41,916 bases of DNA from a virus. Made by a program: the position numbers and the translations under genes. The DNA lies in the IMG/VR virus record IMGVR_UViG_3300029258_001351, positions 1-41,916 of that record. One strand, given 5' to 3'. Positions 1-41,916 of the stretch are shown in pieces; within the stretch, counting starts at the first letter, position 1, and every line of letters starts with the position of its first letter. The notes under the pieces are model-generated. The model worked only from the letters and a program-made list of their open reading frames with translations, searched no databases and had not been told where the DNA came from.

Positions 1-120
1 GTCCGCGGGATTATGCAGGTAGTAAACCTCGTTCGGCTCGGCAGCGGGCGTGACAATCTTCAAGTCACGGGCCTTCTCGGCGAGATCTGTAACGTGCTTC
101 AGTTCACCTTCGATTTTCAT
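1..120 (-). CDS. Unidentified phage protein, N-terminal 40 residues (cut by window edge)
   Basis: The frame opens with ATG at 118-120 and stays open to base 1, where the window cuts it. The start is supported by GAGGAG about 8 nt upstream. The visible peptide begins MKIEGELKHVTDLAEKA and ends near EVYYLHNPAD. The pattern of an N-terminal helix followed by a short strand with a tyrosine pair is vaguely like the start of DUF2303/YfdQ-type phage proteins, but 40 residues are too few to decide. It is the last visible gene of the leftward early operon. Confidence 0.6.
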   Translation of the reverse strand, partial: MKIEGELKHVTDLAEKARDLKIVTPAAEPNEVYYLHNPAD

Positions 121-169
121 GTTAAGACTCCTCTTCCAGGTCGCACTCGTCGTCAAAGACGCTCACCCA

Positions 170-874
170 TCACTTTCCTCCAGCTCGCGGACGCGGGCTT
201 TGAGCCGCCAACGCTCTACGGTTCTCCCACGAGCGATCGCCATCCAATGCCGACTCGGCGACGGGTATTACTACTAATGCTGCACGCGCTTCTTGCCACT
301 TTCTCACATCCTCGTCGGCCTTTTCCACAGCAGCTAAGTATTTGTCGCGAACCTCTGCTGTGCACTCATCGCACACTGCTAGAATTTCCTCGTGCTTGAT
401 ATACCAATCGGCCAGCCCGAACGATTGGCCGTCGAATCGCAGGGTTACATGCCGCTTCAGGCTATCGATCTTAGCCGGCTTGGCCGGGATAGCGTCGTAT
501 GGCGAGCCATCCTCGTTCACGCCGGCTGTACGACCCATGGAGCCAGCCCGCCAGCCGTACATATGGAAGGGCCGCGTTATCACGAACGACATTTTCAAGA
601 AGCTACTTCGCCACACCCAGCTTTGCGGCGTATGGTCGCGGGGCCGCCCATACTCAAACAGCTCCGCCTGATGGGTGAAGATGCCAGAGGCGTGCTCGCG
701 CAAGAAATCATCCCTTGCACCACAAACGAGTCGCCACGAACACGGGGCGGGGTTCTTGCTATTGTAGTCGTTCACGTCGGGCTCTATCTTTGGGCAGATG
801 GTCAGCAGCGAATCAACAGCGTGCTGCCATGAGTTGATCGTCTTCCTGATTGTTTCTGCGTCACACCAATCCAT
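170..874 (-). CDS. Hypothetical phage protein, 234 aa
   Basis: I do not recognise this 234-residue protein. It is soluble, rich in Trp, Arg and Asp, with no signal peptide or membrane segment. The middle (about residues 90-115) is aromatic (FVITRPFHMYGWRAG), and the C-terminal third contains a predicted helix with CDECTAEVRDKYLAAVEKAD, possibly a short coiled coil. It starts 3 nt after the stop of the upstream methyltransferase gene, so it is probably co-translated with it. The position among DNA-modification genes suggests an early accessory role, but nothing in the sequence shows a catalytic function. Confidence 0.75.
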   Translation of the reverse strand: MDWCDAETIRKTINSWQHAVDSLLTICPKIEPDVNDYNSKNPAPCSWRLVCGARDDFLREHASGIFTHQAELFEYGRPRDHTPQSWVWRSSFLKMSFVITRPFHMYGWRAGSMGRTAGVNEDGSPYDAIPAKPAKIDSLKRHVTLRFDGQSFGLADWYIKHEEILAVCDECTAEVRDKYLAAVEKADEDVRKWQEARAALVVIPVAESALDGDRSWENRRALAAQSPRPRAGGK

Positions 875-877
875 TAT

Positions 878-1756
878 TCATTCCTCCAGCGCCGCGAAAC
901 TCAACTGTGTCTCTGCTGTCCGCCGCCTTGTGAGCTGGCATTGTGACAGCCGGATGTCAAAGGCTACACACCTCCGCCCGTGCTGCTGGGCAACAGCCTT
1001 AGTTGTCCCCGAACCGCTAAAGGGGTCGCAGACAATGCCGCCCGGCGGACAGCAGCTCAGCACAAACCGCTCGGCTAACTTTTCGGGGAAGGGGGCCTCG
1101 TTTTCGTGGGCGATGGGGGATCCTAAATGCCCTCCGCCAACTTCAACCTTGAAGACGTTGCCAGGGTTAGCTAGGGCAGGCGGCCCTTCGCCGTAGCGAT
1201 GCGACGGTTTCACGGGGCAGGTTTTCAAGGAGCCGTCCCGTTGCCGCTCTGTAACTTTACGGTGCCCGCCCCATTGATTGACGCGGCTGCCATCCGCCAA
1301 TCGGTAACTCATCGCCCCGCCGGGCGCCCACCGCGGCGGGTGTCCGTGGGCTGTATTGTTCGACCACGTCAACTTCCCGACATGCTTAAAGCACATGATG
1401 TATTCGTAGTCGTTCCGAAACCAATCATCCCCGCCGGAACCTGGAACCCCGTAGCGATAAAAGATGCAAGGGCGGTACAGATGTCGGCCGGTTCGCCACC
1501 ACTCCCACATCAGCCCCTCGCACGCCGGCCAGTAACAGCGGTCGCGGGTGACGCCGGCCGCTACCCAAATCACCGGGCCTCTGCAGACTCGCAGGGCCTC
1601 GGTCGTTACGTCCAGCATCCAGGTCACCCATTGCTCGCAGTTCATCTTGAAGCCGATGCCGTACGTCCGCGCGTCGCAGTAGGGGGGACTGCCGAAGACC
1701 AAGTCAACGGCCTTGTCGGCCAGCGGCAATCGGACTGCGTTAGCTACGGCGATCAT
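878..1756 (-). CDS. DNA methyltransferase, beta class (SPPY; N4-cytosine type likely)
   Basis: The protein has the two hallmark motifs of an amino-methyltransferase in beta-class order. The catalytic motif FGSPPYCDARTYG is near residue 22, and the AdoMet-binding motif CDPFSGSGTT is near residue 257. SPPY is typical of N4-cytosine enzymes, whereas DPPY is more common in N6-adenine enzymes, so m4C is the likelier product. The region between holds the variable target-recognition segment. I chose the ATG at 1754-1756 because it overlaps the upstream stop as ATGA and leaves the catalytic motif close to the N-terminus. No cognate restriction gene is next to it, so it is probably an orphan enzyme protecting phage DNA. 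Confidence 0.9.
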   Translation of the reverse strand: MIAVANAVRLPLADKAVDLVFGSPPYCDARTYGIGFKMNCEQWVTWMLDVTTEALRVCRGPVIWVAAGVTRDRCYWPACEGLMWEWWRTGRHLYRPCIFYRYGVPGSGGDDWFRNDYEYIMCFKHVGKLTWSNNTAHGHPPRWAPGGAMSYRLADGSRVNQWGGHRKVTERQRDGSLKTCPVKPSHRYGEGPPALANPGNVFKVEVGGGHLGSPIAHENEAPFPEKLAERFVLSCCPPGGIVCDPFSGSGTTKAVAQQHGRRCVAFDIRLSQCQLTRRRTAETQLSFAALEE

Positions 1757-2094
1757 GGCTGCCTCGGCAACCCAAGGGCGTCGCGAGCCTCTTGTAATTG
1801 CGTTTCGGTGCATTTGCCGAAAATCACCCGCTCGATGATGTCGGCAAAAGGCTCGTCGCGGTTTGCTACCCAGTAATTGTTCGATGGCCGCTTCTTTTTG
1901 CGGGTCCGCCAGTCTTCATGTTTGCGCAGCATGACGCTAAACGTCTCAGCTTCCTTATTGCCGATGGCCGTCAAAAAGTCCTGCGCCTTCAGCACGAAAT
2001 ACTTGTATCCTCGCCGCTTCATGTCGCGCCGCCAGTTTACTCGCATTCCATGATCGACTGGCATTGGATATGAATCACTCACTGGTCCTGGCAT
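1753..2094 (-). CDS. Hypothetical basic protein, 113 aa
   Basis: This small basic protein has a Lys/Arg-rich central stretch (RKHEDWRTRKKKRPSN, about residues 58-73) followed by YWVANRDEPFADIIERVI. There are no membrane segments. Its start overlaps the upstream stop as TAATG, and its own stop overlaps the downstream methyltransferase start as ATGA, so it is translationally coupled on both sides. The charge suggests nucleic-acid contact, but I recognise no family. Confidence 0.7.
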   Translation of the reverse strand: MPGPVSDSYPMPVDHGMRVNWRRDMKRRGYKYFVLKAQDFLTAIGNKEAETFSVMLRKHEDWRTRKKKRPSNNYWVANRDEPFADIIERVIFGKCTETQLQEARDALGLPRQP

Positions 2095-2615
2095 TAGGGG
2101 CTAGCCTCACAATGGCTATTGTTAGTATGGTCTTGATACTTACGCCCTGGCCTATCTGCGGGTAGCTGATCATCCCAGACTCCGCTGTCTGCTATTTCCT
2201 GCAATTCAGTATATTCTGAGTAATACATCAGAATGGTATCAAACGCCGCGCGGCCAAAGTAACTACACGAACCACACTCTGGACACGCCTCATCTCCGCA
2301 TTCGGAACAACGGACATAACCCTCGGACCACCCTCCGCAAGCGTAACACGTATAGCCTCGCAGCCACGGCAACCAGCCTGCCCGGTCGCTAGGCGGCACT
2401 CGCGTAAATTGCTTAGTCTCACCCATCCTGCACCATTCCCGTTGGAACGCTCGCCAATTGCCGTTCACATGCCCGTCGGGGTCGCGGTACAGCATTGCAA
2501 ACGGCAGGAAGCCCGCCGACATTGCCGTGCGACACCGGAACTCCGCGCTGCCGAAATCGTCACCGTCGTAGCCGACGAGGACGTAGCAATACCGCTCGGA
2601 TATTCCTGCGAGCAT
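2094..2615 (-). CDS. Possible C-terminal half of a phage radical-SAM-like protein with appended zinc ribbon
   Basis: Residues about 7-65 (RYCYVLVGYDGDDFGSAEFR, then AGFLPFAMLYRD and FQREW) resemble the C-terminal part of radical-SAM proteins common in phage early regions. That half carries a V-L-x-G-x-D/G-D turn and ends at a W-x-x-F-x-R-x-W helix. The N-terminal half with the CxxxCxxC iron-sulfur motif is absent, both in this frame and in the 114 nt upstream. Residues about 88-115 hold CYACGG, CSECG and CPECG pairs, enough for a zinc ribbon. It is either a truncated relic or a stand-alone domain. The similarity is recalled from memory, not searched. Confidence 0.6.
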   Translation of the reverse strand: MLAGISERYCYVLVGYDGDDFGSAEFRCRTAMSAGFLPFAMLYRDPDGHVNGNWRAFQREWCRMGETKQFTRVPPSDRAGWLPWLRGYTCYACGGWSEGYVRCSECGDEACPECGSCSYFGRAAFDTILMYYSEYTELQEIADSGVWDDQLPADRPGRKYQDHTNNSHCEASP

Positions 2616-2729
2616 TCGGCCCTTCCCGTCAAAGTGTCTTCCTTAGCCCCACGGCGTGGCGACTACTGCCGCAATGTTACCCGTCCCCGTACCCGTACCC
2701 GTACCCGTACCCGTCCCCGTCGAGCGTTA
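2616..2729 (-). promoter_or_regulatory. Intergenic leader containing a G-quadruplex-capable hexamer repeat
   Basis: This 114-nt gap precedes the 2094-2615 gene on the minus strand. It contains seven consecutive 6-nt units at 2681-2722, four of them identical (plus strand CCGTAC, flanked by CCGTCC and CCGTCG variants). On the minus strand, which is the transcript sense, this gives runs of GGG separated by TAC or GAC, the G3N3 pattern of an intramolecular G-quadruplex. No promoter was convincing here. Confidence 0.6.
2681..2722. repeat. Hexanucleotide tandem repeat, 7 units
   Basis: The units are CCGTCC, four copies of CCGTAC, CCGTCC and CCGTCG in a row on the plus strand. The repeat is intergenic and lies about 65 nt upstream of the minus-strand start at 2615. 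Confidence 0.9.
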
Positions 2730-3065
2730 CTATGACGCGGCCCATTGTGTCGCGTCCTTCACGGGGATAAGCGCCAGAACGGCCCGTCGATTGACAGATA
2801 ATGACGCGGGAGTACCGAGGATTGTCTCAGGTAACGGTCCCTCGATAGCCAATTGGTTGAGCCCTGTGGTCGTGCCCCAGCGTCGCACTACGCGCGCGTT
2901 GCGGACGTGGCACCATTCTGCATCTGTCTCACAGTCGCCGACCCAAACGTGCCCACGGTCCGCAATGACGATGCAGAGCCCGTGACTCTTGCCCTCTGGT
3001 GGCCTCCCAATCGCTTGCAGTTCTCGCAACTGCCTCAATGTCAAATCGTCTATACTCACGCTCAT
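2730..3065 (-). CDS. Small phage protein, 111 aa, unknown function
   Basis: The sequence runs from a short N-terminal helix (DLTLRQLRELQAIGRPP) into alternating strands with CIVIADRGHVWVGD and VRNARVVRRWGTTTGLNQLA. This arrangement resembles small beta-barrel phage proteins (the DUF6948-like pattern of a short V-x-x-A-R-R-x-W core), but I cannot confirm the family. There is no membrane segment. The preceding 30-nt gap contains the purine stretch AGGAACACAC before the ATG at 3063-3065. Confidence 0.7.
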   Translation of the reverse strand: MSVSIDDLTLRQLRELQAIGRPPEGKSHGLCIVIADRGHVWVGDCETDAEWCHVRNARVVRRWGTTTGLNQLAIEGPLPETILGTPASLSVNRRAVLALIPVKDATQWAAS

Positions 3066-3095
3066 TGTGTGTTCCTTTCTATATCAGTTGTCGTC

Positions 3096-3878
3096 TCACC
3101 CATCCTGCACCTCGAACAGTGTCTTTTGCCCCGCTTTCAGTTCCTTCACTGATACGCCTTTCTCGGTTGCCTCAAGTCGCTTGGCCGCTATGGCGCAATA
3201 CTTTTCCTCGATCTCGATCAGTACGCACTTCCGCCCCAGTTGCTTGGCCGCCACCCCCGTCGTCCCCGAGCCTGCGAAGGGGTCGAGGACTACGGCATTC
3301 TCTGGCGTCAAAGCCGAGACGAGCACCAGCATCGGCTCCAGCGGTTTCTCGGTTTCGTGTCCGTGCCCTGCGCCAAGCTGATTCGGCGTCATGCCGATCC
3401 AGCGGTTAGGACATGCCCCACCGCCATACCAATGCCTGCGACCATTGCGCTTTTCCGCGATGACGCATTCCTCTACCGCAGAAGCAAAAAGCGGCCGAGG
3501 TGTCGGCGCTACAGACGCCTTGACTAAGTAGTATTTGTGCCAAGGAGTAACGCCACAGGCCTTCAGCGACTCGATAGCCTCCCCGCTTGTTGCCAGGTCC
3601 AGAAATATCGCGACATGCCCACCATCGCACAATGCCCGCGGAAGCAGCAGCGGGAACCAATCGTATGGACCGCTTGCCGCGTTAAATCCTTCGGTGCCCC
3701 TAAGAGAGTCGCGGCGCTTGCCGTGCGCAAATACAGCCCCTTGCGGTATCCCATACGGCGGATCGGTCAGCACGAGGTCGATCGACCCCTCGGGTATCAA
3801 CGGCAGCAGCTCCCGGCAGTCGCCGTGGTAGAGGACCACGTCAACGTCGGCGTAGTATGGCTCGACGTTGGGGATCAT
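3096..3878 (-). CDS. DNA methyltransferase, beta class (DPPY)
   Basis: This is a 260-residue AdoMet-dependent DNA amino-methyltransferase. The catalytic motif LVLTDPPYGIPQG is near residues 33-45, and the AdoMet-binding motif VVLDPFAGSGTTGVAA is near residues 205-220. This is beta-class order and a normal length for the N4/N6-methylase family (PF01555). DPPY fits adenine or cytosine amino methylation. It is the second methyltransferase of the window; the different catalytic tetrad suggests a different specificity. Its ATG at 3876-3878 directly follows the stop of a 24-codon gene, and no restriction endonuclease is adjacent. Confidence 0.92.
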   Translation of the reverse strand: MIPNVEPYYADVDVVLYHGDCRELLPLIPEGSIDLVLTDPPYGIPQGAVFAHGKRRDSLRGTEGFNAASGPYDWFPLLLPRALCDGGHVAIFLDLATSGEAIESLKACGVTPWHKYYLVKASVAPTPRPLFASAVEECVIAEKRNGRRHWYGGGACPNRWIGMTPNQLGAGHGHETEKPLEPMLVLVSALTPENAVVLDPFAGSGTTGVAAKQLGRKCVLIEIEEKYCAIAAKRLEATEKGVSVKELKAGQKTLFEVQDG

Positions 3879-3953
3879 TCAGTCCTCGCTATCCGCAATC
3901 TCTGCCAGCACGTCGTACGGCTCTTTCCGGCAGTGCACTACGCGGGTTGTCAT
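3879..3953 (-). CDS. 24-residue peptide resembling the N-terminus of DUF4326
   Basis: The ATG at 3951-3953 overlaps the upstream stop as ATGA, and the frame runs to a stop at 3879-3881, directly before the methyltransferase start. The peptide contains RVVHCRKEPYDV, which matches the typical opening of DUF4326 phage proteins (R-V-V-N/H-x-R-K-E-P-Y-D-V-Y-I-G). After YDV the family sequence stops and nine acidic residues follow. It looks like a family member shortened to its first strand, kept in frame between coupled genes. Confidence 0.5.
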   Translation of the reverse strand: MTTRVVHCRKEPYDVLAEIADSED

Positions 3954-4354
3954 CCCAGTTGCTCCCGAATCTCCCGTTCGATGTCCGGCGGGACAGTCCA
4001 TAGGCCCTGGTGGCCGCGGCATGGGATAGGGGTCAGGGCGCGAACGTTGGTCAGAGCCCAACAAACCGGACCTTCGACGTACGGGTGGCCGTACAAATAC
4101 AAATATCGCGAGTATCGTTTCCGCTCGATGGCTTGCGGGGTCACACACCCAATCAGCTCAGCTACGGCGACTGCGGCTCCGAATGCCATGCCCGGATAGT
4201 CCCTCTCGTCATTTACATTGAGGTATCGCCGCGACTTGCCGGCGTGAATTACGAGCAGTTCGAGAGGTCCCGCCCACCACGTCCGGTTCTCGCAGAGCTT
4301 TTCACCGCGGGCAATCAGCTCTGCGTATGGTTGGCAGATCGTTAGTGCTTTCAT
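3950..4354 (-). CDS. ASCH (PUA-like) domain protein
   Basis: The 134-residue protein opens with MKALTICQPYAELIARGEK and continues CENRTWWAGPLELLVIHAG. That is the ASCH signature: a first strand, a helix ending in a G-x-K turn, then E-x-R-x-W. ASCH domains have a PUA-like fold and are expected to bind RNA or modified bases. The start at 4352-4354 overlaps the upstream stop as ATGA and fits the domain boundary, so I rejected longer starts. Phages often carry one near methyltransferases. The exact ligand cannot be inferred. Confidence 0.8.
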   Translation of the reverse strand: MKALTICQPYAELIARGEKLCENRTWWAGPLELLVIHAGKSRRYLNVNDERDYPGMAFGAAVAVAELIGCVTPQAIERKRYSRYLYLYGHPYVEGPVCWALTNVRALTPIPCRGHQGLWTVPPDIEREIREQLG

Positions 4355-5211
4355 CCTCGCACCCCCTCCACGAAAGCCTTGGCTGCTGGCAACCACGTGT
4401 CCCAGCTCCATTCCTGCTCCCACAGAAACACGGCGGGGATGTACCGCTTGTGCTCGCGGATGAACCTGGCGTGCTGCACGGCCCGCGTCTTGCGGCCGCG
4501 ATAATTACGAGGAGTGTTGTACCACTCGCGGCTCCCGTCCGTCTTTTGCCACCAGCCCGTAAGCGATAGGCAAACGGCTGTCGGTACGCCACTGTGACTC
4601 TTTTCGCTGTAATACGCAGTCGCCTTCCATGAACGCGCATTACGCATAAGCGCTTCGTAATACATCGAGCAACCATAATGCCCGAGTTCGCCGATGTCCG
4701 GAACAAATGGGAAGGGTGAGTCACCAGCCCCCCAAAGCCGGGCGCGGTTGTAAAATAGAATCAACGCCTTCGGGAAGGCCTCGCGTATCGTACGGTAGAG
4801 GCCATCTAGTTTGAGCTGTACGTCCCACTCATTGTCGCCCCTAATCTCCCACCCTGGCTGTTCGTGGTTGAGGAAAACGGCACGGACGGGGACACTAACA
4901 TTGGCTGCCGCCCGCTCAAAAAAGAAGCACCTGTCGGCGATGTCCGCCATGCGCATATGATGTCCGGAACCCCACACCATAGGTAGGAGCGGCGCTAGCC
5001 CCGGCTCTGGCGGCTTGAACGGGTCGAGACGGATAACGACCCCAGCGCCAAGCTCGTGGCACCACTCTAGCATCTTGGTGCGGTAGGGTTCCGCAGCCCA
5101 CAAGTGAACCGTCATGTTGCCCAGCAGCGAGGTCATCTCGCGAAGCTGGTCGTCGGCCAGCGCGCCCTTCGGAATTTGGCACGCTGTGCTAATGGGGGTC
5201 TCGCTCATCAT
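4351..5211 (-). CDS. Putative TIM-barrel-like hydrolase (glycosidase-like), function unproven
   Basis: This is a 286-residue soluble protein. Its strand-ended acidic residues are spaced as in (beta/alpha)8 hydrolases: GVVIRLDPFKPP, RAVFLNHEQPGW, LILFYNRARLWG and a C-terminal IPAVFLWEQEWSWDTW. Glu in FLNHE and in FLWEQEW are the natural candidates for catalytic acids. There is no signal peptide. The gene begins with ATGATG, overlapping the upstream stop as ATGA, and ends in an ATGA overlap with the ASCH gene. A carbohydrate-active-looking enzyme inside a DNA-modification operon is odd; it may act on glycosylated bases, nucleotides or a host polymer. The fold is my inference from pattern only. 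Confidence 0.65.
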   Translation of the reverse strand: MMSETPISTACQIPKGALADDQLREMTSLLGNMTVHLWAAEPYRTKMLEWCHELGAGVVIRLDPFKPPEPGLAPLLPMVWGSGHHMRMADIADRCFFFERAAANVSVPVRAVFLNHEQPGWEIRGDNEWDVQLKLDGLYRTIREAFPKALILFYNRARLWGAGDSPFPFVPDIGELGHYGCSMYYEALMRNARSWKATAYYSEKSHSGVPTAVCLSLTGWWQKTDGSREWYNTPRNYRGRKTRAVQHARFIREHKRYIPAVFLWEQEWSWDTWLPAAKAFVEGVRG

Positions 5212-5474
5212 AGTCTGCAATACTCCATGTAAATTATGTGCTGTGTTTGGGGGGCAAGTAAAAACTCCCACTTGTCCAATAGGGCGTGGCCTGCGAGCAA
5301 AGCGCCACCGCGAAGAGGGTAGGTGGCTACGGTAGACATCCCCAAGGAGTGCTTGCCGTCGGCCAGCACCACGCGGAGGCGATACTGCTCTAAATGCCGC
5401 GACTTACACAGCATGGCCCGGCTACCACATCCACAGCGGCAACCATGCGGGGTGCATAGGCGTGACAAGCTCAT
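5208..5474 (-). CDS. Small Cys-rich protein, 88 aa
   Basis: The N-terminus carries CTPHGCRCGCGSRAMLC (about residues 7-23), a compact cluster of five cysteines and one histidine that could bind a metal. The remainder (RLRVVLADGKHSLGMSTVAT) looks like a small beta domain. The start and stop both overlap neighbours as ATGA, so it is coupled within the operon. No family was recognised. Confidence 0.65.
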   Translation of the reverse strand: MSLSRLCTPHGCRCGCGSRAMLCKSRHLEQYRLRVVLADGKHSLGMSTVATYPLRGGALLAGHALLDKWEFLLAPQTQHIIYMEYCRL

Positions 5475-5701
5475 CGCCCCACCTTTCGCAGTAACAGCCC
5501 CGTGGCGTTGCAGAGGTGACAGTGCGGAGTCACTGGCACGCGGTCTGCGCACTCAGGGCATGTGAACGCCTCAATCTCGACACCTGAAGGTATCGCGCGG
5601 AGGAGGCGGGATGCCATACTGTTGGAGTCCGCCACAAATGGCTGACCGGGTAGGACCGCATCGCAGACGAGGAAAAACTTTGGTTCGCGATTTGTTGCCA
5701 T
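5471..5701 (-). CDS. Zinc-ribbon protein, 76 aa
   Basis: A CPEC pair at about residues 49-52 and a CHLC pair at about residues 62-65 form a CxxC-x9-CxxC zinc ribbon in the C-terminal half. The start at 5699-5701 overlaps the upstream stop as TGATG. Longer readings upstream are low-complexity shadow sequence and were not used. The likely role is a small nucleic-acid-binding accessory protein. Confidence 0.7.
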   Translation of the reverse strand: MATNREPKFFLVCDAVLPGQPFVADSNSMASRLLRAIPSGVEIEAFTCPECADRVPVTPHCHLCNATGLLLRKVGR

Positions 5702-6276
5702 CACTCCCCCTTTCGCTTGAAAATCAGCGGCCAGTCGGGCAGACGGACCACTTCCGGGAACTTGGGGTACGGTATGCCGTAGAGGTCCAACAGCGCGTGG
5801 GTTGCCTTGAATGCGAAATTGCCCGGCGCCTCGGCCGCGTAGCTGTCCTCGGTGGGCGCAAACCCCGTGGGCTTCTGACCAATCCCGATGAACAGCGTGG
5901 TGTCGAGGCCCTTTGTCAACGCCCATAGCCAGCAGCCCAGCTCGGGCTCCTGCTCGGCCCGCCACTTGCCGTAGGCGATGTGAGCACACCGCAGGATGGC
6001 CTCGGTGGAGGTTTTGCCGATGCCGCGGGCGTATTTGCGGCCAACCTCTGGTTCCCACAAGTCGCATATCGTCTTACCGGGATTGCCGGGATCGTCTGTC
6101 TCGGGGCTAATAAGCGGATAGCGATCCTTCCATGGCGCCTTCTGGTTGTGTTGCATCAGGCCGAAGACTTCTTCGGCATTGTAGGCCTCGGAAATGCACC
6201 CCTGTCGTGTCACCGCGCGACCAAACCGCTTGGCTGCCAGGTCGGCCAACTCCATCTCATCTACGTTTTCGTGCAT
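5701..6276 (-). CDS. Hypothetical phage protein, 191 aa
   Basis: I do not recognise this protein. It is soluble. Recognisable stretches are KTICDLWEPEVGRKYARGIG and a helix containing ILRCAHIAYGKWRAEQE, followed by a hydrophobic segment near LWALTKGLDTTLFIGIG. I chose the ATG at 6274-6276 because GGGAG lies at good distance upstream. It sits 2 nt after the resolvase stop, so it is probably co-translated with DNA-recombination genes. Confidence 0.75.
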   Translation of the reverse strand: MHENVDEMELADLAAKRFGRAVTRQGCISEAYNAEEVFGLMQHNQKAPWKDRYPLISPETDDPGNPGKTICDLWEPEVGRKYARGIGKTSTEAILRCAHIAYGKWRAEQEPELGCWLWALTKGLDTTLFIGIGQKPTGFAPTEDSYAAEAPGNFAFKATHALLDLYGIPYPKFPEVVRLPDWPLIFKRKGE

Positions 6277-6278
6277 TG

Positions 6279-6812
6279 TTATTCTCCCTGCATCCATCCG
6301 CCGCGCAGTCGTGTCTTGTGAGTGTCAGCCCATGTCACGGCGACCGCGAGGGCTGCCCATTTGTGGCTCGCCATCCCGTACAGCGGCCCCGGCGATTTCT
6401 TGCGGCCGAGTGCCTTGGTCTTCCCGCCCCACATATCCAGCAGCGCCTGCCGGATGTTCTTATCCTTTGCCCGCGTGTCCTCGCAGATGTGCAGTTTAAT
6501 AAAGCGGCGGGTGATCCGGCTCGTAAACCGCCGGCCGAATGCGTGCCGGAAGATGCCGACCCATTCTGCGGTGTTAAGCAGCCCCTGCGAGATGGGTGTG
6601 CCCATACCGCGGGACTCAGGCATTTCAATCGCCATGTGCCCGCAGGTTCGTGCGGGGTCATTCCGTTGGCATCGCAGCAACAGGTCGTCATTCGGGTCGA
6701 TGCCGGAATTCCGCACCACGCGATGCTCGGTATCATACACAACCCACCCGCTGATTTCGGGGCCGGGATCAATTCCTAGGAGAAGCACGGCCAATCCTTT
6801 CCTCGATGTCAT
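6279..6812 (-). CDS. RuvC-like Holliday junction resolvase
   Basis: The 177-residue protein has an RNase-H-like first strand with a catalytic Asp (LLLGIDPGPEISGWVVYD, about residues 10-27). A second acidic strand, MAIEMPESRGM, is near residue 60. The C-terminal ASHKWAALAVAVTWAD is the form seen in phage RuvC-like proteins, whose last metal-binding acid lies in that helix. Length matches RuvC (about 170). It would resolve branched DNA made by the recombination genes at 9.6-11.6 kb, or clear DNA before packaging. The start overlaps the previous small gene by 44 nt. Confidence 0.85.
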   Translation of the reverse strand: MTSRKGLAVLLLGIDPGPEISGWVVYDTEHRVVRNSGIDPNDDLLLRCQRNDPARTCGHMAIEMPESRGMGTPISQGLLNTAEWVGIFRHAFGRRFTSRITRRFIKLHICEDTRAKDKNIRQALLDMWGGKTKALGRKKSPGPLYGMASHKWAALAVAVTWADTHKTRLRGGWMQGE

Positions 6813-6957
6813 CCCAATTCAGGTCGCAGCGCCCGATGGCGCCCAGAGATAGTCGCAACCACCACAGCCTTTTGCCAAGCGGGGTGCGGGGCAGCTTGGG
6901 GGCCTGTGCGGCAAGCACAATCGCCCGACAGGGTTCGGGTTCACTTTGATTCGCCAT
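6769..6957 (-). CDS. Hypothetical protein, 62 aa
   Basis: The frame from ATG 6955-6957 encodes a short basic protein with PRTPLGKRLWWLRLSLGAIG in the middle and an acidic DLNWDDIEERIG end. It overlaps the upstream gene by 17 nt and the resolvase start by 44 nt. The large overlaps lower confidence, but the frame is free of stops and the C-terminal helix looks natural. Confidence 0.5.
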   Translation of the reverse strand: MANQSEPEPCRAIVLAAQAPKLPRTPLGKRLWWLRLSLGAIGRCDLNWDDIEERIGRASPRN

Positions 6958-7411
6958 CGTCGCTCTGTTCGTCGGGATCTTCTGCTTTGTGGAAGTTGTC
7001 CGCCCAGTAGGCCGTGCTGGCATCTTCGATCTTTGAGACAGTAGCTTCGCCGATGCCAGCAATGTCTGTCAGCATGCTCGTCTGAGAATATGTTGCCAAA
7101 GCGCCGAGCGTATCAATGCCTCCGGCCTTCAGCTTCTCACAGTCCCCTTCCGTCAGCCCATATTTGATCAGCGTCTCGACCCGTTCATCCCGCCATCCGA
7201 CACATTCAGAACCGAATGGCAGAATCAGTTGGTCATCGTCCACCTCTTCCCAGACTTCTTTGATTGCCCGCTCCAACGCCCCATTTGCCGTCTTCAGCTC
7301 TGCTTTGAGCTTATCGACTACAGCCTGTGCTTTGACGACGTCTCGCCGTCGCGATTTGATCATCGCGAGCTTCTCTTCCTCTGGTGTTACTGTATGTTTC
7401 TCGTCTGCCAT
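6941..7411 (-). CDS. Coiled-coil and helix-hairpin-helix protein, 156 aa
   Basis: Residues about 10-55 are a charged helix likely to form a coiled coil (VVKAQAVVDKLKAELKTANG). Residues about 80-135 contain GLTEGDCEKLKAGGIDTLGA and LTDIAGIGEATVSKIEDA, a helix-hairpin-helix pattern with the G-I-G hairpin used for non-specific DNA contact. ATG 7409-7411 is preceded by AAAGGAACTCC and is preferred over an upstream TTG. It sits between the helicase and resolvase genes, consistent with a DNA-binding accessory factor. Confidence 0.75.
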   Translation of the reverse strand: MADEKHTVTPEEEKLAMIKSRRRDVVKAQAVVDKLKAELKTANGALERAIKEVWEEVDDDQLILPFGSECVGWRDERVETLIKYGLTEGDCEKLKAGGIDTLGALATYSQTSMLTDIAGIGEATVSKIEDASTAYWADNFHKAEDPDEQSDDGESK

Positions 7412-7422
7412 TGGAGTTCCTT

Positions 7423-8727
7423 TCAAAATGAGGTTTTGTCTTGAACGGCTACCTCGGAAAACCTCGTGCTCGGCCGGTGGAACTCCACCGGGATATTCGC
7501 AGTCGGGCCATTCCTGTTTTTCGCCACGATGAGCACAACGGGAATATCGTTGCCTTCCACCCGCCGGTCGGGGCGGATGAATATCACTACATCCGCGTCC
7601 TGCTCGATAGCCCCACTGTCGCGCAGGTGAGCAAGTTTCGGCGTCGTGTCTTCGCGGGTGGCGTCCCGAGTCAATTGTGAAATCACGATGACCGCGGCGC
7701 CGGTATCCACTGCGAGCCGCTTGAATGCGGCAGTCATTGACGCCACTGCAAGGGGCCGAGTGTCATGCTTGCCATCTGGCTCACAGACCTGGAGATAGTC
7801 GATCACGATAAGCCCGGCGCCATGGCGGCGGATGTACTGCCGTGCAGTAGCGACGATGTCCCGCACATACCGAGGCTTATCGTCGATACCCAGCTTGCAA
7901 TCTGCGAGCTGCTTGGCGGCCTCGTTGCAGGCAGTGGCCTGCTCGTCTGGCGAACCTTCCAACAATCGCCGGCTAGACGTGCCAGTCAGATACGCCACCA
8001 CACGGCGAGCGATGGAATCGGCTGACATTTCGAGTGACACGACTAGGCTTGGAATGCCGGCCATGCCCGCGGTTATCGCAAACTGTACGCCCAGGGCGGT
8101 CTTGCCGGCGCTGGTGCCCGCGGCGATGATGGTCAACGCCCCTCGTTCAATGCCACCGATTTTAGCGTCGAACGATGCGATCCCCGTTGGAATGTGCGGC
8201 GGTAGCGCCTTGAGCTTCGCAGGCAACGTTGCCGTCAATTCGTGCATGGATTGGATCTCCTGGCCGCTAGCCGAGCTGATGCCGACGGCCTCAATGAGAT
8301 TGGCGTAGCGGGCACATAGCTCGTCGGGGTCTTCGCCGACAATGTCCGCGGCCTTGCTTCGCAAGTCAGTCCCGAGTGACATGAGCTGCCGACGCCGATG
8401 ATGACCCGCGACGATGGCGGCATAGTGCCCGACGTTGACCCAGTCCGCGAAGCTCTCCGCGAGCTGAATCATGTACGGCTGACCGCCGACCGTATCGAAG
8501 AGATCTCGCCGCCGGAGTTCATTCGAGACGGTCAACAAGTCGATGGCCGTGCCTTGCTGCCACAGCGACACGAGCACGTCATAGAGCTGACCGTGGACGG
8601 GCAAGTAGAACGCCTCACGAGAACCGACGATAGGTGCCGCCGTGTCGACGGCTGCTCGGTCCATCATCATCGAGCCCAGCAGGGCCATTTCGGCATCCAG
8701 GTCTTGGGGTGGCAGGCCGTCAACCAC
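7423..8727 (-). CDS. dnaB: Replicative DNA helicase, DnaB family
   Basis: The 434-residue protein has the DnaB N-terminal helical domain (PPQDLDAEMALLGSMM, residues about 6-110). After a linker comes the RecA-like domain, introduced by IPTGIASFDAKIGGIERG. Walker A is AAGTSAGKT near residue 205, Walker B is GLIVIDYLQ near residue 315, and the motif with VIVISQLTRD follows. It unwinds phage DNA at the fork and would be loaded by the initiator encoded directly upstream, which it overlaps by 8 nt. Length is slightly below cellular DnaB (about 470), as is common in phages. Confidence 0.93.
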   Translation of the reverse strand: MVDGLPPQDLDAEMALLGSMMMDRAAVDTAAPIVGSREAFYLPVHGQLYDVLVSLWQQGTAIDLLTVSNELRRRDLFDTVGGQPYMIQLAESFADWVNVGHYAAIVAGHHRRRQLMSLGTDLRSKAADIVGEDPDELCARYANLIEAVGISSASGQEIQSMHELTATLPAKLKALPPHIPTGIASFDAKIGGIERGALTIIAAGTSAGKTALGVQFAITAGMAGIPSLVVSLEMSADSIARRVVAYLTGTSSRRLLEGSPDEQATACNEAAKQLADCKLGIDDKPRYVRDIVATARQYIRRHGAGLIVIDYLQVCEPDGKHDTRPLAVASMTAAFKRLAVDTGAAVIVISQLTRDATREDTTPKLAHLRDSGAIEQDADVVIFIRPDRRVEGNDIPVVLIVAKNRNGPTANIPVEFHRPSTRFSEVAVQDKTSF

Positions 8728-9556
8728 GACTGGCCTCCCGGTACAGCTTGTCGAAATCGTCGCCGCCCTTGCTGCCGGCAGGTCGGGGCGCTGTCAGCGT
8801 ATCCCAACGTGTGACCAGTACATGCGGACTGGCTTCACTCCAATCGCCAGCCTCGACCTTGGCCTGCACGATGGCCCACTTCTGCCGAATCTGCTCGGGC
8901 GTCGCCTTGCACTTTTTCAGGTCTGCGGCGATGGCCCCGATGTGTTTGCCTTGGCGGCCCGTCAGCTTGGCGCCGACCAAGCTCGGAAAACAGCATTCAA
9001 CCACCGCGTCGAAAATGGGATCGCGTGGACGTTGTGCCGGCGCAGCCGGCAAAGAAGACGTAGTCTTCTTACATTGCGTTGGGTTGGGTTGGGTAGGCAA
9101 GACTGAGTCTGGACATTGTCTGGACATTGTCTGGACATTGTCCGGACAGATCGCTGTTTTTCGCTTACGAGGGGCCTTTTTGGGCGGATCACTACCCTCC
9201 TTGCGCGCCCACCGTTTCTTCACGAAAGTAGGCGCCCAATCGGCGTAGTCATGTATGGCGTAAGTGTCACGGTTGACATTGTCTGGACATTGTCCGGACA
9301 TTGTCTGGACACGATCCAGGAATCCGGCGTCCACTAAAGCGGCAACAAAGACGGTCGGGTCGCCATCCCACCGGGCAGACTGGGCAATCTCGCGATCATC
9401 CCAGCCGGGAAGTACTCCATCACGCCCAATCGATGGCGTGTCATAGACCGCCCACCATAGGTGCTCAAGGAGTCCGACAGCCTCCGGCCGAGAACGCCTC
9501 AGGCGATTGACGAGGTCCAGGAGCTTGCTGTGCCGTTTTAGGCTACTGTGCGCCAT
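8720..9556 (-). CDS. Replication initiator / helicase-loader-like protein containing internal iterons
   Basis: The 278-residue protein starts with a winged-helix-like N-terminus (LLDLVNRLRRSRPEAVGLLEH, then IAQSARWDGDPTVFVAALVDAGFLD), the layout of phage replisome organisers. A variable middle (residues 80-180) is followed by a C-terminal helical domain (GRQGKHIGAIAADLKKCKAT). It lies directly upstream of the DnaB gene with an 8-nt overlap, the classic initiator-helicase order. The middle is encoded over two clusters of 11-bp direct repeats, so its peptide repeats look like a by-product of DNA-level repeats. By analogy with lambda O, the replication origin may lie inside this gene. Confidence 0.8.
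   Translation of the reverse strand: MAHSSLKRHSKLLDLVNRLRRSRPEAVGLLEHLWWAVYDTPSIGRDGVLPGWDDREIAQSARWDGDPTVFVAALVDAGFLDRVQTMSGQCPDNVNRDTYAIHDYADWAPTFVKKRWARKEGSDPPKKAPRKRKTAICPDNVQTMSRQCPDSVLPTQPNPTQCKKTTSSLPAAPAQRPRDPIFDAVVECCFPSLVGAKLTGRQGKHIGAIAADLKKCKATPEQIRQKWAIVQAKVEAGDWSEASPHVLVTRWDTLTAPRPAGSKGGDDFDKLYREASRG
9107..9150. repeat. Iteron cluster 1 (four 11-bp units)
   Basis: Four head-to-tail 11-bp units begin at 9107, 9118, 9129 and 9140. The unit is GTCTGGACATT, identical in the first three, and the last is GTCCGGACAGA. Each contains the near-palindrome TGTCTGGACA. The 11-bp period places every copy on one face of the helix and is out of phase with codons. Confidence 0.9.
9272..9313. 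repeat. Iteron cluster 2 (three and a part 11-bp units)
   Basis: Three full units at 9281, 9292 and 9303 (GTCTGGACATT, GTCCGGACATT, GTCTGGACACG) follow a partial unit ending at 9280. They are the same repeat as cluster 1, about 120 bp away, inside the same gene. The centre of the middle unit, TGTCCGGACA, is a perfect palindrome. Confidence 0.9.
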
Positions 9557-9568
9557 CCCTGGCGTCTC

Positions 9569-10693
9569 CTACGCTGGCAGGGCATCGCGGATGCTCTGCA
9601 ACTCTGCGGGGTCGGCCACTTGCCGGACCTCCAGAATGTCTTTCATGCCGAGATTCTCGATGACGGGGTCACGTTCATCTTGCGGCACCTTGGCGAACGC
9701 TGCGATAATGGCGTCCTGGGCCGCTCGTGCCGGGTCGGCCTGCCCCTTCAGTGCCTCAACCTGTCTGGCCTGCTCGCCGGCGGGGACGGAGGGCTTCTCC
9801 GGTTCGGGCTTGGCCTTCCGCTTTCGCCGGCCGTTCCCCTTGCCCTTGCCCTTGCCCTTAGCCGCCATGAACTGGTCGAGCTTGCCGGGGGCGGGGGTTT
9901 TCGCGGGCGGCTCGGATGCGGGCTCTCCGAACAGTTCCGCAACGGTAGCCTCCCCCTGCTCGATGCTGTTCCAGATGCCCACGAGGTGCCGGCGGTCCTC
10001 TTTCGTGAACGACTCAGTACGCTTACCAATGAGCGTTTCGAGCTGTTCCTGGTCGATGTCCTTCTCTGAGAAGCTGGCTATGAGCTTTTGGATGGTGCTC
10101 TCGTCCAGGAATTCGTCCAGTTGCTCATCCACGCACTGCATGAGTTCGGATCGTAGGCCCGGCGGGACCGACCGCAGGATGCACTCGCGGAGCAATTTGG
10201 AGCCCATCGCCTCGCACACGACGTTGAAGAAACGGTCATCGGAGTGTCGGCCCAGGCCACCGCTGGACCGCTTGTAGTTCTTGCTTACTACGCTGCTTTT
10301 CTGCCAAATGCGGCCGGACTGAAAATCCGTAAAGACCGCATCGACACGGGCCGTGTCGTTGTCGAGGGGCGTGACCTCAGTGCGGACTCGGTTGTACTGG
10401 TAGGAGCACGCCACCGCCTCTGCCGCCCGGACTGACAGCCCGCGGGCATACTTCATCTTGCCGCCGTCGCCCTTGCCTACGGGCTTGGAATAGACCGCAG
10501 ACTTGGCAAAACTCTTGAAAGTTTGCAGTTGGTGTTTGATGTCTGCGAGCACTTCGCCATAGTCGCGGGGGTGCGCTGCGGCCAGGGCCATGATATTCTC
10601 ATTCTCCATCTTCACGATGGCCAAATCGCGGGGCAGGTTGGCGACGGCCCCGACCTGTGCCTCCATCGCGTCCTGTTTCACCAGCTCTGTCAT
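9569..10693 (-). CDS. Probable single-strand annealing / recombination protein
   Basis: The 374-residue protein follows the exonuclease gene with an ATGA overlap, the usual order of a phage two-component recombination pair. Its core (about residues 55-160) reads KMKYARGLSVRAAEAVA and VDAVFTDFQSG, then FFNVVCEAMGSKLLRECI. A region near residues 195-240 (LETLIGKRTESFTKEDRRHL, then SIEQGEATVAELF) matches the tail often seen in phage recombination proteins. The C-terminal linker KGKGKGKGNGRRKRK is very basic. The annealing role is inferred from position and pattern; the exact superfamily (RecT, Erf, Sak) is uncertain. The start at 10691-10693 is chosen over a longer low-complexity extension. Confidence 0.7.
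   Translation of the reverse strand: MTELVKQDAMEAQVGAVANLPRDLAIVKMENENIMALAAAHPRDYGEVLADIKHQLQTFKSFAKSAVYSKPVGKGDGGKMKYARGLSVRAAEAVACSYQYNRVRTEVTPLDNDTARVDAVFTDFQSGRIWQKSSVVSKNYKRSSGGLGRHSDDRFFNVVCEAMGSKLLRECILRSVPPGLRSELMQCVDEQLDEFLDESTIQKLIASFSEKDIDQEQLETLIGKRTESFTKEDRRHLVGIWNSIEQGEATVAELFGEPASEPPAKTPAPGKLDQFMAAKGKGKGKGNGRRKRKAKPEPEKPSVPAGEQARQVEALKGQADPARAAQDAIIAAFAKVPQDERDPVIENLGMKDILEVRQVADPAELQSIRDALPA
9836..9857 (-). other. G-quadruplex-capable tract inside the annealing-protein gene
   Basis: On the minus strand the tract reads GGG-CAA-GGG-CAA-GGG-CAA-GGGG, four G-runs with 3-nt loops, encoding the alternating Lys-Gly linker. Confidence 0.6.
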
Positions 10694-11607
10694 TTCGCCT
10701 TGCCTTTCTTGCGTAGGAGGGTCCGCTTTGTGTGCGCCTTTACTACATGCTCGGCCACCTCGCTCGCCTTCCATGTGTACTGTGTCCCATCCGGCAACTG
10801 GCCCACTTCGGCCTCGCCGATGATCTGCTTAATCTTGTTCTCACGCTCAGAGATGCGGGCTTTCAGCTTGGTTGCCGCTCGCTTATATCGCACGAGCTGT
10901 TCGTCCAGCTCACAGGCCGTGCTCGGCATGGCCACGATGACCTTGCGGACGTGGCGGGGGAACATCTTGTGCAGGGTCTCGCGGGCCGACTCGCTCGCAT
11001 CCGGCTCCGGCGGGATGTCCCGCTGGACCAAGTCCCAGAACGCAGACAGTTGCCCGAGCATCCACTCAATGAACGTGTCATGGAGGTCAAGGTCTTTCCA
11101 CAGGAATCGCTGGCCGCCGATGAGTGCAGCGATTGAGCCCCACTCCACGCCCATCGCGGCCATCTCGTGCTGGACCTGGGCCTGAACATAGGCGGGGGGC
11201 TCGTCTTCCCACTGCCCGGCCATGTGGACGCCGACGGTCTTGATCTGGAGGTCACCCAGTGGCCGGGTTTTGGTTTCCTTGACCAACCTGTCCGGCGTGG
11301 CGAGCAGCCATTCAATCTCGGGGGGCCGATAGATCGTGTACTCGCCGGGATTGCGGATGGCGCGGCCGGTTTCCTTCATGTACGCCCGTGCGATCGCAGG
11401 CTCCAACTTGTGGCCCCATTGGACGGCCTCAACTTTTGAGAGGTCGGCTGGTTCAACCTTGCCGGTTTTCTCTGCCCACAGTTCAAGGGCCGATTTGTAT
11501 GGATTCAGGCCGAGGACGGTAGGGCAGTCGCTCGCACCGATCCCCTTCGCTCGCCTTGCCAGCCACTCAGCCTCGTTCTTGCAGCGGATTATCTTAGGGA
11601 ACCGCAC
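10690..11607 (-). CDS. YqaJ-type viral recombinase (lambda exonuclease-like PD-(D/E)XK nuclease)
   Basis: The 305-residue protein has the YqaJ signature in order. GIGASDCPTVLGLNPYKSAL is at residues about 22-41, WGHKLEPAIARAY at about 68-80, the catalytic Asp strand LLATPDRLV at about 102, and DLQIKTVGVHM at about 118. The metal-binding Glu of the E-x-K motif is replaced by Gln (Q-I-K), a variant known in phage YqaJ proteins. YVQAQVQHEMAAMGV then gives the conserved Q-helix. It would resect double-stranded ends 5' to 3' and hand single strands to the annealing protein, with which it shares an ATGA overlap. Confidence 0.92.
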   Translation of the reverse strand: MRFPKIIRCKNEAEWLARRAKGIGASDCPTVLGLNPYKSALELWAEKTGKVEPADLSKVEAVQWGHKLEPAIARAYMKETGRAIRNPGEYTIYRPPEIEWLLATPDRLVKETKTRPLGDLQIKTVGVHMAGQWEDEPPAYVQAQVQHEMAAMGVEWGSIAALIGGQRFLWKDLDLHDTFIEWMLGQLSAFWDLVQRDIPPEPDASESARETLHKMFPRHVRKVIVAMPSTACELDEQLVRYKRAATKLKARISERENKIKQIIGEAEVGQLPDGTQYTWKASEVAEHVVKAHTKRTLLRKKGKAK

Positions 11608-11825
11608 GTCACTCCCTTTCTGCTTCGGCCTCTTCGATGCCGTCTATCTTGCCTTCGCTGTACCCTTCGGCTTCGCCAGTCTCGAAGCCTTCGGTATAGG
11701 CCATGTCGCACGCCTTTTCCGCAGTGGCCAAGGGCACCATCTCCGGCAGGCGAACAGGCGTCAAAAGAAGCCGCCGGCTCATCGCGCATGCGCCGCAGAA
11801 TGGCAGCCTGTGCATCGCTAATCAT
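11589..11825 (-). CDS. Small gene with apparent frame change (N-terminal half in this frame)
   Basis: ATG 11823-11825 is preceded by GGGGAG at good distance and overlaps the upstream stop. The first residues, MISDAQAAILRRMRDEPAAS, look like a genuine helix. After that this frame becomes arginine-rich shadow sequence. The natural-looking continuation (ATAEKACDMAYTEGFETGEA and an acidic Glu/Gly tail ending at 11609) is in the +1 frame, entered near a TTTT run at about 11762-11765. The real product is probably a mosaic of both frames: a frameshifted gene, a sequencing error or, less likely, programmed shifting. Confidence 0.4.
   Translation of the reverse strand: MISDAQAAILRRMRDEPAASFDACSPAGDGALGHCGKGVRHGLYRRLRDWRSRRVQRRQDRRHRRGRSRKGVTCGSLR
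11609..11815 (-). CDS. Small acidic Glu/Gly-repeat protein, 68 aa (alternative or continuation frame)
   Basis: The C-terminal half reads TEGFETGEAEGYSEGKIDG, a regular E-G-x-x-x-G pattern similar to that of the next gene (AWCEGRAEGYGDGR). This suggests two related small proteins in tandem. No good ribosome site precedes its ATG codons, which supports the idea that it is read from the start at 11825 after a frame change. The function is unknown. Confidence 0.5.
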   Translation of the reverse strand: MHRLPFCGACAMSRRLLLTPVRLPEMVPLATAEKACDMAYTEGFETGEAEGYSEGKIDGIEEAEAERE

Positions 11826-12021
11826 GGCCCTCGCTCCCCGGGGGGTGTTTCATTTCTCGCCGCATCGACTGCCGGCCGTCGCCGTAACCCTCTGCGCGGC
11901 CTTCGCACCACGCTTGGTCAAGCAGATCCTCGATGTGGTGCCGGAGTGGATAAAACACCGCATGACCCAGCATCTCATGTATTGCGTTATTTATCGCTTC
12001 ACTACAGTTCGTTGCTGCCAT
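11818..12021 (-). CDS. Small protein with E-G-x-x-x-G motif, 67 aa
   Basis: The 67-residue protein has an N-terminal helical segment (CSEAINNAIHEMLGHAVFYP) and a glycine-spaced EGRAEGYGDGRQ stretch like that of its downstream neighbour. It is soluble, with no known family. Its stop overlaps the next start at 11825. Confidence 0.6.
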   Translation of the reverse strand: MAATNCSEAINNAIHEMLGHAVFYPLRHHIEDLLDQAWCEGRAEGYGDGRQSMRREMKHPPGSEGHD

Positions 12022-12028
12022 TAGCCAC

Positions 12029-12274
12029 CTACAAAATCCGCCCGGCGCGGGTCATGGCGTAGTTAACTGGTGAACCGCAGATGGAGTACCGGACTCGCTC
12101 GCCGCGCCGGACGGTGAAGATCAAGGGCCGCCGGGCGTTTACTAGGGCCGTGCGTGTCTGGGCGCACAAACTCGAATAACCCGGCGGCGTAACAGCCAAA
12201 CCCCGCCCCTGCGACACCGTGTCGCTTGTTGCTGACGGACAAAACACAATGGAGAACGGTCTGGTTCCTTTCAA
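12029..12274 (-). CDS. Alternative frame overlapping the 12063-12494 gene
   Basis: This 81-codon frame opens with TTG and overlaps the neighbouring frame by 212 nt. Its second half (NARRPLIFTVRRGERVRYS, then a stop) has strong G/C preference at third codon positions, unlike the other frame over the same bases. It may be the real C-terminus of the 12494-start gene after a +1 shift. A stand-alone start is weakly supported, because the AAAGGA lies at the TTG itself. Confidence 0.35.
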   Translation of the reverse strand: MKGTRPFSIVFCPSATSDTVSQGRGLAVTPPGYSSLCAQTRTALVNARRPLIFTVRRGERVRYSICGSPVNYAMTRAGRIL

Positions 12275-12494
12275 CAGTCAATCCTTTCCACTCGGGGGCG
12301 GGGTTGTTCGTCTTCGCGTTCTCGCGTTCGTCTAGCATGTCCACGATGAATCGAAAATGCGATTCAAGGCAGCGCAGGTTCACATGAAACTGGTGTGTCG
12401 GTTGCCGTTCCCAACCGCGCAGTACCCCAGCGGCATGCCGGATCGAACGCTCCAGGATTGTGCAGTGCGGACAGCCATCCATCTCATCACTCAC
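12063..12494 (-). CDS. Hypothetical protein, 143 aa (C-terminus doubtful)
   Basis: The N-terminal part is convincing: GCPHCTILERSIRHAAG carries a CxxC, followed by LRCLESHFRFIVDMLDEREN. The last 40 residues are rich in Arg, Pro and His and look like shadow sequence, while the overlapping +1 frame looks coding there. The start overlaps the upstream gene by 8 nt. The family is unknown. A frameshift near 12150-12270 would fuse this N-terminus to the 12029 frame. Confidence 0.55.
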   Translation of the reverse strand: MSDEMDGCPHCTILERSIRHAAGVLRGWERQPTHQFHVNLRCLESHFRFIVDMLDERENAKTNNPAPEWKGLTVERNQTVLHCVLSVSNKRHGVAGAGFGCYAAGLFEFVRPDTHGPSKRPAALDLHRPARRASPVLHLRFTS

Positions 12495-13020
12495 CGTTAG
12501 TGGGTTGCGGCTTCCCGTTCACCATCGCCGCCAGCAGCCGCTTGGGGTCTGTCGTAAGTGTCGTGCCTGTGGCAGCAAGGGCCTTCGTCGTGTTGGAGCT
12601 GGCGCAGAGCGCCAAGACTGCGAGCTGCGATTTCGTTGCCAGGAAGTCGGCGCGTCTGTCCTCTGGCAGCTTGTCGATGTCAACGCACATTGCCTGTCGT
12701 GTGGTGCGTCGGGTTTTACGGGCAATGCTCTTACGGCCGGCATGCACGACAGCCTCGGATTCAGTACCCTTGTCGAGACGACGGATGTGGCGCTTGCCTG
12801 ATATGCGTTGCCAGATGATGCCGTGCTCTGTTTCGATGTGTTGGAGGGCTGTCTGCAAGTTGCTGTAGCCAGCTTGGCCCACGCCTGTCGGTCGGTGACA
12901 GACAGCTTCTAGCTGCGCATCGGTAACTTCGTTGAGCGGAGTCTCCAGTAGGTACTGAATGATACTGTTCGTACAAACGCCGTAGCGTCCTATCTGCGGT
13001 ACTCGTTTGGGTTCATCCAT
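12487..13020 (-). CDS. Hypothetical protein downstream of GAC-array 1, 177 aa
   Basis: The 177-residue basic protein begins MDEPKRVPQIGRYGVCTNSI. It has a helical N-terminal domain that reads like a winged helix (LEAVCHRPTGVGQAGYSNLQ, then TEHGIIWQRISGKRHIRRL). A basic stretch (KSIARKTRRTTRQAM) follows. DNA or RNA binding is plausible; the family is unknown. GGAG precedes ATG 13018-13020, and the 5' leader is the long GACNN array ending 24 nt upstream of the start. Confidence 0.7.
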   Translation of the reverse strand: MDEPKRVPQIGRYGVCTNSIIQYLLETPLNEVTDAQLEAVCHRPTGVGQAGYSNLQTALQHIETEHGIIWQRISGKRHIRRLDKGTESEAVVHAGRKSIARKTRRTTRQAMCVDIDKLPEDRRADFLATKSQLAVLALCASSNTTKALAATGTTLTTDPKRLLAAMVNGKPQPTNGE

Positions 13021-13044
13021 GAGTCTCCATTCCTAGAAAATCTT

Positions 13045-13243
13045 GTCTCGTCTCGTCCTGTCTCGTCTCGTCACGTCGTGTCTCGTCAGGTCGCGTCCAG
13101 TCATGTCATGTCCTGTCGGGTCTCGTCAAAGTCCGCGTCCCCTCACAAATCTTGTCTTGTCTTGTCTCGTCCTGTCGAGTCGGGTCGTGTCTCGTCACGT
13201 CAGGTCTCGTCGGGTCGAGTCTTGTCGCGTCGTGTCGCGTCCT
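13045..13243 (-). repeat. GAC-pentad array 1 (17 + 18 units), in leader of 12487-13020
   Basis: On the plus strand GTC recurs every 5 nt with two variable bases: 17 consecutive GTCNN units at 13045-13129, a 24-nt spacer, and 18 units at 13154-13243. The transcript (minus) therefore carries NNGAC repeats. The NN pairs vary widely while GAC is invariant in all 35 units. The array touches the stop codon of the upstream gene (13242-13244) and ends just before the ribosome site of the downstream gene. Confidence 0.9.
13079..13206. repeat. 128-bp perfect direct repeat, copy 1
   Basis: Bases 13079-13206 are identical to 13893-14020, with a constant offset of 814 bp. The repeat includes parts of both GTCNN sub-arrays and the spacer between them. 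Confidence 0.9.
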
Positions 13244-13865
13244 AGCTTTCCACGACCGCGAAGGTAAATTCCAACACCTTAAACCTTCCCCAATAGCCGT
13301 TGCGCCGTGGTCGAAAGTATCCCATTCCAATCAACTGCCCAGCGTGCACTAGGCTACCCTTCAGGTGTTCCGGCGTCACGACCGGGTCCATGATGTAGAC
13401 GCTCCCGGATACGACCCACCCCTCGGCAATGAAGGGGAAGTGCTTCCACACGCGCTTGCCGCCACCGGGAGTGCCAGTCGAAGACACAAATAGACGTTCC
13501 GCCTGGACGTCCTTCGCGTAAACAGTCGGCCCGAAATAGAGCCGGTCGACAACCATAATGCCAGCTTCGTAGTGCTTTGTGTAGGTGGCGTTGCGTTTCC
13601 CCGGTACGCTCTGCGAGCGATACTTTGCATCATCTGTCAAGCAGTGTTTGAGTGAATTCGGTGGGATGTAGACCTTGCCCTCTCCGTCAGCGTGTATCCG
13701 TTCTCGCCAAATGCGGGCTTCAAACTGATCGTCCGTCTCCTTGTCGTTCTTCTTGCTCTGGATTGCACGTGAAAAGCCGAAGGGTGCAATACCCTCCAGC
13801 TTGAAGTTGCATTGAATGACGTCGCTTTGAATGACTTCGCCCTGGCTCGCCTCAGTCTGTGCCAT
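13242..13865 (-). CDS. Phage protein of unknown function bracketed by GAC arrays, 207 aa
   Basis: The protein has strands and loops such as FKLEGIAPFGFSRAIQ, a conserved-looking VYIPPNSLKHCLTDDAKY and a C-terminal GQLIGMGYFRPRRNGYWGRF followed by KVLEF. The glycine-rich turn before a final G-R-F/E-V strand resembles the ferredoxin-like (RAMP/Cas7-type) fold pattern and is also seen in unannotated phage proteins of this size. I regard that as a weak structural hint only. AAAGGG precedes ATG 13863-13865. The gene lies between two copies of a 128-bp repeat and near the recombination genes. Confidence 0.75.
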   Translation of the reverse strand: MAQTEASQGEVIQSDVIQCNFKLEGIAPFGFSRAIQSKKNDKETDDQFEARIWRERIHADGEGKVYIPPNSLKHCLTDDAKYRSQSVPGKRNATYTKHYEAGIMVVDRLYFGPTVYAKDVQAERLFVSSTGTPGGGKRVWKHFPFIAEGWVVSGSVYIMDPVVTPEHLKGSLVHAGQLIGMGYFRPRRNGYWGRFKVLEFTFAVVES

Positions 13866-13888
13866 GTGTAGGCCCTTTCAAAAATCTT

Positions 13889-14027
13889 GTCTTGTCTCGT
13901 CAGGTCGCGTCCAGTCATGTCATGTCCTGTCGGGTCTCGTCAAAGTCCGCGTCCCCTCACAAATCTTGTCTTGTCTTGTCTCGTCCTGTCGAGTCGGGTC
14001 GTGTCTCGTCACGTCAGGTCCCGTCAC
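13889..14027 (-). repeat. GAC-pentad array 2 (11 + 12 units), in leader of 13242-13865
   Basis: There are 11 GTCNN units at 13889-13943, the same 24-nt spacer as in array 1, and 12 units at 13968-14027 (plus-strand reading). The transcript carries NNGAC repeats in the 5' leader of the 207-aa gene, ending about 12 nt before its AAAGGG ribosome site. The array begins 3 nt after the T-tract of the intrinsic terminator at 14031-14066. Confidence 0.9.
13893..14020. repeat. 128-bp perfect direct repeat, copy 2
   Basis: This copy is identical to 13079-13206. The repeat pair encloses the complete 207-aa gene. Confidence 0.9.
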
Positions 14028-14030
14028 TCC

Positions 14031-14066
14031 AAAAAACTAGGCGCCTCGATGAGCCGAGACGCCTAG
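14031..14066 (-). terminator. Strong intrinsic terminator
   Basis: Read on the minus strand, a 12-bp stem (CTAGGCGTCTCG / CGAGGCGCCTAG, one G-T wobble) closes a 6-nt loop and is followed directly by TTTTTT at 14036-14031. The stop codon of the small membrane protein (14063-14065) lies inside the stem. It would end transcripts from the control region before the DNA-metabolism module. Confidence 0.88.
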
Positions 14067-14200
14067 CCGGAGGGGAAAGAAGCCAAAATTAGTGCTAGCA
14101 GCAAGACCGCGCCAATGGCTGCCGCCACAATGTACGCTGAGAACTCTACTGACCCACCGCTCCGTCCTTGACCGCCATCGACGGGCGGGGGGTCTGTCAG
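14063..14200 (-). CDS. Small membrane protein, about 45 aa, non-ATG start
   Basis: The frame ends with VEFSAYIVAAAIGAVLLLAL and a short polar tail, a clear single transmembrane helix preceded by a Pro/Gly-rich segment (TDPPPVDGGQGRSGG). No ATG, GTG or TTG lies close upstream in frame. A CTG at 14198-14200 overlaps the upstream TGA stop (CTGA), mirroring the ATGA couplings elsewhere. Alternatives are a -1 frameshift from the 111-aa gene, or a long 167-codon frame from 14566 that looks like shadow sequence. It may be holin-like. Confidence 0.5.
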   Translation of the reverse strand: MTDPPPVDGGQGRSGGSVEFSAYIVAAAIGAVLLLALILASFPSG

Positions 14201-14532
14201 TGTGTTACGAGTGCCGTCATGCGCGGGCTGTCGCGCCGGCCCGTCCGTTGCTCGTACTGGATCTCCCAGTCCTCCGACGTTTCCGGCTCCCCGCCGCCAG
14301 GCCTCAAGCGCTTCAAGAGGCGTTCGCGGCGCAAGCCCATCTCCCGCATCCCGACGGTGGGATGCTCCATGCGATGGGCTATCGCTCGCAGTAGCGCTGG
14401 CAAGTTCTTGCTGGCCAGTACCGCCGCTACGTCCAGGGCATGGTCGCTTGCCTGGTTCGCTCGATGCTCGTCTACACCGAGCAGCGCGCCGACCTGCGCG
14501 CACGAGAGGCCGCCATACTTCCTTCGATTCAC
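14197..14532 (-). CDS. Small helix-turn-helix protein (sigma-region-4-like pattern), 111 aa
   Basis: The N-terminus RRKYGGLSCAQVGALLGVDE followed by RANQASDHALDVAAV has the spacing of a helix-turn-helix like sigma-70 region 4 (L-S-x-x-x-V/I-G-x-x-L-G-V). The remainder is charged and helical. The start is GTG 14530-14532. It lies in the control region, just upstream of a terminator, and is a candidate transcription regulator. Confidence 0.6.
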   Translation of the reverse strand: MNRRKYGGLSCAQVGALLGVDEHRANQASDHALDVAAVLASKNLPALLRAIAHRMEHPTVGMREMGLRRERLLKRLRPGGGEPETSEDWEIQYEQRTGRRDSPRMTALVTH

Positions 14533-14590
14533 GTGGTGCCTGCATGATGTCGTCCTTGACTCTCAAAAACCGTCCCTGGATGGCCTAGAG

Positions 14591-14646
14591 GTTCGTCGTT
14601 AATTCCGCGACCGCACAACTCGGAATTTTTTTGCTTAACGACGAAC
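14591..14646. repeat. Nested inverted repeat (12-bp outer, 7-bp inner arms)
   Basis: GTTCGTCGTTAA at 14591-14602 is the exact reverse complement of TTAACGACGAAC at 14635-14646. Inside, AATTCCG (14601-14607) is complementary to CGGAATT (14621-14627). The right outer arm contains the last codons and TAA stop of the 109-aa gene. The inner hairpin is followed by seven T residues on the plus strand. Confidence 0.85.
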
Positions 14647-14964
14647 ACGGGGGGTAAGCTCCAGTTGATGGAAACCCAACCATTCACAGGCCGCCGCAAT
14701 GAAACCGGCATCGACCATACCCGGCCTAGATGCTTGCCCTGCGGCGGCTTTGACGAATTCCTCGGGGTGGACTACCCGCATCGCCGTGGCCGGCGTCTTA
14801 CCGATCGACATAGCGCCGCGCGACGACAGCCAGACCGACATATTGCCGGATTGCCGGCGAAACTGCCGGGTGCTCTGATTGGCGTGAATCAGTCGCCAGC
14901 CGCAGATCAGCAGGGCGTCGTGCAGCACGGCTACGCGGCGAGAAAGTTCAATGAGTGTCGGCAT
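14635..14964 (-). CDS. Hypothetical protein, 109 aa
   Basis: The protein begins MPTLIELSRRVAVLHDALLI, a helix, then contains RQFRRQSGNMSVWLSSRGAM and a C-terminal GFIAAACEWLGFHQLELTPR. There is no transmembrane segment long enough to be certain. The stop lies inside the 14591-14646 inverted repeat. The function is unknown. Confidence 0.6.
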   Translation of the reverse strand: MPTLIELSRRVAVLHDALLICGWRLIHANQSTRQFRRQSGNMSVWLSSRGAMSIGKTPATAMRVVHPEEFVKAAAGQASRPGMVDAGFIAAACEWLGFHQLELTPRVRR

Positions 14965-14990
14965 CTTCGATTCCTACTCGGCGATACCAG

Positions 14991-15046
14991 TGCCCGGTTT
15001 TTTAACGTGGACCGGGCAAACCACACTCTAAACGCGCATCGCGTTT
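14991..15046. other. Two small stem-loops in the intergenic gap
   Basis: TGCCCGG (14991-14997) pairs with CCGGGCA (15012-15018). AAACGCG (15030-15036) pairs with CGCGTTT (15040-15046) around a 3-nt loop. They lie between the 37-codon gene and the 109-aa gene. Neither is followed by a clear minus-strand T-tract. Confidence 0.5.
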
Positions 15047-15050
15047 TGAT

Positions 15051-15164
15051 TCACAGTAGCGCCAGGCAGGCCAAGGCCAGCAGTCCCCACGCCAGAGCCC
15101 TGACCGCCTGGCAGACCCACAGTTCCCTCTTACTAAGAGGGAAAACAATCAGCCCTTGTTTCAC
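15051..15164 (-). CDS. Tiny membrane protein, 37 aa (GTG start)
   Basis: GTG 15162-15164 is preceded by GGAAGGG at good distance. The peptide begins VKQGLIVFPLSKRELW and ends with a hydrophobic helix (LAWGLLALACLALL). The stop is TGA 15051-15053. A perfect 9-bp inverted repeat with a 3-nt loop (15123-15143) lies inside the coding sequence. A small lysis or membrane-modifying role is possible. Confidence 0.55.
   Translation of the reverse strand: MKQGLIVFPLSKRELWVCQAVRALAWGLLALACLALL
15123..15143. repeat. Perfect 9-bp stem-loop inside tiny gene
   Basis: TTCCCTCTT and AAGAGGGAA flank ACT, giving a 21-nt perfect hairpin inside the 37-codon gene. Confidence 0.8.
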
Positions 15165-15168
15165 GGGG

Positions 15169-15243
15169 CTACCCTTCCATCCCGATGACAATCAGCGGCA
15201 CCCAGCTTTCGAGCAGGTTGACGATCCAGTATACGCTTTCCAT
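15169..15243 (-). CDS. Tiny amphipathic membrane peptide, 24 aa
   Basis: ATG 15241-15243 has a strong AAAGGAG ribosome site. The peptide is MESVYWIVNLLESWVPLIVI plus four residues, a single hydrophobic helix. It stops 5 nt before the next GTG start, so the two tiny genes form a pair just downstream of the tRNA-like element. It is too short for family assignment. Confidence 0.6.
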   Translation of the reverse strand: MESVYWIVNLLESWVPLIVIGMEG

Positions 15244-15265
15244 GATTACTCCTTTCAACAGCTAA

Positions 15266-15379
15266 TGAGGGTGGCACGATTTGCACGTGCATCACGGCTC
15301 CACCGCCCCCCGGAGGAAGTCCGCTCCGGCGTAGGCGACAGAAGACATCGCCGTGCTCTACTGACTGAGCTACACCCTC
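15266..15379 (-). tRNA. tRNA-like element, 114 nt, with abnormal enlarged anticodon loop
   Basis: Minus-strand reading. The acceptor stem GAGGGTG/CACCCTC (7 bp) is perfect, with discriminator A. TA is followed by D-stem GCTC/GAGC around AGTCAGTA. The T-arm GCACG-TGCAAAT-CGTGC is a perfect 5-bp stem with a 7-nt loop. Between D and T arms are 64 nt instead of about 23. CGGC and GCCG (15350-15353 and 15295-15298) can form four anticodon-stem pairs around a 51-nt loop that holds a nested hairpin (CCGGAG/CTCCGG). An alternative small anticodon arm is GGCGAT-GTCTTCT-GTCGCC. Normal G18 and T55 are A and G. No CCA is encoded and no isotype can be assigned. It is either a degenerate tRNA, a tRNA with an insert, or a tRNA mimic. 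Confidence 0.65.
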
Positions 15380-15555
15380 TCATGGCCTATCCATTCCTCT
15401 CCGATGACCGGCTTCGCGTAACGGCCAAGCGAGAGCCGCACGAAACGGCATAGCTCACACCCGTCGACCGTGCATTCGTTGACGTGTTCCTCGAGGTCGT
15501 CGATCAGCCGAGCCTGTTCGATGCGTGTGATCGGATGCGGTTTCGCTTTGCCCAT
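15370..15555 (-). CDS. Small Cys-containing protein, 61 aa
   Basis: The peptide MGKAKPHPITRIEQARLIDD continues with HVNECTVDGCELCRFVR, where three cysteines and a histidine could bind a metal. Its stop codon (15370-15372) is formed by the first bases of the tRNA-like element, giving a 10-nt overlap. The function is unknown. Confidence 0.6.
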   Translation of the reverse strand: MGKAKPHPITRIEQARLIDDLEEHVNECTVDGCELCRFVRLSLGRYAKPVIGEEWIGHERV

Positions 15556-15596
15556 AATACGTACCTCCCCCGCCGACGCTGGCGTGCGGTGACGCG

Positions 15597-15800
15597 CTAC
15601 GCTGGGGCGGGTGTTGGGTTGTCTACAGGGTCGGCGCCGTCGGTTGCCTCAACTGCGTCTCGGATCAGCGCCTCGACCTCAATTACCGTGGTGTCGTATA
15701 TCGTGAACGATCGGTTCCCGGTCCCATTGTTCCCCGGGTGCTCACGCAGCGACACATAAACGCGACTAATCTCGGTCTTCGGTCGGTCTAAAGTAGCCAT
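15597..15800 (-). CDS. First gene of the leftward control operon, 67 aa, unknown
   Basis: ATG 15798-15800 begins MATLDRPKTEISRVYVSLRE. A middle with SFTIYDTTVIEVEALIRDAV and an acidic/proline tail follow. A TATACT -10 element with extended TG lies only 9 nt upstream of the start, so the predicted transcript is nearly leaderless. A longer in-frame start would place coding sequence over the promoter and was rejected. The function is unknown; by position it could be a Cro-like or antirepressor protein. Confidence 0.6.
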   Translation of the reverse strand: MATLDRPKTEISRVYVSLREHPGNNGTGNRSFTIYDTTVIEVEALIRDAVEATDGADPVDNPTPAPA

Positions 15801-15808
15801 TCTGCTAG

Positions 15809-15837
15809 AGTATACCACATGGCCAAAAGGTACGCAA
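15809..15837 (-). promoter_or_regulatory. Leftward sigma-70-type promoter
   Basis: Minus strand: TTGCGT (15837-15832), a 17-bp spacer, then TATACT (15814-15809) preceded by TGG, an extended -10. The predicted +1 is near 15802, about 2 nt before the ATG at 15800. Confidence 0.65.
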
Positions 15838-15838
15838 G

Positions 15839-15866
15839 TTGTTTCCGACAATTATTCGGATATTTT
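15839..15866 (+). promoter_or_regulatory. Rightward promoter with operator-like inverted repeat
   Basis: TTGTTT (15839-15844), a 16-bp spacer and TATTTT (15861-15866) place +1 near 15873, directly before ATG 15874. TCCGA (15844-15848) and TCGGA (15856-15860) form an inverted repeat with a 7-bp gap inside the spacer, suited to an autoregulatory operator. Confidence 0.5.
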
Positions 15867-15873
15867 TTGGCCG

Positions 15874-16359
15874 ATGGCCGAGAGACCGCCCAAGAAGAAG
15901 CAGTACAAGATCCTGGTGCCGCTCGACATGTGGCCCTGGCTGCTAGCAGAGGAGAAAGTGGAGGGCCGCTCCAAGACAATCGTCGGCATGGCCGCTTTGG
16001 CGCTGCTCCGGGCTGCCCCGGTAAACGATCGCAGCATGGCGATTACTTGGGCCGCTATGCTGGATTCGGGCGCTCGGACCTGGGCCGATTTTGAGGAATG
16101 GGCAGGTCTCGCAGAAAAAGACCAGAGGGCCGCGTTCCATCTAATGTGTCAGGTGGCAACGGGGGCATTATCCGTAGCCAACGAAGACGACGAATCGCCC
16201 GGAAGTGATCACCATATCCAAGGCATCGTCGATTTCCGCCGGACAACGTCTCGCGACACCGCAAACATTCCGTCACTGTATTTCGTGGCAGTGATCGTGC
16301 CGAGCGACTTGGGTTGCTCGACCCGAGCCGTGATCCTTTCGATACATCCACATGGATAA
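15874..16359 (+). CDS. Only credible plus-strand gene: putative repressor-like regulator, 161 aa
   Basis: The N-terminus is basic (MAERPPKKKQYKILVPLDM), then WPWLLAEEKVEGRSKTIVGM and AALALLRAA. A strand followed by two helices with an R-S-x-x-I turn is compatible with a ribbon-helix-helix DNA-binding domain. An acidic central part follows. It has no Shine-Dalgarno and starts at the predicted +1, as lambda cI does from PRM. It is divergent from the early operon, the usual place of a phage repressor. The last 150 nt overlap the convergent gene 16209-16556, so its C-terminus may be a read-through into opposite-strand coding sequence. Confidence 0.6.
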   Translation: MAERPPKKKQYKILVPLDMWPWLLAEEKVEGRSKTIVGMAALALLRAAPVNDRSMAITWAAMLDSGARTWADFEEWAGLAEKDQRAAFHLMCQVATGALSVANEDDESPGSDHHIQGIVDFRRTTSRDTANIPSLYFVAVIVPSDLGCSTRAVILSIHPHG

Positions 16360-16556
16360 TGATTGAGGGTGAATGTGCCATCCTGATCAATACCGAGCAT
16401 GATACCCCTACAAACTGAGCCGCATTTGTCGCAGATACAATCGTCGGACTCATGCGTATCAGTCGCCTGAGTGATCCATCCGAGGTTAAAGACCCCCGCG
16501 ATCGCAGCCGCAACCCATCCAAGGAATCCGCGTCGCCCCATTACGTTCATGCACAT
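16209..16556 (-). CDS. Secreted Cys-rich protein with Tat-like signal, 115 aa
   Basis: The N-terminus GRRGFLGWVAAAIAGVFN has the twin-arginine pattern R-R-x-F-L followed by a hydrophobic stretch, as in Tat signal peptides. The mature part has DDCICDKCGSVC and YPCGC, six cysteines that could bind metal or form disulfides. It is the last gene of the late operon and overlaps the plus-strand gene by about 150 nt tail to tail. An exported phage protein at the end of a late operon could act in the envelope; its function is unknown. Confidence 0.6.
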   Translation of the reverse strand: MCMNVMGRRGFLGWVAAAIAGVFNLGWITQATDTHESDDCICDKCGSVCRGIMLGIDQDGTFTLNHYPCGCIERITARVEQPKSLGTITATKYSDGMFAVSRDVVRRKSTMPWIW

Positions 16557-16559
16557 AGT

Positions 16560-16931
16560 CTACCACACCCCCCGCGGGCAGGCAACCGCCACCAGCCAAG
16601 TAATCCACCGCAGGCTCGAAAACGGCCACCAGCGCCCTTGTGGGCACCCGCAGCCGATCCGGCCCGCACAGTAGGGCAGACCGGCCTTCAGATACAGCCC
16701 GGGACAGCCCGAACACAATCCTAACCGCAGCGCTCGAGTTGCCCAGGGCACGAATCCGCCGCTGTGGGCCGCCAGAAAGCTCCGGCAGGCCCGATACCAC
16801 CAGCGGAGGCCTTTGCGTACACTGAGCCTGCCAGGAACGCACCAGGCGGGAAGCTGTGCGGTCAACTCCACGGGCGGCGCAGCTTGGCGCTCACGGTCCC
16901 GCGCTCGAGCTGCTGCGAACGCCTCACGCAT
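16560..16931 (-). CDS. Cys/Trp-rich small protein, 123 aa
   Basis: ATG 16929-16931 overlaps the end of the upstream gene by 8 nt. An Ala/Arg-rich N-terminus leads to RLGLCSGCPGLYLKAGLPYC and CGCP, a cysteine cluster. A hydrophobic Trp-rich segment (SSLRWITWLVAVACP) follows and could be membrane-embedded. A longer upstream reading is shadow sequence. The family is unknown. Confidence 0.65.
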   Translation of the reverse strand: MREAFAAARARDRERQAAPPVELTAQLPAWCVPGRLSVRKGLRWWYRACRSFLAAHSGGFVPWATRALRLGLCSGCPGLYLKAGLPYCAGRIGCGCPQGRWWPFSSLRWITWLVAVACPRGVW

Positions 16932-18708
16932 CGTAGCATTTGTAGGTCTGGTATCCCTGGGCATCCTGCACGAAATCCGGGACCAGGAGCGTGACGCACC
17001 CGGTGTACCGTTGCGGGCCGGTGTGGTCCGCGAAGTTGTCCGGCTCTTCCTCGATGACCAGCCCGTGAACGACGTACGCGGCTTGGCAACACGGAGCCAC
17101 AACCCAGGAGGGCGTCACGTTGTCCGGGTAGCTGACCTCCCGGAAGCTGTCGCCACCGCGGGCGAATGGCGCCGGGCCTTTGATGCCACGCCACCAGAGC
17201 ACGCCCGCGCTATCCTGGTCCGGGGCCTTGTGCGGCACGCGGTCACCCTCGGCCGTCTGCGGATAGATGGCCTCGTGAGGATGGACAGCCCCGGCCGTAG
17301 TCGGATGTGCCACCCGTAAATCGTACGGATTCGTCGGATCAAACAGCGTGAACGGATAACCGAGCCACGTGGCCATCTCGCCGGGCGTCTCCCCGATGTT
17401 CGTGGCCAACTTCACCCGGAGAATCAGCCGGATGTCGAAGGTCGCAAACACCCTGTACGTCGGCTCACCGGCCACCGATAACGGCCCCGGATCAAGATTC
17501 AGGTACAGGTCCGCTGACCAGGAGTGCATCGTGAGCGTGGCCGGGAAGGTGACGCCGCCCAGGACCGACTTGCACCGGATCTCGATCGGCTCGCCGTCAT
17601 CGTCCAGCACGGTCGGGTATTCGGGAATGCTGGAGCCGGTCGGCATCGCGCCGTGCGCGAATTCAAAGCCCCCGGACCACTTGTTGAGCGCCGCCGACTT
17701 GTGATCACCCTGCGCGGTGTGCGTCACCTGCCATTCGTCCTGCAAGCCTCGGAAGGTTGCCCAGCAGCGATTGATGAGCGCTGCCCGGCTCGCCGTCATG
17801 TGGGGGAACTTCTCGACGTCCGTGTTGACGCCGATATCCGGGTCGAAATAGAGCCGGGACCACATATTGACGCGGTCAGTTTGCGTCTCAGTGGACCACA
17901 GGAGCGGGTCGGAGCCGTAACCCAGACAGGCCCAGTCAAGCAGAGGCCAGCAGGCATGGCTTTCGCCCATCGTGAAGTGCGCCCGCATGATCCGGCGGTT
18001 GGCGAAATCCGGGTCCAGCGTGAGCGCTCGCGGATCGCCTTGGTCCTGTACCGGGCTCGGATTCGGATTCTCTGCCGTCGCCACCACGACGTGAGCCGGT
18101 CGGTTGCACCACATTCGCCAAGCCGTCAAGGATTCGTGCGTGAGAAACGCCCGGCAGAGCCAGATGGCGGCGCCGGACTTCACATATTCGCTACAGTTCG
18201 GGGTCCAGTTCCCCTGGCCGTCCATGCAGCAGTATTCGCGGCCCGTCCTTTCTGAGAAACCGTGGCATGGGTCCACCAGGAGCGTGATCGGCTTAAGCAG
18301 GTAGACGGCGCGGCCCTTGACGTCGAAGGAGCCCCAGATCGAACCCATGAACGGCGTAGCAATGGCCTCCGGCCGGCTCTGGGCATACCAGGGGGTGTAG
18401 AGCGTCTCATCGGTCGGAGCTACGCATAGGCAGTCGTAGTCAAGGGCAGTCTGCCCGGTGAGTTTCATCCCCGGCCGGCAGAGCGGTCCACGCCCACCGA
18501 TTGCAGAGCCACCGACGGCCCCGCACTGCGGGACTGCGTTGGCTGAAGCGGGATCGTAGGTCAGGGCGCAGACGCCCTCCGGATTGCTCTCCATCGAGTC
18601 GCAGTAAACACAGTTCGGCACCGTCTGGCCTAGCCAGGAGCGATCGACGAAACACTGATCGATCATGTCACCGGGCCGCCAGCGCTCAGAGCACCAAGGA
18701 TCACTCAT
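16924..18708 (-). CDS. Large late protein of unknown function (virion or tail-fibre associated), 594 aa
   Basis: The start at 18706-18708 overlaps the collar-fibre stop as ATGA. The N-terminal 60 residues contain VPNCVYCDSMESNPEGVC and further Cys pairs. The middle includes LCRAFLTHESLTAWRMWCN. The C-terminal half is beta-rich (FATFDIRLILRVKLATNIGE). There is no transmembrane segment. Its position at the distal end of the tail genes suggests a peripheral tail protein, but no domain was recognised. Confidence 0.75.
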   Translation of the reverse strand: MSDPWCSERWRPGDMIDQCFVDRSWLGQTVPNCVYCDSMESNPEGVCALTYDPASANAVPQCGAVGGSAIGGRGPLCRPGMKLTGQTALDYDCLCVAPTDETLYTPWYAQSRPEAIATPFMGSIWGSFDVKGRAVYLLKPITLLVDPCHGFSERTGREYCCMDGQGNWTPNCSEYVKSGAAIWLCRAFLTHESLTAWRMWCNRPAHVVVATAENPNPSPVQDQGDPRALTLDPDFANRRIMRAHFTMGESHACWPLLDWACLGYGSDPLLWSTETQTDRVNMWSRLYFDPDIGVNTDVEKFPHMTASRAALINRCWATFRGLQDEWQVTHTAQGDHKSAALNKWSGGFEFAHGAMPTGSSIPEYPTVLDDDGEPIEIRCKSVLGGVTFPATLTMHSWSADLYLNLDPGPLSVAGEPTYRVFATFDIRLILRVKLATNIGETPGEMATWLGYPFTLFDPTNPYDLRVAHPTTAGAVHPHEAIYPQTAEGDRVPHKAPDQDSAGVLWWRGIKGPAPFARGGDSFREVSYPDNVTPSWVVAPCCQAAYVVHGLVIEEEPDNFADHTGPQRYTGCVTLLVPDFVQDAQGYQTYKCYDA

Positions 18709-20858
18709 AGTTGCACGCACTTACCCGAGGTCGTCATCATCGCGATAACGCCCGCGATCTCGGCCGACGTTATCGACTCCAGGCACGCCTTGCCGGGATG
18801 ATCGCCGAGGGCCGACGAGCCGTCCATCGGCGCCGCCATCGCCCCGGAGACGCAGATCCGGCCCATCGATTCGGTTCGGCAGATGAGCTGGCCTTTCGCT
18901 TGATCGAACCGCCAAGCCCCGCGATGCCGGCCGGGCGTTCCGCCGTAAAGGCCCGTGTGGGCGAGCTGTTCCGTATGCGAGACCCACCCGATATAAGGCG
19001 GCTGCGTCGTCGTCGTCCTCCATTGATAGCTTGCGTTGAGCCAGACATACGAGTTATTGCAGGGTTGAACATGCGATGAGCAGAAAAGGCGAACCGTCAC
19101 CGAGCCGCCCTCGTTGAAAAGCGAGTTCCATACTTCGGCCGGAACTTCGAGCGTTTCGACGGAGATCCGCTGGCAGAGCTGCCCGTGCTCGCCCTCGAAC
19201 AGCCAGGCGTAGGTCGGCAACGTCAGAAGATCGCCGACCAAGGTGACGCCGACGCGAGCGAACGACGACAGAAGCGTCGCCTTCGCGGTGAATTCGAGCG
19301 AGATCACGCTCGAAAGCGTCGCATGGTGCAGGTCGGTCAATTCGATATCGAGGGGCGTCGTCGTATTAACGGTGGCGATGTCGAGATCGTCGAGCCGGCC
19401 GGAACTGAAGGTGTAGTCGTGTGTCGTCCCGACCGCCGGAGGCGTGGCCGGAAAAACGACCATCGGGAAGCGGGCGAGTCGACGAAAGGCGATCGGGTCG
19501 GAGGTGATCTCCGGGAAAGCGTTCCCGACCGGAAAGGGCGCCTCCGCCTCGAAGCCGACCTCTTCCGGCTCCGCGGAATCGTCGTCGCCGACATACTTAA
19601 TATAGACCACCGTCCGGTAGCGGTATCGGATGTCAACCGTGCCGCTAAGTGTCATCGTCTGATTTTGCAGCGTCGGAGTCTCGCTACTGACACTCCAAGT
19701 GTGCCAGTGATTATCGAAGCCGTATCCTCGAATCGCCACGTTGAGTGCGCCGCCCTTGGTCATGTTGTCATTACAGGGGCTTATTGACGTGTTATGATTG
19801 TGATTCCCGCTGTGCGTGTGGCCATGCGCCGTACAAGTGTGCGTGTGGGTGTTGCTGCCGAGCGTATTCTTCAAATCGGCCCCGGTCGTGGTGATCTTCA
19901 CTTGACAATCAAGGCAATTCGGAGTCCCATTAGTGCCGTCACAGAGTAGCCAATCCGCAGGCAGGTCGGCCGGATCACCCTGGTATGGGATAATCATCCC
20001 ATTACTATTCCGATTGCTCTCGGTTGTCGGGAGCTGTAAACCAAGGAGTTTGATCGCCACCGGGTCGTTGTTGGCGTTGCCGAGGTTGGCGTCATCGCTT
20101 GATAAATCAGCCAGCGCCTTCGCTGTCAGAGTCACATCGTGATGCCTGCTTTCGCGGACATCCGTCGACGGCACTCCAGCAACACGAGTCAGAATTAAGG
20201 TGGATGTTCCGCACAGTGTGCTTGCGTGTGAGTGATTGTTGATACCGTGCGTGTGTGACGATGTATGTGAGTGCGTAGCACTGCCGCCGGTTACCCCGCC
20301 ACCCGAGAGATGGTGCGGTCCGTATATGTACCTATCGTTAAGGTCGCCGATCGGACTGTCGCCATCTGTCACCACAAAGCCCGTCGGCACATCCCCCGCA
20401 TCATCGCCGAATGCGATAGCCCCAGCCGGGTAGTATTGCTCATCGTCATCCGGCGTCAAAGTGATGCACCGGATGTAAGGTGGATGGGCAGCGACGCTGG
20501 AAATTGTGGGCACTGTGCTCTGATAGGTGATCGTAGCACTGCTTGATGTTTGACTGGTGTGCCCGTGGCCGACCTTCGTTAGCGCGGTCGCCGTCGGTGG
20601 CTTGGTCGCTACCGAAATAGTAGTGGACGAGCTTTCTGCCGCAGCAGAAAAGTCGTGAGTATGACTGTTGCCCGTGTGCCCGTGGACGTTGGCGGTGTGC
20701 AGGTGCGACGTGGCGCCACCGTTCGCCGGGCCAGTGTAGCCCGCACCCCCACCTTGAAGATATCGGCCGTTGTAGTCGGTATCCCACGTAAAGCCGTTCG
20801 GCTCGGTGCCAGCCGCATAAGGCCAGAGAGCGATCGCGCCAACTGGAAGTGCCGCCAT
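18705..20858 (-). CDS. Tail collar / fibre protein with His-rich repeats, 717 aa
   Basis: The opening LPVGAIALWPYAAGTEPNGF is a tail-collar-like start. Two further collar-like segments begin near residues 145 (AGAIAFGDDAGDVPTGFVV) and 285 (MIIPYQGDPADLPADWLLCD). Each is followed by His-rich loops such as SHTHGINNHSH and THTCTAHGHTHSGNHNHN. In T4 fibres, His-x-His motifs coordinate metal in intertwined trimers, so a metal-stabilised trimer is a fair inference. The C-terminal third has YQWRTTTTQPPYIGW and may bind a receptor. Confidence 0.8.
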   Translation of the reverse strand: MAALPVGAIALWPYAAGTEPNGFTWDTDYNGRYLQGGGAGYTGPANGGATSHLHTANVHGHTGNSHTHDFSAAAESSSTTISVATKPPTATALTKVGHGHTSQTSSSATITYQSTVPTISSVAAHPPYIRCITLTPDDDEQYYPAGAIAFGDDAGDVPTGFVVTDGDSPIGDLNDRYIYGPHHLSGGGVTGGSATHSHTSSHTHGINNHSHASTLCGTSTLILTRVAGVPSTDVRESRHHDVTLTAKALADLSSDDANLGNANNDPVAIKLLGLQLPTTESNRNSNGMIIPYQGDPADLPADWLLCDGTNGTPNCLDCQVKITTTGADLKNTLGSNTHTHTCTAHGHTHSGNHNHNTSISPCNDNMTKGGALNVAIRGYGFDNHWHTWSVSSETPTLQNQTMTLSGTVDIRYRYRTVVYIKYVGDDDSAEPEEVGFEAEAPFPVGNAFPEITSDPIAFRRLARFPMVVFPATPPAVGTTHDYTFSSGRLDDLDIATVNTTTPLDIELTDLHHATLSSVISLEFTAKATLLSSFARVGVTLVGDLLTLPTYAWLFEGEHGQLCQRISVETLEVPAEVWNSLFNEGGSVTVRLFCSSHVQPCNNSYVWLNASYQWRTTTTQPPYIGWVSHTEQLAHTGLYGGTPGRHRGAWRFDQAKGQLICRTESMGRICVSGAMAAPMDGSSALGDHPGKACLESITSAEIAGVIAMMTTSGKCVQL

Positions 20859-20859
20859 A

Positions 20860-21078
20860 TCATCGCCTCGCGTCCGCTATCGCCAGATCGAGCATGCGCA
20901 CGAGCCCTTGCTGCCAAAGCAGCTCGCCGCCGTGCGAAAAAGTAAAGGGCATGGCGAGTCCCAGCTCGCCAGGCTGGACGGTTTGCCCGACAAGCGAGCA
21001 AATCGCCACACGCTCGTAAACAGTCGTTTCGACCTTGCCCTTTTCAGGCTCAAGGTCCGGCTCGATGGTGATTTTCAT
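20860..21078 (-). CDS. Small late protein, 72 aa
   Basis: ATG 21076-21078 begins MKITIEPDLEPEKGKVETTV. A central ERVAICSLVGQTVQPGELGL and the C-terminal helix LVRMLDLAIADAR follow. It overlaps the previous gene by 29 nt and sits 2 nt before the collar-fibre start. It may be a fibre-assembly accessory protein. Confidence 0.65.
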   Translation of the reverse strand: MKITIEPDLEPEKGKVETTVYERVAICSLVGQTVQPGELGLAMPFTFSHGGELLWQQGLVRMLDLAIADARR

Positions 21079-21262
21079 AGAAGGTCGTCTCCAATCCATC
21101 GGCATACGCCAAGAGGGAATCCCCAGTCGGGGCATCAAGCGGCTGGCGCAACACGCGAAGGGATTGAAGGGTGTCCCGCCATTCCACCAGCTCGGTAATC
21201 AGTTGTTCAGCCCTCTCGATGTCCGCCTCAACTTTGGCCTGCTGTCCGCTTGTTAGTGGCAT
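21050..21262 (-). CDS. Small helical late protein, 70 aa
   Basis: The sequence PLTSGQQAKVEADIERAEQL continues as a charged amphipathic helix (ITELVEWRDTLQSLRVLRQ), likely a coiled coil. It lies between tail genes with short gaps. The function is unknown. Confidence 0.65.
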   Translation of the reverse strand: MPLTSGQQAKVEADIERAEQLITELVEWRDTLQSLRVLRQPLDAPTGDSLLAYADGLETTFYENHHRAGP

Positions 21263-21263
21263 A

Positions 21264-21722
21264 TCAGGTACTCCCGCCCTCAGTCTCGTTTTCGCTTGCG
21301 TCGATCACCTGCACGTCATCGGGCATGACCAGCAGGTGCTCAATACACCAGTGTTTCCCGACCCGACACGCCATACGAGGCAAGACGTAGTCGCCAAGCG
21401 TCGTTTCGGTCTCGCCGTCGTCTGCGTACTGCGGATAGATCCCCCAGTTGTACGATTCGATACAGGTTCCTGGGAGCGGATAGGCCGTGAACGTGCTGCC
21501 CGCTACTGCCCAGCCACCGGGCTCGGGTGGGTCATCGGTATGGTACAGGCGTTGCACTGTAATTGTGCCCGCCGTCACGTCTACGGCTCGGACAATGACC
21601 GGAATCCGGGCATAGGCGTCGGCACCACTGATCTCCTGGCGCTGGGGCTGTGTCTGCTTGCCGGCGGCGCCGCGACCCAGTCGCTCGGTCCGGTGTTTCA
21701 ATGCCTGTGCGTTGATCGTCAC
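21264..21722 (-). CDS. Tail-region structural protein, 152 aa
   Basis: A beta-rich protein with IPVIVRAVDVTAGTITVQRL and a C-terminal WCIEHLLVMPDDVQV. A basic N-terminal stretch (RTERLGRGAAGKQTQPQRQ) may pack against a partner. It starts in an ATGA overlap with the upstream gene. Phage tail accessory role by position only. Confidence 0.7.
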   Translation of the reverse strand: MTINAQALKHRTERLGRGAAGKQTQPQRQEISGADAYARIPVIVRAVDVTAGTITVQRLYHTDDPPEPGGWAVAGSTFTAYPLPGTCIESYNWGIYPQYADDGETETTLGDYVLPRMACRVGKHWCIEHLLVMPDDVQVIDASENETEGGST

Positions 21723-22435
21723 CCTATTTGCCTCGCGTAACTGATACTCGCGTCCGTCGGGACCGTGGTCCGGGCAAGGTAAATGCCGCTCGTGAACGTG
21801 TTGAGCTCGGCAGTGCCGCCCGTCTTGCGGGCTCGGACTGCAAATGCCCGCGCAGTACCATCTGCGTAGCTCTCACTCGTCTCGTATTCATACTGTCGGC
21901 CCCGGGCGCTGTAATTCACGGTGCCCAGGGCAGCCCCATAATTGATGTTGTCACCGTCGGCCCCGGCGTAGACTGCGAAGTCAGCAGGCGCCGACCCTCC
22001 GTATTTGTCGAAGAGCCAGGTGATCCGGAACTCACCGGCCGCGATGGGCGTCACATCCAGGTCGATAGGCCAGACTGGGAGACCTTGGACAAGGGCACCG
22101 GAGACGTAGTCCAGTCGCACGGGCTCTGCGAACTCGCTGATATAGCCGTTGCCGTCCGTCCGGCATGCCGTGTACTGATAACCCTGGTCAGACTCGTGAC
22201 TGACCGATGTCATCTCCTGAATTGTCTCCGTCGCCTCATCTTCAATGCCGACCACGCACCACGCGGACGGTGTCGGGTACAGCGTGCGGCGGAATAGGAT
22301 CACCATCGGTTGGGGGATCGGGAATTGCAGGCCTTGGGCGGCCGGATAGCCGAGAGACAAACCATCCGGCGAGCCCAGGCCTTGCAAAGGAACACACGTT
22401 TCGATCGCTTGACGTAGGAGTCTTGGGTTTATCAC
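21719..22435 (-). CDS. Tail-region protein with possible fibronectin-like fold, 238 aa
   Basis: The middle reads PIDLDVTPIAAGEFRITWLF, then DFAVYAGADGDNINYG, and the end ARAFAVRARKTGGTAE. Such strands with a central W and a final Y/F-x-V-R-A strand resemble fibronectin type III domains, which are common in phage tails. ATGA overlaps occur on both sides. Confidence 0.7.
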   Translation of the reverse strand: MINPRLLRQAIETCVPLQGLGSPDGLSLGYPAAQGLQFPIPQPMVILFRRTLYPTPSAWCVVGIEDEATETIQEMTSVSHESDQGYQYTACRTDGNGYISEFAEPVRLDYVSGALVQGLPVWPIDLDVTPIAAGEFRITWLFDKYGGSAPADFAVYAGADGDNINYGAALGTVNYSARGRQYEYETSESYADGTARAFAVRARKTGGTAELNTFTSGIYLARTTVPTDASISYARQIG

Positions 22436-22911
22436 GATGGCACGTAGTTCACGCAGTCATTCCCATCGTCGGGGGTCGGTGTCCGGTGGAACAGCTCCGT
22501 CGAGCCGTCGCTGTCATACACTGTCTGTTTGCCGGCCGTTGCCCCGGCCTTCATCACCTTCACCTTGTTTTTGCCTGGTGCCCCAAAGTGCGCGACCTCG
22601 CCGCCGACTTCGAGGACGTTCAGACTGAATGCCTCTCGGGTTGCTGCCGACTTGAAGCGGCCCATAACGAGCAGATGATCGTCATTGACGGTCGCTTGCG
22701 TCACATCGGCGTAGTAGGTGCCGTTGCCGACCGCGACCAGTACACCGATGCCCGTGTTAGTCCAGGCCGCGCCGTCGCTGCTAATCTGCGGCTGACCGCC
22801 AGCCTCACCCGTCTCGGGCGTGTAACCGTCGGCCGCGTCTACAAGATGGAAGTAGAGCCGTCGCCGCGCCGCAGTCGCCTCGTTTTTTATGACACCTGTA
22901 CGCCAGGGCAT
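22432..22911 (-). CDS. Tail-region protein, 159 aa
   Basis: The protein begins MPWRTGVIKNEATAARRRLY and has GIGVLVAVGNGTYYADVTQA, a beta pattern often seen in siphophage proteins encoded near fibres. The C-terminus is KQTVYDSDGSTELFHRTPTP. It is coupled to the next gene by ATGA. The function is unknown. Confidence 0.7.
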   Translation of the reverse strand: MPWRTGVIKNEATAARRRLYFHLVDAADGYTPETGEAGGQPQISSDGAAWTNTGIGVLVAVGNGTYYADVTQATVNDDHLLVMGRFKSAATREAFSLNVLEVGGEVAHFGAPGKNKVKVMKAGATAGKQTVYDSDGSTELFHRTPTPDDGNDCVNYVPS

Positions 22912-22920
22912 GTCAGCCTC

Positions 22921-24525
22921 CTAACTTCCGGTATAGTTCGCCACGGCGACATGGGCGTTGAGTACGATGGTCATGTCCTCTGCGCCCGAGTGTTGCTCAC
23001 ATTCGATCGTGATGACCTGCCCGGCCGTCACCGCCTTGTGTTTCGTCGCGGACGTATCCTCAAAGGCCGCTGCTGCGATGTTTATCATCTCAGACTGGTC
23101 TGCGAACATCGACACGCCCGCTACGCGAATATCAACGATACAGGGCGTCCCCGCTGGAGCGGTGTCAACCCGCCCGATCGCGTTTTTGATGATCATGTCC
23201 ACCGGCGCGACGTACTGGAACTCGTAGACCTTCGTCGCCAGTGCGCCCTCGATGTAAAAGGGACCGATGGCGTAGGGGATGCACTTGGTCGTCCCATTCA
23301 GGTGATATGCGTCCATTGGAGAGCGAAAGATTTCATTCCAGTCCGCTCCATCATACCGCAAGCCGATATGACACGAAGCATCGTCCATCTCGAAATCAAT
23401 GCCGTTGGCGAGATGAATGTTTCCCGTGTTGTGTTTCACGGTGACAACGCGCGCCGCACTCTCCGGCGAGAGGATGATAATGTCCCCAGTCGTTCCACCT
23501 GCGATAGTGTCGAGGTCATCACTCGCCCCGACCCCGCCTTCAACGTCAACGGTGTAGAGCGTACGCGTCCCAGCCGTGATCGAGCCGGCCGCGATCGTCA
23601 GTTCGGAAGTTGCATACCGTGTATTCCCGATCCCTGTGATACCATAGTTAGCTAGAGTCACATCGTCCGCGAAATGAACCTGATTCGGATTGCCTCGGGA
23701 AACTTCGTACCATGTGTTCCCGGTGTACATGAGCAGCAGGCCATAGCCGATGTTCAAATCATGGTTGCCGAGATTCGTCGATAGCTGAATGTTGTCCTCG
23801 CCACTGCGGACGGTTATGGTGCGAAGCACGCTTGCCGCCAGCAAAAACAGAAAGTCCCCTTCCGCGCCGCCGGCGATCGTGTCGAGGTTGTCATCCAGAT
23901 CACCCTCCCCGTCTACTCGATGCACGAATTGTGTTTTCGTGATCGAGCCCGCCGCGATGGTCAATTCGGTCCAATCCGTGAAATTGATGCCTTCCACGTC
24001 GGTTAGCGAATTGTCATCCATGTCCACGTCTTGCGTCGCCGCCACAGTGGACCACTCATTCGTGGCACCTACGCCGTAGTTTTCGGCCCGGGCATCGACG
24101 ATGCTCGTGATCTTCGTGGCGTCGCAGACGACAACCGCCAGCTTGTAGTGCGATGTCCCCGGCCAGGCCGCGCCGTGCTCGACCGCTTCGTCGGTATCGC
24201 ACCACACGTAGTTCGTCTGATTCAAGGTGACCGTGTAGGCTTCTTCGTCGGCCAGCGTGTAGGTGGTGCCGCCGATCGCATACCGCAGGCCCTTGACGTC
24301 GATGTCTGCGCCCGTCGTCGCGTTCTTGAATACGGCGCCGCCCAGCACCAAGTGCAGCGCCGCGTGAATCTCGTCTTGCATACGAGCCAGCACCGTCCGC
24401 AGAGGCGGACTCGCATCCGGCTGATACCCGTCATCGGGAATCGTGACGCCCGTCCGACTGTCTACAGTCTGCGCCGCGTACGTCGTGGCCTCCGACTCCG
24501 TCTTGTGATATTGTTCGATTGCCAT
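22921..24525 (-). CDS. Tail fibre / receptor-binding protein with internal repeats, 534 aa
   Basis: ATG 24523-24525 (MAIEQYHKTESEATTYAAQT) is chosen because upstream in-frame sequence is arginine-rich shadow. Two related modules occur: one contains DNLDTIAGGAEGDFLFLLAA, the other DDLDTIAGGTTGDIIILSPE. Each is followed by a strand with TVR/TVKH and a G-L-x-Y-x-G-x-x-W ending. Such repeats with L-D-T-I-x-G-G are typical of phage fibre shafts that end in a beta-sandwich. The C-terminal 130 residues (KVYEFQYVAPVDMIIKNAIG) would form the tip. Confidence 0.8.
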   Translation of the reverse strand: MAIEQYHKTESEATTYAAQTVDSRTGVTIPDDGYQPDASPPLRTVLARMQDEIHAALHLVLGGAVFKNATTGADIDVKGLRYAIGGTTYTLADEEAYTVTLNQTNYVWCDTDEAVEHGAAWPGTSHYKLAVVVCDATKITSIVDARAENYGVGATNEWSTVAATQDVDMDDNSLTDVEGINFTDWTELTIAAGSITKTQFVHRVDGEGDLDDNLDTIAGGAEGDFLFLLAASVLRTITVRSGEDNIQLSTNLGNHDLNIGYGLLLMYTGNTWYEVSRGNPNQVHFADDVTLANYGITGIGNTRYATSELTIAAGSITAGTRTLYTVDVEGGVGASDDLDTIAGGTTGDIIILSPESAARVVTVKHNTGNIHLANGIDFEMDDASCHIGLRYDGADWNEIFRSPMDAYHLNGTTKCIPYAIGPFYIEGALATKVYEFQYVAPVDMIIKNAIGRVDTAPAGTPCIVDIRVAGVSMFADQSEMINIAAAAFEDTSATKHKAVTAGQVITIECEQHSGAEDMTIVLNAHVAVANYTGS

Positions 24526-24541
24526 CTTGTGCCAGTCTCCG

Positions 24542-25036
24542 TCACAGGCTGTAGCTAAACTGCAACTCGCCGCCGCCCAGCTCAGAGTCAAAAGCAAACG
24601 CAGAAAGCGGCTCGGGATGCTCACCCGATACCCGTTCCGTGAACTCCACCAGCGCCCCGGCCTGCGCATTCCCCGCGCCGTCGATCGCCTTCGCGGCGAA
24701 CTTGTAGTCCCCGAATCCCTGATCCACATAAACCGTTCCTTCGCAAAAGTCGCCGCCAAGGCACCAGCCGTTGGGCTCCTCACCCCACGGCCACTCACCC
24801 CAGCCGCCCGTGTTGTCCAGCCGCGGAACATGGTTGCCCCACGGCACTGATCCCCAGGCGTTCTCGGTCCACGGCAACGGCTCGTCTACGTCACCGAATG
24901 ACCGCAGGGGTTGGGACAACAGCGGGTTGTCGGTATCGAGCACACCCGTCCCCTGGTCCGTATAGACCTGGATCGTGTGGTCAAACCGCCAGTCCGATGC
25001 AATGGGGATACGGAGACGGACAGGGACTGTGATCAT
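24542..25036 (-). CDS. Tail protein, 164 aa
   Basis: The start at 25034-25036 overlaps the upstream stop as ATGA; the longer in-frame extension over the upstream gene was rejected. The beta-rich sequence begins MITVPVRLRIPIASDWRFDH and has Trp-rich loops (SVPWGNHVPRLDN, WGEWPWGEEPNGW). It ends in an acidic strand set. It may connect the large tail-tip protein to the fibre. Confidence 0.75.
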   Translation of the reverse strand: MITVPVRLRIPIASDWRFDHTIQVYTDQGTGVLDTDNPLLSQPLRSFGDVDEPLPWTENAWGSVPWGNHVPRLDNTGGWGEWPWGEEPNGWCLGGDFCEGTVYVDQGFGDYKFAAKAIDGAGNAQAGALVEFTERVSGEHPEPLSAFAFDSELGGGELQFSYSL

Positions 25037-27513
25037 GTGCCCACCTCCGGATTCTCTCGCAGGTCGGTCAGCATAAGCTGCGTGCGCTGGCCCGCCTTGT
25101 CGTTTATGTGGCGGACCCGCTCGATCGGCGCGAATTTGTTGAACTTGATGCCAAGACCCTGGCAGCCGTCGAATGAATCGCCCGGTAAGTACGTCGGGTC
25201 GAGATAGAAAATCTCCAGCGACCCGCTGATTGAATCGTATAGAATCCGGGACTTCTCCCGCGCGGCGAATGCAGCCAGAGCCGTCGTGTCGTCTCGGTCT
25301 TCGTACTCGGCATCGTCGGCTGCGAAGGTCTGGAGGTAGCTGTTTCCGGCGTTGGGGTCGAAAGACTGGCGACGGAGACGCTTGCGAAATCGCTGGTATC
25401 CCAGATCGTACAGTTCGCATTGCTCGCGAATGGCCGATGATCCGGGCCAGCTTATACCGTGCTCCATCCGTCGGTCATCGCGTACCGTGCAGGTCACCTG
25501 GACCCAAAAGTGCCCGGCCGCATAGTTGAGCATGGCCAAACCGAGGCCTAGCGAATCACCCCAGGGATCGTCGGGGTTTTCACAGAAACAGGGCGCGTTG
25601 AGGATGTTCCCCTCGTTGAACCGAATAGCTGCCCGGTCTTCGAGGATGCGGACGTCGCCAACGAATTCGACCCAGTCGTCATCGTCGGGCTCAGGTACGT
25701 TGGTCGTGTAATTGCCGTTGGCATCGCGAACGCCGAAGTGCACGCGCACGATCGGTGCCCGGTCAGTCGTCATAAGGTTACGTCGGGCGATGGTGTCATA
25801 GAACGGCCGTCGGCGCGGCACCCATTGATTGACGACGATCGGAGCCAGTCCGCCGCCCCAGGTCGGATGCGCGTACATGAGGATCGGGCTTTCGAGGGGC
25901 TGGCCGTCATCATCGAGATATTGATAGGTATGATACCGAAGTACGGTCCAGGCCCCGGAGTCGCGGTACAACTGAGTCGGATTCACGAGCGTCGGATCAT
26001 CGGGGAACACCCATAGTCTGAACACGTCGGCATAGGGCAGGTGGTTGGGATGTTCGCTATGGTAGACGGAGTTTGGGATGCGGTTGAGATCGAATTCGCT
26101 ACTGGTGAAGAACTCGTCGAACCAGTAATCTCTTGCCGCCCCTTGGCCCGCCTGCGTTGTGATATTGTCGAGGTAGGAATGCGGTGGCCAGCCCGGCCTG
26201 AGTAGCAGGGACACTTCGTACTCTACGTGGCCACCGACGTACCAAGGTGCGTTGATCGCCCGCCGGTCGATGGTGAGTTGGGCGTGGCTGGCCCTGTTCG
26301 CCTCGATTTTGGTCCGCGTTGACGCCCCGGTATAGTCCCGGAACGGCTTATCTCGCGGGATGTCGTGCACGGTGGGCGGTATCATCGTCCGGGTTATCTC
26401 GCCCGGCGTCTGCTCCTGTTCTTCCGGCTGCTGAATCGGCGCGAAGATCCGCAGATAGTATTCCGGCTGCGCCGTGCTGCGTGGCAGTTGTGCCGGCGGT
26501 TCGTCACCGGGCGTTGTCTTCACGCTCACCGTGTGCAGCCTGTAGTGATAATGCAGGCGGGCCGCCGAACAGAGCACAGCGAATGCTTCGTCCACGTTCA
26601 TCGACTGGACCGAGATGCCTTCGACCTTACACATGAGGCGGGCAATGAACGGATCAAGGCGCTGAGGATCGCCCTCGGCCGGCGGATCAGTCTGGAGCGT
26701 TTCCGTATCACTCAGGAATTCCCGCACACTGACCGGGACATTCGGCGTTGCCAGCACCCACAGATAGGCCACAGTCCGCAGCGCCTGAACGTACGTCCAG
26801 TATTCCGCAGCCGAGTCATTGTCGGCAGTCCACAGCGAAATCGGAATCGCCGGGAGTGTTTCGAGTGCCGACCCGGTGTCCACGAAATACGCCGAAGAGG
26901 CGAGTCGGTTCGGCATACCGTTCGGGTTGAAGACCGCGGGCAACGCGGTCACCAGCCGATGATCGGGACTGTCATTCGACCACGTCTGATCCGGCCGGGA
27001 CCGCATGTAGCGACCAGCGATCTTGTGGGCCATGCCGGTCCGGAGCTTTTCCTGGGCCTCAGACAAGCAAGTGAGCGACATAGACTGCCGGTTCGGCCCC
27101 CACGTGACTGATTCGACCTGCGGAAAGCCCTGGAAGATGTACTGCACGTCGCCGCGCAGGCCACGACTGCCGATTGTACCCTGGACGATCCGGATTCGCC
27201 GGTCACCCCGGAACTTGTCCAGCAGGTGCGAAAAGTGCTCAGTTGCGAGTTTCTCAACGTCCAGAGCATCGATGCCGATAGTTGCCTGACAGTCGGCGCC
27301 GTCCAGCGGATCGTCGATCGACTTCCACTTAAAGGGCGCCCCATCCCGGAAGTAACCGGGCCGGTCGCATTCGATGAGCAGATGTGCCGGGGTCTGGACG
27401 AATGACAAATCTTTCGGGGTGTTGGCGACGAATGCCGGCATGTCATGCGTGTGGCGCAGCGTGCCGTCGTTCTTGGCGGGCGCGTTGAAAGGTGTGACGA
27501 CTGCCGTACCCAT
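25033..27513 (-). CDS. Large tail-tip / baseplate-hub-like protein, 826 aa
   Basis: This is the longest gene of the window, encoded after the tape measure where siphophages place tail-tip proteins. The N-terminal 200 residues (HLLIECDRPGYFRDGAPFKW, then IRIVQGTIGSRGLRGDVQYI) look like a hub domain that joins the tube. A middle region is rich in Pro and Tyr, and the C-terminal 100 residues end in LLTDLRENPEVGT-like strands. No peptidoglycan hydrolase motif was seen. The function is assigned by position and size. Confidence 0.7.
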   Translation of the reverse strand: MGTAVVTPFNAPAKNDGTLRHTHDMPAFVANTPKDLSFVQTPAHLLIECDRPGYFRDGAPFKWKSIDDPLDGADCQATIGIDALDVEKLATEHFSHLLDKFRGDRRIRIVQGTIGSRGLRGDVQYIFQGFPQVESVTWGPNRQSMSLTCLSEAQEKLRTGMAHKIAGRYMRSRPDQTWSNDSPDHRLVTALPAVFNPNGMPNRLASSAYFVDTGSALETLPAIPISLWTADNDSAAEYWTYVQALRTVAYLWVLATPNVPVSVREFLSDTETLQTDPPAEGDPQRLDPFIARLMCKVEGISVQSMNVDEAFAVLCSAARLHYHYRLHTVSVKTTPGDEPPAQLPRSTAQPEYYLRIFAPIQQPEEQEQTPGEITRTMIPPTVHDIPRDKPFRDYTGASTRTKIEANRASHAQLTIDRRAINAPWYVGGHVEYEVSLLLRPGWPPHSYLDNITTQAGQGAARDYWFDEFFTSSEFDLNRIPNSVYHSEHPNHLPYADVFRLWVFPDDPTLVNPTQLYRDSGAWTVLRYHTYQYLDDDGQPLESPILMYAHPTWGGGLAPIVVNQWVPRRRPFYDTIARRNLMTTDRAPIVRVHFGVRDANGNYTTNVPEPDDDDWVEFVGDVRILEDRAAIRFNEGNILNAPCFCENPDDPWGDSLGLGLAMLNYAAGHFWVQVTCTVRDDRRMEHGISWPGSSAIREQCELYDLGYQRFRKRLRRQSFDPNAGNSYLQTFAADDAEYEDRDDTTALAAFAAREKSRILYDSISGSLEIFYLDPTYLPGDSFDGCQGLGIKFNKFAPIERVRHINDKAGQRTQLMLTDLRENPEVGT

Positions 27514-28005
27514 TTATTCGAGCATCCTGAAAGTAAGAGTCAGCGGGATGATCCATGCCCAACTTGACGGAGACGCTGGAGCAAACCCACGACCGAATTG
27601 AACATTGATGAGCTTGGCGCGTGGCGTGAGTACAGTCCCGTCTGAGCCCACCAGCTTATCCGGTTCCATCTTCGCTAGGTCTACTGCCGAGCGGACACCC
27701 GTAGTGGCGTTGATGCTCTGGCCCGTCCAGTATTCCGAGAGTTCAGAGCGAACAGTTCTGTAACGGGCGAGCGTGTCACAGCGTAGGTCGCCAGACCATG
27801 TCACGATCTGTCCAGCCCAGCCGAGATTATCGAGCACAGTGAATGCCTGCTGGGGGAATTCGTGCGTAGTCTCCGGTACTTTTTCCGGTCCCATTGTCAC
27901 ATTGGCGGCGTAATGGAGCTGGCCAGCGCCGTTCCGGGTAGACCCCGGTTGCCCGACGTCCATCTCGGTTACGTTGACTCCGCCAAATCTCGGTTGTGCC
28001 GCCAT
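27514..28005 (-). CDS. Tail protein following the tape measure, 163 aa
   Basis: The sequence NVTEMDVGQPGSTRNGAGQL continues into a beta-rich region and ends ASPSSWAWIIPLTLTFRMLE. It lies between the tape measure and the large tail-tip gene, the place of distal-tail-type proteins. Its start overlaps the tape-measure stop as TAATG. I cannot prove the family. Confidence 0.7.
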   Translation of the reverse strand: MAAQPRFGGVNVTEMDVGQPGSTRNGAGQLHYAANVTMGPEKVPETTHEFPQQAFTVLDNLGWAGQIVTWSGDLRCDTLARYRTVRSELSEYWTGQSINATTGVRSAVDLAKMEPDKLVGSDGTVLTPRAKLINVQFGRGFAPASPSSWAWIIPLTLTFRMLE

Positions 28006-29414
28006 TACTCTACTTCATCCCGTGCGGTGCGGCCGTTGACTACCGCTGCGTCTCGCGATCTCGCGTCGGGGTAGGTGATTCGGGAGCCGACGTAGGTGAT
28101 CATCGGGCCAGTGTCGCGTTCACCAAGGAACGACCCTCTGTCTCGCCGGCCAACGAGCGACCGGGCACCGCCCTTGCCGAGATACCAGTCAGTCGGCATC
28201 GATGGGCCTGCTACGCCCATGTTGCCGAGGATGCTCTGTGCAGCCTGGATCTCTCCCGGCTTGGCTTCGATGCCAGCATCCGACAACATGAGGGCTAGCT
28301 CATCGAGTCCGACCATCTGCATAGCGCCTGGTCCGCCGCCCCAGCGCGCACCTGTTCGAACCCCCTCAAGCCACATCTTGTCCCACGGACTTCTCACCCA
28401 GTCACCGGCCCCGGATCGTTTGCCAGCAAGCCCCGGAAGCGCCTGGACAATCGCTGCCAACTTCTTGACATCGGCCTCTTCGTAGCCTTGGCCGGGGAGG
28501 TTGCTGATAAAGCTTTCGATGTCGGCAGTTCCACCAGCGCCGCTGCGTGCCGCATTCGCCGCTTGTTTGGCCCGGTACTGCCTCGTATAGGCGTCGGCTT
28601 CTTGAGTGATTTCAATATCCTCAGCCTTCGCCTTTAGGTGGGCCTGAAGGGCTCGCCGTTGCAGATCGGCCGGCGCCCCCTCCTGAATCTGAAAGCCCGT
28701 CCGGGCCGCCATCTCGACCTCTTGCATGGTCAGGCCAGAGCGGCCCGCGGCAGGTCCGAAACCCGCCGCACCGCCGCCCGTGGCGCGCATGATGTCGCCG
28801 GCGGCCTCTTTCCACTTCGTGCCCTCCTTAATGCCGCGCAGACTTTCCTCGATTGCGATCTGTTGCGGGCCGGTTAACGGTCGGCCCGCGCCTGATGCCC
28901 GCGCCGCCGCATTCTGGGCAAGCTCCTGCGCCTTCTTGTCTAGCTCGGAGATGGCATCCGTCTGGCGTTTAATCTCATCGGCGGCCTTTTTTGCCTCATC
29001 GCGTATCCGTGAGATGACGCTGACAAGCGCACCAATGCCCAGAGCGGCGACGCCCGCAGCACCGAGCAGCTTCAGTGCCCCAGCAGAAGCCCGTAGCGCA
29101 CTCGCCATCGCCCGGCTCGCGTCGCGCACGCTGATTTGCCTGGTGGCGAAGTCCCCCGCGATCCTACTCCCCTTCACCATGCCGTCCGCGAGTCCCCCGA
29201 GCACGGGATGAATGCGGCCTAAGAGGCTCGTGTAGTCTTCCGTGCTCGCATTCAGCTTGCCCTGTGCCTCAGTCAGCTTTTCAACCGGGGCGGTGGTGTC
29301 CGCAACCTTGGACTTGACCTGCTCTTGCGCCTTGGCCACCTCCTGCACGTCGCGCGCGGCCTCCTTGGCGCCGACGGTCTCCATCTTCATGCGTAGTTTG
29401 GATTCCTCGGGCAT
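28005..29414 (-). CDS. Short tail tape measure protein, 469 aa
   Basis: The N-terminal 130 residues are a charged helix and coiled coil (LRMKMETVGAKEAARDVQEV, then KAQEQVKSKVADTT). A hydrophobic Ala/Gly segment follows (SAGALKLLGAAGVAALGIGA, about residues 110-130), and then long helices (KKAADEIKRQTDAISELDKK). This is the tape-measure pattern. At roughly 0.15 nm per residue it predicts a short tail of about 70 nm. The position after the tube candidate agrees. Confidence 0.8.
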   Translation of the reverse strand: MPEESKLRMKMETVGAKEAARDVQEVAKAQEQVKSKVADTTAPVEKLTEAQGKLNASTEDYTSLLGRIHPVLGGLADGMVKGSRIAGDFATRQISVRDASRAMASALRASAGALKLLGAAGVAALGIGALVSVISRIRDEAKKAADEIKRQTDAISELDKKAQELAQNAAARASGAGRPLTGPQQIAIEESLRGIKEGTKWKEAAGDIMRATGGGAAGFGPAAGRSGLTMQEVEMAARTGFQIQEGAPADLQRRALQAHLKAKAEDIEITQEADAYTRQYRAKQAANAARSGAGGTADIESFISNLPGQGYEEADVKKLAAIVQALPGLAGKRSGAGDWVRSPWDKMWLEGVRTGARWGGGPGAMQMVGLDELALMLSDAGIEAKPGEIQAAQSILGNMGVAGPSMPTDWYLGKGGARSLVGRRDRGSFLGERDTGPMITYVGSRITYPDARSRDAAVVNGRTARDEVE

Positions 29415-30328
29415 TACCCAGCAGCAATCTCGAAGAGCTTGGTTACGGCGTTCATCTTGTACGTCGTGTCAACGTCACCGGGCCATCCCCGCCAGCTCGC
29501 CTTGCCGACAAGCCGCACCCTGCTGTACCCGGCGCCGTGCTCGTGTGGTGGCTCGACCAGCTTGAGGTTGCGAACAGTCAGACTCCCAGCCGCGTCGGCA
29601 CCCAGCGCCCGCAGACTTGCCGTAAGTATGCCGTCACCCGCGACCGCTACATCCTGTGCAATGTCCTTGTCGCTGGACTCAGCACCGTCCTCAAATGTGA
29701 TGGACACATCGAGGGCACGCCAGCCCACCAGGTCGACAGCTTCCGGCACACCGTCCACGTCGTTCATGCTGGCCATCGGCGGCGCGGTCAGTGAAAGGGT
29801 GATATCCTCCACATGCTTGAGGTCGATTGCGGCGCCGCCGTCCGGTGTGAACTGGACCGTATACGGCCGGTAGTAGCGGTCGGGGACGATCGCCGTAGGC
29901 TCGACCACGATCGTGTCATCGACCACGACAAGATCGCTGATGTCTTCACCATCTGCAAACCGCTTGACGCCGGTCAATGACAGGGTGCCTTCACCCTTGG
30001 CCGGGAGCACAATGGTCGCCCCGTTCCACAGGATGCCCGTGACCGTGCATGTGGTCCACTTCGTAGCCGAGGCCGACTGCCGCATTGAATAGACCGTGTT
30101 GCCCACGGTCCCGGCGAGGATTGCATTGACCTTCGTGATGTCCTTGCACATCAGCGCCGCGGCCACGGCGTACGATTCGACGTCCACGCATTCCACGCCG
30201 CCTGCGTCACCGTGGGGGTCGGTTTCGGTGAACGTCGCACTCGGAATGAGTGACAGCGTCGCTATGCCGCCGACCGTGACGCTGTTCGTGGTCACTGCGA
30301 AGACCTGTAGGTTTCGGGTATTGGCCAT
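29414..30328 (-). CDS. Putative major tail tube protein, 304 aa
   Basis: A beta-rich protein, MANTRNLQVFAVTTNSVTVG to a C-terminal DVDTTYKMNAVTKLFEIAAG. It lies between the tail-completion genes and the tape measure, the usual position of a tube protein. No Mu-type sheath gene accompanies it, which argues for a non-contractile tail. Identity is by context; no diagnostic motif was seen. Confidence 0.7.
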   Translation of the reverse strand: MANTRNLQVFAVTTNSVTVGGIATLSLIPSATFTETDPHGDAGGVECVDVESYAVAAALMCKDITKVNAILAGTVGNTVYSMRQSASATKWTTCTVTGILWNGATIVLPAKGEGTLSLTGVKRFADGEDISDLVVVDDTIVVEPTAIVPDRYYRPYTVQFTPDGGAAIDLKHVEDITLSLTAPPMASMNDVDGVPEAVDLVGWRALDVSITFEDGAESSDKDIAQDVAVAGDGILTASLRALGADAAGSLTVRNLKLVEPPHEHGAGYSRVRLVGKASWRGWPGDVDTTYKMNAVTKLFEIAAG

Positions 30329-30339
30329 CTGTCAGGCTC

Positions 30340-30843
30340 CTATTTCTGGCAGGCGCGCACCTCCAGCGTGAGCTGCATCACCGAGAATCCTTTTTCGAGT
30401 GTCAGTTGCCGGGCGGGTCGGGCTGCCGTAGCCGCCGCTCGCCACAATGTGCTGGCCTGCGCCGGGTCATCATTACTCAGGAGGTTGCAGACCTGCTCAC
30501 ATAACAGGTTCGTGCCGGGCGTTACGGTCTCGCCGACTGTTGCGCCCAGCCGCGCCTCCGCGCCGTCCTGTCGCATGCTCTGATTACCGATCCAGATCGT
30601 GTAGTCGAGCAAGAAGTCCTGATCGCCCTCAGAGTTCAAGTCCCACGGCCGACATCCATCGAACATGACCAGGCAGCACGGATTCCGCCGCGACCGAATG
30701 TCGTTAAGCACCTTCATCACGGCATCGAACGACGGCACGCCGCCGTAGTGGAAGCTGTTGTCTGCATCGAAGGCATCGAGGGTCTGGACCTGCGTCAGAA
30801 CCCACGCCTCCAGCAGCGACATAAGCGACCCGTCGTTAGCCAT
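30340..30843 (-). CDS. Mu gp37-like / tail-terminator protein, 167 aa
   Basis: The protein starts MANDGSLMSLLEAWVLTQVQ and contains NPCCLVMFDGCRPWDLNSEG and FLLDYTIWIGNQSMRQ, ending in LEKGFSVMQLTLEVRA. The pattern of an N-terminal helix and a later strand pair resembles Mu gp37 (DUF1834) and siphophage tail-terminator proteins. It lies right after the gpG-like gene, with 8 nt overlap. Confidence 0.7.
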   Translation of the reverse strand: MANDGSLMSLLEAWVLTQVQTLDAFDADNSFHYGGVPSFDAVMKVLNDIRSRRNPCCLVMFDGCRPWDLNSEGDQDFLLDYTIWIGNQSMRQDGAEARLGATVGETVTPGTNLLCEQVCNLLSNDDPAQASTLWRAAATAARPARQLTLEKGFSVMQLTLEVRACQK

Positions 30844-31450
30844 GGCGCCCCCTTCCCGAGATGAACCGCGGCCACAGGTCGTTTTGAATGAACTCGATTT
30901 CCTCGCGGGCCCAGTGCGCGAAGTTTTTAGCTGGGGTGACTACGCGATCGGCCAGCACGTACAGAATGCCGGCGCCAAAGCCGAGCAAGCCCTTATCATC
31001 GATGAGCACGCCGCCAGTGCGTTTCTTCGACGGCACAAATCGCAGGACCTTGCGTCCGGGGTCGATATCCCGCGGCCAGTTCGTCTCTTGCTTCTTGAGC
31101 TGCATAGGTACGGGGATCGCGAGTAGCTTCGCAGTGACTGGGGTGATCGGCCCGCCGACGTCCTGCTGCGCCGCGTATGGGACGTTGGAACCAACTGCGC
31201 CGCCCGTGCGCGTCACCTCGAAGTGGGACTCAGGGCCACCGTGCCCCGCGCGCTCTGCTTGCAGGGAGTTCATCAACCGGCCGGTACGGTATGCGTCGTC
31301 GGCCATGCTGTAGCTGTGATAGAGTCGATCACGCATGCCCGACATGCCGAGTGCGCCGACTGCGATGTGAAAGTCAGTCAGGTCACCGAGCCGACCCTGG
31401 ATATCGGGTATGAGTTTCGCGTTTCGGTGTTCGACGGTAACCCGGACCAC
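30836..31450 (-). CDS. Mu gpG / HK97 gp10-like tail-completion protein, 204 aa
   Basis: The start is GTG 31448-31450, with GGGGAG upstream. The segment YRTGRLMNSLQAERAG followed by GGAVGSNVPYAAQQDVGGPI matches the core of the virion-morphogenesis (gpG) and HK97 gp10 family, where R-x-G-x-L-x-x-S leads to a V-x-Y-A-x-x-Q/H-x-x-G-G strand. These proteins complete the head-tail interface. The C-terminus EIEFIQNDLWPRFISG is helical. Confidence 0.82.
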   Translation of the reverse strand: MVRVTVEHRNAKLIPDIQGRLGDLTDFHIAVGALGMSGMRDRLYHSYSMADDAYRTGRLMNSLQAERAGHGGPESHFEVTRTGGAVGSNVPYAAQQDVGGPITPVTAKLLAIPVPMQLKKQETNWPRDIDPGRKVLRFVPSKKRTGGVLIDDKGLLGFGAGILYVLADRVVTPAKNFAHWAREEIEFIQNDLWPRFISGRGRHG

Positions 31451-31452
31451 AC

Positions 31453-31893
31453 TTACAGACTCCCCATGTCGTCGCGGCTACAGACAGCCGTCTCGCTCGT
31501 GAATGAAAAACCCTGTTCGGAGACCTGCCCGGCCGGCGGGGTAGTGGTCGGCAGATTGGCCTTACCTGTGCTCAAATCTTGCAGCCATCTGATCGCGGCC
31601 TCATAGGCCAGCCGGACGTCTTCGGGTATGACCTGTCGCAGTCCGAACAGTCGCCAACTCGCGATGTCCAGGAGCCGGGCTTGCAGGATGTCCGCTGCTT
31701 GCGGGTAGAGGGAGAGGTCAATCGGCGTCTTGTATCGCTTCGCAAGGTATGAATCGATCGTGCCCTGCGCTTCATCGAGTGCAGCCTGCAATTTCGTGGT
31801 GTCGGCGGCCCCACTCTCCGCAGTCAGCTCCGCAGCCTTGCTGCTACCGACCCGGTTTGTGAGGTCCGTCGTTGTCGCATAGGTCGCGCTCAT
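31453..31893 (-). CDS. Mu gp36-like protein (DUF1320), 146 aa
   Basis: The sequence SATYATTTDLTNRVGSSKAA, then LDEAQGTIDSYLAKRYKTPI and LLDIASWRLFGLR, is the DUF1320 pattern: an N-terminal Y-x-T-x-x-D-L, then D-S-Y-L-x-x-R-Y, then a helical domain. Mu gp36 sits next to the major capsid gene and is a connector component. Its ATGA start overlaps the preceding gene. Confidence 0.88.
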   Translation of the reverse strand: MSATYATTTDLTNRVGSSKAAELTAESGAADTTKLQAALDEAQGTIDSYLAKRYKTPIDLSLYPQAADILQARLLDIASWRLFGLRQVIPEDVRLAYEAAIRWLQDLSTGKANLPTTTPPAGQVSEQGFSFTSETAVCSRDDMGSL

Positions 31894-32180
31894 AACGTCT
31901 TGGAACGGTTCTTGGAACCGGGCGGACGACCGGGGCCGCGCTTCACGGCAGGCTGTTCGCTGTTGTCAAGCGACTCGCCGATCAGATCACGCATGCCCTC
32001 AAGCACGTCGGCGGCTTCGCGAAGCACGGTGTGCTCGGGAACTTCACCGGTTAGCTTCAGTGCATCGCGGATGCGCTGCATGGGACTCCGGGATATCTGC
32101 GCCTGTGCCCGACTGGAGGGCAGACCGTGAAGGGTTTTCTTGTCGGGCACCGTGCCCGGTGGGGCAATTGTTTCTGGCAT
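31890..32180 (-). CDS. Small protein with C-terminal AT-hook-like motif, 96 aa
   Basis: ATG 32178-32180 with AAAGGA upstream is chosen; it lies between capsid and gp36-like genes, where Mu carries gp35. The C-terminus VKRGPGRPPGSKNRSKTL is a canonical AT-hook core (G-R-P flanked by basic residues). The middle forms helices (MQRIRDALKLTGEVPEHTVL). A DNA-minor-groove binder in a head gene cluster might contact packaged DNA. Confidence 0.75.
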   Translation of the reverse strand: MPETIAPPGTVPDKKTLHGLPSSRAQAQISRSPMQRIRDALKLTGEVPEHTVLREAADVLEGMRDLIGESLDNSEQPAVKRGPGRPPGSKNRSKTL

Positions 32181-32252
32181 GTCCAGCGTCCTTTGCAAGT
32201 AAACGCCGGGCAACCACCGGGCTCCCGCCCGGCGGCGCCTGGCGAAGCACGA

Positions 32253-33209
32253 CTACACAAGTTGCATGCGGTAGGCACACCGCCACTGACCGTAGGTCAG
32301 GCGGTAGCGCGCCCGCACGCCGTACTGATACTTCTCAGTCTTGAAACCTTCCTCCGAGCCCTGCTCAAGCGAATCAAACTCCAGCGGCTCGCGATCCTGG
32401 AAGATGAAAGGCTTGACCGGGTTACCGACATCGAAGACGTGGAAGTAATCCGCGGTATCGGCATCGACCAGCGGGACGATCTCAATCGAGCCACCTTGCG
32501 GCATAAGTGCCGTATTCGTGGCGTTGTTGAGCACTGCGGCATTGATCGCCTGGTTCCACGTGGCGAACACGTTGTAATGACAGCAGACGATGATGTTGCG
32601 AGGCGCCGTCCGGATGAACTCGCCCTGATCGTCCTTGAACTGGGCCATCGCGGCCAGAACGATCCCGAGGGCTTTGCGGAGTGAACTCATGTCCGGGTTA
32701 GTGGGGTTGTCATTGCAGCCGACGTCCACGGCGGAGATATCGCACGTCGCCTCGTTTGCCTGAGAGCCGGACAGGCCGGATACGTGGTCTGTGGCGAAAA
32801 ACTCAGTGCCGTCATAGCTGTTGTAGCCAGTGGACGATCCGTTTTTGATGAGTTGTTCGAGCAGATAGTCCCTGTGGGTCGCGGCACGCTGGGCCAGCTC
32901 TTGGGTCCGAATGCGGATTTGCCCAGTCTGATCGTCGCTCAACTCATCGCGGTCGACCTCGATCGTCGCCTCATACTTCAGGTTTGCGACGTTGTAGGAT
33001 TCGACCCCGAGACCTTTCGCTTTGCGGCCGGAGCCCCACTCGCGAACCTGGGGCACTGTGCCGAGCCAGCGATAGTCCTCGCTCGATGATGTCGATTGAA
33101 TGATCGTGCAGAGTTTTTGCCAGTACGTCTGCTTACTGGCGAGATTGAACCGCTCGAAAAATTCGGAGCGCAGCCCCTTCGTGCTGAGGCCGGTCGATTT
33201 AACTGCCAT
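32253..33209 (-). CDS. Major capsid protein, Mu gpT-like
   Basis: The 318-residue protein has the gpT family opening: LRSEFFERFNLASKQTYWQK, then QVREWGSGRKAKGLGVESYN and YEATIEVDRDELSDDQTG. The C-terminal FHVFDVGNPVKPFIFQDREP matches the family's late motif. Length (318) is close to Mu gpT (about 305). It follows the decoration gene with a 71-nt gap. Confidence 0.93.
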   Translation of the reverse strand: MAVKSTGLSTKGLRSEFFERFNLASKQTYWQKLCTIIQSTSSSEDYRWLGTVPQVREWGSGRKAKGLGVESYNVANLKYEATIEVDRDELSDDQTGQIRIRTQELAQRAATHRDYLLEQLIKNGSSTGYNSYDGTEFFATDHVSGLSGSQANEATCDISAVDVGCNDNPTNPDMSSLRKALGIVLAAMAQFKDDQGEFIRTAPRNIIVCCHYNVFATWNQAINAAVLNNATNTALMPQGGSIEIVPLVDADTADYFHVFDVGNPVKPFIFQDREPLEFDSLEQGSEEGFKTEKYQYGVRARYRLTYGQWRCAYRMQLV

Positions 33210-33280
33210 TGTCTAGGCTCCTAAGCGAGAGTTTGGTAACCCTTCGTGCTTCGCCTAAGAGCCGTTGCCGGCCATTTCTC

Positions 33281-34390
33281 CTATGCTACAAGCAGACCAA
33301 CGCCTGCAACCCGCATACGCCGGAGGGTCAGCGTCGCGGCGGTGTCGTTGGGGCTTTTCTCTATGTTGACGACGCCGCTGAAGTCCTGAGTCCCGCGGAC
33401 TGCGAAAGAAGTCGTGGACAGCACACGGGCCTTATCAATCCAGAACTCGACTACTCCGGTCGTCCGGACGATGATCTTGAACTTCTTCCAGCTTCCGGCG
33501 TCGGTCACATTGTCAATCGTAGTATCAATCTGGCCGGTGTCCGTCGTATTGTTGTCGGACTCCGCCATGATGTTGGCGGAGTTGCCGTTCATAGCGAACA
33601 AGGCCAAGTCCGTCACGTCGCCGTGATCGGCATCGAGCCGGGAGTTAGCACTCCAGCCTTTGACGAGGCCCCACACGCCATCGAGCGCCGCATTGTCGCC
33701 GATGTTCTCCAGGTTCAGTTCGGCCTCGAAAGTCAGACCTTTGTCACCCTGGAAACTTTCGTCCGTCTCGACAGAGGCTTGGGCTTGCTCATTGATGGCA
33801 TCGAATGCGAGGGTAGCACCGCCGCCGACCCGCTTCGTGACGCCGGACCCGACCAGGCTACACATGATGATTCCATCGTTAATGACAACGGTGGAATCAC
33901 CCGCAGCGCCCATCGGCGTGAAAGATCGCTCGAAGTCGTAGACCACTTCGTTGCAGTGCAGGCCGACGACCGGCTGCTCGCCGAACTTCTTGAGCCGCAC
34001 GATGCAGTAGTTCGTGCCGGCATCGCCGATCTCAAGCACGTGGCCCGCGAAAGCGTCCGGGTGGCCCGTCGTGTGCAGCGTGTTGTCCGACGTCGCGAAG
34101 ACCTCGTCGCCGGTATTCACAGCCAGTGCCCCGGTCAGGGGCATCACGAAATCGCCTTCGACATACACGAGCACATTGATCGCCGCGGCTGCGCCTGCCG
34201 AGTTGTCCGCCTCTTCGTAGGCGACGCCGAGAAACCTGTCGCCAGGCTCGAAGGGCTTGGCGTGACCGGCCGGGTCGATACCAAGCAGACCGTTCTGGTA
34301 AATGTGCTCCGCAGCGCCGACGGGATAAATCTTTCGGTCAGTGGTGACCTGACGCGCCATCGTCTGCGGGGCATTAGCTGACAGTGCCAT
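33281..34390 (-). CDS. Head decoration protein fused to a lectin-like domain, 369 aa
   Basis: Residues about 1-130 resemble a capsid-decoration barrel: QVTTDRKIYPVGAAEHIYQN, then PGDRFLGVAYEEADN and NTGDEVFATSDNTLH. Residues about 190-369 are an unrelated beta-rich unit (GLTFEAELNLENIGDNAALD, WKKFKIIVRTTGVVEFWIDK, TLRRMRVAGVG) that looks like a concanavalin/LamG sandwich. The fusion would put a lectin on the capsid surface. It lies between the protease/scaffold and the major capsid genes. Confidence 0.75.
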   Translation of the reverse strand: MALSANAPQTMARQVTTDRKIYPVGAAEHIYQNGLLGIDPAGHAKPFEPGDRFLGVAYEEADNSAGAAAAINVLVYVEGDFVMPLTGALAVNTGDEVFATSDNTLHTTGHPDAFAGHVLEIGDAGTNYCIVRLKKFGEQPVVGLHCNEVVYDFERSFTPMGAAGDSTVVINDGIIMCSLVGSGVTKRVGGGATLAFDAINEQAQASVETDESFQGDKGLTFEAELNLENIGDNAALDGVWGLVKGWSANSRLDADHGDVTDLALFAMNGNSANIMAESDNNTTDTGQIDTTIDNVTDAGSWKKFKIIVRTTGVVEFWIDKARVLSTTSFAVRGTQDFSGVVNIEKSPNDTAATLTLRRMRVAGVGLLVA

Positions 34391-34438
34391 ATCAAACCTC
34401 CAGTCTAGGTTTCATTGAAGGCGCCGATGGCGCCGGGC

Positions 34439-35152
34439 TTACCCTACCTTCAGGCCGAGTTCGCGAGTCTCATCCTTAGTAAGTGCCTCCATCTCGGCCT
34501 CGCGGAGACTCTCATTCACCCAGGCCACTTCACTACAGATCAAGGCTTTGTTGGCTGCCTTTTCCTGGGCGCGCTCCTTACGGGCCTTGGCGATGACCGA
34601 CTTCCGGTCCGTTGCCGCCGGGGCCGCGTGCTCGCCGCTGGTGATCTGACCTTGCGGGACAACTTCGGGAGCCTCTTCCATCCACTCGTGAAAGCGGGCG
34701 AGATTACTGCCCGCCAGATCGCGGCACAGCTTCACCTGCTTTTCGTTGTTGGGATTGATCTTGCCGGCCTCGATGTACTGCGCAATCGCGGCTTCGACTG
34801 CCGCCGTTTCCTTTTCCTTGAGCAGCGTGGCGACTTGTTCCGAGAGCTTCTTGACCTCGCCCGGCTCCGGGCTGCCAGCGACGTGCTCTTTCAGGGCCGT
34901 GACAATGTCGGCCGGCTTGGCATCCGCGGCGCACTTTAGGACTTCGCCGATCTGTCGCATCGACTCGGCCGCCTCTTCGGAGCCCTCGCCTTCACCGCTG
35001 GAGCCGCTGACCTTTTTGAGAATGGAGTTCAGCATCGCCTCCACGCTGGCCCCCTCTTCATGCGAGATGTCCAGCTTGGCCGCGATCTCGCCGACGATCA
35101 TTCCAAAATCCGTGGCGCCCTGGGGGGCACCCTCTTCAGGTGCGTCTGCCAT
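34439..35152 (-). CDS. Nested scaffold protein from internal start, 237 aa
   Basis: An in-frame ATG at 35150-35152 begins MADAPEEGAPQGATDFGMIV and is preceded by AGGAGA at about 10 nt. In Mu, the scaffold (gpZ) is made from an internal start of gene I; the same layout is seen here. The peptide is almost entirely helical, with Glu/Lys repeats (EGSEEAAESMRQIGEVLKCA). It should be produced in excess over the protease. Confidence 0.75.
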   Translation of the reverse strand: MADAPEEGAPQGATDFGMIVGEIAAKLDISHEEGASVEAMLNSILKKVSGSSGEGEGSEEAAESMRQIGEVLKCAADAKPADIVTALKEHVAGSPEPGEVKKLSEQVATLLKEKETAAVEAAIAQYIEAGKINPNNEKQVKLCRDLAGSNLARFHEWMEEAPEVVPQGQITSGEHAAPAATDRKSVIAKARKERAQEKAANKALICSEVAWVNESLREAEMEALTKDETRELGLKVG

Positions 35153-35659
35153 AGCACGCTTCTCCTGTTGAATGATATTTTCCGAGGCCGCTTTGAGGAC
35201 CGGGGCGTACCTGATCGCCGGCCGGTGGGTCAGTGCGACCGAATGCAGTCTGTCGAAATCCGTAGCCCCCTTGGGGCGCTCGAGCACGGGAGACAAATAC
35301 TTGTAGGCTTGCGACCGGACCAGCTCGCCGCCGCGGTCAGTCCAGGCAATGTCGCCGAGCAGGCCGGCTCCGGGCTTGTACCGCAGGGCCTTGACCCAGC
35401 CCATGGCCGGGGCATCGTCCCGCCCGTCGTTGAGCATGGCGTGTTCAACGTCAACCGCGATGTCGGCGCCTTGAGCCTCGAAGGCCTCGATCATCTTCGC
35501 GGCGATGTCCGCGTTCATCGTGATCGAGTCGCCGTGAGACGTGGGGACGTCGCCGTCGGGCACGATGACGACGTCGGTCCAGTAGTCGCGGTCGCCCGGG
35601 CGTGGCTCGCCCGTGAGCGCGACGAAATCCTGCGGTATGTCCAGTCGGAGAACGGCCAA
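34439..35659 (-). CDS. Mu gpI-like head maturation protease with scaffold C-terminus, 406 aa
   Basis: The N-terminal 170 residues contain DIAVDVEHAMLNDGRDDAPA, MGWVKALRYKPGAGLLGDI and KYLSPVLERPKG. This is the Mu gpI signature of a D-V/Y-E-H, a G-W and a Y-L/R-Y-L-S-P-V motif. The C-terminal half is a charged coiled coil rich in Glu and Lys, a scaffold. The full protein would cleave the scaffold after head assembly. Confidence 0.9.
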   Translation of the reverse strand: MAVLRLDIPQDFVALTGEPRPGDRDYWTDVVIVPDGDVPTSHGDSITMNADIAAKMIEAFEAQGADIAVDVEHAMLNDGRDDAPAMGWVKALRYKPGAGLLGDIAWTDRGGELVRSQAYKYLSPVLERPKGATDFDRLHSVALTHRPAIRYAPVLKAASENIIQQEKRAMADAPEEGAPQGATDFGMIVGEIAAKLDISHEEGASVEAMLNSILKKVSGSSGEGEGSEEAAESMRQIGEVLKCAADAKPADIVTALKEHVAGSPEPGEVKKLSEQVATLLKEKETAAVEAAIAQYIEAGKINPNNEKQVKLCRDLAGSNLARFHEWMEEAPEVVPQGQITSGEHAAPAATDRKSVIAKARKERAQEKAANKALICSEVAWVNESLREAEMEALTKDETRELGLKVG

Positions 35660-35674
35660 TTAGGTCGATACCGA

Positions 35675-36811
35675 TCAGGCCAGCGACTGTGCCTGCAACA
35701 CATCGGCGTCGGCCTGTCGAATAAACCGCTCGACGATGTCTCGCAGGCGCCCTTCCAGATGCCGCATCATCGCGGCGTCCAGAAACGTCAACTGGTCACG
35801 ATCGAAATCGAACTCGGGGTCGGGGGATATTCCGCGGGTAGCCTGACCTGCTACCCTAACATTACCCGAAACAAAGGCGTTGTCAACTACAATTTTTTTA
35901 TTCCCGCCCTTGCGGTCGACCTCGGCCTGTGAAACGTCGCGGGTTGTGCAGCGACAGTTCCAGCCCCAGGGCGGAAAATACGAATTCCAGAATGGATCGG
36001 TCTTCGCGAAGATCAGGCCGTTGAGCGCAGCGTGAGTCGGCCGGACATTTCGGTCTCCGACGGTCAGATATTGCCGATACGGGAAGGCGTCTCGGACCAG
36101 CGGGGCATCGCTCACCCGTTTTTGAGCGACGTTGTAGGTGGAATGCAGGTTTTGTCGCATGAGAACACGGAAATGCCAGTCTGGAATGGCCCCGACGCCC
36201 TCCTCGGCAAAGATATTCTGGAGCCGGAGCTGGATATCCCGGCCATCGAGCCCATCGCGCAGCCCCTTTTCGATAGTCTTCATCGCCCGATTGATGAGCG
36301 TCGCCTTGTTTATCCCGGCGATTCGGAATGCGCGGGCTCGCTGCTCGCGTTTCAAGGTGTCAAACAGCGTGGATGTCACCGGCACCTTCGAGCCGAAGAG
36401 ATTTCCCAGGTCATTTCGAGGCCGGGGCCGAAAATCCTTGTCCTGGACCATGTCGGCGGAGAAACCCGCCGCCTCCGGTTCGTCGTCTTCGTCGAAAAAC
36501 GGAGAGCTACGAGCTGTGCCCACCGGAATATCCTTCGGTGTCGCCACCGCCCGGCCAATCAATGAGACGTGGATCAGAGCAGTTTCCGCGGGCTCCACGA
36601 TTGCCGCGTCGTCCATTTCGTCAAATACGTCCGGCAGCGTCGCCAGCAGGCTTCGCATATCCGGTTCCCCGCCGAATCCGGCCGGGGCGTTACGGATATG
36701 CTCCAGCAATGGCCCGACCACGCCACGCATGTAGTCGGGGGCCGCCTGATCGACGGATTTCTCGACCAGGTCGCTCAGGCGGTTCTGAATAGCCGTGTGG
36801 CTGGCGATCAT
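35675..36811 (-). CDS. Minor head protein, Mu gpF / SPP1 gp7-like, 378 aa
   Basis: The C-terminal half has FRVLMRQNLHSTYNVAQKRV, then QYLTVGDRNVRPTHAALNGL and NSYFPPWGWNCRCTTRDVS. This is the SPP1 gp7/Mu gpF signature (R-x-x-H-x-x-L-x-G, then P-P-W-x-x-x-C-R-C). The protein joins portal and capsid and is needed for infectious heads. Its start overlaps the portal stop as ATGA. Confidence 0.92.
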   Translation of the reverse strand: MIASHTAIQNRLSDLVEKSVDQAAPDYMRGVVGPLLEHIRNAPAGFGGEPDMRSLLATLPDVFDEMDDAAIVEPAETALIHVSLIGRAVATPKDIPVGTARSSPFFDEDDEPEAAGFSADMVQDKDFRPRPRNDLGNLFGSKVPVTSTLFDTLKREQRARAFRIAGINKATLINRAMKTIEKGLRDGLDGRDIQLRLQNIFAEEGVGAIPDWHFRVLMRQNLHSTYNVAQKRVSDAPLVRDAFPYRQYLTVGDRNVRPTHAALNGLIFAKTDPFWNSYFPPWGWNCRCTTRDVSQAEVDRKGGNKKIVVDNAFVSGNVRVAGQATRGISPDPEFDFDRDQLTFLDAAMMRHLEGRLRDIVERFIRQADADVLQAQSLA

Positions 36812-38145
36812 TCCTCGCTGCTCTCAGAAAAAGCGGGCAAGGCCGGCTGTAGGGGCGGGGGTGTGACTGGTGCATCCAGATCGACCTCCGGCGGTCGCGG
36901 GACGTTCAGGAGGTCATAGGCTGCCCGGTTCGTGACCTTCAACCCCAGATCGCGGGTCATTGTGACCAGGGCCGTTGCCGTGGTATTCTGATCGACCGGG
37001 TCGGAAAGGATCCGAGTCCATTTCGGAACCGGGACGTTGCGCCCGGGGAACTTCAGCGCGATCATGGGGCGAAAGAGCTGTTCTTCGAGGGTCCGGGCCT
37101 CGGCCTCGATGTCATTGATGAGTAGGTCGCGGCGGACCACGTTCTGAATTCGGATGGTGGCAAAGGTTCCGGTGCCGCCCGTAGTGTCGGCAACGAGGTT
37201 CCCGCCCAGGAGCCCGATGCTGATCTGCCGGTCGATGTACTCCATGATCCGGCTGAACGGCTCTTCAGACCGGCTCTGGGCCTGTTGGAAGACAAACTCG
37301 ATGCCCTCGCGTTTGATTCCATAGCCGCAGGAGCCCATATTCTCGAGCGCCGCGAGAATCGCCGCCTTATCCGTCTCGCTGGTGCCTTCTGGATAGGTGC
37401 CCACGCGCAGGGGCAACCCGAACAGCTCGGCAAACCGATTCCAATCGTAGAAGCAGAGCTTCTTGGCCAGCCACAGCGTGGCGATCGCCCGTGCCGTCGT
37501 CTCAGCGAAGGGATTCACGTCGGTATCGTCCGGAATGTGCACGATGAACTTGTTCGGGGGCAGCTCTATCCCCATCGGCGAGGTATCCGTGATGATCCGG
37601 ACGTCCGGCGACTGCTGGTAGTCGATGGTCAGCCGGGTGTCGGACACCGGCCGCAAGTTCACCGGGACGGTGCCCTTCCAGTCGATTTCGAGCACCCCGA
37701 GATTGGTCGGGATGGCCTTGGCCATTTTCCGCAGCGCCCGCGGGAAAACCGCCTTCCCGGTATCGTCTCGCAGGCTCCCTAACGTTTCCCGAACGTAGTC
37801 CGCCGCCGCGTTGGCCTTTTCCTCCAGGTTCGCTTCCTTCGACCCGGCCACGATCTCCCATTCGAGCCCGGTCAGCGCCGCAATCCGCGTATTGACCACC
37901 GACCGCAACCGGATGTCCTTCCCCAGCATCTCCGACCACAGCTTGAGCATCGTCGCCGCGTCACCCGAATCACCCTCCGCGAGGTGGGAGGCGAGCTGCG
38001 AAAAGGTCAGGTCGTCCGTGATCTTCCCGTCCGGCCGGTCATACTGCGGACTGTAGGCGTAGACCTCTTTCGAGCTTGGGGCCTGCGTCTTCTGCCGGAA
38101 CGCTGCAAGGCCGTTGCCGATGCGTTGTCGGAGGGTCAGGTTCAT
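36808..38145 (-). CDS. Portal protein, Mu gp29-like (DUF935), 445 aa
   Basis: The protein has DLTFSQLASHLAEGDSGDAA, then LGKDIRLRSVVNTRIAALTG and WEIVAG, the DUF935 opening. Later motifs are DWNRFAELFGLPLRVGTYPE and IDRQISIGLLGGNLVAD. The dodecameric ring is the DNA entry site and packaging motor dock. The start lies 1 nt after the terminase stop. Confidence 0.93.
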   Translation of the reverse strand: MNLTLRQRIGNGLAAFRQKTQAPSSKEVYAYSPQYDRPDGKITDDLTFSQLASHLAEGDSGDAATMLKLWSEMLGKDIRLRSVVNTRIAALTGLEWEIVAGSKEANLEEKANAAADYVRETLGSLRDDTGKAVFPRALRKMAKAIPTNLGVLEIDWKGTVPVNLRPVSDTRLTIDYQQSPDVRIITDTSPMGIELPPNKFIVHIPDDTDVNPFAETTARAIATLWLAKKLCFYDWNRFAELFGLPLRVGTYPEGTSETDKAAILAALENMGSCGYGIKREGIEFVFQQAQSRSEEPFSRIMEYIDRQISIGLLGGNLVADTTGGTGTFATIRIQNVVRRDLLINDIEAEARTLEEQLFRPMIALKFPGRNVPVPKWTRILSDPVDQNTTATALVTMTRDLGLKVTNRAAYDLLNVPRPPEVDLDAPVTPPPLQPALPAFSESSEE

Positions 38146-38146
38146 G

Positions 38147-39481
38147 TCAATACGTCCTCATACCTGCAAAAGCGAGCGCCTTGCCCGCCGTGTACTCGAA
38201 TCCACCGCACACCCCACCGTGTAACGCCGCCCTTACTGCAAGTGTAGCACCGAAAAACCTATCGGAGTGCCCATCCGCCGTGAAAGGGGCCTCGAAAGTC
38301 ACGTCACCCTTGGGGGTCACCATCCGCTTGACCTGATACCAGTCCTGGACGATCTCCTCGTCCGGGGGAATCCGGATATCGCCGGACTGCGCCAAGTGAA
38401 TCAGGCCTTGGCACAGCTCCAATTTCGTGGTGCGGGTGAACGTCACGGGCTCGACTTTGAACTCCCCCCACCGCTCAAGCGCCGTCTCCGCCGTCTGAGG
38501 GTTGTACGTGGCGTCAATTGCGATCCGCCGGCACCGCGACAGCGACATGAGCCGGTTTATCATGTCTGCCTGGTCCGCAAACGAGGCCTCACGCATGATT
38601 ATGACGGCCATCGTCATGTAGAGGCCCATCCCGGCCGCCCCAAGCACCCAAAAAACGGTCAACGACTGCTTCCGGCCGATGTCCATGCCCACAAACAGCG
38701 GATACGGACTGCGCTCGAGTACCGGCCAGTCCGGATCGAGCCGAGCCTGACCATCCTGCAGGCCGAGGATCGTCTGATACGGGATGGCTGGCATCGACGA
38801 TTCAACCGCGTACCCGTGCACGTACTGATACGCGAGCTCCACGCCGTATTGCTCAACCAGATTCCTCGCGTATTCAAACGCATCCGGGTTTTCAAACGTG
38901 GAACCCCGAAACAACACGTGCCCCGGCAGAGGTTTCTGCTCCCAGTCACGATAGAACCAAGTGCCACGCCCCTCGTGCGTCCCCGTACACCAGACCTGCC
39001 AGGATTGCACCGGAACCCCAGGCGATCGTACACGAGCAATTGTGTTCTTCCACACGTCCCGCTGCGGATCATCCGGGTATTCCGGACACCGGGCAGGCTC
39101 ATCAATCCACGCCCGCCCCACCTGAAACCCCGCAATACGCTCCGCGTTGACGCCAGAGTGCAGCAGGATCTTCGATCCCAGCGACGGAGTCCGGATCTCC
39201 ATCGGGACCGTCAACTTCGGCTTGTGCGGTATCCCAGCCTCCGTCAACCGCGCCGTGATCGCCGGCACCGTGATCTGCCGAAGATTCGGGTAGGTAGGCG
39301 CCACAACAAGACTGTCCGTGCCGATATAGTGCGCGTGGTGCAGTATCAGCCGCGCCGAACCAGCCCACGTCTTCCCCGACCCAAGACCGCCAACAAACGC
39401 AGGGTAACGCTCGTTGCACTTCAGAAACTTGGCCTGTGCCCCACGGTTCGGACGGAAAAGATGGGTGGGGGTGTCGGTCAT
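38147..39481 (-). CDS. terL: Terminase large subunit, 444 aa
   Basis: The N-terminal ATPase has Walker A FVGGLGSGKTWAGSARL (residues about 29-45) and a Walker-B-like GRAWIDEPARCPE near residue 122. The C-terminal nuclease has PLFVGMDIGRKQS (first Asp) near residue 268 and CRRIAIDATYN near residue 325. It translocates DNA into the prohead and cuts concatemers. The start overlaps a 30-codon gene as ATGA. Confidence 0.93.
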   Translation of the reverse strand: MTDTPTHLFRPNRGAQAKFLKCNERYPAFVGGLGSGKTWAGSARLILHHAHYIGTDSLVVAPTYPNLRQITVPAITARLTEAGIPHKPKLTVPMEIRTPSLGSKILLHSGVNAERIAGFQVGRAWIDEPARCPEYPDDPQRDVWKNTIARVRSPGVPVQSWQVWCTGTHEGRGTWFYRDWEQKPLPGHVLFRGSTFENPDAFEYARNLVEQYGVELAYQYVHGYAVESSMPAIPYQTILGLQDGQARLDPDWPVLERSPYPLFVGMDIGRKQSLTVFWVLGAAGMGLYMTMAVIIMREASFADQADMINRLMSLSRCRRIAIDATYNPQTAETALERWGEFKVEPVTFTRTTKLELCQGLIHLAQSGDIRIPPDEEIVQDWYQVKRMVTPKGDVTFEAPFTADGHSDRFFGATLAVRAALHGGVCGGFEYTAGKALAFAGMRTY

Positions 39482-39570
39482 TCAGCCAACCACATCACAA
39501 ATAACAGCCCCGCTACGAGCAGAGCCAACAAGAAGACGTCGCGGAGGATGTCACGGAGGCGCGGGGTCAT
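39478..39570 (-). CDS. Tiny membrane protein, 30 aa
   Basis: ATG 39568-39570 begins MTPRLRDILRDVFLLALLVA, followed by GLLFVMWLAE, a basic N-terminus and one transmembrane helix. It is coupled by ATGA to the gene on each side (zinc-ribbon upstream and terminase downstream), which supports translation despite its size. A role in packaging or lysis is not shown by the sequence. Confidence 0.65.
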   Translation of the reverse strand: MTPRLRDILRDVFLLALLVAGLLFVMWLAE

Positions 39571-39752
39571 GTCTCAGACTCCACTTCAATTGGCGGCCCC
39601 GTGCTCGCCCACTCGTCAACCTCAACCATCCGATCCTCGGTGCCAAGACCGTGGCATAAACTGCAAACGTAGACGACACCCTCAATCACCCTGAACGCTT
39701 GCCCCTCACATTGCGGACACGGCAAACGCAAGAATCGGAAGTAGAGAGTCAT
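39567..39752 (-). CDS. Zinc-ribbon protein, 61 aa
   Basis: ATG 39750-39752 is preceded by AAAGGG. LPCPQCEGQAFRVIEGVVYV followed by CSLCHGLG gives two CxxC pairs 14-16 residues apart, a classic zinc ribbon. It is encoded between the putative small terminase and the large terminase, so it may help DNA recognition in packaging. Confidence 0.7.
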   Translation of the reverse strand: MTLYFRFLRLPCPQCEGQAFRVIEGVVYVCSLCHGLGTEDRMVEVDEWASTGPPIEVESET

Positions 39753-39998
39753 GTCGCACCCTTTCGGTGATATAAAGCACGGCCGAAAATAGGGGTAGAA
39801 AAAATTGAGAGGGGGTGGGTAAGGGCCTCTCGGACAACGCCGGAGATTTTGGCGCTTCCCGGCCATCGAGGTTGACAACCTGAACCGCCGCTGCAATTCC
39901 CGTCGCCTGTTACTCGAATTGCGACACGTCCGCTGGAGTGTGCGCGCAAACCCCGTTTTTCGGCCGTGCAAGCGGGGTCGAGTGCAACGTAATCTTTA
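39753..39998. other. 246-nt gap without a recognised gene
   Basis: No convincing coding frame was seen. A minus-strand TTTATA/TATATC at about 39767-39774 could be a -10 element for the zinc-ribbon gene. CCCCG and CGGGG near 39944-39977 can pair loosely. Nothing else was supported. Confidence 0.4.
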
Positions 39999-40481
39999 TT
40001 ATCGGCCGTTGCACTCATCGGGGGTGTCCGGTGCCGGCAGGGCGGGGACGGGTGCGCCTTCGACCTGCTTGAATCCATCCGTGCCAGGCGGAGGCTCGTT
40101 GCGCGTCTCGCCGATGCCGACGTTGACCTGGACGTTCATCTCTGGCACGCCACGTGATTCGCCTGCAAGGATGATCGGGCCGAAGATGCGGGTGAGGAGC
40201 CATTCAAGGCCGCCCTTCTGCTGAGCCTTGTCTTCCATCCATTGGAGCAACCTGCCCTCCTTGCACAGCCGTTCACCGAACTCGCCGAAGCACTTACGGA
40301 CCGTCTGGATGCCGTCGATAGCGCCGGCTTTCTTGCCACCGATGTTCGGGTGTCCGGGTACGAAACGCCCGGTTGCATCTCGAATAGGGGGGGCCTCTCG
40401 ATTGGCCGGTGATATGCCATTACTGCTGGTTTCGCTGGCCTGCTTTCCCTCTTCCACTTTATCTTGAATCGCCACGCCCAT
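39999..40481 (-). CDS. Putative terminase small subunit, 160 aa
   Basis: The N-terminal part has RDATGRFVPGHPNIGGKKAG, the F-x-P-G-x-x-x-x-G-G-K/R motif of DUF5681-like small packaging proteins. The middle helix (TVRKCFGEFGERLCKEGRLL) and WLLTRIFGPII follow. The C-terminus is proline-rich. Position before terL supports a DNA-recognition role in packaging. No Shine-Dalgarno is strong; the start is tentative. Confidence 0.65.
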   Translation of the reverse strand: MGVAIQDKVEEGKQASETSSNGISPANREAPPIRDATGRFVPGHPNIGGKKAGAIDGIQTVRKCFGEFGERLCKEGRLLQWMEDKAQQKGGLEWLLTRIFGPIILAGESRGVPEMNVQVNVGIGETRNEPPPGTDGFKQVEGAPVPALPAPDTPDECNGR

Positions 40482-40584
40482 TCGCCGGAATTCTCAGAAA
40501 GTTCGGATTTTGCTCGGTCAGCCCTCTTGACGGATTGCTCGAAGTATGGTATTTATCCGGCTCTTCATTTCCTGGAGCGCCTTG

Positions 40585-40983
40585 TTACTGACTCTCTTCT
40601 GGTATCGGACCGTCTATTCTGTCCTTGTTTTTCCCGTCGCCGTTTTCGCTTTTTTCGGTGACTGCTGTCGCACGAATGGCATCAAGGATCATCTTCTTCA
40701 CTTGCCGACGTCCGAGGCTTCCGTCGCGTTGCAGTTGTATCGCTGCGGTTCGGGCGATCAGCAGTAGGGCCGGTTCGCCTGCTTGGGGCTGGATGCCTGG
40801 CAATACGCGGCACAGGACGCCAAAGGCTTCGGCAAGCATCTTCTTGACGGCTTTGGTTTCGTCGGCTTGCCAGGGGGTCAGACACACGTTTGCTACTACC
40901 CGGCCGACCTCTTCGTAAACGGGGGCGCCGGTGGGTCGGGGGCTTTTCTTGGGGGCTCGGGGTTCCTTCGTTGCTTTCGGCAT
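40585..40983 (-). CDS. Hypothetical protein upstream of packaging genes, 132 aa
   Basis: A basic Pro-rich N-terminus (KATKEPRAPKKSPRPTGAPV) is followed by helical VCLTPWQADETKAVKKMLAE and LLLIARTAAIQLQRDGSLG, then a charged tail. It could be a second small packaging protein or a DNA-binding regulator. The leader upstream carries large GC-rich hairpins. Confidence 0.65.
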   Translation of the reverse strand: MPKATKEPRAPKKSPRPTGAPVYEEVGRVVANVCLTPWQADETKAVKKMLAEAFGVLCRVLPGIQPQAGEPALLLIARTAAIQLQRDGSLGRRQVKKMILDAIRATAVTEKSENGDGKNKDRIDGPIPEESQ

Positions 40984-41220
40984 GGAGTCGGCCTTTCAGA
41001 ATAGGTCACCCCGGCGGCAACGGACGGTCTACCGCCGGGGCGTTCGCGGCATCGTGCGATCCCACACTTCCGAGTTCTTCCACTCGCTCGCGACCATCGC
41101 GGTCAGGCCACAGTCGGTTTCCCCGCATGTTCGCACGATTCAACACTTTCAAAGTGACCGGGCGGGGCACGGGTCCGCCCGGTCTAGGCTGCGCCCCCTG
41201 GGGGGAGGGGCGTGTAGGCT
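40984..41220 (-). promoter_or_regulatory. 237-nt leader with large GC-rich hairpins
   Basis: CCCCGGCGG (41009-41017) pairs with CCGCCGGGG (41032-41040). GACCGGGCGG (41156-41165) pairs with CCGCCCGGTC (41175-41184). A short CACTTT/AAAGTG repeat lies at 41144-41156. They sit between the small membrane genes and the 132-aa gene and may attenuate or stabilise the late transcript. No T-tract follows on the minus strand. Confidence 0.55.
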
Positions 41221-41430
41221 TCAGTCCAAGAGGTCGTCAAGCCAATCCGGTAACGGGTTCAAGCACTCGTTACAGTTTTCGACGGCCCATTCACAGCATT
41301 CGTTGCCGGCGGCGGGGACGTAGTCCAGCAGCTTGCAGCCGCCGACGGTGATGCCGAAGACGGCCAGGAGGGCCGCTACGATCCAGTTCGTAAGGTTGTT
41401 GAGGATTGCCTGCAAGAATCCGTCGATCAT
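41221..41430 (-). CDS. Small membrane protein with Cys-rich tail, 69 aa
   Basis: One transmembrane helix (NLTNWIVAALLAVFGITVGG) is followed by GNECCEWAVENCNECLNPLP, a five-cysteine tail. ATGA overlap with the upstream membrane gene shows a coupled pair. Holin/antiholin or spanin-like roles are possible, but no endolysin was recognised in the window. Confidence 0.7.
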   Translation of the reverse strand: MIDGFLQAILNNLTNWIVAALLAVFGITVGGCKLLDYVPAAGNECCEWAVENCNECLNPLPDWLDDLLD

Positions 41431-41666
41431 GGTTGCACTCCTAAAGCATTCCTGAGGGCGGATAGCTCTGCGAGGATCTCACCCTGGATAAACTCGATGT
41501 CCTTGCCGTGGCCGATGAGGGTTTCGGAGTGCTCGCTCAACTTCTCATCCTGCCGTCCGTCGGTCTTTTCGACCCGGACCGCCCAGGCTCCACCGACGGC
41601 CAGCACGACCGTTGCCAGCGCCACGGCAACCGCCTGCCATGTGACGCCGTTGCTTAGTTTGGCCAT
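41427..41666 (-). CDS. Small membrane protein with coiled coil, holin-accessory-like, 79 aa
   Basis: A hydrophobic helix (AVAVALATVVLAVGGAWAVR, residues about 12-31) is followed by a charged helix (DEKLSEHSETLIGHGKDIEF). This is the layout of haemolysin XhlA-like proteins encoded next to holins, though the membrane helix is N-terminal here. It is the first gene after the late promoter. Confidence 0.65.
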   Translation of the reverse strand: MAKLSNGVTWQAVAVALATVVLAVGGAWAVRVEKTDGRQDEKLSEHSETLIGHGKDIEFIQGEILAELSALRNALGVQP

Positions 41667-41698
41667 TCCGCTCCCTCGGTTCGGCTCGCCTACACTCT

Positions 41699-41726
41699 AC
41701 CGTACAACATCCTAACAGATTGTCAA
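41699..41726 (-). promoter_or_regulatory. Probable late-operon promoter
   Basis: On the minus strand TTGACA (41726-41721) is followed by a 16-bp spacer and TACGGT (41704-41699). +1 would lie near 41692, about 26 nt before the ATG at 41666. The -35 is a perfect consensus; the -10 matches at the first two and last bases. Confidence 0.6.
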
Positions 41727-41742
41727 GGGGGTTCCTGAGCCC

Positions 41743-41764
41743 ATGCGGACGCTATGCGGACGCT
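41743..41764. repeat. 11-bp tandem direct repeat upstream of the late promoter
   Basis: ATGCGGACGCT occurs twice without a gap, at 41743-41753 and 41754-41764. It lies about 17 bp upstream of the -35 element, a suitable position for an activator site. Confidence 0.75.
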
Positions 41765-41864
41765 ATTTCCGGTTCCCCGCGGCACGGAGCCCCTCGGGCC
41801 CGCTCTCTCCTAGAAAAGCAGCACAGCGGTTGTCCGCATCGGCGGACGGCTTCCTTCCGTTCAT
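41763..41864 (-). CDS. Possible small protein, 33 aa
   Basis: ATG 41862-41864 has a strong GGGAGG site and overlaps the stop of a partial upstream frame as ATGA. The peptide is NGRKPSADADNRCAAFLGES and a short tail. It has no recognised family; the Shine-Dalgarno and coupling are the only support. Confidence 0.4.
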   Translation of the reverse strand: MNGRKPSADADNRCAAFLGESGPEGLRAAGNRK

Positions 41865-41916
41865 TGCCTCCCGGATGTCCTCTTGACGGTTGCGTCACCG
41901 GTTCCTTTCCTGTTTT
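41861..41916 (-). CDS. C-terminal end of an upstream gene (partial)
   Basis: The frame is open from the window edge to TGA 41861-41863 and ends with ATVKRTSGRQ. The ATGA overlap with the next start supports it as a real gene end. Too little is visible to identify it. Confidence 0.35.
   Translation of the reverse strand, partial: NRKGTGDATVKRTSGRQ

Follow-up and report, generated by a model that had tools for sequence, protein, structure and literature searches.

The GAC arrays of the window

In a virus sequence of 41,916 nucleotides (IMG/VR record IMGVR_UViG_3300029258_001351, positions 1 to 41,916; referred to here in its full length as the window), the triplet GAC recurs every five nucleotides in front of two genes, which raises the question of what reads these arrays and what they are for. 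On the minus strand, GAC is found at this step without exception in four runs of 17, 18, 11 and 12 GACNN units, and each of the four arrays contains 8-9 different dinucleotides at the NN positions, in agreement with the preliminary description of this DNA. The reversed pattern has no match anywhere in the window.

All elements of the locus lie on the minus strand. Read in that direction, it begins with repeat tract A1 (13968-14025; 12 units, terminal NN = AA-AA), a putative vrRNA tract like the three that follow. A 26-nt spacer or tail (AAGATTTGTGAGGGGACGCGGACTTT, 13942-13967) lies between A1 and tract A2 (13889-13941; 11 units), which runs into AAGATTTTT and the ribosome site of vipr (13242-13865). 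The 207-aa product of vipr (phrog_4652) is a RAMP protein of predicted Cas7/Csm3 fold and a predicted binder of the repeat RNA. Tract B1 (13154-13241; 18 units) begins directly after the vipr stop codon; an identical copy of the 26-nt spacer or tail (13128-13153) separates it from tract B2 (13045-13127; 17 units), which is followed by AAGATTTTC and the ribosome site of vap (12487-13020). The vap gene encodes a 177-aa protein with predicted winged helix and coiled coil, related to Vap1 of phage SUSP1. The 3' end of each of the two array blocks is located 23-24 nt upstream of the start codon of vipr or vap, as expected from the earlier observation that the arrays occupy leaders and end before ribosome sites.

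Comparison of the blocks revealed 128 identical nucleotides (13079-13206 = 13893-14020), the result of duplication or recombination between them. Because of this identity the blocks do not count as independent, one having arisen in part as a copy of the other. The window arrays show a constant AA-AA-GATTT at the end and a 26-nt spacer; we recognised no 3' tail with structure there, and the window RNA has no Rfam match. In four related loci (L012, L023, L052, L113), one identical 35-nt spacer (GTGTTTATCACTCAGACAAGGAGGCTGTTTTTCCT) lies between GAC arrays of 18-24 units and is a clear candidate for a vrRNA tail.

Inspection by eye also showed a terminator-like hairpin of 12 bp followed by six T (14033-14068, minus strand), which is absent from the scan output. 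It lies a few nucleotides upstream of A1 on the same strand, with no space for a separate promoter.

GAC arrays are a class linked to two gene families

A scan of viral contigs with (GACNN)7GAC detected at least 119 stretches. Arrays with five or more different NN numbered at least 140, in at least 60 loci, compared with three for the reversed control (CAGNN)7CAG, which makes variable-NN arrays at least about 47 times commoner for GAC and upholds the earlier proposal that GAC itself is selected.

The GAC arrays with drifting NN that the preliminary description had suggested seeking beside the same genes elsewhere were indeed present. Clustering of ORFs from 61 array-bearing loci among the matches listed placed the vipr family of the window in 36 and its vap family in 24 of these loci. 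The next unrelated ORF family occurred in 7 of the 61; one more large cluster consisted of translated array sequence. Starting from the vipr protein alone, we retrieved 80 viral loci and scanned them for a fixed triplet kept over six or more units, comparing periods 4-8. Period-5 arrays adjoin vipr in 46 of the 80 relatives (118 arrays in total), whereas periods 4, 6, 7 and 8 gave no array at any of these loci, and a vap gene is present at 69 of them. The relatives have several arrays per genome, both before and after genes, and in at least four (L019, L041, L056, L075) arrays and vipr are on opposite strands. GGC or GGT arrays are also located at the homologous gene in five cultured phages, namely LESphi2, Trine, DSL-LC04, Donkeykong and Brocalys. 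Most vipr loci use one triplet only, which differs between relatives.

These distributions bear on the simplest explanation, that the arrays are functionless pentanucleotide slippage repeats. The 128-nt segment common to both blocks would suit such an origin; however, the excess of variable-NN arrays over the reversed control, their tie to two gene families and a triplet that is constant within a genome (single at most loci) but changes between relatives make slippage alone scarcely credible.

Vipr is predicted to be a Cas7-like RAMP protein

Neither the vipr nor the vap product matched Pfam, and blastn of the region against phages gave no match. A profile of the Vipr family searched against solved proteins revealed one good match, 36pp 'SUSP1 Vipr protein' (E 1.3e-10). 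The family profiles scored 60 bits with SUSP1 Vipr and 30 bits with SUSP1 Vap1, and vipr, vap1 and GGY arrays are all in place in the SUSP1 record. For the AlphaFold2 model of window Vipr (pLDDT 95), the best 50 Foldseek matches were all Cas7-type, with Csm3 and type VII Cas7 as nearest folds, and VIA-align gave a Z of 13.6 to Csm3 over 165 residues. According to this model, window Vipr is a Cas7-like RAMP protein with a G-loop; residues G176, G180, R185 and G193 are invariant in the family. The predicted structure of window Vap shows a winged helix and a coiled coil (pLDDT 89), with weak structural matches.

VIPR (Viral Interference Programmable Repeat), published in 2026, is a CRISPR-like system that phages direct against rival phages (PMC13142463). 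The paper describes two protein parts, Vipr, which is an ancestral RAMP encoded by the phage, and the accessory Vap, together with vrRNAs in which GGY and NN motifs alternate and which read double-stranded DNA with a one-base skip; the skip is experimental for GGY systems. Its text centres on GGY and allows some types 'a related consensus' (fig. S17). From the profile match of Vipr to SUSP1 Vipr and the match of vap to SUSP1 Vap1, we therefore conclude with high confidence that the window locus is a phage VIPR system with the triplet GAC, in which the arrays are very probably guide RNAs.

In common with type II VIPR of phage SUSP1, as far as the available text describes it (PMC13142463), the window has a phage-borne two-gene locus with Vipr and Vap homologues and several arrays between genes, whose tandem 5-nt units combine a fixed triplet with a hypervariable NN. 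A strict GGY consensus does not describe the window arrays, whose triplet is GAC, and their relatives use at least eight triplets. Compared with the same source, the window also lacks a recognised pseudoknot tail, and its tracts comprise 11-18 units as against 9-16. Class 1 CRISPR RAMPs (Cas7, Csm3, type VII Cas7) share the predicted fold, the G-loop and a guide RNA held at a fixed step. In contrast to them, window Vipr, at about 10% identity, goes with 5-nt units containing a fixed triplet, not 6-nt steps on free sequence; no cas genes were found among the scanned ORFs, and no CRISPR repeat-spacer array was seen, the units being 5 nt.

Leader regulation and the proposed mechanism

The preliminary description had likened the arrays to the leader sites of TRAP (MtrB) of Bacillus, likewise a protein multimer reading spaced RNA triplets, and had proposed that a multimeric RNA-binding protein controls the two genes. 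In this alternative, a ring or filament protein, possibly Vipr, would bind the GAC arrays and block translation of vipr and vap. Array ends at both ribosome sites fit autoregulation, and Vipr feedback is plausible because one of the two led genes encodes Vipr. TRAP, however, has another fold and reads (G/U)AG, whereas the window triplets are all GAC and the fillers are hypervariable; the ten ORFs around the arrays gave no Pfam match to TRAP, and neither array-linked protein is TRAP. Further arguments against the alternative are the several arrays per genome, also after genes, the opposite strand of arrays and vipr in the four relatives mentioned above, and the published relatives, which the available text presents as DNA-targeting guides (PMC13142463). 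We consider a TRAP-like leader switch as the main function very unlikely. Of the earlier proposal, a protein of multimer-forming type with a subunit step of about one unit is retained, its own gene lying directly downstream of an array, but as a RAMP (Cas7/Csm3) protein in place of a TRAP-like one. Since arrays also follow genes and are opposite in strand in at least four relatives, leader regulation is not regarded as the core function; that of vipr and vap may coexist as a side effect.

Under the VIPR reading, the window arrays would be transcribed into vrRNAs, along which Vipr subunits, as Cas7-like RAMPs, would line up with one subunit per 5-nt unit. Each subunit would grip GAC by its G-loop and two beta strands and leave NN exposed; here the fold comes from prediction and the GAC contacts are suggested by the covariation described below. 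Jointly, the NN pairs would read double-stranded DNA as NN-x-NN-x, the skipped base usually being a codon wobble base. The one-base skip is based on experiment for GGY (PMC13142463, available text) and on natural targets for CGC, and we infer it for GAC. The bound complex would most likely repress genes of rival phages or prophages, with the DNA-binding Vap helping.

Triplets switch frequently and covary with Vipr residues

A triplet could be assigned in 113 of 136 vipr loci, opposite-strand GTC reads being counted as GAC of the other strand. Across viruses we found GGC, CGC, GAC, GTT, CTC, GGT, CAC and AGC; the first six are the commonest at the 80 vipr loci of viral contigs, and CAC and AGC were added by genome loci. 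The third base is a pyrimidine in all assigned triplets except one doubtful AGG. At least 27-29 triplet switches were placed on the tree, where GAC appears in several lineages, including the SUSP1-like clade.

Across 78 Vipr proteins, the second base shows its strongest association with columns 183, located in the G-loop, and 123, and the first base with columns 127 and 143. Arginine 183 is present in all 37 proteins whose triplet has G as second base and in 11 of the 41 others; tyrosine 143 occurs in 14 of 20 proteins with first base C and in 1 of 57 with G. In window Vipr these residues are Y183 and F143, which agrees with the expectation for GAC. We used the outlier rank among all columns as evidence for covariation; well-supported branches offer too few phylogenetically independent pairs for a formal test. 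It is possible, although we would stop short of calling it probable, that the triplet acts as a private loading password: its second base would be specified by residues 183 and 123 and its first by 143 and 127, with a pyrimidine kept in third place, and the frequent changes between eight or more triplets would prevent one VIPR phage from loading the guides of another that infects the same cell. If so, mutually orthogonal RNA-guided DNA binders could be obtained by changing few residues.

Natural targets of a CGC system

A prophage of Paracoccus litorisediminis (L322) carries CGC arrays. In 125 Paracoccus genomes, its guide GA-CC-CT-AT-GA-CG-GT-AC-CT-GT, with a degenerate triplet (TGC) in one of its ten units, matched exactly at two places over 20 bases under a one-base skip. 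Random sequence would give about 0.001 such matches, a figure that base composition could lift several-fold. Both matches lie codon-aligned in a prophage gpA-type terminase ATPase (DPLIERVTLV), and a third terminase homologue matches with 2 mismatches. With a skip of 0 or 2, the NN of this guide had no match at up to 2 mismatches in the Paracoccus genomes, and with a skip of 3 the sole match was the array itself. A second guide of L322 matched the catalytic motif of large serine recombinases, read antisense (IYTRKSSE), with 2-3 mismatches of 22 in 23 genomes; in the best match, the only mismatched unit is the one with a degenerate triplet. This is the weaker case because about two unrelated matches are expected at 3 mismatches, and the target, judged by sequence, is probably a serine recombinase.

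For GAC, a one-skip search of 2.4 Mb of retrieved loci with 99 guides gave no more matches than shuffled guides did, whichever skip was used, and 8-unit pieces of the window guides and of two L012 guides matched viral contigs without convincing extension; neither these loci nor the contigs yielded a convincing target for any GAC array, including those of the window. Four genomes searched with the CAC guide of L317 gave no match. For the terminase and helicase of the window, database matches were remote. A target-free codon-phase test with repeat structure controlled gave 28.9 versus 15.9 ± 5.3 (2/300). The skip-length signal in codon phase is significant against independent draws, but repeated units explain more than half of it, and for this reason we treat the result as weak.

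Both the covariation and the terminase matches affect a further explanation, in which Vap or another protein binds the arrays as double-stranded DNA, be it as an operator, a centromere or replication iterons. The predicted winged helix of Vap and the replication and recombination genes near the locus are consistent with it. With a 5-bp step, however, each site would face away from the next on the helix, positions in the G-loop and neighbouring strands of a RAMP protein covary with the triplet, and the NN pairs of the CGC relative spell terminase sequence, so that we regard DNA sites as very improbable.

VIPR is a newly described and possibly pre-CRISPR way of reading DNA by RNA. Beyond the main text of PMC13142463, the present data concern the breadth and lability of the triplet, candidate specificity residues, and natural targets for a non-GGY system, namely a prophage terminase and probably a serine recombinase; fig. 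S17 of that paper may list some of the triplets. With many triplets, candidate residues and natural targets in hand, code and orthogonality are directly testable.

Genomic surroundings and further loci

Tandem 11-bp repeats (GTCTGGACATT) are located at 9107-9148 and 9275-9311 within a predicted replication initiation gene (8720-9556, minus strand) next to DnaB; they are possible origin iterons. A RecE-like/YqaJ exonuclease is encoded near vipr and vap (10690-11607), and the VIPR locus lies amid replication and recombination genes. Two DNA methyltransferase genes are found at 878-1813 and 3096-3878 of the window.

In Pseudomonas phage LESphi2 (L216), a VIPR-like locus with GGC arrays spans 4504-5983. 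The phage is a prophage of the Liverpool epidemic strain, and the locus belongs to its immunity and integration region. The Mycobacterium phages Donkeykong and Brocalys (L371, L372; Cheoctovirus), members of the well-studied mycobacteriophages, contain VIPR-like loci that lack annotation and have as many as seven GGC arrays, neighboured by anti-repressor and excisionase genes.
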